Positions 1 to 64,000 of a stretch of 64,000 nt of DNA are shown piece after piece. Source of the stretch: Microcella alkalica (GTDB lineage: Bacteria; Actinomycetota; Actinomycetes; Actinomycetales; Microbacteriaceae). The position numbers and the translations under genes are program-made. The stretch covers positions 248,001 to 312,000 of the forward strand of contig NZ_JABUKC010000003.1 in assembly GCF_014595885.1 (NCBI RefSeq). Reading direction: 5' to 3'. Under the pieces are notes generated by a model. That model ran no database searches. It saw only the letters and a list, made by a program, of their open reading frames with translations, and was not told the origin of the DNA. Each line of letters begins with the position of its first letter. Position 1 is the stretch's first letter.

Positions 1-253
1 CGGCGGCGAGGCCCGAGGCGAAGCTGAAGGCGTGGGTGGCGCCCTCGAGCGAGGCGAGCTGCTGCTGCAGGGCATCCCGCGTGGGGTTGCCGCCGCGACC
101 GTACTCGTAGCCGCCGCGCAGCCCGCCGATGCCGTCTTGCGCGTACGTCGTCGAGAAGTGCACGGGCGGAATGACGGCGCCCGTCGTCGGGTCGAACGCC
201 TGCCCGACGTGAATCGCGCGGGTCGAGAAGCCGTGGTCGTCGTGATGCGTCAT
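1..253 (-). CDS. metB: Cystathionine gamma-synthase/lyase family protein, N-terminal part (cut by window edge)
   Basis: PLP enzyme of the Cys/Met metabolism family, acting either as cystathionine gamma-synthase or as gamma-lyase. Only the first 84 codons are inside the window. What is visible is typical: GFSTRAIHVGQ near residue 8, the PPVHFSTTYAQ strand, and YEYGRGGNPTRDALQ, which carries the Tyr and Arg that hold the PLP phosphate of the partner subunit. The catalytic lysine lies beyond the edge. An AAGGA ribosome site sits a few bases before the ATG. It follows cbs by 72 bp on the same strand, so the pair is probably one transsulfuration operon. Synthase and lyase cannot be told apart from this fragment. 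Confidence 0.9.
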   Translation of the reverse strand, partial: MTHHDDHGFSTRAIHVGQAFDPTTGAVIPPVHFSTTYAQDGIGGLRGGYEYGRGGNPTRDALQQQLASLEGATHAFSFASGLAA

Positions 254-325
254 GTCTGGTCCTTGTCGACGATCGAGCAGAAGAGGGGGGATGCCCGGCG
301 CGGCCGGGCGCTCGCCTGCGGCCGG

Positions 326-1717
326 TCACGCCCCGCCGGCGAGCGCGCGCACGAGGTCGTTCCGCGTGAGCAGCCCCACCGGGTTGCCCCCGTCGAGCAC
401 GAGCAGCGTGTCGGGCTGCTGCCCGCCGGCGCCGCGCTCCTCGAAGCGGGCGCGCGCGTCGCCGAGCGACTCGTGCGCGCCGACGAGCGGCAGGCGCGGG
501 CCCATCGCCTCGGTGACGGGGCTCGCGGGCGTGACGTCGCCGGCGGCGAGCGCGCGCAGCAGGGTGCGCGAGTCGACGGTGCCGACGACCTCGCCGAGCA
601 CGGCGGGCGGCGCCGACGAGAGCACGGGCAGCGCGTGGTCGTGGTGCTCGAGGGCGGCGATCGCGTCCGCGATCGACGCCGTGCGGAGCAGGTGGGGCAG
701 CCCCGCGGGGTCGGGGCGCGCGGCGTCGGCGACGGTCGGCGAGCCCTGCGCGGCGGTGAAGCCGTGGCTGCGCATCCACCGCTCGTTGAAGATCTTGCCG
801 AGGTAGCCGCGCCCGCCGTCCGGCAGCAGCACGACGACGACGTCGTCGGGGCCGAGCTCGCGCGCGACCTCGAGGGCGCCGACGGCGGCCATGCCGCACG
901 AGCCGCCGACGAGCAGGCCCTCCTCGCGCGCGAGGCGCACGGTCATGTCGAACGACTGCTGGTCGCTCACGGCCACGATGCGGTCGACGACGCTCGGGTC
1001 GTAGGCGGCGGGCCAGAAGTCCTCACCGACGCCCTCGACGAGGTAGGGCTGACCGCTGCCGCCCGAGTACACACTGCCGACGGGGTCGACACCGACGATC
1101 TGCACGCGGCCGCTCGCGCGGTCGGCGCTGATCTCGCGCAGGTAGCGGCCGGTGCCGGTGATGGTGCCGCCCGTGCCGACGCCGGCGACGAAGTGCGTGA
1201 CGAGGCCGTCGGTGTCGCGCCAGATCTCGGGGCCGGTCGACTCGTAGTGGCTGAGCGGGCCGTTCGGGTTCGCGTACTGGTTGGGCTTGAACGCGCCGGG
1301 GATCTCGCGCGCGAGGCGGTCGGAGACCGAGTAGTACGACTCCGGGTCCTCCGGGGCGACGGCGGTCGGGGTGACGACGATCTCGGCGCCGTAGGCGGTG
1401 AGCACGTTGCGCTTGTCCTCCCCCACCTTGTCGGGCAGCACGAACACGCAGCGGTAGCCGCGCTGCTGGGCGACGAGCGCGAGGCCGACGCCGGTGTTGC
1501 CGCTCGTCGGCTCGACGATCGTGCCGCCCGGCTTGAGCAGGCCCTCGCGCTCGGCGGCGTCGATGATGCGCGTCGCGATGCGGTCTTTCGACGAGCCGCC
1601 CGGGTTCAGGTACTCGACCTTCGCCAGCACGGTGGCCGAGATGCCCTCCGTGACGCGGGTGAGCTGCACGAGGGGCGTGTCGCCGATGAGGTCGACGACG
1701 GAGCGGGCGAACTTCAT
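326..1717 (-). CDS. cbs: Cystathionine beta-synthase with C-terminal CBS domain pair
   Basis: Condenses serine (or O-acetylserine) with homocysteine to cystathionine, a PLP-dependent cytoplasmic step. The 463-aa protein has the fold-type II core at about residues 1-320, with the PLP lysine in NPGGSSKDR (K44) and the phosphate loop TSGNTG (71-76). Two CBS domains follow from about 335 to the end and would bind an adenosyl ligand. There is no N-terminal heme domain, as is normal for bacterial forms. It lies upstream of the metB-type gene, which fits a reverse transsulfuration role. A cysteine synthase with CBS domains is the alternative, but the length and the neighbour favour cbs. Confidence 0.92.
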   Translation of the reverse strand: MKFARSVVDLIGDTPLVQLTRVTEGISATVLAKVEYLNPGGSSKDRIATRIIDAAEREGLLKPGGTIVEPTSGNTGVGLALVAQQRGYRCVFVLPDKVGEDKRNVLTAYGAEIVVTPTAVAPEDPESYYSVSDRLAREIPGAFKPNQYANPNGPLSHYESTGPEIWRDTDGLVTHFVAGVGTGGTITGTGRYLREISADRASGRVQIVGVDPVGSVYSGGSGQPYLVEGVGEDFWPAAYDPSVVDRIVAVSDQQSFDMTVRLAREEGLLVGGSCGMAAVGALEVARELGPDDVVVVLLPDGGRGYLGKIFNERWMRSHGFTAAQGSPTVADAARPDPAGLPHLLRTASIADAIAALEHHDHALPVLSSAPPAVLGEVVGTVDSRTLLRALAAGDVTPASPVTEAMGPRLPLVGAHESLGDARARFEERGAGGQQPDTLLVLDGGNPVGLLTRNDLVRALAGGA

Positions 1718-1881
1718 CCTGCGAGCCTACTCGCGCCGGGCATCCGCCTCTCGGGGCGTGACCTCGTGCGACCGCCGCCCCGCTCAGGAACTTGAAAGGT
1801 GATCTGCGAGACTGGAGGTAGCCCTGGGCCGCGTTCGCGCGCGCCCGCAGACCCCATCCCCGCGAACCGGAGCGAGCCCCC

Positions 1882-2535
1882 GTGTCGAACGAGAACCTCA
1901 CCGTCAAGCAGCAGCGCGAGGCGCGCCGCGCCGAGAAGGTCGCCGCCCTCAAGGCCAAGCAGCAGAAGGAGAAGCGGCGCAACCTCATCGCGATCATCAG
2001 CGCGGGCGTCGGCGCCCTCGCCGTCATCGCGATCGTCGTGTCGATCGTCGTCACGAGCGCGCGCCCGCAGGTCGACCCGGAGGACATCGACATCGCGGGC
2101 CTGGAGACCTTCGAGCAGCTCGCCGGCCAGCACGTCGAGGGCACCGTCGACTACGACCAGACCCCGCCCGCGGGCGGCCCGCACAACGCTGTGTGGCTGA
2201 ACTGCGGCATCTACGAGCAGGAGGTGCCGGCCGAGAACGCCGTGCACTCGCTCGAGCACAGCGCCGTGTGGGTCACCTACGATCCCGCGCAGGTCACCGA
2301 CGGCGCCCTGGATGCTCTGCGGAACGCCATGCCGGATACCTACATCATCCTCTCGCCGTTCGAAGGCCTCGACGCGCCGGTCGTCGCGAGCGCCTGGGGC
2401 ACACAGGTGAAGCTCGACGGCGTCGATGACCCGCGACTTGCCGACTTCATCACCAAGTACCGCCTGTCCTCCGAGGCGCCGGAGCCCGGCGCGCTGTGCA
2501 CGCAGGGTGTCGACGGGCCGGGTAAGATCGCGTAG
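1882..2535 (+). CDS. DUF3105 membrane-anchored protein
   Basis: A 217-aa protein with a basic, Lys/Arg-rich cytoplasmic head (1-34), one transmembrane helix (about 36-58) and an outward DUF3105 domain (about 75-212). The domain signatures are GGPHNAVWLNCGIYEQEV and SLEHSAVWVTYDP, whose His and Cys residues could bind a metal or a partner. The biochemical role of the family is not known to me. The GTG start at 1882 is the first that gives a complete positive-inside N-terminus. It is followed after 5 bp by a DUF305 gene, so the two are almost certainly co-expressed and may act together outside the membrane. Confidence 0.85.
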   Translation: MSNENLTVKQQREARRAEKVAALKAKQQKEKRRNLIAIISAGVGALAVIAIVVSIVVTSARPQVDPEDIDIAGLETFEQLAGQHVEGTVDYDQTPPAGGPHNAVWLNCGIYEQEVPAENAVHSLEHSAVWVTYDPAQVTDGALDALRNAMPDTYIILSPFEGLDAPVVASAWGTQVKLDGVDDPRLADFITKYRLSSEAPEPGALCTQGVDGPGKIA

Positions 2536-2540
2536 CCGTC

Positions 2541-3236
2541 GTGCCGAGCGCTGACCCGGCCCTCGCATCGCCCGCAATGGATTCTCGACCCGCGCGCATC
2601 CCCGCCCGCTTCCGGCTGATCGTCGCCGGGGCGCTGCTCGTGCTCGTGGCGCTCGTCGCCGGCGTGCTGCTCGGGCGCGTGACGGCGCCCGTGGGCGCCG
2701 TATCCGCCCCCGGAGCCGAGAGCGCCGAGGCCGGGTTCTCGCGCGACATGCAGACGCACCACAACCAGGCCGTCGAGATGTCGCTGCTGCTGCGCGACCG
2801 CACCGACGACGAGGAGTTGCGTCTGCTCGCCCTCGACATCGCGACCGCCCAGTCGCAGCAGGCCGGCCAGATGTTCGCGTGGCTCACCGTGTGGGGCGTG
2901 CCGCAGACGTCGACCGAGCCCGAGATGGCGTGGATGGCGCTGCCCACACTCGACGGCGGACACGACGAGCACAGCTCGGCGCACACCCCGGGCGAGCCGA
3001 TGCCGGGGCTCGCGACGCCCGAGCAGATGCAGGCCCTGCGCGACGCCGAGGGCCTCGAGGCCGAGCGCCTGTGGCTCGAGCTCATGATCGAGCACCACCG
3101 GGGCGGGGTCGAGATGGCCGAGGCGGTGCTCGCGCGCACCGAGAACGAGCTCGTGACGCCGCTCGCCCGCGGCGTCGTCATGCTGCAGCAGAAGGAGATC
3201 GACTACATGACCGAGCTGCTCGAGGCCCGGTCGTAG
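2541..3236 (+). CDS. DUF305 exported protein
   Basis: A 231-aa protein with an N-terminal hydrophobic segment (about 27-50) and an extracytoplasmic DUF305 domain. The paired family motifs are visible: MQTHHNQAVEMS near residue 70 and MIEHHRGGVEMAE near 180. Their His-His and Met side chains suggest metal binding, which is inference. The gene may begin at the GTG at 2541, or at the ATG at 2577, which would give a shorter head before the same membrane segment. It directly follows the DUF3105 gene and converges on the ABC exporter with only 4 bp between stop codons. Confidence 0.85.
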   Translation: MPSADPALASPAMDSRPARIPARFRLIVAGALLVLVALVAGVLLGRVTAPVGAVSAPGAESAEAGFSRDMQTHHNQAVEMSLLLRDRTDDEELRLLALDIATAQSQQAGQMFAWLTVWGVPQTSTEPEMAWMALPTLDGGHDEHSSAHTPGEPMPGLATPEQMQALRDAEGLEAERLWLELMIEHHRGGVEMAEAVLARTENELVTPLARGVVMLQQKEIDYMTELLEARS

Positions 3237-3240
3237 CGGC

Positions 3241-5139
3241 TCACCCGGCGGGCCGGGGTTCGACGGGCACGCGCACGACGTCGGTCGACTGCTCGGCGAC
3301 GAGCCGCGCGTAGACCCCGCCGAGCGCGAGCAGCTCGTCGTGCCGACCGCTCTCGACGATGCGCCCGCGGTCGATGACGTGGATCACGTCGGCGCCGGCG
3401 ACGGTCGACAGCCGGTGCGCGATCGCGACGGTCGTGCGGCCGCGGGCCGCCGAATCGAGCGCCTGCTGCACGACGCGCTCCGAGACGGAGTCGAGCGCGC
3501 TCGTCGCCTCGTCGAGAATGAGCACCGGCGGATCCTTCAGCAGCACCCGCGCGATCGCGATGCGCTGCTTCTCGCCGCCCGACAGCCGATACCCGCGCTC
3601 GCCGACGACGGTGTCGTAGCCGTCGGGGAACCCCGCGATCGTGTCGTGGATGCTCGCCGCACGGCACGCAGCCTCGAGTTCGGCATCCGTCGCGCCGGGC
3701 TTGGCGTACCGGAGGTTCTCGGCGATCGTCGCATGGAAGAGGTAGGTCTCCTGGCTGACGATGCCGACGTGCTCGATGAGGCTGCCCTGCCGCAGCTCGC
3801 GCACGTCGTCGCCCGCGAACAGCACACGCCCGCCGCTCGCCTCGTGCAGCCGCGGGATCAGGTACGAGATCGTCGTCTTGCCCGCGCCCGACGGCCCGAC
3901 GAAGGCGACGAACTGGCCGGGCTCGACGTCGAAGCTGACGTCGTCGAGGGTCGGGCGCTGGTCGTCGCCGGCATCGGGGTACCGGAAGGTCACGTGCTCG
4001 AAGCGGATGCGCCCCACCTGGCTCGCCTCGACGTCGCGCGCGTCGTCGCGCTCGGTGATCGCGGGCGTGAGGTCGAGGTACTCGAAGATGCGCGCGAACA
4101 GGGCTCCGGAGGTCTGCAGGTCGAGGGCGACCCGCATGAGGCCGAGCAGCGGGAAGGTGAGCCGGGCCTGCACCGTCGTGAACGCGACGAGCGTGCCGGC
4201 GGTGACCGCGACATCCGCCTGCAGCAGGAAGGCCGCGACGAGGTAGATGACCGCCGGGATCACGCTGAGGAAGACGTTGACCATCGCGAAGAACCATTGG
4301 CCGCTCATCTGCAGCTGCACCTGCAGGCCGCGCTGCGTGTCGTTCTCGGCGCGGTACCGCTCGACCTCGGCCTGCTGCCGGAAGAAGCTCTTCGCGAGCA
4401 TGATGCCCGAGACGCTCAGGGCTTCCTGCGTGATCGCGGTCATGTCGCTCAGCGACTCCTGCGTCTTCGTCGCGATGCGCGCGCGCACCTGACCGACGCG
4501 CTGCTGCGCCGCGATGAGGGCCGGCAGCAGGATGACCGCCACGAGCGTCAGCTGCCAGCTCAGCAGCAGCATCGCCACGAGCGCGGCGAGCACGGTGACC
4601 GTGTTGCCGATCACGCTCGAGACGGTGTTGCTCAGCACGCTCGCGACGCCGCCGACGTCGTTCTGCAGCCGCGACTGGATCACGCCGGTCTTCGTGCGGG
4701 TGAAGAAGGCGAGCTCCATGCGCTGCAGGTGCTCGAACAGTCGCACGCGCAGGCGCGCCATGACCGCGTTGCCGACCGTCGCGGTGAGCCAGGTCTGCGC
4801 GATGCCGAGGCCCGCGCTGATCACCCACAGCAGCAGCATCAGGCCGACGAGCTGCAGCAGCACGGGCACGTTCGGCTCGCCGCCGGGCGGGAAGAGCCCC
4901 TCGTCGAAGGCGCGCTGCGTCAGCAGCGGCGGCAGCACGCTGAGGCCGGCGCTCACGAGCACGAGGGTGATGGTGACGGCGAGCGCGCCGCGGTGCGGCT
5001 GGAACAGCTCCGCGATGCGGGGCAGCAGATGGGGGATGCGCGGCGCCTCCGCGTTGGCGGCGCGCTGAGCGGCCACGTCGCTGCTCGACACCCGGCCACC
5101 GCGACCGCCGCGACCGCCGCCACCCATGCCCATGCTCAC
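3241..5139 (-). CDS. ABC exporter, fused permease and ATPase
   Basis: A 632-aa half-transporter of the multidrug/lipid exporter type, expected to work as a homodimer or heterodimer. The six-helix membrane domain spans about residues 50-340. The nucleotide-binding domain has Walker A GPSGAGKTT (K421), signature LSGGEKQR (519-526) and Walker B ILDEATSALD (541-550), all with intact catalytic residues. The first 20 residues are unusually rich in Gly, Arg and Met. No second ABC half-gene is adjacent, so a homodimer is the simplest reading. The substrate cannot be told from the sequence. Confidence 0.9.
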   Translation of the reverse strand: MSMGMGGGGRGGRGGRVSSSDVAAQRAANAEAPRIPHLLPRIAELFQPHRGALAVTITLVLVSAGLSVLPPLLTQRAFDEGLFPPGGEPNVPVLLQLVGLMLLLWVISAGLGIAQTWLTATVGNAVMARLRVRLFEHLQRMELAFFTRTKTGVIQSRLQNDVGGVASVLSNTVSSVIGNTVTVLAALVAMLLLSWQLTLVAVILLPALIAAQQRVGQVRARIATKTQESLSDMTAITQEALSVSGIMLAKSFFRQQAEVERYRAENDTQRGLQVQLQMSGQWFFAMVNVFLSVIPAVIYLVAAFLLQADVAVTAGTLVAFTTVQARLTFPLLGLMRVALDLQTSGALFARIFEYLDLTPAITERDDARDVEASQVGRIRFEHVTFRYPDAGDDQRPTLDDVSFDVEPGQFVAFVGPSGAGKTTISYLIPRLHEASGGRVLFAGDDVRELRQGSLIEHVGIVSQETYLFHATIAENLRYAKPGATDAELEAACRAASIHDTIAGFPDGYDTVVGERGYRLSGGEKQRIAIARVLLKDPPVLILDEATSALDSVSERVVQQALDSAARGRTTVAIAHRLSTVAGADVIHVIDRGRIVESGRHDELLALGGVYARLVAEQSTDVVRVPVEPRPAG

Positions 5140-5217
5140 GTCGCGAGCCTAGATCGGCGCCGCCGACAGCGGGCCGGGAGCGCGGCCGCGCCCGCCACGC
5201 CCTCGGCGAACGGCGAC

Positions 5218-5243
5218 GCCCCCGGGGTCGAAACCCCGGGGGC
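5218..5243 (-). terminator. Terminator of the alpha-glucoside ABC operon
   Basis: A perfect 11-bp G+C stem (GCCCCCGGGGT and its complement) closes a CGAA tetraloop 22 bp past the stop of the last permease gene. It lacks a T-run, as is common in high-G+C actinobacteria. Confidence 0.75.
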
Positions 5244-5264
5244 GCGCGGTGATGTGTTCGGCCG

Positions 5265-6215
5265 TCAGCCCTTCGTCGAGCCGGCCAGGAGGCCGCGCAC
5301 GAAGTAGCGCTGGAGGCTGAAGAACACGATGAGCGGGATGATGAGCGAGATGAACGCCGCCGCAGGGAGGCGTTCCTGGTTGCGCCCGAAGTTGCCCACG
5401 AGCTCGGCCAGTCGTTGCGTCAGTGGCGCAACGTCGGCCGTGCCGCCGGAGAACACGAGCGCCACGAGCAGGTCGTTCCACACCCACAGGAACTGGAAGA
5501 TACCGATCGAGGCGAGCGCCGGCAGCGACAGCGGGATGATGATGCGGAAGAAGATCTGCGTGTGGTTCGCACCGTCGACGCGCGCCGCCTCGATGACCTC
5601 GCCCGGGATCTCCGAGATGAAGTTGTGCATGAGGAAGATCGTCAACGGCAGACCGAAGATCGTGTGCGCGATCCAGACGGCCGGGAAGGTGCCGCTGATG
5701 CCGAGCACGCCCGAGAAGATCTGCAGCAGCGGGATCAGCGCCATCTGCAGCGGCACGATCTGCAACGCGAAGATCAGCACGAAGATCGCGCCCGAACCCT
5801 TGAACTTGATCCACGCGAACGCGTACGCGGCCATCGTGGCGAGGATGATCGGGAACAGCGCCGAGGGAATGGCGATCACGAGCGAGTTCACGAAGTACGA
5901 GCCGAGGTTCGCCGAGCTCGCGCCCTGCGTGGTGAGCACCTCGGCGTAGTTCTCGAGCGTGAAGCTCGGGCTGACGAAGATGTTCCACCAGCCGTTGGTG
6001 CGGATCTCCTCCGGCGTGCGCACGGAGCTGACGAGCAGACCGAAGGTCGGGATCGTCCACACGACCGCGATGATGATCGCCGCGATCGTCGCGCCGGGCG
6101 AGGTGAGCTTCTGCTTCGCCTTCGAGGCCTTGGACAGCTTCGCCGCGCGCGGATCGTTGCGCTGGCCGAGCGGACGGTCGAGCTTCGCCTCGGCCTTGTC
6201 GGTGACGTCGGTCAT
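5265..6215 (-). CDS. aglG: Alpha-glucoside-type sugar ABC permease, MalG/AglG-like
   Basis: Inner-membrane subunit of a carbohydrate uptake ABC transporter (MalG class). The 316-aa protein has a charged 40-residue N-terminus and about six membrane helices. The EAA loop reads EVIEAARVDGANHTQIFFRI and contacts the shared ATPase. Its ATG overlaps the stop of the upstream permease gene by 4 bp. No ATPase gene is present in the cluster, so the transporter presumably borrows an MsiK/MalK-type ATPase encoded elsewhere, as is usual in actinobacteria. The Agl assignment rests on general resemblance of the permease pair and is tentative. Confidence 0.85.
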   Translation of the reverse strand: MTDVTDKAEAKLDRPLGQRNDPRAAKLSKASKAKQKLTSPGATIAAIIIAVVWTIPTFGLLVSSVRTPEEIRTNGWWNIFVSPSFTLENYAEVLTTQGASSANLGSYFVNSLVIAIPSALFPIILATMAAYAFAWIKFKGSGAIFVLIFALQIVPLQMALIPLLQIFSGVLGISGTFPAVWIAHTIFGLPLTIFLMHNFISEIPGEVIEAARVDGANHTQIFFRIIIPLSLPALASIGIFQFLWVWNDLLVALVFSGGTADVAPLTQRLAELVGNFGRNQERLPAAAFISLIIPLIVFFSLQRYFVRGLLAGSTKG

Positions 6216-7204
6216 CGGATCTCCTTCTGCTTCCGCATCACGCGCACGTTGTAGACGACGATCGGCAGCACCATGAGGAACAGCACGAGCGCGAGCGCCG
6301 AGCCGTAGCCGAACTCGTTGCGGTTGAACGCCTGCGTGTACATCTCGTTGGCCACGACCGAGGTGTCGAAGTTGCCCCCGGTCATGGAGCGCACGATGTC
6401 GAACACCTTCAGCGTCGCGATCGAGATCGTCGTGACGACGACCACGAGGGTGCCGCGGATGCCCGGCAGGGTCACGTTGCGGAACTGCTGCCAGGCGTTG
6501 GCGCCGTCGAGGCGCGCGGCCTCGATGATCTCGACGGGAACGCCCTTGATCGCCGCCGAGAGCAGCACCATCGCGAAGCCGGTCTGAATCCAGACCATGA
6601 CGACGATGAGGAAGAAGGTGTTCCAGGGCGAGTCGACCAGGAACTGCTGCGGCTCACCGCCGAACCAGACGATGATCTGGTTGAGCAGACCGATCTGCTC
6701 GGCGAAGCCCAGCTCGCGGAACTCGTACATGAAGCGCCAGATGATGCCCGCGCCGACGAACGAGATCGCCATCGGCATGAACACGAGCGACTTGAGCACC
6801 TTCTCGCCCTTGGACTTGTCGATGAAGACCGCGTAGGCGAGACCGATGATCGTCGAGAGGGTCGGCACGAGGGCCACCCAGATGAGCGTGTTGATGAGGG
6901 TGCGGAGGATGTCGGGCTGGGTGAACATCCACGCGAAGTTGTCGAGGCCGACGAACTCGTCGCCGGTGCGATCGAAGAAGGCGAGGATCGCCGTGCGGAC
7001 CGCCGGGTAGATGAGGCCGACGGCGAGCAGCAGCAGCGCCGGGGCGATGAACGCCAGCAGCTGCCAGACGTCGCGGCCCTTCTTCGGGGCCTTGTCGGCG
7101 ACGAACAGGATGATCCCGACGATCGCCGCGAACGCGACGAGGCCGAGGAGCATGAGCCCGAACTTCTCGAAGAGATCGGACCAGAAGGGCGCGAGACCTC
7201 TCAT
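6212..7204 (-). CDS. aglF: Alpha-glucoside-type sugar ABC permease, MalF/AglF-like
   Basis: MalF-class membrane subunit, 330 aa from the ATG at 7204. That start has GGAGGT seven bases upstream. The in-frame ATG at 7219 lies ahead of this ribosome site and is less likely. An N-terminal helix pair is followed by the conserved core with LDNFAWMFTQPDILRTLINT and the EAA loop EIIEAARLDGANAWQQF. These stretches look like alpha-glucoside transporters rather than classical MalF with its large periplasmic loop. Translation is coupled to the next permease by a 4-bp overlap. Confidence 0.85.
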   Translation of the reverse strand: MRGLAPFWSDLFEKFGLMLLGLVAFAAIVGIILFVADKAPKKGRDVWQLLAFIAPALLLLAVGLIYPAVRTAILAFFDRTGDEFVGLDNFAWMFTQPDILRTLINTLIWVALVPTLSTIIGLAYAVFIDKSKGEKVLKSLVFMPMAISFVGAGIIWRFMYEFRELGFAEQIGLLNQIIVWFGGEPQQFLVDSPWNTFFLIVVMVWIQTGFAMVLLSAAIKGVPVEIIEAARLDGANAWQQFRNVTLPGIRGTLVVVVTTISIATLKVFDIVRSMTGGNFDTSVVANEMYTQAFNRNEFGYGSALALVLFLMVLPIVVYNVRVMRKQKEIR

Positions 7205-7248
7205 GCGATGAACCTCCATTGGTTTGACGTCACGCTACCTGACGAAGC

Positions 7249-7280
7249 GGCCCGCCGGACGAGGAATCGTCCGGCGGGCC
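7249..7280 (-). terminator. Stem-loop between binding-protein and permease genes
   Basis: A perfect 14-bp stem (GGCCCGCCGGACGA paired across a GGAA loop) lies between the binding-protein stop and the permease start. It probably partly terminates transcription or protects the upstream message, so that the binding protein is made in excess. This is inference from position. There is no T-run. Confidence 0.6.
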
Positions 7281-7303
7281 GGTTCACTGCAGGTGCAGTC
7301 GGG

Positions 7304-8659
7304 TTACTGCGGGAAGGTGGCGTCGATCGCCGACGTCACGTCCTCGGTGGAGGCTCCACCGACCCAGTCGACCATGCCGGTCCAGAACGAGCTGGTGCCG
7401 ACGGCGGCGGGCATGAGGTCGGAGGCGTCGAAGCGGAACACCGTGTCTTCGCCCTGGAGGATCTCGATCGACTGGCGAGCGAGGTCGGACTGCGCGTTGG
7501 CGGGGTCCAGACCCTTGTTCGCCGAGATCACGCCGCCGAGCGAGATGCGGTTGTTCGCCCACGTGTCGCTCGAGAGGTAGGCCTGCACAGCGCCGGTCGC
7601 CTCGTTGTCGTTGAACGCGGCGACGAACTCGCCACCACCGGTGACGGCCGCGCCGTCGCCCTCGTTGATCGGCGGGGTCAGGAACGCCCAGACGTCACCG
7701 TCCGGAGCGACCTCGACACCCTCGCCCCACTGCGCCTCGTAGAACGAAGCCTGGTGGTGCAGCGAGCAGTTGCCGTCGAGGATCGCGAGACCCGCGTCCT
7801 GGAAGGTGGTGGTGACGATCGAGTCGACACCGCCGAAGCCGCCGTTGACGAAGTCGGGGTTGAGCAGGATCTCGCCGACCTGGTCGAACGCCTCCTGGAT
7901 CTCGGGGCTCGTGAAGGGCAGCTCGCCCGCGACCCACTGGTCGTAGGCCTCGGGGCCCGCGCCGCGGAGGACGAGGTCCTCCACCCAGTCGGTGCCCACC
8001 CAGCCGGTCGCGTCACCCGAGCCGAAGCCGACGCACCAGGGGCGGTACGGGCCCTCGTTGCGCTCGGTCATCTGCTCCGTGAGGGCGATGAGCTCGTCGT
8101 AGGTCGCCGGGATCTCGTAGCCGTTCTCCTCGAAGTCGGCGGGCGAGTACCAGACGTAGCCCTTGACGCTCGCCATGAGGGGCGCAGCGTAGAACTCGCC
8201 GTCGACGGTGCCGTAGCCCTTCCACGACTCGCTCCAGAACTCGTCCACGTTCGCCTCGACGGCGTCGGGCGCCGGCACGACGTAGCCGTCGGCGATGAGG
8301 CGCTGCAGCAGACCCGGCTGCGGGATGATCATGAGGTCGGGCGCGTCGCCGGCCTGAGCACGCACGTTGATCTGCGTCTCGGCCTCCTGCGTGCCGTTGT
8401 ACTCGATCTCGATGCCGGTGCAGGCCTCGAAGTCAGCCCACGAGGTGACGAGGTTGTCCGCCTCGACGTCGACGATCGTCGCGTAGATCTCGACCGTCTC
8501 GCCCTCGAACTGGCCGTACTGCTCGTACGCCGCGCAGTCGGCGTTGCCGCCGTTGCCGCCGGCCTCGGGCTCGTCAGCCGCACAGCCCGCGAGCACGAGG
8601 CTGAGGGCACCGACTGCCGCTGCCGGTGCGATGAACCGGCGTCGGAGGGTGGAACTCAT
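7304..8659 (-). CDS. aglE: Sugar ABC transporter solute-binding lipoprotein, AglE-like
   Basis: Extracellular family-1 solute-binding protein that delivers the sugar to the two permeases. It has 451 aa from the ATG at 8659, which has a strong AGGAGGA site eight bases upstream. The frame stays open further back but lacks such a site. A lipoprotein signal peptide ends in the lipobox LAGC (C26), so the mature protein is lipid-anchored. The remaining sequence is the usual two-lobed sugar-binding fold. It is the first gene of the operon, under a promoter flanked by LacI-type operators. Alpha-glucosides are a guess from the permease type. Confidence 0.87.
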   Translation of the reverse strand: MSSTLRRRFIAPAAAVGALSLVLAGCAADEPEAGGNGGNADCAAYEQYGQFEGETVEIYATIVDVEADNLVTSWADFEACTGIEIEYNGTQEAETQINVRAQAGDAPDLMIIPQPGLLQRLIADGYVVPAPDAVEANVDEFWSESWKGYGTVDGEFYAAPLMASVKGYVWYSPADFEENGYEIPATYDELIALTEQMTERNEGPYRPWCVGFGSGDATGWVGTDWVEDLVLRGAGPEAYDQWVAGELPFTSPEIQEAFDQVGEILLNPDFVNGGFGGVDSIVTTTFQDAGLAILDGNCSLHHQASFYEAQWGEGVEVAPDGDVWAFLTPPINEGDGAAVTGGGEFVAAFNDNEATGAVQAYLSSDTWANNRISLGGVISANKGLDPANAQSDLARQSIEILQGEDTVFRFDASDLMPAAVGTSSFWTGMVDWVGGASTEDVTSAIDATFPQ

Positions 8660-8775
8660 GTGTTTCCTCCTCATTGAGGGTGGAGCGACGCACCGGGGAG
8701 AGGGGCGCCGCACTGGGTGGTAGGTGATGCAGGTGCTGGAACGCGCCCCGCTGAGCGAGTTGATCCGCCACATCG

Positions 8776-8823
8776 GGAACCGGTTCCAGGAAGCACCGTA
8801 TGTCACGATCCTCTCGCCCGCAA
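8776..8823 (-). promoter_or_regulatory. aglE promoter with LacI-type operator
   Basis: Read on the minus strand, a -35 box TTGCGG (8818-8823) and a -10 box TACGGT (8795-8800) are separated by 17 bp. Seven bases after the -10 comes GGAACCGGTTCC (8776-8787), a perfect 12-bp palindrome that would cover the transcription start. This is the classic position for repression by a LacI-family protein, and such a gene lies divergently next door. Confidence 0.65.
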
Positions 8824-8905
8824 CCTGCCTCCGGGCGGCTGTTACCGGAACGTTGCGGAACACTCGGGAAACGTCCGGGCGCGCGCGGCGGCGCCCGTGG
8901 CTCGC

Positions 8906-8931
8906 GAACCGATTCCACATGGCATCGGTTC
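8906..8931. promoter_or_regulatory. Second operator region upstream of lacI-type gene
   Basis: GAACCGAT and ATCGGTTC form an 8-bp inverted repeat with a 10-bp spacer. The left arm extends to GAACCGATTCC, one base off the 8776 palindrome core, and the right arm ends ATCGGTTCC. With the 8776 site it could hold a tetramer or a DNA loop and give autoregulation of the regulator gene. Confidence 0.55.
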
Positions 8932-9046
8932 CACAACGCCGATCCTGCCGCTATGCTGACGCTTCGACGGTGCCGAACACCGCGAGATCCGCGCGACGAT
9001 GCGCGGCCCGGGCTCGGCTGCACCGGTCCGATGGAGGACGACGAGC

Positions 9047-10078
9047 ATGAGCATCCTGGCCGATGTCGCGCGCATCGCTGGCGTGTCGAAGTCGACTGCC
9101 TCGCGTGCGCTCTCCGGCCGCGGCTACGTCTCGGAGGACACGCGTCGCAAGGTCGAGCAGGCCGCCGCCGAGCTCGGCTACGTGGTCTCGACGGCCGCGG
9201 CGAGTCTCGTCACCGGGCGCACGCGCAACGTCGGCGTGGTCATCCCCTACATCAACCGCTGGTACTTCGGCGAGGTGCTCGAGGGCATCGAGGCCTCGCT
9301 CATCCAGGCCGGCTACGACCTCACCCTCTACCGGCTCTCGAGCGACGCCGAGCTGCGGCGGCGGGTCTTCGACTACTTCCTCGTGCGCAAGCGCGTCGAC
9401 GCCGTCATCTCGGTCGCGATCGCGCTCAGCCCCCACGAGGTGCACATGCTGCAGGCGCTCGGCAAGCCGCTCGTCGGCATCGGCGGGCTCATCCCCGGCA
9501 TCCCCTCGCTGTCGATCGACGACGTCGAGACGGCGCGCCTCGCGACCGAGCACCTCATCAGCCTCGGCCACCGCCGCATCATGCACGTCGGCGGCGACCA
9601 GCACGAGCAGATGGACTTCCGCGTGCACTCGCAGCGCTACATCGGCTTCGAGCGCGCCCTCCGCGAAGCGGGCATCACGGTCGACGACGACTTCCGCGAC
9701 GCCGAGTTCTCGATCCAGGGCGGGTACGCCGCTGGCCTCGCCGTGCTCGGCGATCCGCGCACTCGACCGACCGCCATCTTCGCCGGATGCGACGAGATCG
9801 CCATCGGCATCATGGTCGCGGCGCGCCAGCTCGGCATCTCGATCCCGAACGAGCTGTCGGTCATCGGCATCGACGGCCACCCGCTCGCCGAGACCTTCGG
9901 GCTCACGACGCTCGTGCAGCACCCCGGCGACCAGGGTGCGCGTGCCGTCGAGCTGCTGCTCGGGCAGATCGACGCGACCGCCGACGGCCCGCCGAAGGAG
10001 CACCTGGTGCTGCCGACGACGCTCACGGTGCGCTCGAGCACCGCGGTGCGCCGCGAGGCGCCCGTCGCGCAGGCCTGA
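9047..10078 (+). CDS. LacI-family transcriptional regulator (next to agl-type operon)
   Basis: A 343-aa repressor. The helix-turn-helix is at the very N-terminus ([21 protein letters not shown]), followed by the hinge and a periplasmic-binding-like effector domain. The ATG at 9047 is chosen because GGAGG lies upstream and the helix-turn-helix begins at once. An earlier in-frame ATG at 8999 would add 16 atypical residues. The two recognition positions after VS are Lys-Ser. It is divergent from the sugar ABC operon and very probably controls it. It is a clear paralogue of the regulator at 43294, with long identical stretches such as the ALGKPLVG segment. Confidence 0.9.
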   Translation: MSILADVARIAGVSKSTASRALSGRGYVSEDTRRKVEQAAAELGYVVSTAAASLVTGRTRNVGVVIPYINRWYFGEVLEGIEASLIQAGYDLTLYRLSSDAELRRRVFDYFLVRKRVDAVISVAIALSPHEVHMLQALGKPLVGIGGLIPGIPSLSIDDVETARLATEHLISLGHRRIMHVGGDQHEQMDFRVHSQRYIGFERALREAGITVDDDFRDAEFSIQGGYAAGLAVLGDPRTRPTAIFAGCDEIAIGIMVAARQLGISIPNELSVIGIDGHPLAETFGLTTLVQHPGDQGARAVELLLGQIDATADGPPKEHLVLPTTLTVRSSTAVRREAPVAQA

Positions 10079-10236
10079 GCGGCGCAGCACCCGTCGCCGC
10101 GCTTCGAAGCCGCACCCTGCACCCAGCACCGCCAACCGCGCGCCACTCACCGCGAACCGCGAATCGCGCGCCGCGCACCGCGCACCGCTGTCTCGCACCG
10201 TCGCCGCGAGCGTCGCCGCACCACCGTGAACGCGAA

Positions 10237-10270
10237 CGAGGCGCCGCCCCCCGAAGGGAGCGACGCCTCG
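10237..10270 (-). terminator. Probable rplJL terminator
   Basis: CGAGGCG and CGCCTCG enclose an internal CGC/GCG and CCC/GGG stem with small mismatches, 25 bp after the rplL stop. A smaller CCCGGC/GCCGGG hairpin lies nearer the stop. The rest of 10079-10236 is low-complexity CGCGCACCG-like sequence in which I see no gene. Confidence 0.5.
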
Positions 10271-10294
10271 TGGACCCGGCGTGCCGGGCCGTGA

Positions 10295-10681
10295 CTACTT
10301 GAGGGTGACGGTGGCGCCAGCCTCCTCGAGCTGCGCCTTCGCCTTCTCGGCGGTCTCCTTGTTGGCGCCCTCGATGACCGTCGCCGGAGCGCCGTCCACG
10401 AGCGCCTTGGCCTCGCCGAGGCCGAGGCTCGTGAGCGCGCGGACCTCCTTGATGACCTGGATCTTCTTGTCGCCGGCGGCCTCGAGAACGACGTCGAACG
10501 AGTCCTTCTCCTCGACCTCCTCGGCGGCGGCGCCACCGGCGGCGGGGGCAGCGGCGACCGCGACGGGCGCGGCGGCGGTGACCTCGAAGACCTCCTCGAA
10601 CTTCTTCACGAACTCGCTGAGCTCGATGAGCGAGAGCTCCTTGAACGCCTCGATGAGCTCGTCAGTGGTGAGCTTGGCCAT
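10295..10681 (-). CDS. rplL: 50S ribosomal protein L7/L12
   Basis: Stalk protein of the large ribosomal subunit, which recruits translation factors. The 128-aa sequence has the N-terminal dimer domain ([21 protein letters not shown]), an Ala/Gly/Glu-rich flexible hinge (about 37-58) and the C-terminal factor-binding domain with [13 protein letters not shown]. Length and organisation match the family. It lies 48 bp after rplJ on the same strand, the standard rplJL pair. Confidence 0.98.
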
Positions 10682-10729
10682 GATTTTCTCCTTAGGGGTT
10701 GTTTCTCGTCGTGGACCGGCGGGCTGCGA

Positions 10730-11245
10730 TCAGCTGCCGGACTCCTGCTTCTGACGCAGCGCGTCGACCGCACGGGCGGCCTGGGCAAGCGGCGCGTTGA
10801 ACATGTACGCAGCACCGAACAGCGAGGCCTTGACGGCACCGGCGAGCTTCGCCAGCACCACCTCTCGGCTCTCGAGCTCGGCGAGCTTGGTGACCTCGGA
10901 GGCGTCGAGCGGCTTTCCGTCGAAGTAGCCGCCCTTCACCACGAGGGCCGGGTTGGCCTTGGCGAAGTCGCGCAGAGCCTTCGCGACGGTGACGGGGTCA
11001 CCGGTCACGAACGCGATCGCGGAAGGGCCGGCGAGCATGTCATCGAGCGAGTCGATGCCAGCCTCCTTGGCCGCGATCTTGGTCAGCGTGTTCTTCACCA
11101 CGGCGTACGACGCGTCTGCAGCGATGGTCTTGCGCAGCGTCTTCAGCTGCGCCACCGTGAGACCGCGGTACTCGGTCAGCAGGACGGCGGTCGAGCTGCG
11201 GAACTGCTCCGCGAGCTCGGCGACCGTTGCTTCCTTGTTCGCCAT
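10730..11245 (-). CDS. rplJ: 50S ribosomal protein L10
   Basis: Stalk base protein that anchors L7/L12 dimers to 23S rRNA. It has 171 aa, with the L10 signature [13 protein letters not shown]...[18 protein letters not shown] and the C-terminal helix that binds L7/L12. The ATG follows GAGGAGC. The 250-nt untranslated leader contains the hairpin expected for L10-L12 autoregulation. Confidence 0.98.
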
Positions 11246-11490
11246 GGTGCTCCTCTGGTTGTCGTGGGTGTTCTCCGCAGACCCACCGGCGTACCGGGCT
11301 CACAACGACGAAAGCTCCGGCGCAAGCGCACGGAGCCTCTTCGCCCTGCCCGATCAGACGAGCGGGGCGGTTCGTTTCTGTGTCACCTGCGCGGGCCGTC
11401 GTCACCCCCTCGCGGGAGCGGCGAGCCTTCGATCGGAGCTCCTGCTCGCAGTGACTGCGGGCGGGCGCGCCGATGACCGGCGGTCTTTGG
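11246..11490 (-). promoter_or_regulatory. rplJ mRNA leader, L10-leader-like
   Basis: A gene-free stretch before rplJ. Its centre is a stem AGCTCCG/CGGAGCT-type hairpin around a CGCAAGCGCA loop (11313-11337), followed by a purine-rich strand. In other bacteria the L10-L12 complex binds such a leader and represses its own translation. The family match is by shape and position only. Confidence 0.55.
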
Positions 11491-11498
11491 CAGAGGCC

Positions 11499-11528
11499 AG
11501 GCTACGGCACGCGCGCCCGTGCCGCCAA
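11499..11528 (-). promoter_or_regulatory. Candidate rplJ promoter
   Basis: On the minus strand TTGGCG (11523-11528) and TAGCCT (11499-11504) are 18 bp apart. This fits the loose actinobacterial sigma-A pattern and would give a leader of about 245 nt. Confidence 0.45.
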
Positions 11529-11569
11529 ATCGGGCGGGGCATCCGCCCCGATCGCGAGCGGATGCCCGG

Positions 11570-12415
11570 TCAGACCTCGTCGAGCCACGAGTGCCGCGGC
11601 GCGTAGCCGAGCTCGGCGCGGGCCTTCTCGATCGACAGCAGCGTCTCGCGCCCCGTGACCGGTCGCGCGAGCTCGACGCCCGGGAACTGCTCGGCGAGCA
11701 GCTCGGCGCTGTCGCGGCGCATGACGGTGTCGGCCGCGGCGATGATGTAGGTCTCGTACGTCGAGCGCTCGGTCAGCAGCGCCCGCTCGACCGCGTGCGC
11801 GCCGTCGCGCCGGTCGATGTAGCCCCAGAGGTTCCAGCGCCGCACGCTCGCGTCGTGCTGCCAGCTGTCGAATTCGGCGTAGTCGTCGACGGCCATGACG
11901 TTGCTGAACCGCAGGCCGGTGATCGTAAGGGCGGGGTCGAGTCGCATGATCTTGCGCGCCAGCTCCTCCTCGAGATGCTTGCCGACGGCGTACATGAAGT
12001 TGGGCCGGGTCTCGGCGGCCTCGTCGATGGGCGCGTACGGCGGCGCCTCGGTGAGCGGCAGCCCGAGCAGGGTCTCGCTCGAGGCGTGCACGACGCGCGG
12101 CACGCGCGCGCGGCGGGCTGCCTGCACGACGTTGATCGTCATCGCGAGGTTGTCCTGGATGAGCGCCGTGTCGGGCCGGATGCCCGGTGCCGGCGTCGCG
12201 CCCAGGTGCACCACCGCGTCGAGGCCGTCGAAGCGCTCCTCGACCCCCGACAGCGCGTCGGCGACCTGCCCGTAGTCGGTGAGGTCGATCTCCACGAAGT
12301 CGGTGCCGCGGCGCCCGACCGCGTCGAGGCCGACGACGTCGTGCCCGGCCTCGCGGAGATGGTCGACGACGGCCGAGCCGAGCTTGCCGGAGGAACCCGT
12401 GACGGCGATGCGCAT
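11570..12415 (-). CDS. NAD(P)-dependent epimerase/dehydratase (extended SDR)
   Basis: A 281-aa Rossmann-fold protein of the nucleotide-sugar epimerase type. The cofactor motif is TGSSGKLG (6-13) and the catalytic pair is Tyr142 and Lys146 in YAVGK. An ASSET segment near 111 supplies the Ser of the active site. The substrate is not evident. No sugar-nucleotide genes are adjacent. It stands alone between the ribosomal gene rplJ and the histidine kinase, transcribed with the latter's strand and 9 bp downstream of it, so it may be the last gene of that operon. Confidence 0.82.
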   Translation of the reverse strand: MRIAVTGSSGKLGSAVVDHLREAGHDVVGLDAVGRRGTDFVEIDLTDYGQVADALSGVEERFDGLDAVVHLGATPAPGIRPDTALIQDNLAMTINVVQAARRARVPRVVHASSETLLGLPLTEAPPYAPIDEAAETRPNFMYAVGKHLEEELARKIMRLDPALTITGLRFSNVMAVDDYAEFDSWQHDASVRRWNLWGYIDRRDGAHAVERALLTERSTYETYIIAAADTVMRRDSAELLAEQFPGVELARPVTGRETLLSIEKARAELGYAPRHSWLDEV

Positions 12416-12424
12416 GCCGCCAGC

Positions 12425-13903
12425 CTAGGTCGCGTCGCGGGGCGGCTCCTGGGGGCGCTCCGGCGCCAGGGGAGCGGCCGCGACGAGGGGCAGGCTGATC
12501 GTGAACACTGTCTCGCCCGGCCGCGACGACACCGTCACGCGCCCGCGGTGCGCGGCGACGACGCCCGCGACGATCGCGAGGCCGAGGCCCGTCGAGCCGG
12601 TGGCGCGCGAGCGCGAGGTGTCGGCGCGGGCGAAGCGCTCGAACAGCACCGGCTTGATGTCGTCGGGGATGCCCGGGCCGGTGTCGGTGATGGTGACGAT
12701 CGCGCGCCCCTCGAGGGATCCGAGAGCCGCCGTGACCCGGGTGCCGTCGGGCGTGTGGATGCGCGCGTTCGCGAGCAGGTTCGCGACGACCTGGTGCAGT
12801 CGATGCTCGTCGCCCTCGACGACGACGGGTGTCTCGGGCACGCGCACGACCCACTCGTGGGCGGACGACGTGGCTCGAGCATCCGCGACCGCGTCGACGA
12901 GCACGCGACCGAGGTCGACCGGATCCTTCCGCAGCTCGCGGCCCTCGTCGAGTCGGGCGAGCAGCAGCAGGTCGTCGACGAGGGCCGACATGCGCACCGA
13001 CTCCGACTCGATGCGGCTGAGCGCGTGCCGGATGTCGTCGGGCAACTCGTGGCCGCTGCGGCGCGTGAGCTCGCTGTAGCCGCGGATCGCGGCGAGCGGC
13101 GTGCGCAGCTCGTGGCTCGCGTCGGCGACGAACCGCCGCACCTTCTCCTCGCTCGCCTGGCGCGCGTCGAACGCGGCCTGCACGTGCTCGAGCATGCGCG
13201 TGAACGCCGAGCCGAGCTGGCCGACCTCGGTGCCGGGGTCGGTGTCGAGCTTCGGCAGCCGGTCGGCGAGGGCGACGGTGCCGCGGTCGAGCGGCAGCTG
13301 CGTGACCGTCGTCGCGCTCTCGCGGATGCGGGTGAGCGGGCGCAGCGCGACGCGCGCGACCTCGCGGCCGAGCACGCCGGCGACGATGAGGATGCCGATG
13401 AGCACCGCGGTGATGACGGCGCCGAGACGGGCGATGGTCGTCTGCACCTCGCGCGTCGAGAGCCCGACGACGAGCGCCGTGTCGTCGTCGACGCGCTCGG
13501 CGAGGACGCGGAACTCGCCCACGCCTCCCGAGATGCGCACCGTGCGCGGCGAGTCGAGGGGCAGCTGCGCGAGCACGCGACGCTGCGCGCTCGACAGCTC
13601 GCGGACATCCGCCTCGCTGTCGAGGTAGGCCGCGGCGACCGAGCCGTCGGCCTGCACGATGCCGACGAGCGAGTCGACCGGGATGCCGGGGCCGTCGAAG
13701 CCGAGCCCGGGCCCGCGGCCGCCGCCGGGGCCGAGCGAGTTCTCGACCCGCTGGGCCGTCATGCGCAGCTCCTCATCGAGCTGGTCGACCAGGTTCGCAC
13801 GCAGGAAGACGACGCTCAGCACGCCGATCGCGAGGGTCGCCAGGGCCAGCAGGGCGAGGATGCCCGCCACGAGCCGCTTCTGCAGCGACCACGACTGCAC
13901 CAT
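12425..13903 (-). CDS. Sensor histidine kinase, OmpR-partner type
   Basis: A 492-aa membrane kinase. Two helices (about 13-35 and 160-180) flank an extracellular sensor region with a Gly/Pro-rich loop near 58-75. Then come a HAMP linker, the HisKA domain with H264 in DASHELRTPLAAI, and an ATPase domain whose DTGPGIPDD and STGLGLAIV boxes are intact. Its ATG shares one base with the stop of the response regulator gene (TGATG), so the two are translationally coupled. The stimulus is unknown. Confidence 0.93.
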   Translation of the reverse strand: MVQSWSLQKRLVAGILALLALATLAIGVLSVVFLRANLVDQLDEELRMTAQRVENSLGPGGGRGPGLGFDGPGIPVDSLVGIVQADGSVAAAYLDSEADVRELSSAQRRVLAQLPLDSPRTVRISGGVGEFRVLAERVDDDTALVVGLSTREVQTTIARLGAVITAVLIGILIVAGVLGREVARVALRPLTRIRESATTVTQLPLDRGTVALADRLPKLDTDPGTEVGQLGSAFTRMLEHVQAAFDARQASEEKVRRFVADASHELRTPLAAIRGYSELTRRSGHELPDDIRHALSRIESESVRMSALVDDLLLLARLDEGRELRKDPVDLGRVLVDAVADARATSSAHEWVVRVPETPVVVEGDEHRLHQVVANLLANARIHTPDGTRVTAALGSLEGRAIVTITDTGPGIPDDIKPVLFERFARADTSRSRATGSTGLGLAIVAGVVAAHRGRVTVSSRPGETVFTISLPLVAAAPLAPERPQEPPRDAT

Positions 13904-14646
13904 CAGGTGGCCGGTTTGATCATGTAGCCCACGCCGCGCACGGTGTGGATCATCGCCGGGCCGAGCGTGTCGATCTTCTTGCGCAGGTACGAGATGTAGA
14001 TCTCGACGATGCTCGAGCGGCCGCCGAAGTCGTAGCTCCAGACCCGGTCGAGGATCTGCGCCTTGCTGAGCACGCGGCGCGGGTTGCGCATGAGGTAGCG
14101 CAGCAGCTCGAACTCGGTCGCGGTGAGCTCGATCTCGGTGTCGCCGCGGCGCACCTCGTAGCTCTCCTCATTGAGCACGAGGTCGCCGACGCGCAGCTCA
14201 GGATCGGGGCGCTCGCTGACGACCATCGCGCTGCGACGGATGAGTCCGCGCAGGCGAGCGACGAGCTCCTCCAGGCTGAAGGGCTTCGTGACGTAGTCGT
14301 CGCCGCCGGCGGTGAGGCCGACGACGCGGTCGTCGACCGAGTCCTTCGCGGTGAGGAAGAGCACGGGCACGTCGCGGCCGTCGGCGCGGAGGCGGCGCAG
14401 CACCTCGAGGCCGTCGATGTCGGGGAGCATGATGTCGAGCACGACGACGTCGGGCGCGAACTCGCGGCCGTGCTTGACGGCGTCGGAGCCGGTGAGGGCC
14501 GTGCGCACCTCCCAGCCCTCGTAGCGGAGGGCCATCGACACGAGGTCGGCGAGCGAGGGCTCGTCGTCGACGACGAGGGCGCGGATCGCCGTGCCGTCGG
14601 GGTGCGTGAAGCGGGGTGCGGTGAGGGTCTCGTCAGCGGTCGACAT
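13903..14646 (-). CDS. OmpR-family response regulator
   Basis: A 247-aa DNA-binding regulator. The receiver domain covers about 21-135, with D71 (VVLDIMLPDIDG) as the phosphoacceptor and the LFLTAKD switch region. The winged-helix domain spans about 150-245 (ELTATEFELLRYLMRNPRRVLSK). It heads an operon with the kinase and probably the epimerase gene. The first 20 residues are an extra, non-conserved tail. Targets are not evident. Confidence 0.95.
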   Translation of the reverse strand: MSTADETLTAPRFTHPDGTAIRALVVDDEPSLADLVSMALRYEGWEVRTALTGSDAVKHGREFAPDVVVLDIMLPDIDGLEVLRRLRADGRDVPVLFLTAKDSVDDRVVGLTAGGDDYVTKPFSLEELVARLRGLIRRSAMVVSERPDPELRVGDLVLNEESYEVRRGDTEIELTATEFELLRYLMRNPRRVLSKAQILDRVWSYDFGGRSSIVEIYISYLRKKIDTLGPAMIHTVRGVGYMIKPAT

Positions 14647-14688
14647 GCTTCCAGTCTGCGGAGCTTCCTATGAGCATCCTTGGAGGCG

Positions 14689-15354
14689 TCACTGCGCCGT
14701 GATGACGGATGCCGTGCGCGCGTCGCGCAGGAGGCGCACGGCGCGCACCACCCCCACCACGACGAGCCAGCCGATGCCGACCGTCGTGGCGACGAGCTCG
14801 AGGCGGCTGCCGAATTCGGCGTTCCAGCGCAGCAACGACAGCAGCCCGCCCACGCCCGCGATGACGCCGACGGCGAGCGCCATCGTCAGCGACAAGCGCG
14901 AGATCGCCCGGTGGCCCGGCGCGAACGCCACCTGCAGCATCGCCCAGCACGCCGCCGCGAACGCGACGACGGCGGCGAGGGTGTGCGTGAAGTCCTGCAT
15001 CGTGAACGTCTCGCCGACCGGCAGCGGGCAGCCCTGCGTGCAGGGCACGTGCGCCGCGACGAAGAAGCACGCGCACGCCATCGCGAGGCTCAGCGCCGGG
15101 GTGCCGTAGCGCAGGATCGGCGTGCGCGCGCGCAGATCGCGCACCGCCCAGGCGACGAGCACGCCGCCCGCGACGAGCAGCAGCAGCGCGGCGCGGAAGA
15201 CCTCGGCCGTCGGCTCGCCCGTCGCGCCGAGCTCGCTCACGTACAGCTCGCGCGGCACCGTGAGCCGGGCGCCCCAGATGATCGCGAGCGCGGTGAGCAC
15301 GAGCAGCGACCCCGCGACGGAGAGCGCGGCGTCGCGCCGACGAGCGGGAGTCAT
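14689..15354 (-). CDS. DUF998 integral membrane protein
   Basis: A 221-aa protein with about six membrane helices and short loops, in keeping with the DUF998 family, whose function is unknown. A loop with VPCTQGCPLPVGETF carries two Cys that could face outside and pair. The gene is on the same strand as the two-component system and 42 bp upstream of it, so it might be co-transcribed and sensed by, or feed into, that system. This is inference from position. Confidence 0.7.
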   Translation of the reverse strand: MTPARRRDAALSVAGSLLVLTALAIIWGARLTVPRELYVSELGATGEPTAEVFRAALLLLVAGGVLVAWAVRDLRARTPILRYGTPALSLAMACACFFVAAHVPCTQGCPLPVGETFTMQDFTHTLAAVVAFAAACWAMLQVAFAPGHRAISRLSLTMALAVGVIAGVGGLLSLLRWNAEFGSRLELVATTVGIGWLVVVGVVRAVRLLRDARTASVITAQ

Positions 15355-15417
15355 GCAGGCAACGCTACGGCGCTGACGGCGGGCAGGGCTAGGCCCTGCC
15401 GGAGCGGCGCCCCGAGA

Positions 15418-15453
15418 ACACGGAAGGCCCCGCCGGAGCGGGGCCTTCCGTGT
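15418..15453 (-). terminator. rplKA terminator
   Basis: A perfect 16-bp stem (ACACGGAAGGCCCCGC and its complement) around a CGGA loop begins 15 bp after the rplA stop. It is symmetric, but the converging flank holds no facing gene, so it most likely ends the nusG-rplKA transcription unit. Confidence 0.8.
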
Positions 15454-15467
15454 CGCAGCGAAGCTGA

Positions 15468-16157
15468 CTAGAGCGCGTTGACGTCGAGCGGGATGCCCGG
15501 GCCGAAGGTCGTCGAGAGCGAGCCCTTCTGCACGTAGCGGCCCTTCGAGCTCGACGGCTTCAGACGGATGACCTCGTCGAGCGCGGCGCGCAGGTTCTCG
15601 CCCAGCTGTTCCTCGGTGAACGCGGTCTTACCGATGATGAAGTGCACGTTGGCGTGCTTGTCGACGCGGAACTCGATCTTGCCGCCCTTGATGTCGGTGA
15701 CGGCCTTCGCGACATCCGGGGTGACGGTGCCGGTCTTGGGGTTCGGCATGAGGCCGCGGGGGCCGAGCACCTTGCCGAGACGACCGACCTGGCCCATGAG
15801 CTCGGGGGTCGAGACCGCCGAGTCGAAGGCGGTGTAGCCGCCGGCGACCTTCTCGATGAGCTCGGCGCCGCCGACCTCGTCAGCGCCCGCCGCGATCGCG
15901 GCCTCGGCCGCGGGGCCGGTCGCGAACACGATGACGCGAGCGGTCTTGCCGGTGCCGTGCGGCAGGTTGACGGTGCCGCGCACCATCTGGTCGGCCTTGC
16001 GGGGGTCGACGCCGAGCTTCAGGGCCACCTCGACGGTCGCGTTGAAGTTCTTCGAACCCGTCTCGCGGGCGACCGCGACGGCCTCCGCGGGGGTGTAGTA
16101 CTTGCCGGCCTCGATCTTCTCGGCCGCGGCCCGGTAGGCCTTGGACTTCTGTGCCAT
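15468..16157 (-). CDS. rplA: 50S ribosomal protein L1
   Basis: Binds 23S rRNA at the E-site stalk and can repress its own operon. The 229-aa sequence holds the L1 signature [17 protein letters not shown] and the usual [20 protein letters not shown] region. It follows rplK by 82 bp, the standard order. Confidence 0.98.
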
Positions 16158-16239
16158 GTTGATGCTCCTGTGCTGAGTTCGCGGTGAATCGTGAGCCTGG
16201 CTGGCTCTCCCGCTGAAGTGGGAAGGGGAAGGCGGACGA

Positions 16240-16668
16240 CTACTCGACCGTGATGCCCATGGAACGGGCGGTGCCGGCGATGATCTTCTCGGCGGCGGCG
16301 ATGTCGTTCGCGTTCAGGTCGGCCTGCTTCTGCTCGGCGATCTGACGCACCTGCTCCTTGGTGAGCTTGGCAACCTTCACGGTGTGCGGCGTGGCCGAGC
16401 CCTTCGGCACGCCCGCGGCCTTCTTGATGAGCTCAGCGGCAGGCGGGGTCTTGAGGATGAACGTGAACGAGCGGTCCTCGTAGACGGTGATCTCCACCGG
16501 GATGACGTTGCCGCGCTGCGACTCGGTCGCGGCGTTGTACGCCTTGCAGAACTCCATGATGTTCACGCCGTGCTGACCGAGCGCGGGACCGATCGGCGGG
16601 GCGGGGTTGGCCGCACCGGCGTTGATCTGCAGCTTGATCAGGCCCGTGACCTTCTTCTTCGGTGCCAT
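16240..16668 (-). CDS. rplK: 50S ribosomal protein L11
   Basis: Protein of the GTPase-associated centre. The 142-aa sequence starts [21 protein letters not shown] and contains the proline-rich [19 protein letters not shown] signature. It is downstream of nusG in the conserved secE-nusG-rplK-rplA order. Confidence 0.98.
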
Positions 16669-16774
16669 GTCTTCTTCCTTCTCATCGTGCGGCGACCGGG
16701 TGGCCGTCGCGCTCCCGCCTACTCGGCGAATCCGAGCCGCGGTGGTGGGTGGGGGCCCGAGGGCCCGGGGCAGT

Positions 16775-17725
16775 CTAGAGCTTCGTCACCTGGTCGAAGC
16801 TCAGCTCGACCGGGGTCTCGCGCTCGAACAGCGACACGAGCACGATGAGCTTGCCGCTCTCGGGCTTGATCTCGCTGATCGTGCCGGGCAGGCCCGCGAA
16901 CGAGCCCTCCTTGATGGTGATCGTCTCGCCGACCTCGAAGTCGATCTCGGCGGGGATGACGCGCGCGGCGGTCGCCCCGCCCTTCGCGGCGCCGGCCTTC
17001 GCGGGCGCCTCGGCGATCTGCACGGTCGACTTCAGCATGTTGAAGGCCTCGTCGAAGCGCAGCGGCGTCGGGTTGTGGGCGTTGCCCACGAAGCCCGTGA
17101 CGCCGGGCGTGTGCCGCACGACCGACCAGCTGTCCTCGTTGAGATCCATGCGCACGAGCACGTAGCTGGGGATGCGGACGCGATTGACGAGCTTGCGCTG
17201 GCCGTTCTTGATTTCGACCACGTCCTCCATGGGGACCTGCACCTCGTGGATGCTCTCCTCCATGTTCATCGAGACGCGGCGGTTCTCGATGTTCGACTTC
17301 ACGCGCTTCTCGAAGCCGGCGTACGAGTGCACGACGTACCACTTGCCGGGCTTCATGCGCAGCTCGCGCTTGAACTCGTCGTAGGGGTCGACCTCGGCGG
17401 GCTCGTCGGCGGCGGCCTCGGAGGCCTCCTCCTCGGCCTCGTCCTCCGTGGCCTCGGCGGCGGCCTCGGCCTCGTCGGCCGAGTCGATGTCGAGGGCGTC
17501 GTCGACGATCGCGTCGGCCTCCGGGTCGGCGGCCGTCTCGAGCGCGTCGAACAGGTCGGTCAGGTCGGGCTCATCCTCGTCGACGATGTGCATGGCCGAG
17601 TGCTCGGCGGCGTCGGCCGAGTGCTCGTCGGCCTCGAGGGTGTTGCCCTCCTGCGCCTCGTCCTCCTCGGAGGACTGCTCGGCGGCGGTCGCGAGGTCGA
17701 TGTCGCGGCGGTGGTCGTCGGTCAC
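16775..17725 (-). CDS. nusG: Transcription termination/antitermination protein NusG with long acidic N-terminal extension
   Basis: Couples RNA polymerase to ribosomes and Rho. The NGN domain begins near residue 130 ([22 protein letters not shown]). The KOW motif lies near the C-terminus ([20 protein letters not shown]). In front sits a 120-residue tail of almost only Asp, Glu and Ala, making 316 aa against about 180 in E. coli. Actinobacterial NusG proteins often have such a tail, but this is a long one. The GTG at 17725 has a GAAAGAG ribosome site. Confidence 0.97.
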
Positions 17726-17785
17726 TGGGTCTCTTTCCGTTGGCAGTTCTGGCCGTGCGCGGGTCTGGGGGGAGCGGCTCGGGCG

Positions 17786-18079
17786 TCAGCCGCCCGTGAT
17801 GGCCGACCCGTCGCCGAAGACGAACGACACGACCCAGCCGAAGACCAGGTCGAGGCCCGAGACGAGCGCCATCATGATGATCACGAACACGAGCACGACG
17901 AGCGTGTAGGTGATGAGCTCGCGACGGGTCGGGGTGACGACCTTGCTGAGCTCGTTGAGCACCTGCCGGATGAACAGCGCGATGCGACCGAACGGACCGC
18001 GCTTCTCGGCGCGCTCCTTCCGAGCGTTCTCGACGACATCCTCGTTGGGCTCGTCGACCACGTTTCTTGCCACGTTCAC
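17786..18079 (-). CDS. secE: Preprotein translocase subunit SecE
   Basis: Essential small subunit of the SecYEG channel. The start is the GTG at 18079, four to five bases after GGAAGG, which gives 97 aa. A longer open frame would run through tRNA-Trp and is rejected. A charged N-terminus leads to the conserved FIRQVLNELSKVVTPTRREL stretch and one membrane helix, the minimal form found in Gram-positive bacteria. It lies 60 bp upstream of nusG. Confidence 0.93.
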   Translation of the reverse strand: MNVARNVVDEPNEDVVENARKERAEKRGPFGRIALFIRQVLNELSKVVTPTRRELITYTLVVLVFVIIMMALVSGLDLVFGWVVSFVFGDGSAITGG

Positions 18080-18125
18080 ACTGCCTTCCAGCTGTCGCCG
18101 GGCACATTCGGCCCGTATCACCGAA

Positions 18126-18158
18126 CTCGGGGCGATCTGAGTGTTCAGACGCCCCGAG
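18126..18158 (-). promoter_or_regulatory. Stem-loop between tRNA-Trp and secE
   Basis: CTCGGGGCG plus TCTGA pair with TCAGA plus CGCCCCGAG, 14 bp with a single bulged A and a GTGT loop. It sits just after the tRNA 3' end. It may guide processing of a tRNA-secE transcript or attenuate read-through into secE. Confidence 0.55.
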
Positions 18159-18171
18159 CCCGATCGATGTG

Positions 18172-18244
18172 CAGGGCGGACAGGACTCGAACCTGCAACC
18201 TGCGGTTTTGGAGACCGCTGCTCTACCACTTGAGCCACCGCCCT
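18172..18244 (-). tRNA. tRNA-Trp (anticodon CCA)
   Basis: 73 nt with a perfect 7-bp acceptor stem AGGGCGG/CCGCCCT and discriminator G. It has a D-arm GCTCAAGTGGTAGAGC, anticodon CCA in GGTCTCCAAAACC and a T-arm GCAGGTTCGAGTCCTGT. The 3' CCA is not encoded. It stands directly upstream of secE, as often in actinobacteria. Confidence 0.96.
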
Positions 18245-18432
18245 CGGCGGATAGCCGAACTCGGGCATGCCTCGCCACGGTCGGGTTCCGGGGGATTCGC
18301 CAGAATGACGGCGCGGCAAAGCTTGGCAGAGTTCAACTACCTCGACCAGTGTAGGTGACGGTCTGGGGGGAGTCCAGCCGAGCCCCCAGCGCGGCCTCCG
18401 CCGGGCATCCGCGCGCCAATAGACTGCGGACT

Positions 18433-19644
18433 GTGACCGCCGACTCCTCCCGCATCTCCGCCCGCATCGCCGCGATCAGCGAATCCGCGACCCTCAAGGT
18501 CGACGCGAAGGCCAAGGCCCTCAAGGCCGCCGGTCGCCCCGTCATCTCGTACGCCGCCGGTGAGCCCGACTTCGCGACGCCCGAGCACATCGTCGAGGCC
18601 GCCGTCGCCGCCGCCCGCGACCCGAAGAACCACCGCTACACGCCCGCCGCTGGTCTGCCCGAGCTGCGCGAGGCCGTCGCCGAGAAGACGCTGCGCGACT
18701 CGGGCCTGGAGGTCAGCCCCGGCCAGGTCATCGTCACCAACGGCGGCAAGCAGGCCGTCTTCCAGGCCTTCGCGACGCTCGTCGGTGACGGCGACGAGGT
18801 GCTGCTGCCCGCGCCGTACTGGACGACCTACCCCGAGGTCGTGCGCCTCGCCGGCGGCGTGCCCGTCGAGGTCTTCGCCGGCAGCGACCAGCACTACCTC
18901 GTCACCGTCGACCAGCTCGAGGCCGCGCGCACCCCGCGCACCAAGGTGCTGCTGTTCGTCAGCCCCTCGAACCCGACCGGCTCGGTGTACAGCCCCGAGC
19001 AGACCCGCGCCATCGGCGAGTGGGCGCTCGAGCACGGCATCTGGGTCATCACCGACGAGATCTACCAGGCCCTCACCTACGACGGCGAGCGCGCGGTGTC
19101 GATTGTCGAGGCCGTGCCGGGCCTCGCCGACACGACCATCCTCGTCAACGGCGTCGCCAAGACCTACGCGATGACCGGCTGGCGCGTGGGCTGGATGGTC
19201 GGCCCGAACGATGCCATCGCCGCCGCCGCGAACCTGCAGTCGCACCTGTCGTCGAACGTCGCGAACATCTCGCAGCGCGCCGCGATCGCCGCGCTCACCG
19301 GCCCGCAGGACGCCGTCGCGACCATGCGCGAGGCCTTCGACCGTCGTCGCCGCCTCGCCGTCGCCGAGCTCAACCGGATCCCCGGCATGGTGACGCCCAC
19401 GCCGACCGGCGCCTTCTACGTCTATCCCGACGTGACCGGGCTGCTCGGCCGCGAGTGGGGCGGCATCACCCCGACGACCTCGCTCGAGCTCGCCGACCTC
19501 ATTCTCGAGCAGGCCGAGGTCGCGGCGGTGCCCGGTGAGGCGTTCGGCCCCAGCGGCTACCTGCGCTTCAGCTACGCGCTCGGCGACGACGACCTGCTCG
19601 AGGGCGTCCAGCGCCTGCAGCGACTGTTCGGCACGCGCGACTAG
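18433..19644 (+). CDS. aspC: Pyridoxal-phosphate aspartate-type aminotransferase
   Basis: Class I aminotransferase, most likely aspartate:2-oxoglutarate. It has 403 aa from the GTG at 18433; upstream in-frame codons belong to the promoter region. The PLP lysine is K243 in [16 protein letters not shown]. Other marks are [13 protein letters not shown], the [11 protein letters not shown] loop (178-188) with the Asn that holds the ring, and the C-terminal YLRFSYA with the carboxylate-binding Arg. It stands divergent from the tRNA-Trp-secE unit. Related prephenate or alanine aminotransferases cannot be fully excluded. Confidence 0.88.
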
Positions 19645-19664
19645 GCGCCACGGCCGCGACACGA

Positions 19665-19697
19665 GGAAGGGCCCCGCACGCCGTGCGGGGCCCTTCC
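19665..19697. terminator. Bidirectional terminator between aspC and lsr2
   Basis: A perfect 15-bp stem (GGAAGGGCCCCGCAC paired with its complement across GCC) lies between two convergent genes, 20 bp after the aminotransferase stop and 15 bp past the lsr2 stop. Confidence 0.8.
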
Positions 19698-19711
19698 GTG
19701 CGATGGGGATG

Positions 19712-20074
19712 CTATTTCGCGGCGGCGTAGGCCTCGCGGATCTCCGCGGCGATGCGGCCGCGGTCGCCCACGGGGTAGCCGTTCGCCTGAGCCCACTCGC
19801 GGATCGCCTGCGTCTCGGCGCTGCTGCCGGCCGAGGCGCGCTTGCGGCCCCCGCTCGACGCGCGCGCCGCAGGAGCCGCCGCACGAGCGGAGCTCGCCGA
19901 GCGCGCCTTGGCGATGAACGGCGCGAGCGCCTCGCGCAGCTGGGCGGCGTTCGCGCTCGTGAGGTCGATCTCGTAGTGCTTGCCGTCGAGGCCGAACGAG
20001 ACGGTGCCGCCGTCGCCCTGGCCGATGATGGTGCCGTCGAGGTCGTCGACGAGCTCGGTGGTGATTCTCTTCAC
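19712..20074 (-). CDS. lsr2: Lsr2 family nucleoid-associated protein
   Basis: H-NS-like silencer that bridges A+T-rich DNA in actinobacteria. It has 120 aa from the GTG at 20074. The N-terminal beta-sheet dimer domain contains DDLDGTIIGQGDGGTVSFGLDGKHYEIDL-type strands (10-40). A basic Ala/Ser/Arg linker leads to the C-terminal domain with AIREWAQANGYPVGDRGRI, where the RGR triplet enters the minor groove. It stands alone. The intergenic sequence in front of it is visibly lower in G+C than the surroundings, which suits self-binding. Confidence 0.95.
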   Translation of the reverse strand: MKRITTELVDDLDGTIIGQGDGGTVSFGLDGKHYEIDLTSANAAQLREALAPFIAKARSASSARAAAPAARASSGGRKRASAGSSAETQAIREWAQANGYPVGDRGRIAAEIREAYAAAK

Positions 20075-20302
20075 AATTGCCCCTCTTATTCCGGTGAGCG
20101 GTGGTGCGCCGAACTGCGGCGCGGACCGAAAAGCGTGGATGCCCGAGAGCGATATCGAAACACGCTCCGGCGGCGAGCGTATTCGCTCGACGCGCTCCCA
20201 CAGTAATGCTTTTCACAGGGCTAATCCGCGACATTTGCGTGAGCGCTCGTCAATTCCGGGAGAATGCGCAGGAAAGCGCCTCGGCAATTGTCGGCGCTGC
20301 GG
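20075..20302. other. Lower-G+C intergenic stretch upstream of lsr2
   Basis: 228 bp with short A/T runs (TCTTATTCC, GATATCGAAA, TAATGCTTTTC, GACATTTG, GTCAATTCC, GGCAATTGTC). I see no gene. It must hold the lsr2 promoter and is a plausible Lsr2 binding site. Confidence 0.5.
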
Positions 20303-20947
20303 TCAGAGCAGTTTGCGCTCGAGCGCCCAGGCCGTGAGCTCGTGCCGGCTCGAGAGCTGCAGCTTGCGCAGCACCGCCGAGACGTGGGATTCGACCGTCT
20401 TCACCGAGATGAAGAGCTCGGCGGCGACCTCTTTATAGGCATAACCGCGCGCGATGAGCCGCATGACCTCGCGCTCACGGGCGCTCAGGCGATCGAGCTC
20501 GTCGTCATCGGCCGCCTGCTCGCCCGCGACGGCGCCGAAGGCGTCGAGCACGAATCCCGCTAATCGCGGTGAGAACACCGCGTCGCCCCCGGCCACCGCC
20601 GAAATGGCGCGCGCCACCTCGGCACCCGACGAGCCCTTCGTGATGTAGCCGCGCGCGCCGGCCCGGATGACGCCGACGACATCCTCGGCCGAGTCGCTCA
20701 CGCTCAGCGCGAGGAAGCGCACGCGATCGAGCAGCGCGGCGCTGCGCCGCAGCACCTCGGCTCCCCCGCCGCCCGCGCCGCCCGGCAGGTGCACGTCGAG
20801 CAGCACCACTTCGGGCTCGAGCGCGGCGATGCGCTCGACGGCCTCGTCGACGGTCGCCGCCTCGCCGACCACCTCGACCTCGGCCCCGAGGTCGGCGCGC
20901 AGCCCCGACCGGAAGATGGAGTGGTCGTCGACGATGAGCACTCTCAC
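20303..20947 (-). CDS. NarL/LuxR-family response regulator (PspC-linked)
   Basis: A 214-aa regulator. The receiver domain starts at once (MRVLIVDDHSIFRSGL) with D51 in VVLLDVHLPGG as phosphoacceptor. A Gly-rich GGAGGGGAE insertion follows it. The LuxR helix-turn-helix is at about 145-208 (LSAREREVMRLIARGYAYKEVAAEL). The GTG at 20947 overlaps the kinase stop by 4 bp. The frame is open far upstream but only as the shadow of the kinase. Likely targets are the divergent PspC genes. Confidence 0.93.
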   Translation of the reverse strand: MRVLIVDDHSIFRSGLRADLGAEVEVVGEAATVDEAVERIAALEPEVVLLDVHLPGGAGGGGAEVLRRSAALLDRVRFLALSVSDSAEDVVGVIRAGARGYITKGSSGAEVARAISAVAGGDAVFSPRLAGFVLDAFGAVAGEQAADDDELDRLSAREREVMRLIARGYAYKEVAAELFISVKTVESHVSAVLRKLQLSSRHELTAWALERKLL

Positions 20948-22230
20948 GGGGCCTCCTCGGGGGCGGGCGACGGGGCGGGACGATCGGCGAGCGGCAGCCG
21001 CAGGGCGACCTCGGTGCCGGAGGCGAGCCGAGTGACCGTGGCGGAGCCGCCGTGGCGCGCCATGCGGCGGACGATCGACTCGCGCACCCCCAGCCGGTCG
21101 GCCGGGATCGCGGCCGGATCGAAGCCGGGGCCGCGGTCGCGCACCCAGAGCTCGAGGGCATCCGCCCGCAGCTCGACGTAGACGCTCACCTCGCCGCCAG
21201 CGTGGCGCGCCGCGTTGAGCATCGCCTCGCGCGCAGCGGCGAGCACCGGTTCGAACTCGCGGCCCGTGAAGTCTCCCGTCGTGACGACGTCGAAGCGCAC
21301 CGGATGCTGCAGCTCGATCTCGAGCGCGGCCTGGCGCAGCTGCGCCGCGAAGTCGGCGTCGGAGGGCCGCGTGCCGGCGAACAGCCAGTCGCGCAGCTCG
21401 CGCTCCTGCGCTCGGGCCAGGCGCGCCACCTCGCTGCCGGGCTCGGCGCGGTTCTGGATGAGCGCGAGCGTCTGCAGCACGCTGTCGTGCAGGTGGGCGG
21501 CGACCTCGGCGCGGCTCTCCTCGCGCGCCCGCGCCGAGCGCTCGGCGAGGATCGTCGACCACAGGCTCAGCAGCAGCGGCGCCACGAGCACGGCCGCACC
21601 GCCGATGATCATCATGACCGCGACGATCGCGGTGGTGGCGCTCGGGTTCGCGCTCAGCACGAGCACCGCCGTGACGATGAGGCCGCCCGCCGCGATCGAG
21701 CGGATGGCGACCCCCGCCCGCTCGCCGCGGCCCGGGTCGTGCCGGTCGAGCAGCAGGCTCCAGGCGACGGATGCCCCGGCGAGCACGAGCGTCGTGAACG
21801 CGGCCTCGACGGGGTCGGCCCGGTCGCCGGTCACCGCGGCGACGATCGTGACGAGCCCGGCGACCCCGGAGGCGATGAGCAGCAGCAGCGCGCCCGGCAC
21901 CCGGCGGCGCACGGCGAGGGGCGCATCCGATCGCGCCGACACCGGGTCGTCGCCCGGCCTCTCGCCGCGCAGCGGCGTGAGCGCCCACAGCCAGACGTAC
22001 AGCAGCGCGCCCCCGCCGCCGAGCACGGCGCCGACGACGAACAGGGTGCGCACGAGGCCGACGCGCCAGCCGAGATGCTCGGCGAGCGCGACCGAGACGC
22101 CGCCGACGACGACCTCGCGGGGGCGGGCGAGCGGCGGGCGGGCGAGCGGCGGGCGCGCAGCCGGCGCGGTGGCGCGCGGCGCGGTCGAGTCGGCGGCGCG
22201 CGGCGCGGTCGAGTCGGTCGCGGCGGTCAC
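20944..22230 (-). CDS. Histidine kinase with N-terminal PspC domain
   Basis: A 428-aa kinase from the GTG at 22230. A low-complexity Ala/Pro/Arg head with internal duplications (about 8-36) precedes a PspC domain (about 38-88, GGVSVALAEHLGWRVGLVRTLF). Four more membrane helices lie at about 112-225. Then come a HisKA_3 domain with H248 in AAHLHDSVLQT and an ATPase domain (AREAMLNAARHAGG, DRGPGFDP). PspC in the sensor, and a PspC protein encoded divergently, suggest a cell-envelope stress system. It is coupled to the regulator by overlap. Confidence 0.9.
   Translation of the reverse strand: MTAATDSTAPRAADSTAPRATAPAARPPLARPPLARPREVVVGGVSVALAEHLGWRVGLVRTLFVVGAVLGGGGALLYVWLWALTPLRGERPGDDPVSARSDAPLAVRRRVPGALLLLIASGVAGLVTIVAAVTGDRADPVEAAFTTLVLAGASVAWSLLLDRHDPGRGERAGVAIRSIAAGGLIVTAVLVLSANPSATTAIVAVMMIIGGAAVLVAPLLLSLWSTILAERSARAREESRAEVAAHLHDSVLQTLALIQNRAEPGSEVARLARAQERELRDWLFAGTRPSDADFAAQLRQAALEIELQHPVRFDVVTTGDFTGREFEPVLAAAREAMLNAARHAGGEVSVYVELRADALELWVRDRGPGFDPAAIPADRLGVRESIVRRMARHGGSATVTRLASGTEVALRLPLADRPAPSPAPEEAP
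22125..22216. repeat. Two in-frame tandem duplications in the kinase gene head
   Basis: A 15-bp unit GGGCGAGCGGCGGGC occurs twice in tandem (22125-22154, coding RPPLA twice). A 22-bp unit recurs with 24-bp period at 22171 and 22195 (coding STAPRA-like repeats). All keep the frame, so length variation among strains would be tolerated. Confidence 0.8.
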
Positions 22231-22344
22231 GCGTTCAGTGAACCACCCGAGCGCCGACCGGGGGATGCCCGGAGCGAGGAATCGGGGACGGATCAGGGTG
22301 AACCCCGATGGTGCGGGTGTCCCCCGGCGCGGGAGCATCGCAGC

Positions 22345-23898
22345 ATGACCACCTCCCCTCCGCCCCCCGGCACCCCCGCCGGCGCCCCGCCGAGCGGCGG
22401 CGCCCGCTTCTTCGGCTGGCTGCGCTCGCTGCAGCTCACGCGCGAGCCCGGCTGGCTCGGCGGCGTCGCCGCCGGCATCGCCCTGCGGCTGCGCATCGAC
22501 CCGCTCATCGTGCGCGGCATCCTCGTCGTGCTCGCCATCTTCGCCTTTCCCGTCGCCCTGCTCTACGCCGTCGCGTGGGCCTTCCTGCCCGACGTGACGG
22601 GCAAGATCCACGCCGAGGAGGTCTCGCGCGGTCGCGTCGAATCCGGCTTCGTCGGCGCGGCGATCCTGTTCGTGCTCGCCCTGCTCGGCCTCGGTGACGG
22701 CGGCCCCTGGTTCTGGGGCTGGGGCGCACCCGGCTGGGGCGACGGAGGCGACTGGGTCGGCTACGGCTGGGGCGGCGGCTGGGTCGCAGCCCTGCTCGGC
22801 CTCATCTGGACGGCCGCCATCCTCGGCAGCATCGTCTGGCTCATCGTGTGGCTCGTGCGACGGTCGAAGAGCTCGCAGGGCGCGCACGGTGGCGCCGCGG
22901 GCGCCCCGCAGGGCGCGACGACGGCGACGTTCGTGGCGCCGGCGAGCGCCGCATCCGCGGGCACGCCCTCGACGTCCGCGACGACCCCGCCGACCGCGAC
23001 AGCCGCGGCGGATGCCCCGACCGACGACGTGCTCAGCGCCGACGCCACCGCGACCACCCCGCTCGACGGCGACCTCGCCGCCTGGCAGGCGCAGCAGGCG
23101 GCCGACCGCGCGCAGCGCGACGCCTACGCGGCCGAGCAGGAGGCTCGCCGGCAGGCGGAGGCCGAGCGCCTCGCCGCCGAGCGCGCCGCACGCGCCGCTG
23201 AGTACGAGCGGCACCGCTCGCTGCGCCGCCGCCAGCGCCCCAGCCCGCTGTACACGCTCGCCGCGGCAGGCCTCGCCCTGCTCGCCGGCGCGACGACGAC
23301 GCTCGTGCTGGGCGGCGACGACATCCAGCGGCCTGACGTCACGATCGGGCTCGCCGTCGCCCTCGCGGTGCTCGGCGCGGCGATCGTCATCAACGGCGTG
23401 CGCGGCAAGCGCGCCGGCGGCTCGACGGGCTGGGCGGTCGTGACCCTCATCGCCCTCGTCATCGCGGGGGCCACCCCGGGCGCGGGCAGCGAGCTGCGGT
23501 TCGTCGGCTCGGGCGCCTACACGCCGCTGTTCACCGACGACGACGAGCAGGTCTTCGTGGTGGGGGCGGGCTCGACGCTCGTCGACCTCTCCGACTACTG
23601 GGAGGGCACCGATCGCGGCGAGAACCTCGACGGCACTGTCACCGTCGTCTCCGGCGCGGGCGACATCACGGTCGCGCTGCCCGACGAGGGCTCGGTCGAG
23701 TGGGAGATCGTCGCCGGGGCGGGCAGCACCGCGCTCGTGACCGACGACAGCCCGACCGGCGACGTCGAGCGTCGCATCCCCCGCGACGGCGGCTACTCCG
23801 AGAGCGGCGAGACCGAGCGGATGCTCACTCTCGAGGTCATCTCGGGCGCCGGCGACATCCTCTTCACCACCGAGACCCCGGAAGGACTGGACCGATGA
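22345..23898 (+). CDS. PspC-domain membrane protein with LiaF-like C-terminal domain
   Basis: A 517-aa protein. A Pro-rich start leads to a PspC domain (about 28-85, REPGWLGGVAAGIALRLRIDP). Gly/Trp-rich membrane segments follow (about 95-170). Then comes an Ala/Thr-rich linker, a charged helix with AEQEARRQAEAERLAAERAAR (about 250-285), three helices, and a C-terminal beta-rich region with repeated SGAGDI and AGAGST turns (about 390-515) that resembles LiaF/putative adhesin domains. It is divergent from the PspC kinase, so it is a likely target or co-sensor in envelope stress. The ATG at 22345 begins the Pro-rich head. Confidence 0.85.
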   Translation: MTTSPPPPGTPAGAPPSGGARFFGWLRSLQLTREPGWLGGVAAGIALRLRIDPLIVRGILVVLAIFAFPVALLYAVAWAFLPDVTGKIHAEEVSRGRVESGFVGAAILFVLALLGLGDGGPWFWGWGAPGWGDGGDWVGYGWGGGWVAALLGLIWTAAILGSIVWLIVWLVRRSKSSQGAHGGAAGAPQGATTATFVAPASAASAGTPSTSATTPPTATAAADAPTDDVLSADATATTPLDGDLAAWQAQQAADRAQRDAYAAEQEARRQAEAERLAAERAARAAEYERHRSLRRRQRPSPLYTLAAAGLALLAGATTTLVLGGDDIQRPDVTIGLAVALAVLGAAIVINGVRGKRAGGSTGWAVVTLIALVIAGATPGAGSELRFVGSGAYTPLFTDDDEQVFVVGAGSTLVDLSDYWEGTDRGENLDGTVTVVSGAGDITVALPDEGSVEWEIVAGAGSTALVTDDSPTGDVERRIPRDGGYSESGETERMLTLEVISGAGDILFTTETPEGLDR

Positions 23899-24158
23899 GC
23901 GCGGACACCACGGACCTGCAGGCCCCCCTCGAGGAGCCGCTGCGGCCCCTCGTCGCGACGATCGTCTGGGGCGTCATCGTGCTCGGCATCGCGGCGCTCG
24001 CGCTCACCGGCGAGCTCGGGCTGCTCGACGAGCTGCCCAACGGCGCCGTGCCGATCATCATCATTGCCGGGCTCGGAGCCCTGCTGGTGATCGGCGCGAT
24101 CGTCGGGGCGATCACCTCGAGCGGCCGGCGCGACGAGCGCGGAGCATCCGGCGCCTGA
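23895..24158 (+). CDS. Small two-helix membrane protein
   Basis: An 87-aa protein. Its ATG overlaps the stop of the PspC gene by 4 bp, so it is translated with it. It has an acidic N-terminus (ADTTDLQAPLEEPLRP), two membrane helices (about 22-42 and 50-76) and a short basic tail. I do not recognise a family. Coupling to the PspC protein suggests a helper or a modulator in the same envelope system. Confidence 0.75.
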   Translation: MSADTTDLQAPLEEPLRPLVATIVWGVIVLGIAALALTGELGLLDELPNGAVPIIIIAGLGALLVIGAIVGAITSSGRRDERGASGA

Positions 24159-24189
24159 TCGTCGATGACGGCCGCGACGGGCCGGCCTC

Positions 24190-24209
24190 CCTCCACCGAT
24201 CGGTGGAGG
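24190..24209. promoter_or_regulatory. 20-bp perfect palindrome before the ABC-2 operon
   Basis: CCTCCACCGA followed by its exact complement, inside a wider imperfect stem (GGGCCGGCC and GGTCGGCCC) that spans 24179-24222. It could be the terminator of the PspC operon or an operator for the following transporter operon, about 56 bp upstream of its ATG. Confidence 0.5.
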
Positions 24210-24265
24210 CGGGGTCGGCCCGTTCGGCTGTTGTGGCACGCCGGGACGGCGGCCAGAGTAGAGCC

Positions 24266-25150
24266 ATGATCACGACCGAGAACGTCGTCGCGGTGCGCAA
24301 CCTGCGCAAGGAATACGGCGAGAACGCCGCGCTCGACGGCGTCAGCTTCGACATCCACCGCGGTGAGACCTTCGCCCTGCTCGGCCCGAACGGCGCCGGC
24401 AAGTCGACGGCCATCGAGATCCTCGAGGGGTACCGTCGGCGCAGCTCCGGCGAGGTGAGCGTGCTCGGTCGCGACCCGGAGAAGGGCGGCCTCGACTGGA
24501 AGGCGCGGCTCGGCATCGTGCTGCAGAGCTCCGGCGAGACCGGCGCCGTGACGGTGCGCGAGCAGCTGAGCCACTTCGCCGCCCTCTACCCGAACCCGCG
24601 CGACGTCGACGAGGTGATCGCCGCGGTCGGGCTCGAGGCGAAGGCGGGGTCGCTCATCCGCAAGCTGTCGGGCGGGCAGCGGCGGCGCGTCGACGTCGCC
24701 GTGGGCATCATCGGCCGGCCCGAGCTGCTCTTCCTCGACGAGCCCACGACGGGCTTCGACCCGGAGGCGCGGCGCGACTTCTGGGCGCTCATCCGGCGCC
24801 TGCAGGGCGAGGGCACGACGATCCTGCTCACCACCCACTACCTCGACGAGGCCGCCCAGCTCGGCGACCGCGCCGGCGTCATCGCGAAGGGCCGCATGGT
24901 CGCGCTCGCTCCCATCGACGAACTGGGGGGCGCGGATGCCCGGGTGCCGGTCGTGCGCTGGCTCGAGGGCGCCGCCCTCCGCGAGGAGCGCACGCAGCGC
25001 CCCGGCGAGCTCGTCGCGGCCCTCGTCGCCCGGCTCGGCGCGGAGCCCGACGGCCTCGAAGTGATCAGGCCGAGCCTGGAGGACGTCTACCTGTCGCTCG
25101 TCGGCCGCGAGCACGCCGACGACCTGAGCCCCGTGGAGGTGGCCTCGTGA
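24266..25150 (+). CDS. ABC transporter ATPase (ABC-2 type export)
   Basis: A 294-aa ATPase with Walker A GPNGAGKST (about 42-50), signature LSGGQRRRVDVA and Walker B LLFLDEPTTGFD. A C-terminal extension of about 70 residues follows, as in drug-efflux ATPases of the DrrA/NatA group. The ATG at 24266 begins directly before the ATPase fold. The gene overlaps the permease gene by 4 bp and opens an operon that also holds a two-component system, so export is probably induced by that system, as in antibiotic or lipid stress. Confidence 0.92.
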   Translation: MITTENVVAVRNLRKEYGENAALDGVSFDIHRGETFALLGPNGAGKSTAIEILEGYRRRSSGEVSVLGRDPEKGGLDWKARLGIVLQSSGETGAVTVREQLSHFAALYPNPRDVDEVIAAVGLEAKAGSLIRKLSGGQRRRVDVAVGIIGRPELLFLDEPTTGFDPEARRDFWALIRRLQGEGTTILLTTHYLDEAAQLGDRAGVIAKGRMVALAPIDELGGADARVPVVRWLEGAALREERTQRPGELVAALVARLGAEPDGLEVIRPSLEDVYLSLVGREHADDLSPVEVAS

Positions 25151-25965
25151 GCGGCGTCACCCGCGCGCTGCGCCTCGGCGCGCTGCGCATCGGCTACGAG
25201 GTACGGGCGTATTTCCGGCAGGGCGACACGGTGTTCTTCACCTTCCTCTTCCCCGTCGTCATGCTCACGATCTTCTCCGTCTCGTTCAGCGAGGCGAGCT
25301 TCGGGCAGACCGCCGACGGCGACGACATCACGGCGGCCTGGTTCTTCCTGCCGGCGATGCTCGCCGCGGGCGTGCTGCTGAGCGGCCTGCAGAACCTCGC
25401 CATCGACATCGCGCTGGAGAAGAGCAACGGCACGCTCAAGCGCCTCGCCGGCTCACCGCTGCCGATCGTGAGCTACTTCATCGGCAAGATCGGGCAGTCG
25501 CTCGTCACCGGCACCGCCCAGGCGCTCGTGCTGCTGCTGCTCGGCTTCACCGTCTTCCAGGTGCCGCTGCCCGAGGAGCCGGAGCGCTGGCTCGACTTCG
25601 CGTGGATCTTCCTGCTCGGCGTCATCACCTCGGCGATCCTCGGCATCGCGCTGTCGGCGGTGCCGCGCTCGGGGGCCTCGGCGACGGCCGTCGTGATCCC
25701 GATCACACTCGTGCTGCAGTTCATCTCGGGCGTCTACCTGCGCTTCAGCGACCTGCCGGAGTGGCTGCAGAACGTCGCGGCGGTGTTCCCGCTGAAGTGG
25801 ATGGCGCAGGGCATGCGCAGCGTCTTCCTGCCCGACGAGCTCGTCGCGCTCGAGCAGAACGAGAGCTGGGATCTGCCCGGCATCGCGATCGCGCTGCTGA
25901 TCTGGCTGGTCGCCGGGCTTATCCTGACGCGGCTCACCTTCCGCTGGATCCGGCGCGACTCGTGA
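25147..25965 (+). CDS. ABC-2 type permease
   Basis: A 272-aa membrane partner of the preceding ATPase. Six helices are visible, with an external loop after the first and the ABC-2 signature region ending in FPLKWMAQGMRSVFLP near residue 217. Its GTG overlaps the ATPase stop and its TGA overlaps the start of the kinase gene, so all four genes of the operon are translationally coupled. The substrate is unknown. Confidence 0.9.
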   Translation: MSGVTRALRLGALRIGYEVRAYFRQGDTVFFTFLFPVVMLTIFSVSFSEASFGQTADGDDITAAWFFLPAMLAAGVLLSGLQNLAIDIALEKSNGTLKRLAGSPLPIVSYFIGKIGQSLVTGTAQALVLLLLGFTVFQVPLPEEPERWLDFAWIFLLGVITSAILGIALSAVPRSGASATAVVIPITLVLQFISGVYLRFSDLPEWLQNVAAVFPLKWMAQGMRSVFLPDELVALEQNESWDLPGIAIALLIWLVAGLILTRLTFRWIRRDS

Positions 25966-27173
25966 CCGCGACGCGCCCGCACCCTCCCCGCCCCCGTGTG
26001 ACGTGGTGGGATGCGGCCGTGCTCGGCGTCTCCGGGCTGCTCGCCGTGCTCCTGCTCGCGCAGACGAGCTCGGCGCCGCGCATCGCACTCGGCCTCACGG
26101 GCCTCGGCCTGCTCGTCGCCACGTGGCTCGTGCTCGGACGCCGCGGCCCGGCTTCGCCCACGGCCCCCGTCTTCGTCGTCGTCGCGGCGATCGCCGCGGG
26201 CGTCGCCGTCGCCGGGTACCCGACGCTGGCCATCGTGCAGGTCGTCGTCTACCCGATCGCGTGGGTCTACGCCGCGAACCTGCGGCGGGCCGTCGCGTTC
26301 AACGTCGTCGTCGCGACCTCGGTCGCCGTCGGGTTCCTCATCTCGCTCGGCACCGGCCCCGGCGCCCTCGCGCAGACCGGCCTCTCGACGGCGCTGTCGC
26401 TCGGCTTCAGCCTCGCCATGGGGCTGTGGATCACGCGCACGACCGAGCTCGGCGAGCGCAACGGCGCCCTGCTCGCCGAGCTGCAGGGCGCGCAGCAGCA
26501 GATCGCCGCCCTGCATCGAGAGGCCGGCGCCGCGGCCGAGCGCGAGCGCCTCGCGCGGGAGCTGCACGACACCATCGCGCAGGATCTCACGGGCCTCGTC
26601 ATGCTCGCTCAGCGCGCCCGCCGCAGCGGCGGCGACCCCGACGTGCTGGCCCTCATCGAGGACGTCGCGCGCGAGACCCTCGGCGAGACCCGCGCACTCG
26701 TCGCCGCCGGCACCGCCGTCGCGGGCGCGACCGCCGCCGAGAGCCCCGCCGAGGCCGCTGAGCGGCTCGACCTGGACGGCGCGCTCGACCGCCTCGCCGC
26801 GCGCTTCGAACGGGAGACCGGCGTCATCGTCGCCATCGCCCGGCCGGAGCCCGGGGAGGCGACCGGCCCCGGTCTGCCGCGTGACGTCGAGGTGGTCGTG
26901 CTGCGGTGCGCGCAGGAGGCGCTCGCCAACGCGCGCAAGCACGCCCGGGCATCCCGCATCGAGATCGCGGTCGGGCGCACGCCCGACGCGGTCACCCTGC
27001 GCGTCGCCGACGACGGCGTCGGCTTCGACCCCGCCACCGCGCGCGACGGCTTCGGGCTCGCCGGCATGCGCGACCGGCTCGCGCTCGTCGACGGCTCGCT
27101 GCGCGTCGACAGCGCGCCAGGGCGCGGCACCGTGCTCGGCGTGCGGGTGCCCGTCGCGGGGGTCGCCGCGTGA
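25962..27173 (+). CDS. NarL-partner sensor histidine kinase
   Basis: A 403-aa kinase. Five or six membrane helices (about 18-160) make a membrane-embedded sensor with little outside, as in intramembrane-sensing kinases linked to ABC exporters. A coiled linker then leads to the HisKA_3 site in ARELHDTIAQDLTGLV and an ATPase domain (CAQEALANARKHA, DDGVGFDP). The GTG at 25962 overlaps the permease stop. Confidence 0.9.
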   Translation: MTATRPHPPRPRVTWWDAAVLGVSGLLAVLLLAQTSSAPRIALGLTGLGLLVATWLVLGRRGPASPTAPVFVVVAAIAAGVAVAGYPTLAIVQVVVYPIAWVYAANLRRAVAFNVVVATSVAVGFLISLGTGPGALAQTGLSTALSLGFSLAMGLWITRTTELGERNGALLAELQGAQQQIAALHREAGAAAERERLARELHDTIAQDLTGLVMLAQRARRSGGDPDVLALIEDVARETLGETRALVAAGTAVAGATAAESPAEAAERLDLDGALDRLAARFERETGVIVAIARPEPGEATGPGLPRDVEVVVLRCAQEALANARKHARASRIEIAVGRTPDAVTLRVADDGVGFDPATARDGFGLAGMRDRLALVDGSLRVDSAPGRGTVLGVRVPVAGVAA

Positions 27174-27787
27174 TCCGCGTGCTCGTGGCCGACGACCACG
27201 CCGTCGTGCGCGCCGGCATCGTCGCCCTGCTCGACGAGCACGACGACATCGACGTCGTCGGGCAGGCCGCCGACGGGCTGGCCGCCGTCGAGGAGGCGCG
27301 GCGACTGCGCCCCGATCTCGTCGTCATGGACGTGCGGATGCCCGGCGCGACGGGCGACGAGGCGACGGCGCGGATCCGAGCCGAGCTGCCGGGCACGCGC
27401 GTGCTCATCCTCACCACGTACGAGACCGACGCGACCATCCTCGCCGCCATCGAGGCGGGCGCGAGCGGCTACCTCCTGAAAGCCGCGCCCGCCGATGAGA
27501 TCGTCGAGGGCGTGCGCTCCGTCGCGCGAGGCGAGACCGCCCTCTCGCCCGCGATCGCCGCGCAGCTCGTCGCCCGACTGCGCGCCCCCGCCCCCGTCGA
27601 GCTGACAGCCCGCGAACTCGACGTGCTGCGCCTCGTCGCCGCCGGATGCTCGAATCGCGTCATCGGCGAGCGCCTGTTCATCGGCGAGGCGACCGTGAAG
27701 AGCCACCTGCTGAAGGCCTTCGAGAAGCTCGGCGTGCACGACCGCACGCGCGCGGTGACCCTCGCCATGGAGCGCGGGCTGCTCTAG
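27170..27787 (+). CDS. NarL/LuxR-family response regulator (ABC-linked)
   Basis: A 205-aa regulator from the GTG at 27170, which overlaps the kinase stop. The receiver starts IRVLVADDHAVVRAGI, with the phosphoacceptor in LVVMDVRMPGATGDE (about D54). The LuxR domain covers about 140-202 (LTARELDVLRLVAAGCSNRVIGERL). It most likely activates its own operon with the exporter. Confidence 0.94.
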   Translation: MIRVLVADDHAVVRAGIVALLDEHDDIDVVGQAADGLAAVEEARRLRPDLVVMDVRMPGATGDEATARIRAELPGTRVLILTTYETDATILAAIEAGASGYLLKAAPADEIVEGVRSVARGETALSPAIAAQLVARLRAPAPVELTARELDVLRLVAAGCSNRVIGERLFIGEATVKSHLLKAFEKLGVHDRTRAVTLAMERGLL

Positions 27788-27796
27788 ACCGCGGGC

Positions 27797-28918
27797 CTAC
27801 AACTCCAGGTTCACGAACACCGGTTCGGGGTGCAGCACGACCCCGAACTCGCTCATCACCCGCGTCTGGATGTACCGCGCGAGCTGCGACACCTCCGCCG
27901 CCGTCGCCCCGCCGGTGTTGATGAGCGCGAGCGTGTGCTTCTTCGACACCGCCGCGCGCGAGCCCGGCAGGGCGAAGCCCCGCCCGATGCCCGAGCGCTC
28001 GATGAGCCAGGCGGCGCTGAGCTTCACCTCGCGCGGGGACTGCTGCGGCGGCATCGCGGGCTCGGCGCCGAGCGGCACGGCGAGCGCCGGGGGCTCGGGG
28101 GCGAGCGGCCAGCGCGGAGCATCCGACGGCAGCGACCGGGCGAAGCTCTCGCTCACGATCGGATTCGTGAAGAACGAGCCGGCGCTCACCGAGTTGGGGT
28201 CGGCGTCGTCGAGCACCATGCCCTTGCCCGCCCGCAGCGCGAGCACCGCGGCGCGTACGCCGACGAGCGGCGCGCGCTCGCCGATCGCGACGCCGAGCGC
28301 CTCGGCGAGCTGGGCGTACTGCACGGGCCGGCTGCGGGCATCCGCGTTTTGCTCGAGGGCGAGGTCGACGCTGAGCACGACGGCGCGGGTGCCGCCGTGC
28401 TTGAGCACGCTCGTGCGGTAGCCGAGCTTGAGCTCAGGCGCCGGGATCACCCGCCGCTCGCCGTCGTCGTCGAGCACCTCGACGGCGATGAGGCTCTCGG
28501 CGACCTCCTGCCCGTAGGCGCCGATGTTCTGGATCGGGGCCGCGCCCGTCGAGCCGGGGATGCCCGACATCGCCTCGAGCCCCGCCCATCCGTTCTCGAC
28601 GGTGAGGGCCACGAGCGCGTCCCAGTCCTCGCCCGCCTGCACCCTGATCCGCACCGGCCGACTCGAGCCGGGCGCGTCGGGCAGTCGCTCGACGCCGCGC
28701 GTGAGGATGCGGATGACCGAGCCGTCGACGCCGGCGTCGCCGACGACGACGTTCGAGCCCCCGCCGAGCACCATCCAGTCGTCGCCGGAGGCCTCCGCCT
28801 CGCGCACCGCCGCGACGAGCTCGTCGGTCGTCGTCGCCTCGACGAAGCGCGCAGCGGGGCCGCCGACGCGCAGCGTCGTGTGAGCGGAGAGCGGCTCGTG
28901 CTCGCGGATCGTCGGCAT
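27797..28918 (-). CDS. murB: UDP-N-acetylmuramate dehydrogenase
   Basis: Reduces UDP-GlcNAc-enolpyruvate to UDP-MurNAc in peptidoglycan synthesis. The 373-aa FAD enzyme has TTLRVGGPAARFVEA at the N-terminus, the flavin-binding VLGGGSNVVVGD and PGSTGAAPIQNIGAYGQE stretches, and SVSAGSFFTNPIV, whose Ser donates the proton. Length is on the high side because of an insert near 285-305. It converges on the response regulator with 9 bp between, and is followed upstream by two MaoC-like genes. Confidence 0.95.
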   Translation of the reverse strand: MPTIREHEPLSAHTTLRVGGPAARFVEATTTDELVAAVREAEASGDDWMVLGGGSNVVVGDAGVDGSVIRILTRGVERLPDAPGSSRPVRIRVQAGEDWDALVALTVENGWAGLEAMSGIPGSTGAAPIQNIGAYGQEVAESLIAVEVLDDDGERRVIPAPELKLGYRTSVLKHGGTRAVVLSVDLALEQNADARSRPVQYAQLAEALGVAIGERAPLVGVRAAVLALRAGKGMVLDDADPNSVSAGSFFTNPIVSESFARSLPSDAPRWPLAPEPPALAVPLGAEPAMPPQQSPREVKLSAAWLIERSGIGRGFALPGSRAAVSKKHTLALINTGGATAAEVSQLARYIQTRVMSEFGVVLHPEPVFVNLEL

Positions 28919-28923
28919 GGCGG

Positions 28924-29337
28924 CTACAGCGCGGTGACGCGCACCTGCGCCTTGCCGAGCACGGTCTGCCCGTCGACGCTCACGGTGAGGTCGATGCGCC
29001 CGCCGGTCTCGTCGACCGCGCCGACCGTCGCGACGACGGTCACCGTGGCGCCGTCAACGGGATCGACGACGATGGGGCGCGTGAACCGCACCTGGTAGTC
29101 GCTGACCCAGCCGCGGGCATCCAGCCAGTCGACGACCGGCTGCACGGCGAAACCCATCGTGAGCATGCCGTGGGCGAGCACGCCCGGCAGACCGACCGAC
29201 GCGGCGACGTCATCGCGATAGTGGATGGGGTTGAAGTCGCCGCTCGCACCGGCGTAGCGCACGAGGGTGTCGCGGCTGATCGCGTAGGTGCGCTCGGCGA
29301 CGACCTGGCCGACCTCGAGCTCGAGTGCACCGCTCAT
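28924..29337 (-). CDS. MaoC-like dehydratase subunit, HadB type
   Basis: A 137-aa hot-dog-fold protein. The hydratase site is intact: D34 and H39 in ASGDFNPIHY, followed by GVLAHGMLT. In actinobacteria such a subunit pairs with a HadA-like partner to dehydrate 3-hydroxyacyl-ACP. The partner gene lies directly upstream with a 4-bp overlap. In an organism without mycolic acids the pair probably serves ordinary fatty acid elongation. Confidence 0.85.
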   Translation of the reverse strand: MSGALELEVGQVVAERTYAISRDTLVRYAGASGDFNPIHYRDDVAASVGLPGVLAHGMLTMGFAVQPVVDWLDARGWVSDYQVRFTRPIVVDPVDGATVTVVATVGAVDETGGRIDLTVSVDGQTVLGKAQVRVTAL

Positions 29338-29783
29338 GCGTCCTCCCCCCGCACGACGAGGGTCGAGACGCTCGTGACGACGTGCGCGCCGTCGGCGTCG
29401 ACCATGCTCGTCTCGCTGGTAATCATGCTGTTGCCGCCGAGCGTCTTGATGCTCGTCACGCGCAGCGTCGCCGTGAGCTCGTCGCCCGCGACGATCGGGC
29501 GCGAGTAGCTGAAGCGCTGGTCGCCGTGCACGACGCGGCTGAAGTCGATGCCCGCATCGGGCTCGGCGAGCAGCTGCTGCAGCGTGGCCTCGGCGACGAC
29601 GATCGGGAAGGTCGGCGGCGCCACGACGTCGGCGAAGCCGGCGGCGCGCGCGGCCTCCGGGTCGTGGTGCAGAGCGGCCGTGGCGAGCACGGCGCGCGCG
29701 AACTCGCGCACCTTCTCGCGCCCCACCAGATAGGGCGCGACGGGCGCGAACGCGCGCTCGGTAAGAGCGGGGTTCACGGGCAC
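29334..29783 (-). CDS. MaoC-like dehydratase subunit, HadA type (MaoC N-terminal family)
   Basis: A 149-aa hot-dog-fold partner of the HadB-type subunit. It carries DVVAPPTFPIVVAEATLQQLL and RVVHGDQRFSYSRPI typical of the substrate-binding half and lacks the D-x-x-x-x-H catalytic motif. The obligate partner just downstream supplies that site. The ATG at 29783 has no long leader, and the stop overlaps the next start. Confidence 0.85.
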   Translation of the reverse strand: MPVNPALTERAFAPVAPYLVGREKVREFARAVLATAALHHDPEAARAAGFADVVAPPTFPIVVAEATLQQLLAEPDAGIDFSRVVHGDQRFSYSRPIVAGDELTATLRVTSIKTLGGNSMITSETSMVDADGAHVVTSVSTLVVRGEDA

Positions 29784-29803
29784 CGAGCCAGTCTAGGCGG
29801 GGC

Positions 29804-30688
29804 TCAGTACAGCGTCTCGCCGAGCAGTCGGTCGAGCATCTCGCGCCCCTGCGCGGCGAAGGCCGCGTCGTCGTGCTCGAGCGCCCAGGCGATCGTGGCG
29901 ACCGCCTGCACGGCGTGGAAGCAGTGCAGGACCGCCTCGTCGCGCGCGTCGGGGCGGCGGCCGTAGCCGTCGAGGAACACCTCGCGCAGCAGCGGGGCGT
30001 CGAGCCACTCGCGCTGCTCGAGGCGGAACAGGTCGACCGCCCACGGCTCGAACTCGACGGCGGCGAAGTCGATGAGGCGCACGTGCTCGTCGGGGCCGAG
30101 CATCCAGTTGCGCGGGGAGTTGTCGCGATGGGCCGGCACCAGCGGCAGCGGCCCGAGGTCGAGCGAGCCAGCCGCGATGCGCTCGGCGATGTCGAGCTCG
30201 GCCTCGGTCACGGCGTCACCGACCCGGTCTGCCCAGTACGCGAACTTCGCCATCAGGGTGTCGCCGAAGTGGTCGTTGACGACGGCCGGCGTCGAATCGT
30301 GCAGGCGCCGCAGCACCTCGCCCGCGCGACGATGCACGGCCGGGTCGTGGGCCGCCTCCGTGCCGTCGACGACCTCACCGGGCACGCGCGAGACGATCAG
30401 CAGCTGCAGCCGATCGTCGCTCGCGACCAAGCGCGGGGCGTCGCCGCCGAGCGCGGGCACGTACCGCTGGTACGCCTCGAGCTCGCGGTGGTAGTTGCGG
30501 CCGCCGCGGTGCCACTTCACGATCGCGTGCTCGTCGCCGCGCGTGCGCACCTCGACCACGCGGGCCTCGCCGTGCGGCCACGACCGGTCGATAACGACCT
30601 CGACGGGCCCGAGCACGCGGGTGACGCGGTCGAGCGCCTCCGCGTCGGAGGCGAGCTCGGCGACGGCGCTGTCGGGGATGCGGTACAC
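29804..30688 (-). CDS. Aminoglycoside phosphotransferase-fold kinase (substrate unknown)
   Basis: A 294-aa APH/choline-kinase-fold protein. The catalytic loop is PAHRDNSPRNWML (Asp base and the Asn ligand present) and the metal motif is LIDFA, where Ala replaces the usual Glu or Gly. The nucleotide-binding Lys lies in HAIVKWHRGG. Such kinases phosphorylate small molecules, sugars or antibiotics, and a resistance role is not implied. It is 20 bp upstream of the HadA-type gene. The terminator after the 27-aa peptide gene separates it from that unit. Confidence 0.75.
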   Translation of the reverse strand: MYRIPDSAVAELASDAEALDRVTRVLGPVEVVIDRSWPHGEARVVEVRTRGDEHAIVKWHRGGRNYHRELEAYQRYVPALGGDAPRLVASDDRLQLLIVSRVPGEVVDGTEAAHDPAVHRRAGEVLRRLHDSTPAVVNDHFGDTLMAKFAYWADRVGDAVTEAELDIAERIAAGSLDLGPLPLVPAHRDNSPRNWMLGPDEHVRLIDFAAVEFEPWAVDLFRLEQREWLDAPLLREVFLDGYGRRPDARDEAVLHCFHAVQAVATIAWALEHDDAAFAAQGREMLDRLLGETLY

Positions 30689-30725
30689 GGGGTCCCTCCG
30701 GTGGGGCGGCGCTGCGCTGCGGCGG

Positions 30726-30753
30726 GTCAGGGGAGTCGAGTCAGGGGAGTCGA
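30726..30753. repeat. Two tandem 14-bp repeats
   Basis: GTCAGGGGAGTCGA occurs twice head to tail in the gap between the kinase start and the peptide-gene terminator. It is probably a replication-slippage product without known function. Confidence 0.8.
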
Positions 30754-30760
30754 GAACGGA

Positions 30761-30797
30761 CGAAGCCCCGGTCGCCGTGTGGCGCCCCGGGGCTTCG
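30761..30797 (-). terminator. Terminator of the 27-aa peptide gene
   Basis: A perfect 11-bp stem CGAAGCCCCGG/CCGGGGCTTCG with a 15-nt loop starts 19 bp after the peptide stop on the minus strand. It ends a transcript of about 180 nt. Confidence 0.7.
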
Positions 30798-30816
30798 TGA
30801 AGTCACTGACCGATGA

Positions 30817-30900
30817 CTACTGGCAGCTCTCGCACTGCAGCAGGTCCATCGGGTCGACGGGCACCGCGTAGCCGCCGACGGTCTCGTTGTCGTTGTCCAT
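30817..30900 (-). CDS. Unrecognised 27-aa peptide ending in Cys-Glu-Ser-Cys-Gln
   Basis: A very short gene, too small for routine gene calling. ATG at 30900 follows a consensus AGGAGG by seven bases. The 27 residues fall in two parts: an acidic head MDNDNETVGG and a tail YAVPVDPMDLLQ-CESCQ. The C-x-x-C at the very end could bind zinc or a cluster, form a disulfide, or be modified. Gly-Gly before the tail recalls peptide-leader cleavage sites, which is speculation. No maturation enzyme is evident nearby. The case for expression is strong: a near-consensus promoter overlapped by a palindrome lies 51 bp upstream and a terminator directly downstream. I do not know the family. Confidence 0.72.
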   Translation of the reverse strand: MDNDNETVGGYAVPVDPMDLLQCESCQ

Positions 30901-30950
30901 GTGCGGACCTCCTGTCGAATCTGTGGCCGGCTTCCCGCCGGTGGAGCATC

Positions 30951-30984
30951 ACTATATAACGGGAATGACAGGGATGTCATTCCC
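30951..30984 (-). promoter_or_regulatory. Promoter and palindromic operator of the 27-aa peptide gene
   Basis: On the minus strand ATGACA (30975-30980) and TATAGT (30951-30956) are separated by 18 bp, five of six matches in each box, which is rare in this G+C-rich sequence. GGGAATGACA and its exact complement TGTCATTCCC (30961-30984, 4-bp spacer) cover the -35 box and spacer. A bound repressor would block polymerase. The cognate regulator is unknown. Confidence 0.7.
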
Positions 30985-31083
30985 CCAGATCTAGTGTTTC
31001 GGCGTGTCGCGCCCTTTTCTCGCGGATGCTCGGCGCGCGCCGCGCACGGGCCCCACCGAGCCCGCCCCGCGTAGCCTGGGCTC

Positions 31084-31743
31084 ATGCGCCTCTGGCCCCG
31101 CCGCGCCCGCCCCGAGCGGCCGCCCCGGCCCGCGCCCGCGCGCCCCTACGAGTCGCTCGACAACCTCGAGCACCTCGTCGACGAGGGATACCTCGTGGCC
31201 GCCGCCGCGATGCGCCTGTCGACGAAGAACGGCATCATCCTGACCACCCTGCGCGACGGCGGCTCGTGGAACGAGGCCGCCGCCATCGAGCTCACCCGCC
31301 AGGCGGCCGACACGCTCATCGCCGAGCTCACCGAGACGGCCGCGCGCCTCACGCGCGAGAGCGAGCGCGCCGCACCCCTCGACCTCGCCCTGCTCGACGC
31401 ATCGGACGAGCCAGGGGGGCGCCGGCCGAGCCGCACCGAGCGCGCCCGCCTGCGCCGCGAGCGCCGCCGGCTGGAGCGCCAGCGCGAGGAGGCCGAACGG
31501 CTCGTCGCCCGCACCCGCACCGTGCTCGGCGTCATCGACCGCGTGAAGGCGGCCCGCGACGATGACGAGCAGCTGCGCCAGATCGCCCTGCGCGCCCGCG
31601 ACGACACCCTCGCCGAGCTCGTGCAGGCCCGGCTCATCCCGCGCGCGACGAAGGTGCGCCAGACGGAGGAGCAGCAGCGCGAGGCCATCGCGGGCGTCAA
31701 GGCCGACCTCGCGCGGCTGCTCGAGGAGCGCACGGGCTACTGA
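31084..31743 (+). CDS. Hypothetical charged helical protein
   Basis: A 219-aa protein that I do not recognise. A Pro/Arg-rich head (1-25) is followed by YESLDNLEHLVDEGYLVAAA and a mostly helical body rich in Arg, Glu and Ala. A likely coiled coil (about 118-150, RERRRLERQREEAERLVA) is included, and there is a second helical stretch near 155-215. No membrane segment or enzyme motif is visible, so a cytoplasmic structural or regulatory role is conceivable. It starts about 100 bp from the palindrome of the divergent peptide gene, so the two might share regulation. Confidence 0.75.
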   Translation: MRLWPRRARPERPPRPAPARPYESLDNLEHLVDEGYLVAAAAMRLSTKNGIILTTLRDGGSWNEAAAIELTRQAADTLIAELTETAARLTRESERAAPLDLALLDASDEPGGRRPSRTERARLRRERRRLERQREEAERLVARTRTVLGVIDRVKAARDDDEQLRQIALRARDDTLAELVQARLIPRATKVRQTEEQQREAIAGVKADLARLLEERTGY

Positions 31744-31810
31744 GCCGCGCGCCGGCTGCTGAGCCGCGCGCCGCACCGACCCGCACGCGGCCCCGGCTAG
31801 CATCGCGCTC

Positions 31811-32443
31811 GTGACCGTCACCGAGGCCCTCTGGCAGTTCGCGCTCGTCGCCGCGCTGCTCACGATCACCCCCGGCATGGATTCCGCGCTCGTGCTGCAC
31901 GCCGCCATCCGCCACGGGCGCGGCCCGGCGTTCGCCGCCGGCGCCGGCATCTGCGTCGGCGCCCTCATCTGGGGTGTCGCCGCAGCACTCGGGCTCTCGG
32001 CGCTCTTCGCCGTCTCGGCCGTCGCCTTCACGGTGCTCAAGGTCGTCGGCGCGCTGTACCTCATCTTCTTGGGGGCACGGATGCTCTGGGCGGCCTTCCG
32101 CGCCGGCCCCGCCCACGACGCGACCGTCGCGATCGCGGCACCGGGCATCCGCGCCGCCGCCGTGAAAGGGCTGCTCACGACGCTGCTGAACCCCAAGGTC
32201 GCGGTGTTCTACGTGGCGGTGCTGCCGGCGTTCCTGCCCGAGGGCGTGCCGACCGCGCTGTTCGGAGCGCTATTGGCGAGCATCCACGCCCTCGAGAGCA
32301 TCGTGTGGTTCACGGTGCTCATCCTCGGCGCGCAGGCGCTGCGGCGCTGGATGGCGAAGGCGTCGACGCAGCGCGGCATCGACGTGGTGACGGGGCTCGC
32401 GTTCGTCGGCTTCGGCGCGGCGCTCGCGTTCACCGAGCAGTAG
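31811..32443 (+). CDS. LysE-family amino acid exporter
   Basis: A 210-aa membrane protein with six predicted helices. The family mark TPGMDSALVLHAAIRHGRGPAFAAGAG sits after the first helix, and LLTTLLNPKVAVFYVAVLPAFL follows the third. The family exports basic or neutral amino acids and derivatives, homoserine lactones among them. The substrate is not evident here. The GTG at 31811 is 68 bp after the preceding stop. Confidence 0.9.
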   Translation: MTVTEALWQFALVAALLTITPGMDSALVLHAAIRHGRGPAFAAGAGICVGALIWGVAAALGLSALFAVSAVAFTVLKVVGALYLIFLGARMLWAAFRAGPAHDATVAIAAPGIRAAAVKGLLTTLLNPKVAVFYVAVLPAFLPEGVPTALFGALLASIHALESIVWFTVLILGAQALRRWMAKASTQRGIDVVTGLAFVGFGAALAFTEQ

Positions 32444-32503
32444 CGGCGCCGGGCACTGGTCGCGCCCGCGTCCCGCACCCGCGCGGGCAGTCGCACCCTC
32501 CGT

Positions 32504-32550
32504 ACACCACACGGTTCACGGCACACACTGCGCTCGGGGGCGTGTGGTGT
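32504..32550. other. Long-looped inverted repeat in gene-free stretch 32444-32714
   Basis: ACACCACACG and CGTGTGGTGT are exact complements 27 bp apart. It may be the lysE terminator. In the rest of this 271-bp stretch I see no gene. It ends at tRNA-Met. Confidence 0.55.
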
Positions 32551-32714
32551 GCCCGAAACAGTGGTGAGTGTCGCGGCGCGCGTGCGACTCGCGCGGCGCG
32601 GTCGGCACGTGGGCGCCGACCGCTAGGCAGGCACCGCGGGCCAGGCAACGCAGTACGGAGCGCGCCGCGCGCAACAACGGCGAGCGCCGCCGAGCGACAC
32701 GAGAGAAGAAGCTG

Positions 32715-32788
32715 TAGCGAGGGCGGGACTCGAACCCGCGACACCACGATTATGAGCCGTGTGCTCTAACCACCTGAGCTACCCCGCC
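32715..32788 (-). tRNA. tRNA-Met, elongator type (anticodon CAT)
   Basis: 74 nt. The acceptor stem GGCGGGG/CCTCGCT has two G-T pairs, and the discriminator is A. The anticodon arm CACGG-CTCATAA-TCGTG lacks the three G-C pairs of initiator tRNA, so this is elongator Met. A lysidine-modified tRNA-Ile is the alternative. Confidence 0.92.
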
Positions 32789-32821
32789 GGGCAGGACGCC
32801 CGCGCGCGGCGGGAGTTCCAG

Positions 32822-32893
<72 letters not shown>

Positions 32894-32987
32894 GCTGCCC
32901 CGGCCGTACGGGCCCGGGGCACCAGAGAAGATTAGCACCCGCGACGGCGGGGGTCGAAACGGCCGGGGAGGCCCTCGACTGCGCGCG

Positions 32988-34850
32988 TCAGCGGGGCGGC
33001 GGAACCTCCTCCGAGCCGAACGCGGGCACGGCGACGCCGGGCAGCGACCACGCGCTGAAGGCCATCCCGGTCGACCGGATGCGCGCATCCGCCAGCTCGC
33101 CCGTGCCGGTCAGGCGCGTGGCCGGGCCCTCGATCGCGGAGGCCGGCAGCACGATGTCGACGTCGTCTCGCGCGGCGCATACGAGCACGCTCTCCTCGGC
33201 GGTCTCGCGCACGAAGACGAGCGCGTCGTCGCTCGCGTGCAGCCACCGCAGGCCGCCGTGGCTGAGCGCTGGGTGCACGCGGCGCAGCGCGATGAGCGAG
33301 GCGTACAGGTCGATCGTCTCGGCGTGCTCGTCGTAGCGGTTCCACGGCATGGTGGTGCGCGAGTGCTCGCCGTTGGTGCCGGTGTGGCCGAACTCGTCGC
33401 CGGCGAAGACGACGGGGATGCCCGGCAGCGTCATCGACAGACCGACCGCGACCGGCACGGCGCCGGGCCGCGCGTAGGTGGCGAAGCGCGCGGTGTCGTG
33501 CGTGTCGAGCGCGTTCATCGTGCACACGCGCGTGCGCCACGGGAACGCGGCGGTGAAGCGCCGGTGCGACTCGTAGACCTGCTCGCCCGTCAGCTGCGGG
33601 ATCTGCTCGTACGGCAGACCGAAGAACCACTCGCGCGAGCCCGGCTCGGTCAGCCACGACCACACCGGTCGGGTGAAGCTCGGGTAGGTCATGGCGCCGT
33701 GCCAGGCGTCGCCCTGGAAGTCGCTCGCCGCGTCGTTCGTGACCTCGCCGAACAGCACCGTGTCGGGGTTCGTCTCGATCATGGTGCGACGCAGCGTCTG
33801 CCGCACCTCGGCGTTGAGATCCTCGTCGCGGTAGCGCCCCGTCATGTTGGCGACGTCGATGCGCCAGCCGTCGAGGCTGAACGGCGGCTTGAGCCAGTGC
33901 GCGACGACCGAGTCGGGCCCCTCGATGAAGCGGCGACGCAGCTCGCGCGAGTTCCAGTTGAACTTCGGCAGGCTGGGCACGCCGAGCCACGACTCGTAGT
34001 CAAGCTGCGCGTCGTCGAGCCAGTAGTAGAACTCGCTCTCGGGCGCGCCGGGGTTGCCGCGGGCGGCCTCGAACCACTCGTGCGCATCGCCCGAGTGATT
34101 GCTGGTGAGGTCGCCGATGACGCGGATGCCGCGCGCGTGCGCGGCCTCGACCAGGCGCACGAGCGCCGCATCGCCGCCCAGCACCGGGTCGACGTGGTGG
34201 AACGAGTGCGCGTCGTAGCGGTGGTTCGACCGCCCCGGGAAGATCGGCGTCAGGTACAGCAGGGTCACCCCGAGCCGCTCGAGGTGGTCGAGGTGCTCGG
34301 TGACGCCGTCGAGGTCGCCGCCGTAGAACTGCACGGGCGTCGAGGGCCCGTGACCAATGGGCTCGTCGTCCCAATCGGCGGGCTCGGCCCACTCGGGCAC
34401 GGGTCGAGCGTCGGCGGCGGCCGATCGCGCGAAGCGGTCGGGGAACACCTGGTACATGACCTGCTCGCTCGCCCAGGCCGGCGGCGACGCGTAGGTCACG
34501 AGCCGGAAGTCGTCGTCGTCGCGCGGCTCGAGGTCGCTGAGCCCGGCGCTCGTGAGCCACTGCGACCGCCCGTCGGCCCGCGCGACGAGCCAGCGGTAGC
34601 CGTGCACGGGGTTCTCGACGAGCACCTCGGCCTCCCACCACTCGGCCTGCGGCGTCGCGGCGACGCGCACGGCCTGCGACCAGCGCGGCTCGTGGTTGGG
34701 GTTCGAACGCACGGTGACGGCGGCGACGGCGCCGTATTCATGGGGGATGCGCATCCGCACCCGCACGGCCTCGCCGAGCTCGGGAGCCGGCGTGGAGACG
34801 TAGAGCGAGCTGCCGTCGTGGTGGGGTTCGCTCGCGAGGTCGAGGCTCAC
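32988..34850 (-). CDS. GH13 alpha-glucan hydrolase, cyclomaltodextrinase/neopullulanase-like
   Basis: Cytoplasmic GH13 enzyme that would cleave imported maltodextrins or cyclodextrins. The 620 aa start at the GTG at 34850, which overlaps the MalG stop. An N-terminal beta domain (about 1-120) is followed by the barrel beginning VMYQVFPDRFARS. Catalytic residues are D332 (GWRIDVAN), E369 (LFGEV) and D452 (LDTHDT), all intact. There is no signal peptide. As the last gene of the mal operon it acts on what the transporter brings in. A maltogenic amylase is an equal alternative name. Confidence 0.88.
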   Translation of the reverse strand: MSLDLASEPHHDGSSLYVSTPAPELGEAVRVRMRIPHEYGAVAAVTVRSNPNHEPRWSQAVRVAATPQAEWWEAEVLVENPVHGYRWLVARADGRSQWLTSAGLSDLEPRDDDDFRLVTYASPPAWASEQVMYQVFPDRFARSAAADARPVPEWAEPADWDDEPIGHGPSTPVQFYGGDLDGVTEHLDHLERLGVTLLYLTPIFPGRSNHRYDAHSFHHVDPVLGGDAALVRLVEAAHARGIRVIGDLTSNHSGDAHEWFEAARGNPGAPESEFYYWLDDAQLDYESWLGVPSLPKFNWNSRELRRRFIEGPDSVVAHWLKPPFSLDGWRIDVANMTGRYRDEDLNAEVRQTLRRTMIETNPDTVLFGEVTNDAASDFQGDAWHGAMTYPSFTRPVWSWLTEPGSREWFFGLPYEQIPQLTGEQVYESHRRFTAAFPWRTRVCTMNALDTHDTARFATYARPGAVPVAVGLSMTLPGIPVVFAGDEFGHTGTNGEHSRTTMPWNRYDEHAETIDLYASLIALRRVHPALSHGGLRWLHASDDALVFVRETAEESVLVCAARDDVDIVLPASAIEGPATRLTGTGELADARIRSTGMAFSAWSLPGVAVPAFGSEEVPPPR

Positions 34851-35827
34851 TTCACCGAGCCGGCCGTGAGGCCGCCGACGATGTACTTCTGCAGGTAGAG
34901 GAACAGCGCCATGACGGGGATCGCCGCGAGCACCGCACCGGCGGAGAAGATCGCCCAGTTGCGCGAGGTCTCCTGCGAGACGAACTGGTAGAGGCCCACC
35001 GCGAGCGTCTGCGTCTGCGGGTCGGTGAGCATGATCGAGGCGATCACGAACTCGCTGAACGTGCCGATGAACGACAGCAGCCCCACGACGGCGAGGATCG
35101 GCGCGACCAGCCGCAGCACGATCGTGAAGAAGATCTGCGCGTGGCTCGCGCCGTCGAGCTTCGCCGCCTCGTCGATCGAGATCGGGATCGTGTTGAAGAA
35201 GCCGTACATGAGGTACGTGTTCACGCCGAGCGCGCCGCCGAGGTAGACGAGGATGAGGCCCGCCTGCGTGCCGATGCCGATCTGCGGGAAGATCTCGCCG
35301 ATGCCCGACATGAGCAGGAAGATCGCGACGACGCCGAGCAGCTGCGGGAACATCTGCACGAGCAGCAGCGTCAGCAGGCCGACGCGGCGGCCCGTGAAGC
35401 GCAGCCGCGAGAACGCGTAGGCGGCGAGGGCCCCGAGGAAGACGGTGCCGGCGGCGGTCACGAGCCCGATGACGAGGGTGTTGAGGAACCACGCCGCGTA
35501 CGGCTGCTGCGGGCGCTGGAACAGCTCCACGTAGTTGCTGAAGTCGATCGTGCGGAACAGCTCGTTCGAGCCGACGAGCGTGCCCGTCGGGTTGAGCGAG
35601 GCCGAGAGCACGTACAGCAGCGGGAACGCCGCGAACACGAGCATGACAATGCCGATGAGGTGGCGCCAGCCGGTGTCGAGGAACCACCGCACGAATCCGC
35701 GCCGACGGCGCACCGGGATGGCGCGCGAGGCGGGCGGTGCCGCGTCGGTCGCCTGCGAGCCGGCGACGAGCGGGTTGAGACGGTCGGCGACCTGGCCGCC
35801 CTGCTGGGGGTTGAACGGGTTCGACAT
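34847..35827 (-). CDS. malG: Maltodextrin ABC permease MalG
   Basis: Second membrane subunit of the maltodextrin importer. The 326-aa protein has a Pro/Arg-rich cytoplasmic head of about 55 residues, six helices, and the EAA loop EAAKLDGASHAQIFFTI. Its ATG comes 1 bp after the malF stop and its stop overlaps the GH13 start. The ATPase must come from elsewhere. Confidence 0.92.
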   Translation of the reverse strand: MSNPFNPQQGGQVADRLNPLVAGSQATDAAPPASRAIPVRRRRGFVRWFLDTGWRHLIGIVMLVFAAFPLLYVLSASLNPTGTLVGSNELFRTIDFSNYVELFQRPQQPYAAWFLNTLVIGLVTAAGTVFLGALAAYAFSRLRFTGRRVGLLTLLLVQMFPQLLGVVAIFLLMSGIGEIFPQIGIGTQAGLILVYLGGALGVNTYLMYGFFNTIPISIDEAAKLDGASHAQIFFTIVLRLVAPILAVVGLLSFIGTFSEFVIASIMLTDPQTQTLAVGLYQFVSQETSRNWAIFSAGAVLAAIPVMALFLYLQKYIVGGLTAGSVK

Positions 35828-35828
35828 G

Positions 35829-37466
35829 TCAGTTCAGCTCCTCGAGGGCCTTCGTCTTGCGGAAGGAGACGATCGAGATCGTGGCGACGATCAGGAAGAT
35901 GAGGATCGCGAAGGCGCTCGCGAGGCCGTAGTCGCGACCGGTGCCCTCGCCGAAGGCGACCTTGTACACGAGCGTGATGAGGATGTCGGTCGCGCCCGCG
36001 TCGACGCCCGCCGTGACGTCGCGTGGGCCGCCGCCGGTGAGCATGTAAATGAGGTTGAAGTTGTTGAAGTTGAACGCGAAGCTCGAGATCAGCAGCGGCG
36101 CGACCGACACCAGCAGCAGCGGGAACTTGATGAGGCGGAACACCGCCCAGGGCCGCGCGCCGTCGACGGTCGCCGCCTCGGCGAGCTCCTCAGGGATCGA
36201 CTGCAGCGCGCCCGTGCAGATCAGGAACATGTACGGGAAGCCAAGCCACAGGTTGACGAAGAGGATGCTGAACTTCGCCAGCCACGGATCGGTCAGCCAC
36301 GGGATGCTCGCCCCGCCCAGCAGCACCTGGTTGAAGAACCCGAACTGCTGGTTGAAGAGCCCGAGGAAGACGAGCGCGGAGAGGAAGCCGGGGAAGGCGT
36401 ACGGCAGCACCATGATGACGCGGTAGATCTTCTTGCCGCGCATGTGGGGGGCGTTGAACACGATCGCGAGGAACAGACCGAGGGCGAAGGTCGACGCGAC
36501 CGACAGGATCGCGAAGGCGAAGGTCCAGACCGTCACGCTCAGCAGCGGGCCTCGAATGTCCTCGTTCGTGAAGGCGCGCACGAAGTTGTCGAAGCCGACG
36601 TCGATCTTCCAGCCGGGTTGGAGCTCCTGGCCGGCGTCGCTGACGAAGGCGCCCTCGCCGCCGTCGCGGTACACCGTGCCGCCGGTGGTGTCGGTGAAGG
36701 TGTCGGAGGCCTCGTCGTAGACCAGGTCGGAGGTGTAGACGTAGGCGTTCGAGCCGTCGGGCGTGCGCAGCGCGCCGTCGTTCGGGTCGTCGCTGAGGGG
36801 CACGCTGAGGTCGGCGATGAGCGACTGGTTGGCGAGCAGGTCGCCGAACGCGAGGCTGTTCCAGCCGGCGACGCCGACGGCCTTGCCCGTGCTGTCCTCC
36901 TCCGCGTCGACCTCGTCGAGCGGCTGGTCGGGCGTGCCGAGCAGCGTCTCGCCGTCGGGGTCGGTGACGAGGAAGCCGTAGGTGCCCAGCTGCTCGACGA
37001 CCGTCAGACGGTACGTCGGCGAGTCGGGAACGCGCGTGAGGGAGTTCGCGATGATCGACTCGATCGCGTCCTCCTTCGTGGAGTTGTGGCCGTCGCCGTA
37101 GTTGGTGAAGGCGATGTAGCCGCTGTAGCCGACGACGAAGATCTGGAAGAGCGCCAGGAAGAACACGCCGGGCGCGAGGTACTTGGCCGGCAGCCAGCCC
37201 GGGCGCAGGTAGATGAGATTGATGACGACCGTCACGACGGCCGCGATGCCGAAGACGAGCCACGACTCCTGCATGACGAGCACGAACATCGCGAAGAGCG
37301 CGATCGCGTCGACGATGCCGAGCAGCACGATCTTGATGAGCAGGCCGCGCAGGCTCTGCCCGCGCGAGCGCCGTGCGCTGCCGCCCGACGTCCGTGGGCG
37401 GGGCGCCGGCGGGTCGACGGGCGGGGCGGTCTCGGGCGCCGCGGCGCCGGGGGTCGTCGTGCTCAT
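35829..37466 (-). CDS. malF: Maltodextrin ABC permease MalF with large external loop
   Basis: A 545-aa MalF-class subunit. After a Pro-rich cytoplasmic head and three to four helices comes an outside domain of about 170 residues (about 125-300), rich in Asp, Gly and Thr. It corresponds in position to the P2 loop of E. coli MalF, which holds the binding protein. The permease core with the EAA loop ELAEAATVDGARPWAVFRLI closes the protein. Size and loop separate it clearly from the agl-type permeases at 5-7 kb. Confidence 0.92.
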   Translation of the reverse strand: MSTTTPGAAAPETAPPVDPPAPRPRTSGGSARRSRGQSLRGLLIKIVLLGIVDAIALFAMFVLVMQESWLVFGIAAVVTVVINLIYLRPGWLPAKYLAPGVFFLALFQIFVVGYSGYIAFTNYGDGHNSTKEDAIESIIANSLTRVPDSPTYRLTVVEQLGTYGFLVTDPDGETLLGTPDQPLDEVDAEEDSTGKAVGVAGWNSLAFGDLLANQSLIADLSVPLSDDPNDGALRTPDGSNAYVYTSDLVYDEASDTFTDTTGGTVYRDGGEGAFVSDAGQELQPGWKIDVGFDNFVRAFTNEDIRGPLLSVTVWTFAFAILSVASTFALGLFLAIVFNAPHMRGKKIYRVIMVLPYAFPGFLSALVFLGLFNQQFGFFNQVLLGGASIPWLTDPWLAKFSILFVNLWLGFPYMFLICTGALQSIPEELAEAATVDGARPWAVFRLIKFPLLLVSVAPLLISSFAFNFNNFNLIYMLTGGGPRDVTAGVDAGATDILITLVYKVAFGEGTGRDYGLASAFAILIFLIVATISIVSFRKTKALEELN

Positions 37467-37500
37467 GGTTCTCCGAGTGGTCGTCGTTGGCCCTCACGGT

Positions 37501-37552
37501 CGTGCCGGGAGCCTAGCCCTCGCAGGAGCGAGGGGCGAGGGCTCCCGGCACG
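37501..37552 (-). terminator. Stem-loop between malE and malF
   Basis: CGTGCCGGGAGCC pairs exactly with GGCTCCCGGCACG (13 bp), with an additional competing AGCCCTCG/CGAGGGCT pairing inside. As in the agl operon it sits right after the binding-protein gene and probably sets a higher malE message level. Confidence 0.6.
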
Positions 37553-37572
37553 CCGTGTTCAGTGCGGGGTGA

Positions 37573-38826
37573 TCAGCCCGTGATCTTGCCCTGGATGCTC
37601 GCGACCATCGCGCGCCACAGCTCGACCGGGTCGCCCTGGCCGTTGATGATCGCGACCTCGGTCGAGCCCCAGTCGCTCCACACGACGTCCATCGCGGGCA
37701 CGTTGGGCATGGGCACGCCCTCGGCGCCGACCGCACCGAAGGCGGCGACGTCGGCGTCGGACTGCGCGGCCTCGAAGGCGCTCAGCAGCGCGGGAGCGCG
37801 GCCGCCGACCTCGTAGAGCGCGGTCTGCACTTCCTCGGTGCCGATGTAGTTCACGAGGAACTCGTTGGCGGCGAGCTGGTTCTCGCTCTCGCTCGAGATG
37901 TAGAAGCCCTGCACGCCCACGAACGGCGTGGCGGTCTCGCCACCGGCCGAGGGGATCGGGTCGATCGCGTAGTTGATGCCGGCCTCCTTGATGGCGGGCA
38001 GGTTCCACGGACCGGTCAGGAAGTAGCCCGACTTGCCGGCGACGAACTCCTCGCGGGCGATGTCGCCCGAGATGTTCGTGTTGAGGATGCCGGCCTGGCC
38101 CCACTCGCGCAGCTTGACCGCGAAGGCCTCGCCGCCCTCGTTGCCGAGCGCGAGCGTGGTCGGGTCGTAGGTGCCGTCAGCGGTGATCTCGAAGACCGGG
38201 GCGCCGAACGAGGCCTGCAGCGGGTACAGGTGGTAGGGGTCGGCGGCGGCCGGGTCGAGTCCCACGAGGAAGGGGTACTCGGCGGCGCCCTCGGCGACGG
38301 CGGCCTGGCCGGCGGCGATGAGGTCGTCGAAGGTCGCGGGGGCCTCGGGAGCAATGTCGGTGTTGCGCAGCAGCGCGATGTTCTCCACCGAGTAGGGCAG
38401 GCCGTAGGTCTGACCCTCGTAGCTCATGGCGGTCACGGCGACCTCCTGGAACTCGCTGGCCTTGTCGCCGAGCTCGAGCGGCGCGACGACGCCGTTCTGC
38501 ACCAGCTTGCCGAGCCAGTCGTGGGCGCCGACGATGATGTCGGGGCCGTTGCCCGTGGGGGCCTGCGTGATGAAGTCGTCGCGGATCGCGCCGAAGTCCT
38601 TCGTGACGAGCTCGACCGAGACGCCGCGCTCCTCCTCGAAGTCCGCGGCGACGTCCTCGAGCACTCCCGCGCGGTCGGCGTCGACCCAGACGGTCAGCGA
38701 GCCCTCGAACTGGGGCTCCTCCGAGCCGCCACCGTTCTCGCCGGCGGGTGCGGCGCACCCTGCGAGGACGACGGCCGTCAGAGCCAGCGCCCCCGTGATC
38801 GTGAAGCTGCGTGAGGTCACCTTCAT
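37573..38826 (-). CDS. malE: Maltodextrin-binding lipoprotein MalE
   Basis: A 417-aa extracellular binding protein. A lipoprotein signal ends VLAGC (C24), followed by a Gly/Glu linker and FEGSLTVWVDADRAGVLEDVAADF, the usual start of maltose-binding proteins. It is the first gene of malE-malF-malG-GH13. A GAAAGG ribosome site precedes the ATG. A TGCAAGCGCTTCCA operator lies about 110 bp upstream. Confidence 0.92.
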   Translation of the reverse strand: MKVTSRSFTITGALALTAVVLAGCAAPAGENGGGSEEPQFEGSLTVWVDADRAGVLEDVAADFEEERGVSVELVTKDFGAIRDDFITQAPTGNGPDIIVGAHDWLGKLVQNGVVAPLELGDKASEFQEVAVTAMSYEGQTYGLPYSVENIALLRNTDIAPEAPATFDDLIAAGQAAVAEGAAEYPFLVGLDPAAADPYHLYPLQASFGAPVFEITADGTYDPTTLALGNEGGEAFAVKLREWGQAGILNTNISGDIAREEFVAGKSGYFLTGPWNLPAIKEAGINYAIDPIPSAGGETATPFVGVQGFYISSESENQLAANEFLVNYIGTEEVQTALYEVGGRAPALLSAFEAAQSDADVAAFGAVGAEGVPMPNVPAMDVVWSDWGSTEVAIINGQGDPVELWRAMVASIQGKITG

Positions 38827-38937
38827 CGGTGTTCACCCTTTCCTGTGCGGACGGCCTCGTCGCCGGACGCGCTGCCGGTGCTCGCTGCGGAAGCGGTCAC
38901 CTCGCCCAAGAGGCCATTCTCTTGATGTGCCTGCATC

Positions 38938-38951
38938 TGCAAGCGCTTCCA
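38938..38951. promoter_or_regulatory. LacI-type operator, malE side
   Basis: TGCAAGCGCTTCCA with a perfect AAGCGCTT core. On the minus strand its right part provides TTGCAG, a possible -35 box for malE, so a bound repressor would block the promoter. It is the same type as the sites at 39035 and 43225. Confidence 0.7.
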
Positions 38952-39034
38952 TTAGAGCAGGCGTTCGCGTTCCCCACAACTCCCCCGTTCCGCGCGATCC
39001 GTTCGGAAATCGCACAGCTGGCGCCAGGCTTAAG

Positions 39035-39048
39035 TGCAAACGCTTCCA
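39035..39048. promoter_or_regulatory. LacI-type operator, alpha-glucosidase side
   Basis: TGCAAACGCTTCCA, identical to the malE site but for one base. A -10-like TAGGGT (39066-39071) follows 17 bp later, so the site overlaps the probable -35 region of the alpha-glucosidase gene, 31 bp before its ATG. Confidence 0.7.
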
Positions 39049-39078
39049 TATCAGACGAACTGGCGTAGGGTGCTGTTC

Positions 39079-40776
39079 ATGTCTACCGACACCACCCCTA
39101 CCACCACACTCGCGAGCGCTCGCGAAGCATCCACACCGGGTTCGGAATGGTGGCGCTCCGCCGTCATCTACCAGATCTATCCCCGCTCGTTCGCCGACGC
39201 CTCGGGTGACGGCATCGGCGACCTCGCCGGCATCACCGAGCGACTGGGCTCGCTCGCCGCGCTCGGTGTCGACGCGGTCTGGCTCTCGCCGTTCTTCCGT
39301 TCGCCGCAGAAGGATGCCGGCTACGACGTGGCCGACTACTGCGACGTCGACCCGATCTTCGGCACCCTCGCCGACTTCGACGCCCTCCGCGATCGCGCGC
39401 ACGAGCTGGGGCTCCGGGTCATCGTCGACCTCGTGCCGAACCACTCCTCGAGCGAGCACCCCTGGTTCCAGGAGGCCCTCGCGGCGGGCCCCGGCTCGCC
39501 CGAGCGCGACCGCTACATGTTCCGCGACGGCAAGGGCGAGCACGGCGAGCTGCCGCCCAACAACTGGCCCTCCGTGTTCGGCGGCGCCGCCTGGACGCGC
39601 GTGACCGAGGCGAACGGCGAGCCCGGTCAGTGGTACCTGCACATCTTCGACAGCTCGCAGCCCGACTTCAACTGGAAGAACCCGGTCGTCTGGGAGGAGT
39701 TCCGTCGCATCCTGCGCTTCTGGCTCGACCGCGGGGTCGACGGCTTCCGTGTCGACGTCGCGCACGGCCTCATGAAGAAAGAGGGGCTGCCCGACATCGC
39801 CGACGCCGCCGGCTCCGACAACATCGCCGACGCGCTCATGTCGCCGGAGGACGTGCCCTACTGGGCGCAGCCGGCCGTGCACGAGGTCTACCGCGACTGG
39901 CACCAGGTGCTCGCGCAGTACGAGGGCGACCGCGTGCTGTGCGCCGAAGCCTGGGTCGAGCCGCTGTCGAAGGCCGCACTCTGGGTGCGCTCGGATGAGA
40001 TGCACCAGGCCTTCAACTTCAGCTACCTCAGCACTCCGTGGAACGCCGCCAAGCTGCGCGCGGTGATCGACGAGTCGATCGACGCCTTCACGGGCGTGGG
40101 CGCGCCGAGCACCTGGGTGCTCTCCAACCACGACGTCGTGCGCCACGCGAGCCGCTACGGCCTGCCCGAGCACACGGCGGGCCCGAACGCGGGCATCGGC
40201 CCGAACTCGCCCGACAAGCCCGACGCCGCGCTCGGCCTGCGCCGCGCGCGCGCCGCGACCGCGCTCATGCTGAGCCTGCCCGGCAGCGCCTACCTCTACC
40301 AGGGCGAGGAGCTCGGCCTGCCCGAGGTCATCGAGCTCGACGACCACGTTCGCGAAGACCCGACCTTCCACCGCACGGGCGGCGAGGCCTACGGCCGCGA
40401 CGGATGCCGCGTGCCGATCCCGTGGGAGGCCGACGCCCCGGCGTTCGGCTTCAACGACTCCGGCGCGAGCTGGCTGCCGCAGCCCGAGACGTTCCGCGCC
40501 TACGCGCGCGATCGCCAGGAGGGCGTGGAGGGCTCGACGCTCGAGCTGTACCGCTCCGCGCTCCAGCTGCGGTCGCAGCACGAGCTCGGGCTCGGCTCGG
40601 TCGAGTGGCTCTCGGGCTACGGCGACGAGGTCGTCGCGTACCGCAACGGGCAGGTGACCGTCATCGCCAACCTCGGCCAGACGCCCGTCGAGCTGCCCGC
40701 GGGCGACGTCGTGCTGGCGAGCGCCGACATCTCGGGCCGCGCCCTGCCGACCGACACCACCGTGTGGATCGCCTGA
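39079..40776 (+). CDS. aglA: GH13 alpha-glucosidase
   Basis: Cytoplasmic exo-acting alpha-glucosidase that would trim maltodextrins to glucose. The 565-aa protein starts at the ATG at 39079. The oligo-glucosidase signature IYQIYPRSFADASGDGIGDL begins at residue 30. Catalytic residues are D226 (GFRVDVAHG), E290 (CAEAW) and D352 (LSNHDVVRH), all intact. There is no signal peptide. It is divergent from malE with the operator pair between, so both arms should be induced together. Specificity for 1,4 or 1,6 bonds cannot be read. Confidence 0.9.
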   Translation: MSTDTTPTTTLASAREASTPGSEWWRSAVIYQIYPRSFADASGDGIGDLAGITERLGSLAALGVDAVWLSPFFRSPQKDAGYDVADYCDVDPIFGTLADFDALRDRAHELGLRVIVDLVPNHSSSEHPWFQEALAAGPGSPERDRYMFRDGKGEHGELPPNNWPSVFGGAAWTRVTEANGEPGQWYLHIFDSSQPDFNWKNPVVWEEFRRILRFWLDRGVDGFRVDVAHGLMKKEGLPDIADAAGSDNIADALMSPEDVPYWAQPAVHEVYRDWHQVLAQYEGDRVLCAEAWVEPLSKAALWVRSDEMHQAFNFSYLSTPWNAAKLRAVIDESIDAFTGVGAPSTWVLSNHDVVRHASRYGLPEHTAGPNAGIGPNSPDKPDAALGLRRARAATALMLSLPGSAYLYQGEELGLPEVIELDDHVREDPTFHRTGGEAYGRDGCRVPIPWEADAPAFGFNDSGASWLPQPETFRAYARDRQEGVEGSTLELYRSALQLRSQHELGLGSVEWLSGYGDEVVAYRNGQVTVIANLGQTPVELPAGDVVLASADISGRALPTDTTVWIA

Positions 40777-40795
40777 GGGTCGTCCGCTGAGACGC

Positions 40796-40827
40796 AGAAG
40801 GGCCCCGGAGCGATCCGGGGCCCTTCT
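40796..40827. terminator. Bidirectional terminator between alpha-glucosidase and M23 genes
   Basis: A perfect 14-bp stem AGAAGGGCCCCGGA with a GCGA loop lies between two convergent genes. Confidence 0.82.
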
Positions 40828-40861
40828 CGTTCGTCTCGTGCCGCGCGGGGCGCGGCCGCCG

Positions 40862-41905
40862 CTAGCTCGCGTTCTGCGTGAGCCAGGCGAAGGGGTCGAC
40901 GGGCACGCCGTCGAGTCGCACCTCGAGGTGCAGGTGCGGGCCGGTCGAGGCGCCCGTGTTGCCGACGAGTCCGACGAAGTCGCCCGCCTTGACCTCCTGG
41001 CCCGGCACGAGCGGCGAGCTGCCGGTCTCCATGTGCGCGTAGAGGGTCGTGACCTTCTGGCCGTTGATGACGTGGTCGATGAACACGTGCGTGCCGTACG
41101 ACCAGCCCTCCTGCAGATCCGACACGACGCCGTCGGCGACCGCCTGGATGGGCGTGCCGTAGCCCGGGGTGAAGTCGGTGCCGCGGTGGTAGCTCGAGCA
41201 GCCGCGGCAGGGGGCGACGCGGTCGCCGTAGCCGGAGCTGATGGTCGTCGCGAAGGGGAACGGCCAGCGCACCGCACCGGTGCCAGTGGTCGTGTAGGTG
41301 AAGTCGCGGTTGCCGTACTTGGCGCGCAGGATCTCGGCGTACGAGGTGACCGTCCAGTCGTCGCGCGTCGCGGCGGGAGCGGCGGCCGTCGTGGCGGCGG
41401 CGCTCATCTCGAGCACCTGCGCCGGCTCGGTCGTCTTCGCGGCGGAGGCGACCGTCGCGAGCGAGGTGAGGCCCGTGGCCTCGGCCACCTCGCCGGGGCG
41501 GAAGAGCGCGTTGGCCGGCACGGTCGTGCCGATGAGCAGACCGGCGACCGCGAGCATCACGGTCGGCGGCAGGGCGCGACGGGCGACGCGGCGCAGCATG
41601 GGGACCCGCGAGGGGTGCGAGCCGTGGCGCATCGTGGGGCGCGCTGCCCTCGCGGCGCGAGCGGGCTTGGCCGATCGAGCCGGCTTGGCCGACGCGCGCT
41701 GCGAGCGTCGCGTCGGTGCGGCGGCGGCCCGCTCGGCCTCGCGAAGCGCCCGTCGGCTGGTCGCGGCGACCTGCGCCGCGGGCAGCACGATCGCCTCAGT
41801 CGAGGGAGCCTCACGGTCGCTGAAGCCGAGGGACTCGAGACTTCCGGTGATGCTCGAGGGGGCCTCGGAGGGCCGCCCGGCCATCGGATGGAGCTCGTCA
41901 GTCAC
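40862..41905 (-). CDS. M23-family cell-wall endopeptidase
   Basis: Zinc peptidase of the LytM/M23 type that cuts peptidoglycan cross-bridges outside the cell. It has 347 aa from the GTG at 41905. An unusual cytoplasmic head of about 100 residues (Ala/Arg-rich, with SRRALREAERAAAAPTRR and AKPAR repeats) precedes one membrane segment (about 113-133) ending VPANA. The catalytic domain (about 210-342) has metal ligands H240 and D244 (YHRGTDF) and the HLH motif (H324, H326). Starting at M103 would leave a plain signal peptide, but no ribosome site supports it. A structured leader precedes the gene. Confidence 0.87.
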   Translation of the reverse strand: MTDELHPMAGRPSEAPSSITGSLESLGFSDREAPSTEAIVLPAAQVAATSRRALREAERAAAAPTRRSQRASAKPARSAKPARAARAARPTMRHGSHPSRVPMLRRVARRALPPTVMLAVAGLLIGTTVPANALFRPGEVAEATGLTSLATVASAAKTTEPAQVLEMSAAATTAAAPAATRDDWTVTSYAEILRAKYGNRDFTYTTTGTGAVRWPFPFATTISSGYGDRVAPCRGCSSYHRGTDFTPGYGTPIQAVADGVVSDLQEGWSYGTHVFIDHVINGQKVTTLYAHMETGSSPLVPGQEVKAGDFVGLVGNTGASTGPHLHLEVRLDGVPVDPFAWLTQNAS

Positions 41906-41942
41906 GCGTGGAGAAACCTTCGCTGTCGTCGAGCGGCCGCAC

Positions 41943-41984
41943 GGAACCCCGGTCGAGGTGCGACCTCGAGCACAACGGGGATCC
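41943..41984 (-). promoter_or_regulatory. Structured 5' leader of the M23 peptidase gene
   Basis: An outer stem GGAACCCCG/CGGGGATCC (one mismatch) encloses a perfect hairpin TCGAGGT-GCG-ACCTCGA. It lies 38 bp before the GTG, inside the 234-bp gap 41906-42139. Actinobacterial wall hydrolase genes sometimes carry c-di-AMP riboswitches, but I cannot match that consensus here. Confidence 0.4.
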
Positions 41985-42139
41985 GAGCATCCGCTCTGGA
42001 ACGGGTTCATCCGTGACGATCGGGAGCCGATTATCACGGATTGGTAAAGCCTAACCGCCGGACGGTGAATCCTCCAGTCCACTCCCGGAATCGGATTCAC
42101 CCCCGAACGGGGGCCGCGACGACGATACCGGACGCGCGG

Positions 42140-42955
42140 TCAGGCGCCCGCCTCGATCACCAGCCGCTCCAGCTCGGGGGCGAGGCCGGGGTGCGCGGCG
42201 AGCAGGAAGTCGCGGTCGGGCTGCCGCTCGCCGGCGCCCTTCACGATCGCGCCTGCCTCCCGAGCGATGAGGGCTCCGGCCGCGTGATCCCACGCGCTCA
42301 GGGTGCGCTCGAAGTACCCGTTGGTGCGCCCCGAGGCGACCGCGCACAGATCGAGCGACGCGGTGCCCATGCGTCTGATGTCGCGGATGCGCGGCAGCAG
42401 GTGGGCCATCGCGGCGCCCTGCTCTGCTCGCGTCGCCGCCGAGTAGGCGAAGCCCGTGCCGATGAGCGCCTCCGGCAGCGGCACCGGCTCGGCCACCCGG
42501 ATCGGCCGCCCGTCGAGGAGCGCGCCCCCGCCCCGACGGGCCGTGAACAGCTCGCCTGTCGCCGGGTTCAGCACGACGCCCGCGACCGCGCTCCAGGTCT
42601 GCGGGTCGGGCTCGCCCTCGACGACCGCGATGCTGACCGCGTAATGAGGGATGCCGTAGAGGAAGTTGACCGTGCCGTCGATCGGGTCGACGACCCAGGT
42701 GAGGCCGCTCTCGCTCGCGCCGCGCCCACCCTCCTCGCCCAGGAAGCCATCGAGCGGACGCGCCGCGAGCAGCCGCGCGCGGATCAGCGCCTCGCTGTCG
42801 CGGTCGACTTGCGTTACGACGTCGACGGGCGACGACTTGCGGTCGGCGACCTCCACCCCCGAGCGCCGCGCGGTCACGACGAGCTCGCCCGCCTCACGGG
42901 CGACGTCGATCGCGAGCTGGAGGAGGTCATCGGCGAGCGCGTCGGTGGTGGCCAT
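42140..42955 (-). CDS. suhB: Inositol monophosphatase family protein
   Basis: Magnesium-dependent sugar-phosphate phosphatase. It has 271 aa from the ATG at 42955. Metal ligands are visible: D51 (VTQVDRDSE), E74/E75 (GEEGG), and D90 and D93 in [12 protein letters not shown], plus the late [14 protein letters not shown]. It may act on inositol-1-phosphate, histidinol phosphate or fructose-1,6-bisphosphate, and the sequence does not decide. It is monocistronic, downstream of tRNA-Tyr and a terminator. Confidence 0.85.
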
Positions 42956-43025
42956 GCGGCGATTCTCGCAGGGCAGGGTGGGCGCGGCGAGGCGCGCGCG
43001 ACGGGCGGGAGCCGGGAGACGAGAA

Positions 43026-43047
43026 CGGCCCCGCGTGAGCGGGGCCG
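43026..43047 (-). terminator. tRNA-Tyr terminator
   Basis: A 9-bp stem CGGCCCCGC with a GTGA loop follows the tRNA 3' end by 24 bp. After it comes sequence leading to suhB. Confidence 0.65.
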
Positions 43048-43071
43048 CATCCGTCAATCTTTCGATCGTGG

Positions 43072-43153
43072 TGGCGAGTGAGGGATTCGAACCCCCGAAG
43101 GCTACGCCGGCTGATTTACAGTCAGATCCCTTTGGCCGCTTGGGTAACTCGCC
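43072..43153 (-). tRNA. tRNA-Tyr (anticodon GTA)
   Basis: 82 nt class II tRNA. Acceptor stem GGCGAGT/ACTCGCC and discriminator A. Anticodon GTA is in CTGACTGTAAATCAG, followed by a long variable arm (GCCGGCGTAGCCTTCG) and a T-arm GGGGGTTCGAATCCCTC. Confidence 0.96.
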
Positions 43154-43224
43154 GTCGCACGCGCGGCAGGGCCGCTCGCGCGGATCAAGGATACAAGCTC
43201 CGACGAGCGCGCGTGACCACGCCA

Positions 43225-43240
43225 TGGCAAGCGGTTGCAA
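43225..43240. promoter_or_regulatory. LacI-type operator before the second lacI gene
   Basis: Minus-strand reading TTGCAACCGCTTGCCA keeps the TGCAAnCGCTT pattern of the malE and alpha-glucosidase sites. A TATCGT -10-like box starts 20 bp downstream (43261) and the ATG 53 bp downstream. The site implies autoregulation. Confidence 0.62.
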
Positions 43241-43293
43241 CGACGGCGCCGCGCGTCCGCTATCGTCGCGACTACCGACGAGACGAGGCGACC

Positions 43294-44328
43294 ATGGTGG
43301 GCATCGACGACGTCGCCCGGCTCGCGGGCGTGTCGACCGCGACGGTCTCGCGCGCGCTCAGCGGCCGCGGGCACGTCGCGGCTGCCACCCGCGCGAAGGT
43401 CGAGGCCGCCGCGAGCGAGCTCGGCTACGTGGTTTCGGCGAGCGCCTCGAGCCTCGCGACGGGGCGCATGCGCAACATCGGCGTCGTCGTGCCGTTCCTC
43501 AAGAGCTGGTTCTACACCTCCGTGCTCGAGGGCGCGCAGCGCCGCCTCATGCAGCACGGCTACGACCTCACCCTCTACAACCTCTCCGGCGACGCGAACG
43601 AGCGCGAGACCGTGTTCGACACCTTCCTGCTGCGCCAGCGGGTGGATGCAGTGATCGCCGTGAGCCTGGAGCTGTCGGCCGTCGAGGTCGACTCGCTGCA
43701 CGCGCTGGGCAAGCCGCTCGTCGGCGTCGGCGGCCCCATCCCGGGCGTCACGACCCTGTCGATCGACGACGTCGGCGTCACGCGGCTCGCGACCGAGCAC
43801 CTGCTCTCGCTCGGGCACACCGTCATCGGCCACATCGGCGGCGACGTCGATGCCGAGATGTCGTTCCACATGCCCTCGAACCGCCGCCAGGGCTGGGAGG
43901 CCGCGCTGCGCCACGCGGGCGTCGAGGTGCGGCCCGAGCTGTACTTCCCGGCCGTCTTCACCCTCGAGAGCGGGTACGCCGCCGCCAAGCAGATGCTCGG
44001 CGACCCTCGGCTGCGGCCCACCGCGATCGTCGTCGCGAGCGACGAGATGGCGATCGGCGCGATGCTCGCCGCGCGCGACATGGGCCTCGACGTGCCGCGC
44101 GATCTGTCGATCGTCGGCATCGACGACCACGAGCTGGCACCGTTCTTCGGACTCACGACCGTGGCGCAGCATCCGGAGCAGCAGGGAGAGCGGGCCGTCG
44201 AGCTGCTCATGCGCGAGCTCGAGGGGCCGAGCGGCGACGACGAGCCGCAGAACCTGCAGCTGCCGTTCGACCTCGTGGTGCGCAGCTCGACGGCGCGGCC
44301 GCGCGGCGAGCGCGACGCGAACGGCTGA
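43294..44328 (+). CDS. LacI-family regulator of the maltodextrin genes
   Basis: A 344-aa repressor. The helix-turn-helix is [22 protein letters not shown] and the effector domain covers about 60-330. The ATG at 43294 puts the helix-turn-helix at the N-terminus. Recognition positions are Thr-Ala, close to the Met-Ala of CcpA, which also binds AAnCGnTT sites. That agrees with the TGCAAnCGCTT operators upstream of this gene, malE and the alpha-glucosidase gene. It is paralogous to the regulator at 9047. Confidence 0.9.
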
Positions 44329-44363
44329 GGCCGGGCATCCGCCCCGCCGGTACGATGGCGGGC

Positions 44364-44852
44364 ATGGCTGATTCCTCGTTCGACATCGTCAGCAAGGTCG
44401 ACAAGATGGAGGCGGACAACGCCGTCAACCAGGCCCAGAAGGAAGTGGCGCAGCGCTACGACTTCAAGGGCGTCGGCGCCTCGATCGAGTGGAGCGGCGA
44501 GAAGCTGCTGCTCAAGGCCAGCGCCGAGGAGCGCGTGAAGGCCGTGCTCGAGGTGCTCGAGTCGAAGATGATCAAGCGCGGCATCAGCCTGCGCAGCCTC
44601 GACACGGGCGAGCCGTACGCGAGCGGCAAGGAGTTCCGCATCGAGGTGAAGCTCAAGAACGGCATCTCCAGCGACGACGCGAAGAAGATCTCGAAGATCA
44701 TCCGCGACGAGGGGCCCAAGAGCGTCAAGGCGCAGATCCAGGGCGACGAGCTGCGCGTGCAGTCGAAGAGCCGCGACGACCTGCAGGCGACGATGGCGCT
44801 GCTCAAGGGCAAGGATCTCGACGTCGCGCTGCAGTTCGTGAACTTCCGCTAG
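44364..44852 (+). CDS. YajQ family nucleotide-binding protein
   Basis: A 162-aa protein of the YajQ/UPF0234 family, tandem ferredoxin-like domains reported to bind nucleotides including c-di-GMP. Signatures are [22 protein letters not shown] at the start, [12 protein letters not shown], and the C-terminal [24 protein letters not shown]. The ATG at 44364 is preferred over one three codons earlier because the family begins MADSSFD. It stands alone, so its role here is open. Confidence 0.93.
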
Positions 44853-44890
44853 ATCGCGGGGCGCTGGGGCGGCGTCACTAGACTCCGCCC

Positions 44891-46378
44891 ATGACGACGA
44901 TTCAGCTCGACACCGCCAGCGCGTGGGTCGTGTTCATCGTCGGCGTCGCCGCCGTGATCGCCCAGGTGGCGTTCTCGATCACCGCCCTGTTCGTCGTGCC
45001 GCGCAATCGTCGCCCGCAGACGGCGCTCGCCTGGCTGCTGCTCATCTACGTCGTGCCGATTCTGGGGTTCTTGCTGTTCCTGCTGCTCGGCTCGCGCTGG
45101 CTACCGAAGCGGCGACGCGAGAAGCAGACCGAGATCAACCAGTACATCCTCGAGACGACGACGGGCATGGACCGTGTGCGGAAGGATCCGCCGTGGCCGC
45201 CGTGGCTCGAGCCGATCGTCGAGCTCAACCGCACGCTCGGCGCGATGCCGCTCGTCGGCGGCAACACCGCCGAGCTCTACACCGACTACGCCGAGTCGAT
45301 CGCGGCGATGACGCAGGCGGTGCGGTCGGCGACCCGCATCGTGCACGTCGAGTTCTACATCCTCTCCCTCGACGAGGCGACGGCGGACTTCTTCGACGCG
45401 CTCGAGGATGCCGTGCAGCGCGGCCTGACGGTGCGCGTGCTCTACGACCACGTCGCCTCGGTGCGCGTGCCCGGCTATCGGCGCACGAAGCGGCGCCTGC
45501 AGCAGATGGGCGTCGACTTCCGGGCCATGCTGCCGATCAGGCCGTGGCGCGGCCAGTGGCAGCGCCCCGATCTGCGCAACCACCGCAAGTTCGTCATCAT
45601 CGACGGCACGACCGCGTTCACCGGCTCGCAGAACATGGTCGACCGCGGGTACCACCGCAAGCCCCGCCGCAACGGCGACCGTCTGGCCTGGAAGGAGCTC
45701 GTCGTGCGCTTCGACGGGCCCATCGCGGCGGGCATCGAGGCGCTGTTCGCGACCGACTGGTACGCCGAGACCGACGAGCTGCTGCTGCGCGAGAGCATCG
45801 TGCAGCCCGACGTCGACCCCGAGCAGGGGCTCGACGCGCAGGTCGTGCCGAGCGGCCCCGCCTTCGAGGGCGAGAACAACCTGCGCCTGTTCAACTCGCT
45901 GCTGTACGCCGCGCAGGAGCAGATCCAGATCTGCTCGCCCTACTTCGTGCCCGACGAGTCGATGCTCTACGCCATCACCACGGCGGCGCAGAGCGGGCTC
46001 GACGTGCAGCTCTTCGTCTCCGAGATCGGCGACCAGACGCTCGTCTTCCACGCGCAGCGCTCGTACTACGAGGAGCTGCTGCGCGCCGGCGTGCGCATCT
46101 GGTTGTACCGCTCGCCCACGGTGCTGCACGCCAAGCACTTCACGATCGACGACCAGGTCGCCGTCATCGGGTCGAGCAACATGGACATGCGCTCGTTCAG
46201 CCTCAATCTGGAGGTGTCGGTGATGGTGCGCGGAGCATCCATCATTCGGCGACTGCGGGAGGTCGAGCAGTCGTACCGCGACAACTCGACCGAGCTGACC
46301 CTCGAGGCCTGGATGAACCGGCCCGCCCACATGCGCACCTTCGACGATCTCGCGCGCGTCACCGCGACGGTGCAGTAG
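44891..46378 (+). CDS. cls: Cardiolipin synthase (PLD type)
   Basis: Transfers a phosphatidyl group to make cardiolipin at the membrane. The 495-aa protein has two N-terminal membrane helices (about 12-35 and 44-68) and two PLD active sites: HRKFVIIDG (H231, K233, D238) and HAKHFTIDD near residue 413. Both are complete. Length and layout match bacterial Cls. The next gene begins 3 bp after the stop. Confidence 0.93.
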   Translation: MTTIQLDTASAWVVFIVGVAAVIAQVAFSITALFVVPRNRRPQTALAWLLLIYVVPILGFLLFLLLGSRWLPKRRREKQTEINQYILETTTGMDRVRKDPPWPPWLEPIVELNRTLGAMPLVGGNTAELYTDYAESIAAMTQAVRSATRIVHVEFYILSLDEATADFFDALEDAVQRGLTVRVLYDHVASVRVPGYRRTKRRLQQMGVDFRAMLPIRPWRGQWQRPDLRNHRKFVIIDGTTAFTGSQNMVDRGYHRKPRRNGDRLAWKELVVRFDGPIAAGIEALFATDWYAETDELLLRESIVQPDVDPEQGLDAQVVPSGPAFEGENNLRLFNSLLYAAQEQIQICSPYFVPDESMLYAITTAAQSGLDVQLFVSEIGDQTLVFHAQRSYYEELLRAGVRIWLYRSPTVLHAKHFTIDDQVAVIGSSNMDMRSFSLNLEVSVMVRGASIIRRLREVEQSYRDNSTELTLEAWMNRPAHMRTFDDLARVTATVQ

Positions 46379-46381
46379 GGC

Positions 46382-46843
46382 ATGGACGTGCGCATCGAGG
46401 TCGACGACCTCACGAGACCCGCGGTGCTCGCCCTGCTCGACGAGCACCTCGCCGAGATGCGCGCGACGTCGCCGCCGTGCAGCGTGCACGCGCTCGACCT
46501 CGACGGCCTGCGCGCGCCGGGCGTGACCGTGTGGACTCTCTGGGAGGGCGAGGAGGTGCTCGCCTGCGCCGCCCTGACGCCGCTGTCGGAGGGGGAGGGC
46601 GAGCTGAAGTCGATGCGGACCACGGCTGCCGCGCGCGGCCGCGGCTTCGGGGCGCGGATGCTCGAGCACGTGCTCGCGGAGGCGCGAGCCCGCGGCCTGC
46701 GCCGCGTCAGCCTCGAGACGGGAGCGGAGCCGCACTTCGCCCCCGCGCGGCGCCTGTACGAGCGGCACGGGTTCGAGGTGTGCGCGCCCTTCGGGTCGTA
46801 CCGGCTCGACCCGCTCAGCGTGTACTACACGCGCGAGCTCTGA
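46382..46843 (+). CDS. GNAT-family N-acetyltransferase
   Basis: A 153-aa acetyl-CoA-dependent transferase. The cofactor loop is RTTAAARGRGFGARMLEHVL (near 78-97), followed by GLRRVSLETGAEP and the closing YERHGFEVCAPFGSY. It resembles the small YedL/PhnO-like group. The substrate is unknown. It lies 3 bp after cls, likely in the same transcript. Confidence 0.88.
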   Translation: MDVRIEVDDLTRPAVLALLDEHLAEMRATSPPCSVHALDLDGLRAPGVTVWTLWEGEEVLACAALTPLSEGEGELKSMRTTAAARGRGFGARMLEHVLAEARARGLRRVSLETGAEPHFAPARRLYERHGFEVCAPFGSYRLDPLSVYYTREL

Positions 46844-46882
46844 GGCGTCGCGCCGCTCGCCGCTCGGGCGTAGCGTGACCGC

Positions 46883-47293
46883 ATGAGCCAGAAGACGATG
46901 CCGACCGACGTCCCGGTGGAGGCGTTCCTCGCCGGCCTCGACGCGCGCCGCAGCGCGGAGGGCGCGCGACTGGTGGAGCTGTTCACCGAGGCGACCGGCG
47001 CCCCCGCCGTCATGTGGGGGCCGTCGATGATCGGATTCGGGCAGTACGCCTACACCTACGCGAGCGGGCACTCGGGAGTGTGGCCGCGCGCGGCGTTCTC
47101 ACCCCGGAAGGCGCGGCTGTCGCTCTACGGGCTGCAGTCGCACCCCGACGCCGCTCCCCTGCTCGAACGGCTGGGGCCGCACAGCGCCGCCGTCGACTGC
47201 GTGTACGTGACGCGCCTCGACGCGATCGACCTCGACGTGCTGCGCGAGCTCGTGCGCCTGTCGTGGGCGGTGACGGAGGACCGCGCCGTCTGA
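46883..47293 (+). CDS. DUF1801 domain protein
   Basis: A 136-aa protein with the DUF1801 (YdhG-like fold) pattern. It opens with VPVEAFLAGLDARRSAEGARLVELF, then WGPSMIGFGQYAYTYASGHSG and the C-terminal LSWAVTEDRAV. The function is not established. It is in line with the cls-GNAT genes. Confidence 0.82.
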   Translation: MSQKTMPTDVPVEAFLAGLDARRSAEGARLVELFTEATGAPAVMWGPSMIGFGQYAYTYASGHSGVWPRAAFSPRKARLSLYGLQSHPDAAPLLERLGPHSAAVDCVYVTRLDAIDLDVLRELVRLSWAVTEDRAV

Positions 47294-47342
47294 GCGCGCC
47301 GCGCCAGGCCGCCCTCGCCAGCTGAGCTGCGGGGCGCCGCAC

Positions 47343-48692
47343 CTAGTCGCGCGAGATGCGCACCATCTCGTCGCGCGGCACGACCTTGATGCGGGCGCGG
47401 CCGCGCGCGGCTCCGAGCTCCTGCTCGTGCTGGTCGAGGCGGTGCCAGCCGTCGAGGTTCGTGTACAGCACGCCGCGGCTGTCGAGCAGGTCGACGACGG
47501 CCTGCTCATCGGGCTCGGCAGGGCTCCACCAGCCGGACTGGCCGTTGAGCACGTGCTGGATCGTCTCCATCGCGTCGCTCTTCGTGTGGCCGATGAGGCC
47601 GACCGGGCCGCGCTTGATCCAGCCGGTCGCGTAGACGCCGGGCACGACCGCGTTGTCGTCGCCGAGCACGCGGCCCTCGTGGTTCGGGATCACGCCGTGG
47701 CGCTCGTCGAACGGGATGCCGTCGAGCGGCGAGCCGAAGTAGCCCACCGCGCGGTACACGGCCTGCACCGGCACCTCGCGGAACTCGCCCGTGCCCACGA
47801 CGCCGCCGGCGCCGTCGGAGCGCGTGCGCTCGTACCGGAAGCCGACCACGCGGCCGTCCTCCCCGAGCACCTCGACGGGCTTGGCGTAGAAGTGCAGGTG
47901 CAGCCGGCGCGACGCCTGGCCGACCTCGCGCTCGCGCCACTGCGAGAAGACCTTGTCGATGACGAACAGCTGCTTGTTCGACGAGATCGCGGCGCGCGCG
48001 GCGTCGTCGTAGTCGAAATCTTCGTCGTGCACGATCATGTCGACGTCGCGCAGCTCGCCGAGCTCGCGCAGCTCCAGCGGCGTGAACTTCACCTGCATCG
48101 GGCCGCGGCGGCCGAACACGTGCACGTCGGTCACGGGCGAGGCCTTCAGGCCCTCGTAGACGTTGTCGGGGATCTCCGTCGGCAGCAGATCCTCCGGGTG
48201 CTTCGCGAGCACCCGCGCGACGTCGAGCGCCACGTTGCCGTTGCCGATGACCGCGACCGACTGCGCCGTTAGCGGCCACTCGCGCGGCACATCGGGGTGG
48301 CCGTCGTACCAGCTGACGAAGTCGGCCGCGCCGTACGAGCCCTCCAGATCGATACCGGGGATGTTCAGCGCGGCATCGCGCACCGCCCCGGTCGCGAAGA
48401 TCACGGCGTTGTAGTGCCGCTTCAGATCGTCGAGCGTGATGTCGGTGCCGTAGCGCACGTTGCCGAAGATGCGGATGTCGCCGGAGTCGAGCACCTCGCG
48501 CAGTGCGTTGATGATGCCCTTGATGCGCGGGTGGTCGGGCGCGACGCCGTACCGCACGAGCCCGTACGGCGCCGGCAGCTGGTCGAAGAGGTCGATCGAC
48601 ACCTCGAACGAGCGCTCGTGCTTCAGCAGGATGTCGGCGGCGTAGATGCCGGCCGGGCCGGCTCCGACGATGGCGAGCCTCAGCTTGGTCAT
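47343..48692 (-). CDS. fprA: Ferredoxin/adrenodoxin-type NADP+ reductase
   Basis: A 449-aa FAD and NADPH enzyme that passes electrons to ferredoxins, related to mycobacterial FprA. The FAD site is LAIVGAGPAGIYAADILLK. The substrate-loop PAPYGLVRYGVAPDHPRIK follows. The NADP site is VAVIGNGNVALDVARVLAKH, and ATGWIKRGPVGLIGHTKSDA contacts the flavin ring. No ferredoxin gene is adjacent. It lies downstream of the polyprenyl synthase on the same strand. Confidence 0.93.
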   Translation of the reverse strand: MTKLRLAIVGAGPAGIYAADILLKHERSFEVSIDLFDQLPAPYGLVRYGVAPDHPRIKGIINALREVLDSGDIRIFGNVRYGTDITLDDLKRHYNAVIFATGAVRDAALNIPGIDLEGSYGAADFVSWYDGHPDVPREWPLTAQSVAVIGNGNVALDVARVLAKHPEDLLPTEIPDNVYEGLKASPVTDVHVFGRRGPMQVKFTPLELRELGELRDVDMIVHDEDFDYDDAARAAISSNKQLFVIDKVFSQWREREVGQASRRLHLHFYAKPVEVLGEDGRVVGFRYERTRSDGAGGVVGTGEFREVPVQAVYRAVGYFGSPLDGIPFDERHGVIPNHEGRVLGDDNAVVPGVYATGWIKRGPVGLIGHTKSDAMETIQHVLNGQSGWWSPAEPDEQAVVDLLDSRGVLYTNLDGWHRLDQHEQELGAARGRARIKVVPRDEMVRISRD

Positions 48693-48750
48693 GCGGGTGC
48701 TTCCGTTCGTGTCAGCGGGATGCGTGCGGGGAGGGGCGGGAGGGTGCGAT

Positions 48751-49857
48751 CTACCGGCTACGGTCGACGACGGCCTCGGCGAACTTCGTCAGGGCCTTCT
48801 TCACCGGCCCGTCGGGCAGCGGCGCGAGCGCCGCGACGGCGTCATCGGCCCAGCGGCGGGCCTCGTCGAGGGTCTGGGCCGTCACCGGGTGGGCGCGCAG
48901 CTCGGCGATCGCGGCGGCGAGCTCGGCCTCGTCGGCGGCGCGCTGCTCGAGCGAGGAGCCCTCGCCGTCGGGACCCTCCAGGTCGTCGACGTTGCGCTCG
49001 ATGCGGGCGAGCAGCTCGGCCGAAGCAGCATCCGTCAGCGCCGCCCGGCGCAGGAACAGCAGCGGCAGTGTCGCGACACCGCTGCGCAGGTCGGTGCCCT
49101 GGGTCTTGCCGGTCTCGGCGTCGGCCTCAGCGAGGTCGATGACGTCGTCGATGAGCTGGAAGGCGACGCCGATCTTCTCGCCGAAGGCGACGACGGGCGC
49201 CTCGAACTCCTCCGGGGCGTTCGAGAAGATGACGCCCATCTGCGCGGCTGCCGCGATGAGCGAGCCGGTCTTGTCGGCGAGCACCTGCAGGTAGTGCTCG
49301 ATCGGGTCGTCGCCGGAGCGCGGGCCGATCGTCTCGTGCAGCTGGCCCAGGCACAGGCGCTCGAAGGTGTCGGCCTGCAGCTTGATGGCGCCCTCGCCGA
49401 GGCTCGCGACAAGCTTCGAGGCGCGAGCGAACAGCAGGTCGCCGGTGAGGATGGCGACCGAGTTGCCCCACACGTGCTGCGCCGTCGGCACGCCGCGCCG
49501 CAGCTCCGCTTCGTCCATCACGTCGTCGTGGTACAGCGAGGCCAGGTGGGTGATCTCGACCGCCTGCGCCGCGGTGATCACGGCGGGCGTCGCGCCCTCG
49601 CCGAGCTGCGCGGTCAGCAGCGTGAGCACCGGTCGGATGCGCTTGCCGCCCGCCTCGAGCAGGTAGCGGGACGTGACATCCGCCATGTCGTCGGCGAACG
49701 CCACCTCTTTCAGCAGGCCCGCCTCGACCGTCTCGAGTCCCGACTCGATCGCGTCGGCGAAGCGGCGCTCCTCGCTCGAGGCGAAGAGCTTCTCACCGAG
49801 CCCGAGCGAGGCGCTGAGCGTCTTGCTGCGGCGAGCGAGCGGGGTGCTCCAGGTCAC
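48751..49857 (-). CDS. Polyprenyl diphosphate synthase (menaquinone side chain)
   Basis: Trans-prenyltransferase that would build the long isoprenoid tail for MenA. It has 368 aa from the GTG at 49857. The first aspartate-rich motif is DDVMD (D111, D112, D115) in LYHDDVMDEAELRRG, and the second is LIDDVIDL. GKRIRPVLTLL carries the diphosphate-binding Arg. It lies 22 bp after menG, which supports a role in menaquinone. Chain length is not certain. Confidence 0.88.
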   Translation of the reverse strand: MTWSTPLARRSKTLSASLGLGEKLFASSEERRFADAIESGLETVEAGLLKEVAFADDMADVTSRYLLEAGGKRIRPVLTLLTAQLGEGATPAVITAAQAVEITHLASLYHDDVMDEAELRRGVPTAQHVWGNSVAILTGDLLFARASKLVASLGEGAIKLQADTFERLCLGQLHETIGPRSGDDPIEHYLQVLADKTGSLIAAAAQMGVIFSNAPEEFEAPVVAFGEKIGVAFQLIDDVIDLAEADAETGKTQGTDLRSGVATLPLLFLRRAALTDAASAELLARIERNVDDLEGPDGEGSSLEQRAADEAELAAAIAELRAHPVTAQTLDEARRWADDAVAALAPLPDGPVKKALTKFAEAVVDRSR

Positions 49858-49879
49858 GGTCAGCCGATCTGTCAGAGGG

Positions 49880-50650
49880 TCACTCGGCCGCGGCCGACGA
49901 GGAGGGGCGTCGACGCGCGACGCGCTTCTTGGCCACGGATGCCCGGATCGCCGCATCGAGCGGCTTGCGACCGCGGTGCAGGGCGACGATGCCCGCCGAA
50001 AGGTTGCGGTAGGCGACGCGCGTGAAGCCCGCGGCGCGCAGCCACTGGCTCAGCACCGCCTGCTCGGGCCAGTCGGCGATCGACTCGAACAGGTAGCGGT
50101 AGGCGTCGGGGTTGGTGCTCGCGGCGCCGGCGATGACCGGCATCACCTTCTGCAGGTAGGTGAAGTACGCCGCGCGCAGCACGCCGATCGGAGGGCGCGA
50201 GAACTCGCACACCACAAGGCGGCCGCCCGGCTTCAGCACCCGGTACATCTCGCTCAGAGCCAGTCGTGGATCCTCCACGTTGCGCAGGCCGAAGCTGATC
50301 GTGACGGCGTCGAACTCGTCGTCGCCGAAGGGCAGCTTCTGAGCGTCGCCCTGCACGAACTCGAGCTCGGGGTGGCGCTTGCGCCCCTCCTCGATCATGC
50401 CGGCCGAGAAATCGAAGGCGATGACGCGAGCGCCGGAGCGGGCGATCGCCGCCGAGGAGGTGCCCGTGCCGGCGGCGATGTCGAGGATGCGCTCGCCCGC
50501 CTGCGGGTCGATCGCCTTCACCGTCTGGATGCGCCACAGCGCCGCGTTGCCGACCGAGAGCACGGCGTTCGTGCGGTCGTAGCCGCGCGCGACCCCGTCG
50601 AACATGGCCGCGACGTCACGCGACTTCTTGTTCAGATCGGCCCTCGTCAC
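49880..50650 (-). CDS. menG: Demethylmenaquinone methyltransferase
   Basis: Last step of menaquinone synthesis, S-adenosylmethionine-dependent C-methylation. The 256-aa protein has the UbiE/MenG marks MFDGVARGYDRTNAVLSVG, the SAM loop ILDIAAGTGTSS, and ADWPEQAVLSQWLRAAGF near the C-terminus. It opens the menG-polyprenyl synthase unit and is divergent from menF with about 100 bp between starts. Confidence 0.93.
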   Translation of the reverse strand: MTRADLNKKSRDVAAMFDGVARGYDRTNAVLSVGNAALWRIQTVKAIDPQAGERILDIAAGTGTSSAAIARSGARVIAFDFSAGMIEEGRKRHPELEFVQGDAQKLPFGDDEFDAVTISFGLRNVEDPRLALSEMYRVLKPGGRLVVCEFSRPPIGVLRAAYFTYLQKVMPVIAGAASTNPDAYRYLFESIADWPEQAVLSQWLRAAGFTRVAYRNLSAGIVALHRGRKPLDAAIRASVAKKRVARRRPSSSAAAE

Positions 50651-50751
50651 ACGGGCCAGTCTAGTGAGTGCTCACTGCACGTTGTCCGCGAGCGGGCTGG
50701 GCGGATCACCGCTCCGGCTCGCGCACGGTCACCCGGCGGTACGCTGACCAC

Positions 50752-52005
50752 GTGCCCAGCCCCGCCTCGCCGGGAGTCGCCCTGCGAGCGGTCTCCGAGC
50801 CCGTCGACGACGCGGGCGCGCTGCTCGAGTACGCCGCCTCCGCGCAGCCCCTCGTCGCGCTGCGCCGCGGCGACGGCATCGTCGGGCTCGGGCAGGTCGC
50901 GCGGCTCGAGTTCACCGGCCGCGACCGGCTCGGTCGCGCCGCGGCGGCCTGGCGCGAGCTCGCCGCCGCCGCGCGCGTCGACGACGCCGTGCACGAGCCG
51001 GGCTCCGGCCTCGTGGCGTTCGGCGCGTTCGCCTTCGACGACGCCTCGGCGGAGGCGAGCGTGCTCGTCGTGCCCGAGCTCGTGGTCGGTCGACGCGGGC
51101 CGGTGAGCTGGGTGACGCGCATCGGGCCCGACGACGGGGCGAGCGACCTCGAGCTGACGCTGCCCGAGCGCTCCGCGGTCGGGGCGCGCCCGCGGGCGAC
51201 CCTCGCGGCGAACTCGCTCACCCGCGAGGAGTACGTCGCGCTCGTGCGCGAGGCGGTCGCGCGCATCACCGCCGGCGAGGTCGAGAAGGTCGTCATGGCG
51301 CGCGATGCTCGGGCGAGCATCCCCGCCGATGCGGACCGGAGGGCGCTGCTGCGCGAGCTCGCCGAGGCGTACCCGGACACGCTGACCTTCGCTGTCGACG
51401 GCCTGCTCGGCGCGAGCCCGGAGACGCTCGTGAGCGTGCACGCCCGCGAGGCGCACGCGCGGGTGCTCGCCGGCTCGCGGGCTCGCGGAGCCTCGGCGGC
51501 CGACGACGCCGCCGCCGCTGCCGCCCTCGCCACGAGCACCAAGGATCTCGACGAGCACGCCTTCGCCGTGCAGAGCGTGCTGCGGGCGCTGCGGCCCCAC
51601 GCGCGCGCGGTGCAGGCGAGCGACGCGCCCTTCACCCTCAAGCTCGCCAACCTCTGGCACCTGGCGACCGATGTCGAGGTCGAGCTCTCGGAGGACGCCT
51701 CCGGCCTCGACCTCGTGGCCGCCCTGCACCCGACGGCCGCCGTCGCGGGCTCGCCGACGGATGCCGCGCTCGCGCTCATCGCCGAGCTCGAGCCCTTCGA
51801 CCGTGGCCGCTACGCGGGCCCCGTCGGCTGGATCGACCAGGACGGCGACGGCGAGTGGGTCATCGCGCTGCGCTGCGCGCGCGTCGACGCCGACGGCACC
51901 CTCGTCGCCTACGCCGGCGCCGGCATCGTCGCCGACAGCGACCCCGAATCGGAGCTCGCCGAGACGCGCATGAAGTTCCGCCCGATCGCGGATGCCCTGC
52001 GCTAG
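50752..52005 (+). CDS. menF: Isochorismate synthase
   Basis: Converts chorismate to isochorismate for menaquinone. The 417-aa protein starts at the GTG at 50752. The chorismate-binding core (about 150-415) includes EVEKVVMARD, GASPETLVSVH, TSTKDLDEHAFAV and the closing AGAGIVADSDPESELAETRMKF. The location within a men cluster favours MenF over siderophore or anthranilate enzymes. Its stop overlaps the end of ppk2 by 4 bp, in a convergent arrangement. Confidence 0.92.
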   Translation: MPSPASPGVALRAVSEPVDDAGALLEYAASAQPLVALRRGDGIVGLGQVARLEFTGRDRLGRAAAAWRELAAAARVDDAVHEPGSGLVAFGAFAFDDASAEASVLVVPELVVGRRGPVSWVTRIGPDDGASDLELTLPERSAVGARPRATLAANSLTREEYVALVREAVARITAGEVEKVVMARDARASIPADADRRALLRELAEAYPDTLTFAVDGLLGASPETLVSVHAREAHARVLAGSRARGASAADDAAAAAALATSTKDLDEHAFAVQSVLRALRPHARAVQASDAPFTLKLANLWHLATDVEVELSEDASGLDLVAALHPTAAVAGSPTDAALALIAELEPFDRGRYAGPVGWIDQDGDGEWVIALRCARVDADGTLVAYAGAGIVADSDPESELAETRMKFRPIADALR

Positions 52006-52826
52006 CTCGCCGCGAGCCTGACCTTCTCGGCCTCGACGTCGAAGTCGGCGGCGGGCCACTGCGGGTCGAGGGCGCGCAGCTCGTTCAGCAGCAGGTGCTG
52101 CACCGCGAGGCGCGCGAACCACTTGCGGTCGGCGGGCACGACGAACCACGGCGCGTGATCGGCGTCGGTCTCGGCGATGGCGCGCTCGTAGGCCTGCATG
52201 TACTGCGGCCAGAGCATCCGCTCATCGACGTCGCCGGGGTTGTACTTCCAGTGCTTGTCGGGGCGGTCGAGGCGCTCCTGGAGGCGCTGCTTCTGCTCGT
52301 CGGGCGAGATGTGCAGCATGACCTTGACGATGCGCGTGCCGGAGTCGACGACGCGGCGCTCGAAGTCGCGGATCTCGCCGTAGCGCCGCTCGATCTCGTC
52401 GGCGGGGGCGAGCTCGCGCACGCGGGCGATGAGCACGTCCTCGTAGTGCGAACGGTCGAAGACGCCGATCATGCCGGGGCCGGGCAGGCGCCGCTCGATG
52501 CGGGCGAGGAAGTGCTCGGCGCGCTCCTCCGGCGTCGGCTTCTTGAAGGCGGCGATCGCGACGCCCTGCGGGTCGACCGCGCCGACCACGTGGCGCAGGA
52601 TGCCGCCCTTGCCGGCCGTGTCCATCGCCTGCAGCACGAGCAGGATGCGCCGCTCGTCGCCGGCGCGGCTCGCGGCGAAGAGGCGCTCCTGCAGCTGGCT
52701 CAGCTCGTCGGCGCCTGCGGCGAGCGCCTGCTCGCCCGCGACCTTGTCGCCGTCGAAGCCGGGAGTCGCACGCGTGTCGATGTCGGCGAGGGAGACGGGC
52801 GGGCGGGCGCGAAGGAGGTCGTCCAT
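52002..52826 (-). CDS. ppk2: Polyphosphate kinase 2 family protein
   Basis: Phosphotransferase that uses polyphosphate to phosphorylate nucleotides. It has 274 aa from the ATG at 52826. Walker A is AMDTAGKGG (67-75) and Walker B is GVFDRSHYEDVL (D124). The lid RLDRPDKHWKYNPGDVDER is intact. Length is that of a single-domain PPK2. It lies inside the menaquinone region but has no visible role there. Confidence 0.92.
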   Translation of the reverse strand: MDDLLRARPPVSLADIDTRATPGFDGDKVAGEQALAAGADELSQLQERLFAASRAGDERRILLVLQAMDTAGKGGILRHVVGAVDPQGVAIAAFKKPTPEERAEHFLARIERRLPGPGMIGVFDRSHYEDVLIARVRELAPADEIERRYGEIRDFERRVVDSGTRIVKVMLHISPDEQKQRLQERLDRPDKHWKYNPGDVDERMLWPQYMQAYERAIAETDADHAPWFVVPADRKWFARLAVQHLLLNELRALDPQWPAADFDVEAEKVRLAAS

Positions 52827-52948
52827 GCGCTGACGGTACCCGGCGGCGTGGGCGGTGTCGAGGGATGCTCCCCCGGCGGTCGGCGGACTCCCGACCGGTG
52901 ACGACGGCGCCGAGCCGGCAGCGGCCCGATCGGGCGAGCAGCCGGGGT

Positions 52949-54670
52949 CTACGGCGCGAGCGGCACGTGCACGAGCAGCAGCCGCTCGCGCGCGGTCAGC
53001 GCGTCGTCGAGCTCGGCCCGCGTCGTCGCGCGCCGGTACGCCCACCCGCCGGCCGCGGCGAGCGCCGCGAAGTCGACGGCGACGGGCGTGCGCATGACGC
53101 GGGCGAAGTCGTCGGGGTCGGCGGTCGCCGCGACCTCGAGCGAGTCGAAGATCGTGCCGCCGCCGTCGTCGCCGACGAAGACGTGCAGCATGAGATCGTC
53201 GGGCAGCGGCGCGAGCAGCGCGCCCGCGTCGTGCACGGCGGCCAGGTCGCCGAGCAGCACCCGCACGACGCCGCGACGCTCGGCCCGACGCGCGGCGAGC
53301 GCGATGCCCGAGGCCGTCGAGATCGTGCCGTCGATGCCCGCGAGACCGCGGTTGGCGTGCACCGGGATGCGCTTGCCGGGAACCAGCCGGTCGGCCTCGC
53401 GGATGAGCCGAGAGGCCCCCAGCACGAGGCGGTCGTGCGGCCAGGTCGAGGCCCAGAGCGCGCGCACGAGCATCCGTCGATCGATCGGGGCCCGCATGAT
53501 CGCCAGCTCGGCGCGGGCGAAGGCGCTGCGCACGCTCGGCTCGTCCGACTGCGAGGCCGCGACGTCGGGCGCGGGGTCGTCGGGCGCCTGCGACTCGAGC
53601 ACCGCGCGCGACATCGCCACCCAGCCGCCCACCCAGCGCCGCACCACCGCGGGGTCGGGGGTGCCATGCACGCGCACCTCGTCGACCACGCGCGCGCGGC
53701 GACCCGGGTCGTAGACCTCGACCCCGGGGTCGCGCACGACGATCGCCTCGACGTCGGAGCGCTGCAGCAGCGCCGGCACCTCGCGGCTCAGCGTCGGGTG
53801 ACCCACGACGATCGCCCGCGCGACGGCGTCGCCGTGCGGGCCGCGCAGCACGTCGCGGTATGCCGCGACCACGTGCCGGCCGAAGCGCGCCTCGCTCGCG
53901 ACCTCGGCGATGAGCGGAGCGCCGAGTCGCTCGGCGAGCTCGGTCGCCCGCGGGCCGGCGCCCGTGCCCGCGATGACGACGGTCGCGTCGTCGGGCTCCA
54001 GGTCGAGCACGACGCGCTCGCGGCGGCCGCGCGGGTCGTCGTCGGCGGCCGGATGCTCCACCGGGGCGAGCGCCGCGGGCAGCTGCACGGCTCCGCTGAG
54101 CGGCTCGCGGTAGGCGAGGTTCACGTGCACCGGCCCCTCGGTTGCGGCGCGGACGGCGAGCTCGGCCAGCTCGCGCGCCTCGTCGACCTCGGCCGGGGCG
54201 CCGACGGGAGCCGCGACATCCCAGTCGGCGCGCACCAGGTCGCCGAAGATGCCCGGCTGCACGGTCGTCTGGTTGCTGCCGATGCCGCGCAGCTCGGCGG
54301 GGCGGTCAGCCGAGAGCACGATGATGCCGACGGCCGAGTGGTGGGCCTCGAGCACGGCCGGGTGCAGATTCGCGACCGCGGTGCCGGACGTGCAAATGAC
54401 GGGCACCGGCAGGCCGGACTCGGCGGCGAGGCCGAGCGCGGTGAAGCCCGCGACGCGCTCGTCGACGCGCACGTGCAGCTCGACCGCGCCGGCGCGAGCC
54501 GCCGCAGCGGCGGCGAGCGCGAGGGCCTGCGAGCGGGAGCCGGGGCTCAGCACCACGTCGCGCACGCCGTGGGCGATGAGCCCCGCGATGAGGGCGGTCG
54601 CGGCGCGCTGGGCGGGCGACTCGACGTCGGTCACGACCGGCTCAGCGGGCGGTGTCGTCGCGGGTGTCAT
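52949..54670 (-). CDS. menD: MenD, SEPHCHC synthase
   Basis: Thiamine-diphosphate enzyme joining isochorismate and 2-oxoglutarate. In the 573-aa protein the glutamate of the cofactor site is in VDERVAGFTALG, SPGSRSQALALA marks the N-terminus, and FVGDDGGGTIFDSLE is the metal-binding region near the C-terminus. Its first 29 bp overlap the end of the upstream membrane protein gene in another frame. The frame supports the ATG at 54670, although a later start such as VTDVESP would avoid the overlap. Confidence 0.93.
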   Translation of the reverse strand: MTPATTPPAEPVVTDVESPAQRAATALIAGLIAHGVRDVVLSPGSRSQALALAAAAAARAGAVELHVRVDERVAGFTALGLAAESGLPVPVICTSGTAVANLHPAVLEAHHSAVGIIVLSADRPAELRGIGSNQTTVQPGIFGDLVRADWDVAAPVGAPAEVDEARELAELAVRAATEGPVHVNLAYREPLSGAVQLPAALAPVEHPAADDDPRGRRERVVLDLEPDDATVVIAGTGAGPRATELAERLGAPLIAEVASEARFGRHVVAAYRDVLRGPHGDAVARAIVVGHPTLSREVPALLQRSDVEAIVVRDPGVEVYDPGRRARVVDEVRVHGTPDPAVVRRWVGGWVAMSRAVLESQAPDDPAPDVAASQSDEPSVRSAFARAELAIMRAPIDRRMLVRALWASTWPHDRLVLGASRLIREADRLVPGKRIPVHANRGLAGIDGTISTASGIALAARRAERRGVVRVLLGDLAAVHDAGALLAPLPDDLMLHVFVGDDGGGTIFDSLEVAATADPDDFARVMRTPVAVDFAALAAAGGWAYRRATTRAELDDALTARERLLLVHVPLAP

Positions 54671-54995
54671 CGTCGAGGTCGGCGAGCTCCTGCTCGAGAC
54701 GGCGCAGCCGCTCCTCCTGCTCGGCGCGACGGGCGACGTCGTCGCGGTTGAGCGTGCCGAGGAAGTCGGGGTCGTCGTCGGGGGCGATCACGCGGCTCGG
54801 CCGCGACGAGCGCCGAGCCTTGCCGATGAACAGCCAGAGCAGGCCGCCGATCACGGGCAGCACGACGACGAGCACGGCCCACAGCGGCTTCTGCAGCCCG
54901 CGGACGCGGGAGCGGTCGGTGAGCAGGACGTCGACGAGCGTGTAGATCGTGAACGCGACCGCGATCACGGTGAGCACGACGAGCAACCTGGCCAT
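54642..54995 (-). CDS. PLDc_N-domain membrane protein
   Basis: A 117-aa protein. Two membrane helices (about 3-22 and 36-56) make the short PLDc_N domain with RVRGLQKPLWAVLVVVLPVIGGLLWLFIGK. The charged coiled tail has RRAEQEERLRRLEQELADL. The family is common in actinobacteria and its role is not known. It overlaps the menD start, so the two are likely co-translated. Confidence 0.83.
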   Translation of the reverse strand: MARLLVVLTVIAVAFTIYTLVDVLLTDRSRVRGLQKPLWAVLVVVLPVIGGLLWLFIGKARRSSRPSRVIAPDDDPDFLGTLNRDDVARRAEQEERLRRLEQELADLDDDTRDDTAR

Positions 54996-55095
54996 ACGGC
55001 GAGTGTACGCCGGGCGTCTGGAGCCCGACCGGGAGCCGACGAAGAGGCTCCTGCTCGCGGGCCGGGCCGCCGACAGCCGCTCCTAGACTGGGGCC

Positions 55096-55401
55096 GTGAA
55101 CCCCTGGATCAAGTACAGCCTCGTGCGCCTCGGCATCTTCCTCGCCGCCTTCGCGGTGCTGTACCTCGCGCTGCCGGCGCCGCTGGAATCGATCGGCATC
55201 GTCGGGTTCGCGACCGTCGTCATCGCCGCCGTCACGGCCGCAGTCATCGCCCTCACCGTGTCGTACATCTTCTTCGCGAAGCTGCGCGACGCCGTCGCCC
55301 TCGACCTCGCCGAGCGCCGCCGCAAGCCCGTGGCCGACCCGGACGCCGCGGCCGAGGACGCCGCCGCGGAGGATGCGGCGGCGGGGGACGCGGCGCGTTA
55401 G
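55096..55401 (+). CDS. DUF4229 membrane protein
   Basis: A 101-aa protein with two to three helices (about 8-75). It begins NPWIKYSLVRLGIFLAAFA and ends with an acidic Asp/Ala tail, typical of DUF4229. Function unknown. In actinobacteria it is commonly found beside menA, as here, where it converges on menA with a 4-bp overlap. Confidence 0.8.
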   Translation: MNPWIKYSLVRLGIFLAAFAVLYLALPAPLESIGIVGFATVVIAAVTAAVIALTVSYIFFAKLRDAVALDLAERRRKPVADPDAAAEDAAAEDAAAGDAAR

Positions 55402-56390
55402 AACGCGATCGCCGCCGCGAGGCCCAGGCCGGTGAGCAGTGCCGCGAGCGACGTGAGCTTGAGCGCGAGCACGAGTTCGCCCGAGGTCTTCGCCAGCAGC
55501 ACGATGAGCACGACGGGCGCGCTCACCAGCAGCGTGAAGAACACGTAGGGCGCGTTGACGTACAGCAGGGCGAACCACACCAGCACGCCGTAGGCGGCCA
55601 CGAGCAGCACCGCGAAGAGGATGCGAGCGCCCCGATCGCCCAGCCGCACGGCCAGCGTGCGCTTGCCGGCCACGGCATCCTGCCCCCGATCGCGGATGTT
55701 GTTGACGAGCATGACGGCCGCCGCGAACAGGCCGGCGATGACGCCCGCGAGCACGGCGTCGAGCGGCGCCTGGTCGACCTGCACGAAGGTGGTGCCGACC
55801 GTCGCGACGAGCCCGAAGAAGACGAACGCCACGAGCTCACCGAGACCGGTGTAGCCGTAGGGTCGGCGGCCGCCCGTGTAGAACCAGGCCGCCGCGATCG
55901 CGACGGCACCCACGAGCAGCAGCCACCAGTGCCCGCTCAGCGCGACGATCGCGAGCCCGGCGAGCGCGCCGAGGCCGAAGAACACCAGCGCGACCGTGAG
56001 CACCGTGCGCGCCGGCGCCGCACCCGAGCCGGTGAGACGCCGAGGCCCGACCCGCAGCGCGTCGGTGCCCCGCACGCCGTCGGAGTAGTCGTTGGCGAAG
56101 TTCACGCCCACCTGCAGCAACACGGCGACCGCGAGGCACAGGATCGCCACCGGCACGTCGACGCCGCCGTTCACGTGCGCGACCGCCGTGCCGAGCGCCA
56201 CCGGGGCGACCGCGAGGCTCAGGGTGCGCAGGCGCGCGCCCGCCAGCCAGTCGCGCCACGTCGCGCGCGACGCGGCGGCGGGGTTGCCGGAGCGTGCGGC
56301 GCTGGGGCGCGAGCCGCCCGGCCGCCCTCCGGGCCGGCCCGAGGAGCGCTTCGAGGAAGAGGTCTTGGTCGCAGGTCGCTTCGTCGCCAC
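55398..56390 (-). CDS. menA: 1,4-Dihydroxy-2-naphthoate polyprenyltransferase
   Basis: Attaches the isoprenoid tail to the naphthoate ring in the membrane. The 330-aa protein has a basic Ser/Gly/Pro head of about 45 residues and eight or nine helices. The metal motif is VNFANDYSDGVRG and a second polar loop is NNIRDRGQDAVAGKRTLAVRLG. The family match is close. The head is longer than usual. Confidence 0.93.
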   Translation of the reverse strand: MATKRPATKTSSSKRSSGRPGGRPGGSRPSAARSGNPAAASRATWRDWLAGARLRTLSLAVAPVALGTAVAHVNGGVDVPVAILCLAVAVLLQVGVNFANDYSDGVRGTDALRVGPRRLTGSGAAPARTVLTVALVFFGLGALAGLAIVALSGHWWLLLVGAVAIAAAWFYTGGRRPYGYTGLGELVAFVFFGLVATVGTTFVQVDQAPLDAVLAGVIAGLFAAAVMLVNNIRDRGQDAVAGKRTLAVRLGDRGARILFAVLLVAAYGVLVWFALLYVNAPYVFFTLLVSAPVVLIVLLAKTSGELVLALKLTSLAALLTGLGLAAAIAF

Positions 56391-56416
56391 GACGCCGATC
56401 CTAGGGCCGGCGAAGC

Positions 56417-57547
56417 CTAGGGTCGGGCGAGGCGGGCGATCGCGAGGCGGTCGGGCTTGCCCGAGGGGAGCGTCGGCAGGGCATCCGTCGTGATCACACG
56501 GTCGGGGCGGGCCTCGGGCGAGAGCGCCGCGCCCACCGCGCGCCGCAGCGTCGCGAGGTCAGGACGCGCCGTCGTCACCACGACCGGCACCTCGCCCCAC
56601 TCGGGGTGAGTGCCCGGCACGACGACGGCGTCGGCGAGGCCTGGCTGCTCGCGCACGACGCGCTCGACCTCGCCGAGGCTCACCTTGAGGCCGCCCGTCA
56701 CGATGACGTCGTCGAGCCGGCCGGTGATGCGCAGCACGCCGTCGACGAGCTCACCCGCATCGTCGGTGCGGTACCAGCGGTGCTCGTCGTGCTCGACGAA
56801 GGCGCGGGCCGTGCGCTCCGGGTCGCCCAGGTAGTACTCGGCGATCGTCGGGCCGCCGAGCTCGACACGGCCGTCGACGATGCGCACCTGCGCCTGCCCG
56901 ATCGGCACGCCGTCGTAGACGACGCCGCCGCAGGTCTCGCTCGAGCCGTAGGTGCGCGTCACGCGCCAGCCGTGCGCGCGGGCGCGGTCGACGAGCGCGG
57001 CCGGCGTCGACTGGCCGCCGACGAGGATGCGCGCGAAGCCGGCGAGCGCGTCGCGCAGCTCGTCGTTCGTGTCGGCCTCGTCGAGCAGACGCCCGAGCTG
57101 CGCCGGGACGAGCGCGGTGTAGCGAACCTTCTCGGTCATGCGGGCGATCGCGGCGAGAACCGTCGCGGCGTCCATGCGGCCGGGCGCGACGGGCACCGGG
57201 GGGATGCTCGCCGCGAGCGAGCGCGCGAGCACGTTGATGCCGGCGATGTAGTGCACGGGCAGCGCGAGCAGCCACTGGCCCGGCTCGCCGAGCGCGCCGT
57301 TGGAGGCCGCCGCGCTCGCGAGGACGGCGTCGGCGCTCAGGGCGACGCGCTTGGGGGTGCCGGTGGATCCGCTCGTCTCGACGACGAGGGCGATGCGCTT
57401 CTCGACCTCGAGCGGCGCCGTCGCGACCGGGTTCACGCCGCCGCCGCGGAACAGCACCGCGGGGCCCTCGCCGCTGAGCGCCTCGCGCAGCGCATCGAGG
57501 CAGGCGAGCGGGTCTTTCGTGTCGACGACGGCGAGCGGGCGGGTCAC
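56417..57547 (-). CDS. menE: O-succinylbenzoate-CoA ligase
   Basis: Activates o-succinylbenzoate with CoA. It has 376 aa from the GTG at 57547, short for an acyl-CoA ligase but normal for actinobacterial MenE. The adenylate loop is VVETSGSTGTPKRVALS, RTYGSSETCGGVVYDG follows, and the YRTDDAGELVDGVLRITGRLDDVIVTGG hinge and the C-terminal PSGKPDRLAI with the catalytic Lys are present. It lies between menA and menB on the same strand. Confidence 0.92.
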   Translation of the reverse strand: MTRPLAVVDTKDPLACLDALREALSGEGPAVLFRGGGVNPVATAPLEVEKRIALVVETSGSTGTPKRVALSADAVLASAAASNGALGEPGQWLLALPVHYIAGINVLARSLAASIPPVPVAPGRMDAATVLAAIARMTEKVRYTALVPAQLGRLLDEADTNDELRDALAGFARILVGGQSTPAALVDRARAHGWRVTRTYGSSETCGGVVYDGVPIGQAQVRIVDGRVELGGPTIAEYYLGDPERTARAFVEHDEHRWYRTDDAGELVDGVLRITGRLDDVIVTGGLKVSLGEVERVVREQPGLADAVVVPGTHPEWGEVPVVVTTARPDLATLRRAVGAALSPEARPDRVITTDALPTLPSGKPDRLAIARLARP

Positions 57548-57572
57548 CCGATCACGGTAGCGCGGGCTGCTG

Positions 57573-58511
57573 TCAGTACTGCCAGGGGAACGGCGACCAG
57601 TCGGGCGCGCGCTTCTCGAGGAAGCTGTCGCGCCCCTCGACCGCCTCGTCGGTGCCGTAGGCGAGGCGCGTCGCCTCACCCGCGAACACCTGCTGGCCGA
57701 CGAGCCCGTCGTCGGTGAGGTTCATCGCGAACTTCAGCATGCGGATCGCCGTCGGGCTCTTGGTGAGGATCGTCTCCGCCCAATCGAGCGCGGTCGCCTC
57801 GAGCTCGGCGTGCGGCACGACGGCGTTCACCGTGCCCATCTCGTAGGCGCGTTGGGCGTCGTACTCGCGGGCGAGGAAGAAGATCTCGCGCGCGATCTTC
57901 TGCCCGACCTGCTTGGCGAGGTAGGCGCTGCCGTAGCCGGCGTCGAAGCTGCCGACGTCGGCGTCGGTCTGCTTGAAGCGCGCGTGCTCGCGGCTCGCGA
58001 TCGTCAGGTCGCACACGACGTGCAGCGAGTGCCCTCCCCCGGCGGCCCACCCGGGCACGACGGCGATGACGACCTTGGGCATGAAGCGGATGAGGCGCTG
58101 CACCTCCAGGATGTGCAGCCTGCTCGCCCGCGCAGGGTCGACCGTCTCGGCGGTGTCTCCCTCGGCGTACTGATACCCGGAGCGGCCCCGGATGCGCTGG
58201 TCGCCGCCCGAGCAGAACGCCCACCCCGCATCCTTGGGGCTCGGCCCGTTGCCCGTCAGCAGCACGACGCCGACGCGCGGGTTCTGCCGGGCGTCGTCGA
58301 GCGCGCGGTAGAGCTCGTCGACCGTGTGCGGGCGGAAGGCGTTGCGCACCTCCGGCCGGTCGAAGGCGATGCGCGCGATGCGCCCCGAGGTGTCGAGGTG
58401 GTACGTGATGTCGGTGAGGCTCTCGAAGCCCCCGACGGGGCGCCAGCGCTCGGCGTCGAACAGCTCGGAGACGTGGGCGGCGGGGTCGTGCGGGGCGGCG
58501 GGCTCGGCCAT
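57573..58511 (-). CDS. menB: 1,4-Dihydroxy-2-naphthoyl-CoA synthase
   Basis: Crotonase-fold enzyme closing the second ring. The 312-aa protein has the oxyanion-hole CSGGDQRIRG region, AAGGGHSLHVVCDLTIAS and the MenB-specific SFDAGYGSAYLAKQVGQKIAREI with the active-site Asp. The C-terminal FLEKRAPDWSPFPW is also characteristic. It is divergent from menC by 40 bp. Confidence 0.95.
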   Translation of the reverse strand: MAEPAAPHDPAAHVSELFDAERWRPVGGFESLTDITYHLDTSGRIARIAFDRPEVRNAFRPHTVDELYRALDDARQNPRVGVVLLTGNGPSPKDAGWAFCSGGDQRIRGRSGYQYAEGDTAETVDPARASRLHILEVQRLIRFMPKVVIAVVPGWAAGGGHSLHVVCDLTIASREHARFKQTDADVGSFDAGYGSAYLAKQVGQKIAREIFFLAREYDAQRAYEMGTVNAVVPHAELEATALDWAETILTKSPTAIRMLKFAMNLTDDGLVGQQVFAGEATRLAYGTDEAVEGRDSFLEKRAPDWSPFPWQY

Positions 58512-58551
58512 GCGGCCAGCCTACGCGTGCGACTCGGGGCAGACTGGGCGC

Positions 58552-59562
58552 ATGACGACGGCGCCGGATGCCCTGCCCCCGCTCGACGAGGTGCTGCGCG
58601 GCGCCGCCGTGGTGTCGGTGCCGCTGACGACGCGGTTCCGCGGCGTCGACGAGCGCGAGGCCGTGCTGCTGCGCGGCCCGGCCGGGTGGAGCGAGTTCAG
58701 CCCCTTCGCCGAGTACGGAGACGCCGAGGCCGCGACGTGGCTCGCCGCGGCCCTCGACTTCGGCTGGCGCGACTCGCGGGCGGTCGAGCGGCGCGCGAGC
58801 ATCCCCGTCAATGCGACCCTGCCGGCGGTGCCGGTCGAGCGCGTCGAGCGGGTGCTCGCCCGGTACGACGGCTGCCGCACCGTGAAGATCAAGGTCGGCG
58901 AGCGCGGGCAGACGCTCGCCGACGACGTCGCGCGGGTGCGCGAGACGCGGCGGCTCATCGGCCCGGAGGGGCGCATCAGGCTCGACGCCAACGGCGCCTG
59001 GAACCTCGACGAGGCCGAGCACGCGGTGCGCGCGCTCGAGCAGTTCGACCTCGAGTACGTCGAGCAGCCGTGCGCGACGGTGCCCGAGCTGGCGGAGCTG
59101 CGGCGGCGCATCCACCGCATCGACGTGCTGGTGGCGGCGGATGAGAGCGTGCGCCGCGCCTCCGACCCGCTCGAGGTGGCGCGAGCCGGGGCCGCCGACG
59201 TGCTCGTGGTGAAGGCGGCACCGCTCGGCGGCATCGACCGAGCGCTCGCGATCGTCGCCGAGGCGGGGCTTCCCGCGGTGGTGTCGAGCGCGCTCGACAC
59301 GAGCGTCGGGCTCGCGATGGGTGCGGCGCTCGCGGCGCGGCTGCCGACGCTCGAGTTCGACTGCGGGCTCGGCACGGGCGCGCTGCTGGCCGACGACGTC
59401 GCGGTCGCGCCCGTCGCGCCCGTCGCGGGGGCCATCGGCACGGCTCGCGTCGAGGTCGACGAGGATGCCCTGCGCAGGCTCGCCGCCCCCGAGCCGCGCG
59501 CGCAGTGGTGGCGCGCCCGGCTCGAGCGCTGTCACGCGCTGCTCGCCGCCGACGCGCACTAG
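58552..59562 (+). CDS. menC: O-succinylbenzoate synthase
   Basis: Enolase-superfamily dehydratase. It has 336 aa from the ATG at 58552. The active site is complete: the KxK pair with K114 (VKIKVG), metal ligands D145, E171 and D197, and the second base K221 (VVKAAPLGG). Short length and the DANGAWN box are typical of actinobacterial MenC. It is the only men gene besides menF on this strand. Confidence 0.92.
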   Translation: MTTAPDALPPLDEVLRGAAVVSVPLTTRFRGVDEREAVLLRGPAGWSEFSPFAEYGDAEAATWLAAALDFGWRDSRAVERRASIPVNATLPAVPVERVERVLARYDGCRTVKIKVGERGQTLADDVARVRETRRLIGPEGRIRLDANGAWNLDEAEHAVRALEQFDLEYVEQPCATVPELAELRRRIHRIDVLVAADESVRRASDPLEVARAGAADVLVVKAAPLGGIDRALAIVAEAGLPAVVSSALDTSVGLAMGAALAARLPTLEFDCGLGTGALLADDVAVAPVAPVAGAIGTARVEVDEDALRRLAAPEPRAQWWRARLERCHALLAADAH

Positions 59563-59583
59563 CGGAGACGCCGCCCGCCGGCC

Positions 59584-59606
59584 GCGCCCGGTGAGGCGCC
59601 GGGCGC
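59584..59606 (+). terminator. menC terminator
   Basis: GCGCCCGG and CCGGGCGC form an 8-bp stem 21 bp after the menC stop. Confidence 0.6.
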
Positions 59607-59705
59607 GCCGGTCGCCTCGGTCGCCCGCACTTGCAGAAGTCCGGATTGGGTGAAACGGATTCGCGTGCACCGGAGTTCTGAACGGGCAGCCTACGCAGGA
59701 CTCTG

Positions 59706-59778
59706 CCAAACGCTGGGGAACGGGCCGAACGCAGGGGCGGGGCCGAACGCTGGAGACGAGCCGAACGCAGATGGACGC
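59706..59778. repeat. Four imperfect 18-19 bp tandem repeats
   Basis: Units begin CCAAACGCTGG, CCGAACGCAGG, CCGAACGCTGG and CCGAACGCAGA, each about 18 bp from the next, in the 306-bp gene-free gap between menC and the pullulanase gene. No gene is seen in the gap. The repeats may be slippage products or a binding array. Confidence 0.6.
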
Positions 59779-59810
59779 GCGGGGAACCGGGACCTGCGGA
59801 ACGGCCACGA

Positions 59811-59839
59811 GGGCGGGCACGCTCTCCGCGCGCCCGCCC
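59811..59839 (-). terminator. Probable pullulanase terminator
   Basis: GGGCGGGC and GCCCGCCC form an 8-bp stem 30 bp past the stop of the pullulanase gene. Confidence 0.55.
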
Positions 59840-59868
59840 CCACGGCCGGTGGTGGCCGGTCTGCCTAC

Positions 59869-62800
59869 CTACGAGGCCCGTCGGTGGCGCAGGCGCGGTG
59901 CGAGCACGAGGGCACCCGCCGCGAGCAGCGACAGCCCGACGCCGAGCGCGACCCACGGCTCGGCCCCCGTGAGGGCGAGCAGCGAGACCGTCAGCGGCGA
60001 GGTCGCCTCGACCCCCGACTCGAGGCCGACGAGCCGGATCGTGTGCTGACCGAGCTCGGCATCGGCCGGGATCGTCACCCGCACGAGCACCTCGCCGGTC
60101 GAGGAGGCGTCGGTGGCGAGCAGCAGTCGCGGCGTCGACTCGAGCCACACCTGCACGCGCTCGCCGGGGGTGAAGCCCGAGCCCGAGACCGTCAGCACCT
60201 GGCCGGGCTCGATAGATCCGGCGCCGAGCGACGCCTTCGGGCCCTTGCCCGGCTTCGGGCCGTTGCCGTTGCCGGGGTTCTCGCCGCCCTGGCCGGGGCC
60301 CTCGCCACCCGGGTTGCCGGGCTGGCCCGAGCCGGGCTGGTCGTCGACGAGCACGGCGACGCTGCGGCCGGGGATGCTGACCGTGCCGGTCTTCTTGTCC
60401 CAGCTGGTCTGCTTCACCACCGGGTCCGCGCCCTTTGCCTGGGCGCGCACGAGCGAGAACGAGCGGCCGGCGAGGCCCTCGACCTGCTCGACGATCGCGT
60501 CGGGCGAGGCGTTGAAGACGACGAGCGCGCCCTCGAGCTCGGGGTCGACGTCGTCGCCGAGAAGGTCGTCGATGAGCATCACGACAAGGCCGGGGGTCGC
60601 GTCGGCGCCGCTGTTCGGGAAGCTGACCTTCTGGCCGATGAGCTCGGCCGAGCCCAGCTGCAGCAGGTCGACCGAGCTGCGCACGCGCAGCAGGTCGAGC
60701 GCCGCGGCCTCGGCCGCCGCGATGTCGGCTGCAGCAGGCTTGAGAGCCGGGTCGGCGAGCAGCGGGGCCATGATCGACCACTTGCCGCCATTGTCGGCCT
60801 CGCTCGGCAGACCCGAGCCGAAGGTCGACTCCTGGCCGGTCCAGTCGATGCGGTTGAACCAGTCGCCCGAGTTGTAGCTGTTGCGGTCGAGCGACTTCGA
60901 GCGCAGCAGCTCGGTGCCGGCGTGCCAGAACGAGGGCGCCTGCGAGAGCGTCACCGTCGCGAGCGACAGCGTGTTCATGCGGATGCGGTCGGCCATCGTC
61001 GTGTCGCGCGGCAGCTTCAGCACGCCGAGGTCGTACAGCGTCTCGTTGTCGTGCGCGTCGACGTAGTTGATGACCTCGTCGGGCTGGTCGGCGTAGCCGG
61101 CCGGCGAGCCGCGGTAATCGAGCTCGTCACCGGGCACGACCGCACCGCTCGCCGACTCCAGCGCGTAGTCGCGCAGGTTGCCCACGAGGCCGATCTTCAC
61201 GAGGTCGGTCTGCTTGAGCAGCTCGGCGATCGACTGCTCGGTCGAGCCGTTGATCGGGTCGCCGTTCGGGTCGGTGCCGAGGCCCGTGCCGAAGCCCTGC
61301 ACGAAGGTCGACGAGCCGTCGACCGGGCTGCCGCCGTGCACCGCGTCGCGCAGTCGGTCGTTGAACGTCGCGATGCCCGTGCCACCGAGCTGGCCCTGCG
61401 TGGCCTGCTCGAAGCGCGCGTTGTTGGCGACCTCGCCGAAGTTCCAGCCCTCGCCGTAGAGGAACACGCCCGAGCCGTCGACGCCGTCGCGCTCGAGAGT
61501 GAGGGCGTCGAGCGCGGCGCGCACGTTCAGCATGTTCTGCTTCGAGTGGTGCCCCATGAGGTCGAAGCGGAAGCCATCGACCTTGTACTCCTTGGCCCAG
61601 AGCACGACCGAGTCGACCATGAGCTTCTCGGCCGCGGCGTGCTCGGTGGCGACGTTCTGGCAGCAGGTCGAGGTCTCGACCGTGCCGGTCGCGCTGAGGC
61701 GGTGGTAGTACCCCGGCACGATGCGGTCGAGCACCGACTTCTCGCCCTGCCCCGACTGCGCGGTGTGGTTGAACACCTTGTCGAGCACGACCTCGAGCCC
61801 GGTCGCGTGCAGTGCGCCGACCATCTCGCGGAACTCGGCCACGCGAGCGCCGCCGTCGGCGTCGACCGCGTACGAGCCCTCGGGGGTCGAGAAGTGGTAC
61901 GGGTCGTAACCCCAGTTGAAGCCGTCGAGGTCGCGGATCTCGGCGATGCACGCCTGCTGCTCCTCCGACGCCGGCCCGAACGACTCGAGGTCGCACTCGG
62001 GGGTCGCCTGGCTGCCGCGACGCTCCTCGATCGTGGCGATGTCGAAGGTCGGCAGCAGGTGCACCGTGGTGATGCCCGCCTCGGCGAGCTGGCGCAGCTG
62101 CTGCGTGCCGGCCGAGTCGCGCGTGAAGGCCCGATACGTGCCGCGCTCCTCCGCCGGCACCGACTCGTCACCGATCGAGAAGTCGCGCACGTGCAGCTCG
62201 TAGATGGCGCGGTCGACGCTGCGGTCGACGTCGGGCTGCGGGGTGTCAGCCCACAGCTGCGGCTGCAGCGCCGGGTCGTCGAGGTCGACGACGACGGAGC
62301 GCGCCGAGTTGACCGTGAGGCCGACCGAGTACGGGTCGGTGACCGAGTTGGTCTCGAACTCACCCGTCGAGGGCGCGAAGACGTCGACGCTCCAGCGGTA
62401 CTCGTCGCCCACGGCGAGACCGGAGTCGACGCTCCAGATGCCGCTCGCGGCGTCGAAGGCGGCCTCGATGACTTCGGCGTCGCCCGTCGTGCCCGCATCC
62501 CAGCGCTCGAGCGCGACTGAGCGGGCGGTCGGCGCCCAGAGCGAGGCCGACACGTCCGCGCCGTCGACGATCGCACCGAGCGGTGCGCCGGCGAGGCCCT
62601 CGGCGTAGAGGTCGTCGAGCACACCGGGCAGCTGCACACCCGTGAGGGCGGTCAGCGCGCCGTCGACGCGCTGTGCGACGAGCAGCTCGTGGCGCACGAG
62701 CTCGGCGATCGCCGCGCGGTCGAGGCCCACGGGCGTGAGCGCGACGTAGCCCTCGAGGTGCGGGAAGGCCTGCAGCACACCGGCGGGCAGTCCCTCCGGG

Positions 62801-64000
62801 TCGACCGCGAGCTCGATCGGCTCGCCGCCACCGGTGACCTCGCCCCCGGCAACGTCGAGGGTCGCGTCGGCGGAGTGCTCGAGCGTGAACGTCGCGTTCG
62901 CGGCGGGCGTGCCGCCGAGCAGCGCGACCGGCCACGCGATCGTGTCGCCCGCGGCCCAGATGGCCTGCGAGGTGCCGGTGCCGGCGAGCGGCGGGTCGGT
63001 CACGATGATCTCGAGCACGTGCGTGGCGAGGGTGTACTCGAAGCGCACCTCCTTGCCCTCGCTCGCGGTGAACGAGTAGTTCGCACCGCCCGGCGCACCG
63101 CCGACACCGTAGTTCTCGTCCCACGACAGGCCGTGCGCGACCTTCACCTCGTACGAGCCGCTCGGCAGCGCCGAGGTCGCGAAGGTGTAGACGCCGTCCT
63201 TGTCGCCATCCTGGGCGAGGGTCACGAGGCAGTCAGGCTGCCAGTCGCCGGGGCAGCCGAGCTCCGACTGCAGGCTGCCGGGCAGCGTCACGATCGGACC
63301 CTCCGCGCTCGACGACACAATCTTGGTCACCGGGTTGAAGTAGAACGTGATCGGACCACCCTCGTGCGTGTACGCGATGTTGCCGCCGTCGCGCACACCG
63401 TTCGCGCCGTAGTTCTCGGCCCACGAGCTGTTGACGGCGACCTTGTACTCGTAGCTGCCGGCCGGCACGTCGAAGGTGCCCGTCCAGATGCCCGAGGCGG
63501 TGAGGGTCAGCTCGGCCGCGGCGCAGTCCGGCGTCCAGTCGCCGGCGCAGCCCATCTCGCTGTTGTGGTTGCCGGGCACGACGACCATGTCGTACGTCGG
63601 CTCGGGCTCGCCGCCGTCGTCGACGGCGCCGTTGATCGCGTTGCCGACCGAGGCGTAGGTCGAGGCGGCGGCGCGGTTGCCCGCGGCGTCGACGGTCACG
63701 GCCCGGTACTCGACGAGCGTGCCGGCGGCGAGGCCGCGCACGTCGTGGAACAGGCGAGGCTCGGTGTCCTCCGCGGTGCCGAGCGGGGTCCACTCGCTCG
63801 AGCCGGCCACGCGCCAGGCGAAGCTGGTCTCGACCCACGTGCTGTCGTCCACGTCGGCGGCGACGGGGGCGAGATCCGTCAGCGCGGCACCGGCGGCGGG
63901 CACCGCGACGCTGAGCGCCTGTGCGGCCTCCGGGGCCGTGACGGTCGCGTCGGCGACCCACACCACGGCGGCGAGCGGCGGCACCGTGACGGTCGCGAGC
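59869..64000 (-). CDS. pulA: Large secreted pullulanase with LAxTG wall anchor (N-terminal part outside window)
   Basis: Starch-debranching enzyme, 1,376 residues in view and open to the edge. The first visible residues (LATVTVPPLAAVVWVAD) look like the end of an upstream amylase-type beta domain, so the full protein may be an amylopullulanase. In order come an Fn3-like region, two X25-type modules (GNHNSEMGCAGDWTPDC and GSLQSELGCPGDWQPDC), N-terminal pullulanase domains and the GH13 barrel. The catalytic motifs are FRFDLMGHHSKQ near 61,560, YGEGWNFGEVANN near 61,445 and DAHDNETLYD near 61,050. A Pro/Gly-rich linker, an Ig-like domain and LALTG with a hydrophobic stretch and RHRR tail close it. 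The anchor fits sortase E. Confidence 0.9.
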   Translation of the reverse strand, partial: LATVTVPPLAAVVWVADATVTAPEAAQALSVAVPAAGAALTDLAPVAADVDDSTWVETSFAWRVAGSSEWTPLGTAEDTEPRLFHDVRGLAAGTLVEYRAVTVDAAGNRAAASTYASVGNAINGAVDDGGEPEPTYDMVVVPGNHNSEMGCAGDWTPDCAAAELTLTASGIWTGTFDVPAGSYEYKVAVNSSWAENYGANGVRDGGNIAYTHEGGPITFYFNPVTKIVSSSAEGPIVTLPGSLQSELGCPGDWQPDCLVTLAQDGDKDGVYTFATSALPSGSYEVKVAHGLSWDENYGVGGAPGGANYSFTASEGKEVRFEYTLATHVLEIIVTDPPLAGTGTSQAIWAAGDTIAWPVALLGGTPAANATFTLEHSADATLDVAGGEVTGGGEPIELAVDPEGLPAGVLQAFPHLEGYVALTPVGLDRAAIAELVRHELLVAQRVDGALTALTGVQLPGVLDDLYAEGLAGAPLGAIVDGADVSASLWAPTARSVALERWDAGTTGDAEVIEAAFDAASGIWSVDSGLAVGDEYRWSVDVFAPSTGEFETNSVTDPYSVGLTVNSARSVVVDLDDPALQPQLWADTPQPDVDRSVDRAIYELHVRDFSIGDESVPAEERGTYRAFTRDSAGTQQLRQLAEAGITTVHLLPTFDIATIEERRGSQATPECDLESFGPASEEQQACIAEIRDLDGFNWGYDPYHFSTPEGSYAVDADGGARVAEFREMVGALHATGLEVVLDKVFNHTAQSGQGEKSVLDRIVPGYYHRLSATGTVETSTCCQNVATEHAAAEKLMVDSVVLWAKEYKVDGFRFDLMGHHSKQNMLNVRAALDALTLERDGVDGSGVFLYGEGWNFGEVANNARFEQATQGQLGGTGIATFNDRLRDAVHGGSPVDGSSTFVQGFGTGLGTDPNGDPINGSTEQSIAELLKQTDLVKIGLVGNLRDYALESASGAVVPGDELDYRGSPAGYADQPDEVINYVDAHDNETLYDLGVLKLPRDTTMADRIRMNTLSLATVTLSQAPSFWHAGTELLRSKSLDRNSYNSGDWFNRIDWTGQESTFGSGLPSEADNGGKWSIMAPLLADPALKPAAADIAAAEAAALDLLRVRSSVDLLQLGSAELIGQKVSFPNSGADATPGLVVMLIDDLLGDDVDPELEGALVVFNASPDAIVEQVEGLAGRSFSLVRAQAKGADPVVKQTSWDKKTGTVSIPGRSVAVLVDDQPGSGQPGNPGGEGPGQGGENPGNGNGPKPGKGPKASLGAGSIEPGQVLTVSGSGFTPGERVQVWLESTPRLLLATDASSTGEVLVRVTIPADAELGQHTIRLVGLESGVEATSPLTVSLLALTGAEPWVALGVGLSLLAAGALVLAPRLRHRRAS

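Follow-up and report, generated by a model that had tools for sequence, protein, structure and literature searches.

A 27-residue peptide gene of Microcella alkalica as a probable free-standing tail of class I ribonucleotide reductase

What is the product of a gene of only 27 codons that carries a promoter, a ribosome-binding site and a terminator-like hairpin of its own? The question is raised by a locus on the minus strand of the window, i.e. the whole stretch of 64,000 nucleotides of the Microcella alkalica genome analysed here, for which the original prediction, made from the sequence alone, had described a complete transcription unit around a Cys-x-x-Cys peptide of no recognised family. 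We consider it very probable that the product is a free peptide, acting in trans, which corresponds to the redox-active C-terminal tail of a class I ribonucleotide reductase (RNR).

The peptide gene and its relatives

The gene (30817..30900, minus strand) reads from ATG to TAG, and its 27 codons plus stop (30900-30817) encode MDNDNETVGGYAVPVDPMDLLQCESCQ; its assignment as a stand-alone RNR tail peptide gene is based on the frame itself, on conservation in the family and on homology to fused NrdA C-termini. This is the 28-codon frame ending CESCQ that had been predicted, and the AGGAGG ribosome-binding site is likewise where it was expected, 7 nt 5' of the ATG (30908..30913, minus). An AGG-containing motif of at least 3 bases precedes all 30 best relatives of the stand-alone gene. 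The promoter proposed earlier, near consensus, is formed by the -35 hexamer ATGACA (30975..30980, minus, from the promoter scan) and the -10 hexamer TATAGT (30951..30956, minus, from the sequence and the promoter scan), 18 bp apart, and it is the sole promoter-like site in 3 kb (mean in shuffles 0.1). A hairpin 3' of the stop (about 30760..30798, minus) is a probable terminator, judging from the sequence and from the stems of relatives: the predicted stem is there, with a perfect length of 12 bp in place of the proposed 11 bp, it has no T-run and it is unlisted by the consensus terminator scan. Stems of 7-17 bp follow the peptide stop in 30/30 best relatives, while base-shuffled controls mostly gave 5-7 bp.

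Of the 30 stand-alone loci, 20, among them that of the window, have a FAS1-like/MaoC dehydratase gene (29334-29783 in the window) near the peptide gene, which indicates that the stand-alone gene occupies an old locus. The other neighbour, 29804-30688, was guessed to be aminoglycoside-phosphotransferase-like, a guess that is unsupported, with no Pfam match. The peptide itself has no match in Pfam or NCBIfam, and 13 peptide members compared with known families gave chance-level matches only.

Relatives of the peptide are nevertheless widespread in the family. Of 199 family genomes searched by tblastn, 98 gave a match at E<=1, and in 93 of these it reached E<=1e-5; the five genomes with matches at E 0.07-0.95 were scored as peptide-absent. 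In an independent named collection 346 encoding stretches were found, and the best 80 of these 346 belong to Microbacteriaceae or to metagenome bins filed nearby, the nearest among them being Microcella and relatives. The tail follows the consensus Y-x-VP-x-DPMD-x-L-x-C-[DE]-S-C-Q and the separate peptide has about 22-30 residues, so both cysteines and the PVDPMD core are conserved in relatives, as had been expected. Pooled over 27 of 30 stand-alone genes (three were left out for length or indels), pS is 0.351 and pN 0.065 (pN/pS 0.18), and third codon positions take 2428 of the 3356 pairwise differences. The homologue search and the alignment checks proposed with the original prediction therefore gave family matches, a conserved frame and purifying selection, and its view that the peptide itself is the product holds.

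All 30 best peptide matches are dispersed, with nrdA and nrdB missing from those loci. In one family genome (G041) the peptide was matched six times, and four of these matches fall in two contig ends (L044 and L045) from which nrdA, nrdB and the box pair described below are all missing; the copies at these two ends are probably mobile elements.

An NrdA without its tail

The original prediction did not recognise a family, which is where it failed: the peptide and the C-terminal end of NrdA are homologous. For profiles of 13 peptides and of 10 fused NrdA ends, hhalign gave a probability of 97.4, an E value of 1.1e-11 and 57% identity. Fused forms are found in other Actinomycetes, whose NrdA homologues, 67-76% identical, carry the tail at their end. 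Among 21 such NrdA loci, 18 (70.6-75.7% identity) have ends of the type ...ACPVDPQERLQCESCQ with a CxxCQ terminus, two of the other three being cut by a contig end and one, in G455, being tail-less. In another family of the same order all nine NrdA loci are fused, e.g. ...VGGVACPVDPMEALQCESCQ, with the pattern VGGVACPVDPMExLQCESCQ, and eight remoter NrdAs (about 40%) terminate C[AS][VIL][DE]DP[DE]CEACQ. In a sample of the order, 34 of 396 genomes match the peptide profile, 32 of them outside the family; these 32 have one match each, 30 within open frames of 869 aa or more, and with a single match per genome no extra free copy was seen beside the fused tail. The NrdA of G455, a genome from another family (loci L085 and L312), is 62% identical and ends without the cysteine pair, and the tail peptide was not found there at E<=10. 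A further RNR chain of G455 has a Cys-rich C-terminus, so its NrdA may be dispensable; we regard this NrdA as decaying or differently reduced.

The NrdA of the window's own genome has 825 aa and a cysteine-free end, ...GFGFGGVAKAGE, and a second copy of the peptide, MDPFETTTETVGGYVVPTDPMDDLHCESCQ, is sited between nrdA and nrdB. The three active-site cysteines of this NrdA align with the solved Pseudomonas NrdA. Of 52 NrdA loci in the family 51 were usable (L112 is cut), and in these there are no cysteines in the last 60 residues of NrdA (0/51), with [RK]GFG present at the C-terminus in 50/51; the chain ends behind its linker and has no terminal cysteine pair of the usual kind. The tail gene stands behind nrdA, between it and nrdB, in 48 of the 51 loci, each time as a separate frame after the nrdA stop, so that the tail is not covalently part of the large chain. 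Relative to nrdA, 39 of these 48 operon copies are in frame 2, two in frame 1 and seven in frame 0 behind the stop. Read-through of the nrdA stop into the operon copy was considered and rejected, 41 of the 48 copies being out of frame; the window's genome has its operon copy in frame with nrdA, after TAA-GCG. The remaining three genomes (G015, G053 and G123) have no operon copy, and in all three a dispersed copy lies behind the same type of box-pair promoter. A catalytic NrdA without redox cysteines and a second gene supplying them constitute a split RNR, and this separation of NrdA and tail gene is read directly from the sequences.

The peptide and this NrdA also occur together. This NrdA type (E<=1e-150) was detected in 91 of the 199 family genomes, none of which lacks the peptide, while the peptide is absent in 106 of the 108 genomes without this NrdA. 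Two genomes with peptide and no detected NrdA (G113 and G172) are both imperfect assemblies. The peptide-less family genomes have only a distant chain of about 30% identity, NrdE-like and ending CVSC[MA]L in all six read, which indicates that those enzymes carry a tail of their own. In the window's genome there is one PF02867 chain, hence one RNR of class I/II, the classes that this search covers. The split NrdAs form one clade when residues beyond 760, i.e. linker and tail, are excluded (support 99), support is 100 after removal of two long branches, and the same clade is found in a tree possibly retaining fused-tail columns; a single origin is therefore the simplest account.

Promoters of the stand-alone gene, of nrdA and of the mobile copies

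The promoter of the stand-alone gene contains two putative NrdR-type boxes, recognised by motif, by spacing and by being common to nrdA: box 1 (30982..30997, minus; core CACTAGATCTGGGG, 30996-30983) and, 33 bp from it, box 2 (30949..30964, minus; core CCCGTTATATAGTG, 30963-30950), which overlaps the -10 hexamer. Each box has 16 bp and the spacer 17 bp. All 30 stand-alone promoters have CACTAnATnTrGkG and, 33 bp on, a box that closes with the -10 TATAGT. The box pair is found before nrdA as well, in 50/50 readable loci, spaced by 32 bp (44 loci), 33 bp (5) or 31 bp (1); two further nrdA loci are cut and stand outside the 50, and the pair of the window genome's nrdA was seen separately. The spacer is 17 bp in 30/30 stand-alone and 15-17 bp in 50/50 nrdA promoters. 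None of 1500 base-shuffled upstream regions scores at least 4, as the real pairs do, on a box motif derived from these same promoters. NrdR is reported to bind paired 16-bp palindromes with spacers of 14-17 bp (PMC12051234), a published range at whose edge the 17-bp spacer lies, and another study states that it needs conserved C and G positions in the boxes (PMC9110341). Box 1 has the conserved C and G in all promoters, box 2 in 20 of 30 stand-alone (the window's included) and 42 of 50 nrdA promoters, the conserved C being missing from box 2 in the other ten and eight. NrdR is encoded in the window's genome (TIGR00244). The stand-alone gene and nrdA thus appear to share a putative paired NrdR-type operator, and the box pair was also present in 79 of 80 named chromosomal loci (the best 80 of 346).

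Between the boxes and overlapping them lies a palindrome, GGGAATGACA-TCCC-TGTCATTCCC (30961..30984, minus), read from the sequence. Its general form, AATGACA-N4-TGT[CG]ATT, occurs in all but one of the 30 stand-alone promoters, with perfect arms in 18, and in 0/50 nrdA promoters, and the -35 [AT]TGACA in 29/30 versus 1/50. Since the -35 lies inside the palindrome in stand-alone and not in nrdA promoters, a second regulator is possible; the palindrome could be its operator or could reflect constraint from the overlapping elements. The palindrome, the double operator and the second genomic copy had all been missed by the original prediction. Just 5' of box 1 (about 31009-31002 in the window) the sequence GACACGCC occurs in 23/30 stand-alone and 49/50 nrdA promoters, at nrdA behind a TGTGGA-like sequence, and is possibly a DnaA-like site or the target of a further regulator common to both promoter types.

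Alternatively, only the operon copy might serve as the actual tail, and the stand-alone gene could be a surplus one, for dosage or for particular conditions, with little effect. This would be in accordance with the operon copy in 48 of 51 loci and with some drafts (e.g. G104 and G162) that match only beside nrdA. However, purifying selection on the stand-alone copy is strong (pN/pS 0.18), the promoter type has been preserved in 30/30 cases and in 79 of the best 80 named loci, and three genomes lack an operon copy altogether; we therefore see this explanation as one to be kept in mind, with perhaps a minor share of the probability.

The gene is also carried by mobile elements. In IMG/VR 402 pattern matches were found, of which 364 were confirmed as relatives, and details were taken from 80 of these 364. 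All 80 copies are free-standing tails, and the open frames that contain them do not exceed 262 aa. No NrdA was found in their flanks, both of which measure 2.5 kb or more in only 26 of the loci, while two loci have nrdB in the flank. Two IMG/VR contigs of 117 and 121 kb (L153 and L192) have the peptide adjoining or near nrdB, with NrdA not found in the contig. None of 22 phage records searched over their full length, some of them fragments, contains NrdA, and packaging, head, tail or lysis genes adjoin the peptide copy in 4/4 phage loci examined. Isolate phages gave four distinct, individually weak matches (E 0.01-0.2), with the peptides DPMDELICEGCQ, DPMDLLQCTSCQ, DPMDEFQCDSCQ and DPADLVSCESCQ; three of these phages infect Microbacteriaceae, and the fourth, listed for a cyanobacterium, is a misfit. 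Plasmid matches came from 19 records (15 Clavibacter, 3 Leifsonia and 1 Gryllotalpicola), and one plasmid copy is annotated as RNR subunit beta. The box pair was found in none of the mobile copies examined for it, with 0/80 IMG/VR loci (of 364), 0/4 isolate phages and 0/3 plasmids.

Proposed action in trans and its meaning

The tail is cut from every family NrdA and yet kept as a gene, of which the direct reading is action in trans. In the tethered enzyme the cysteine pair of the tail is reported to act as reductant of the active-site disulfide and to be regenerated by a redoxin, thioredoxin or glutaredoxin (PMC5704485, PMC9669993). By homology we infer that the free peptide most likely re-reduces the active-site disulfide of NrdA in trans. 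A reduced CESC pair would enter the NrdA active site and reduce the disulfide left by each turnover, the oxidised peptide would leave, and thioredoxin, glutaredoxin or mycoredoxin would reduce it again, the peptide being a dissociable stand-in for a swinging tail that is otherwise tethered. Possible contacts for docking are the conserved VPxDPMD core of the peptide and the [RK]GFG with which NrdA ends. At high dATP, NrdR would repress nrdAB and the stand-alone gene together, and phage and plasmid copies, having no operator, could keep the host RNR in reducing equivalents. Of the roles originally suggested, a redox one is accordingly likely, while for a metal-binding or modified peptide there is zero support here.

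A separately controlled promoter away from nrdAB could also be expected of a regulator or inhibitor that mimics the tail and blocks the active site or titrates thioredoxin, and a mimic could indeed compete with the reductant. But NrdA is tail-less and the window's genome has no second class I/II chain, which means that a donor is needed, and phages would gain little from an inhibitor, so we judge such a role to be improbable. An unrelated metal-binding, modified, secreted or leader peptide, or a structured RNA, with only a chance resemblance to the tail, is hardly credible: the 196-nt transcript region does fold better than shuffles (z -3.05) and two cysteines could bind metal, but the profile match to NrdA ends (E 1.1e-11), the operon copies beside nrdA, the co-occurrence in 91/91 genomes and the codon-level selection oppose it, and an Rfam scan of the window returned four tRNAs only and nothing at the peptide gene.

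A free tail acting in trans would have partial counterparts among known systems. The tethered tail of NrdA/NrdE has homologous sequence ending CxxCQ and a cysteine pair with the role proposed here for the peptide (PMC5704485, PMC9669993), whereas here the tail is a separate gene with its own promoter and at least two copies per genome. In NrdJa-NrdJb of Pseudomonas aeruginosa the redox C-terminal part is also on a separate polypeptide and works by disulfide exchange, but that enzyme is class II and NrdJb a folded domain of 229 residues encoded in the same operon (PMC4520616), while here the enzyme is class I (NrdA with an NrdB partner) and the part has about 27 residues and is also dispersed and phage-borne. 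According to that 2015 paper, the split NrdJ was the only split RNR in a non-viral organism (PMC4520616). NrdH-redoxin and glutaredoxin fused to NrdB (PMC6187632) are likewise dedicated RNR reductants; these have a thioredoxin fold and reduce the tail, whereas the peptide is the tail. Phages are known to carry RNR chains in pieces, split by introns, inteins or endonuclease genes within the catalytic chains (PMC3653736), but the phages here carry the tail without a catalytic chain. A free class I RNR tail was not found in the literature searched, subscription papers being mostly outside its scope, which leaves absence unproven.

Ribonucleotide reduction is essential, and the RNR tail has been studied as a tethered arm. 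On balance we favour the view that in this family the tail is now a diffusible peptide of 22-30 residues, possibly the smallest subunit dedicated to a central metabolic enzyme, and that phages took the gene alone, in less than 100 bases and free of NrdR control, raising host dNTP. This would add a tiny, easily missed phage gene for nucleotide supply. If the enzyme works with a free tail, re-reduction could be titrated, labelled and timed apart from catalysis. A gene of 27 codons may be skipped or misnamed by annotation even though it serves an essential function, and it is probably such an annotation gap that makes family genomes appear to have a tail-less RNR.
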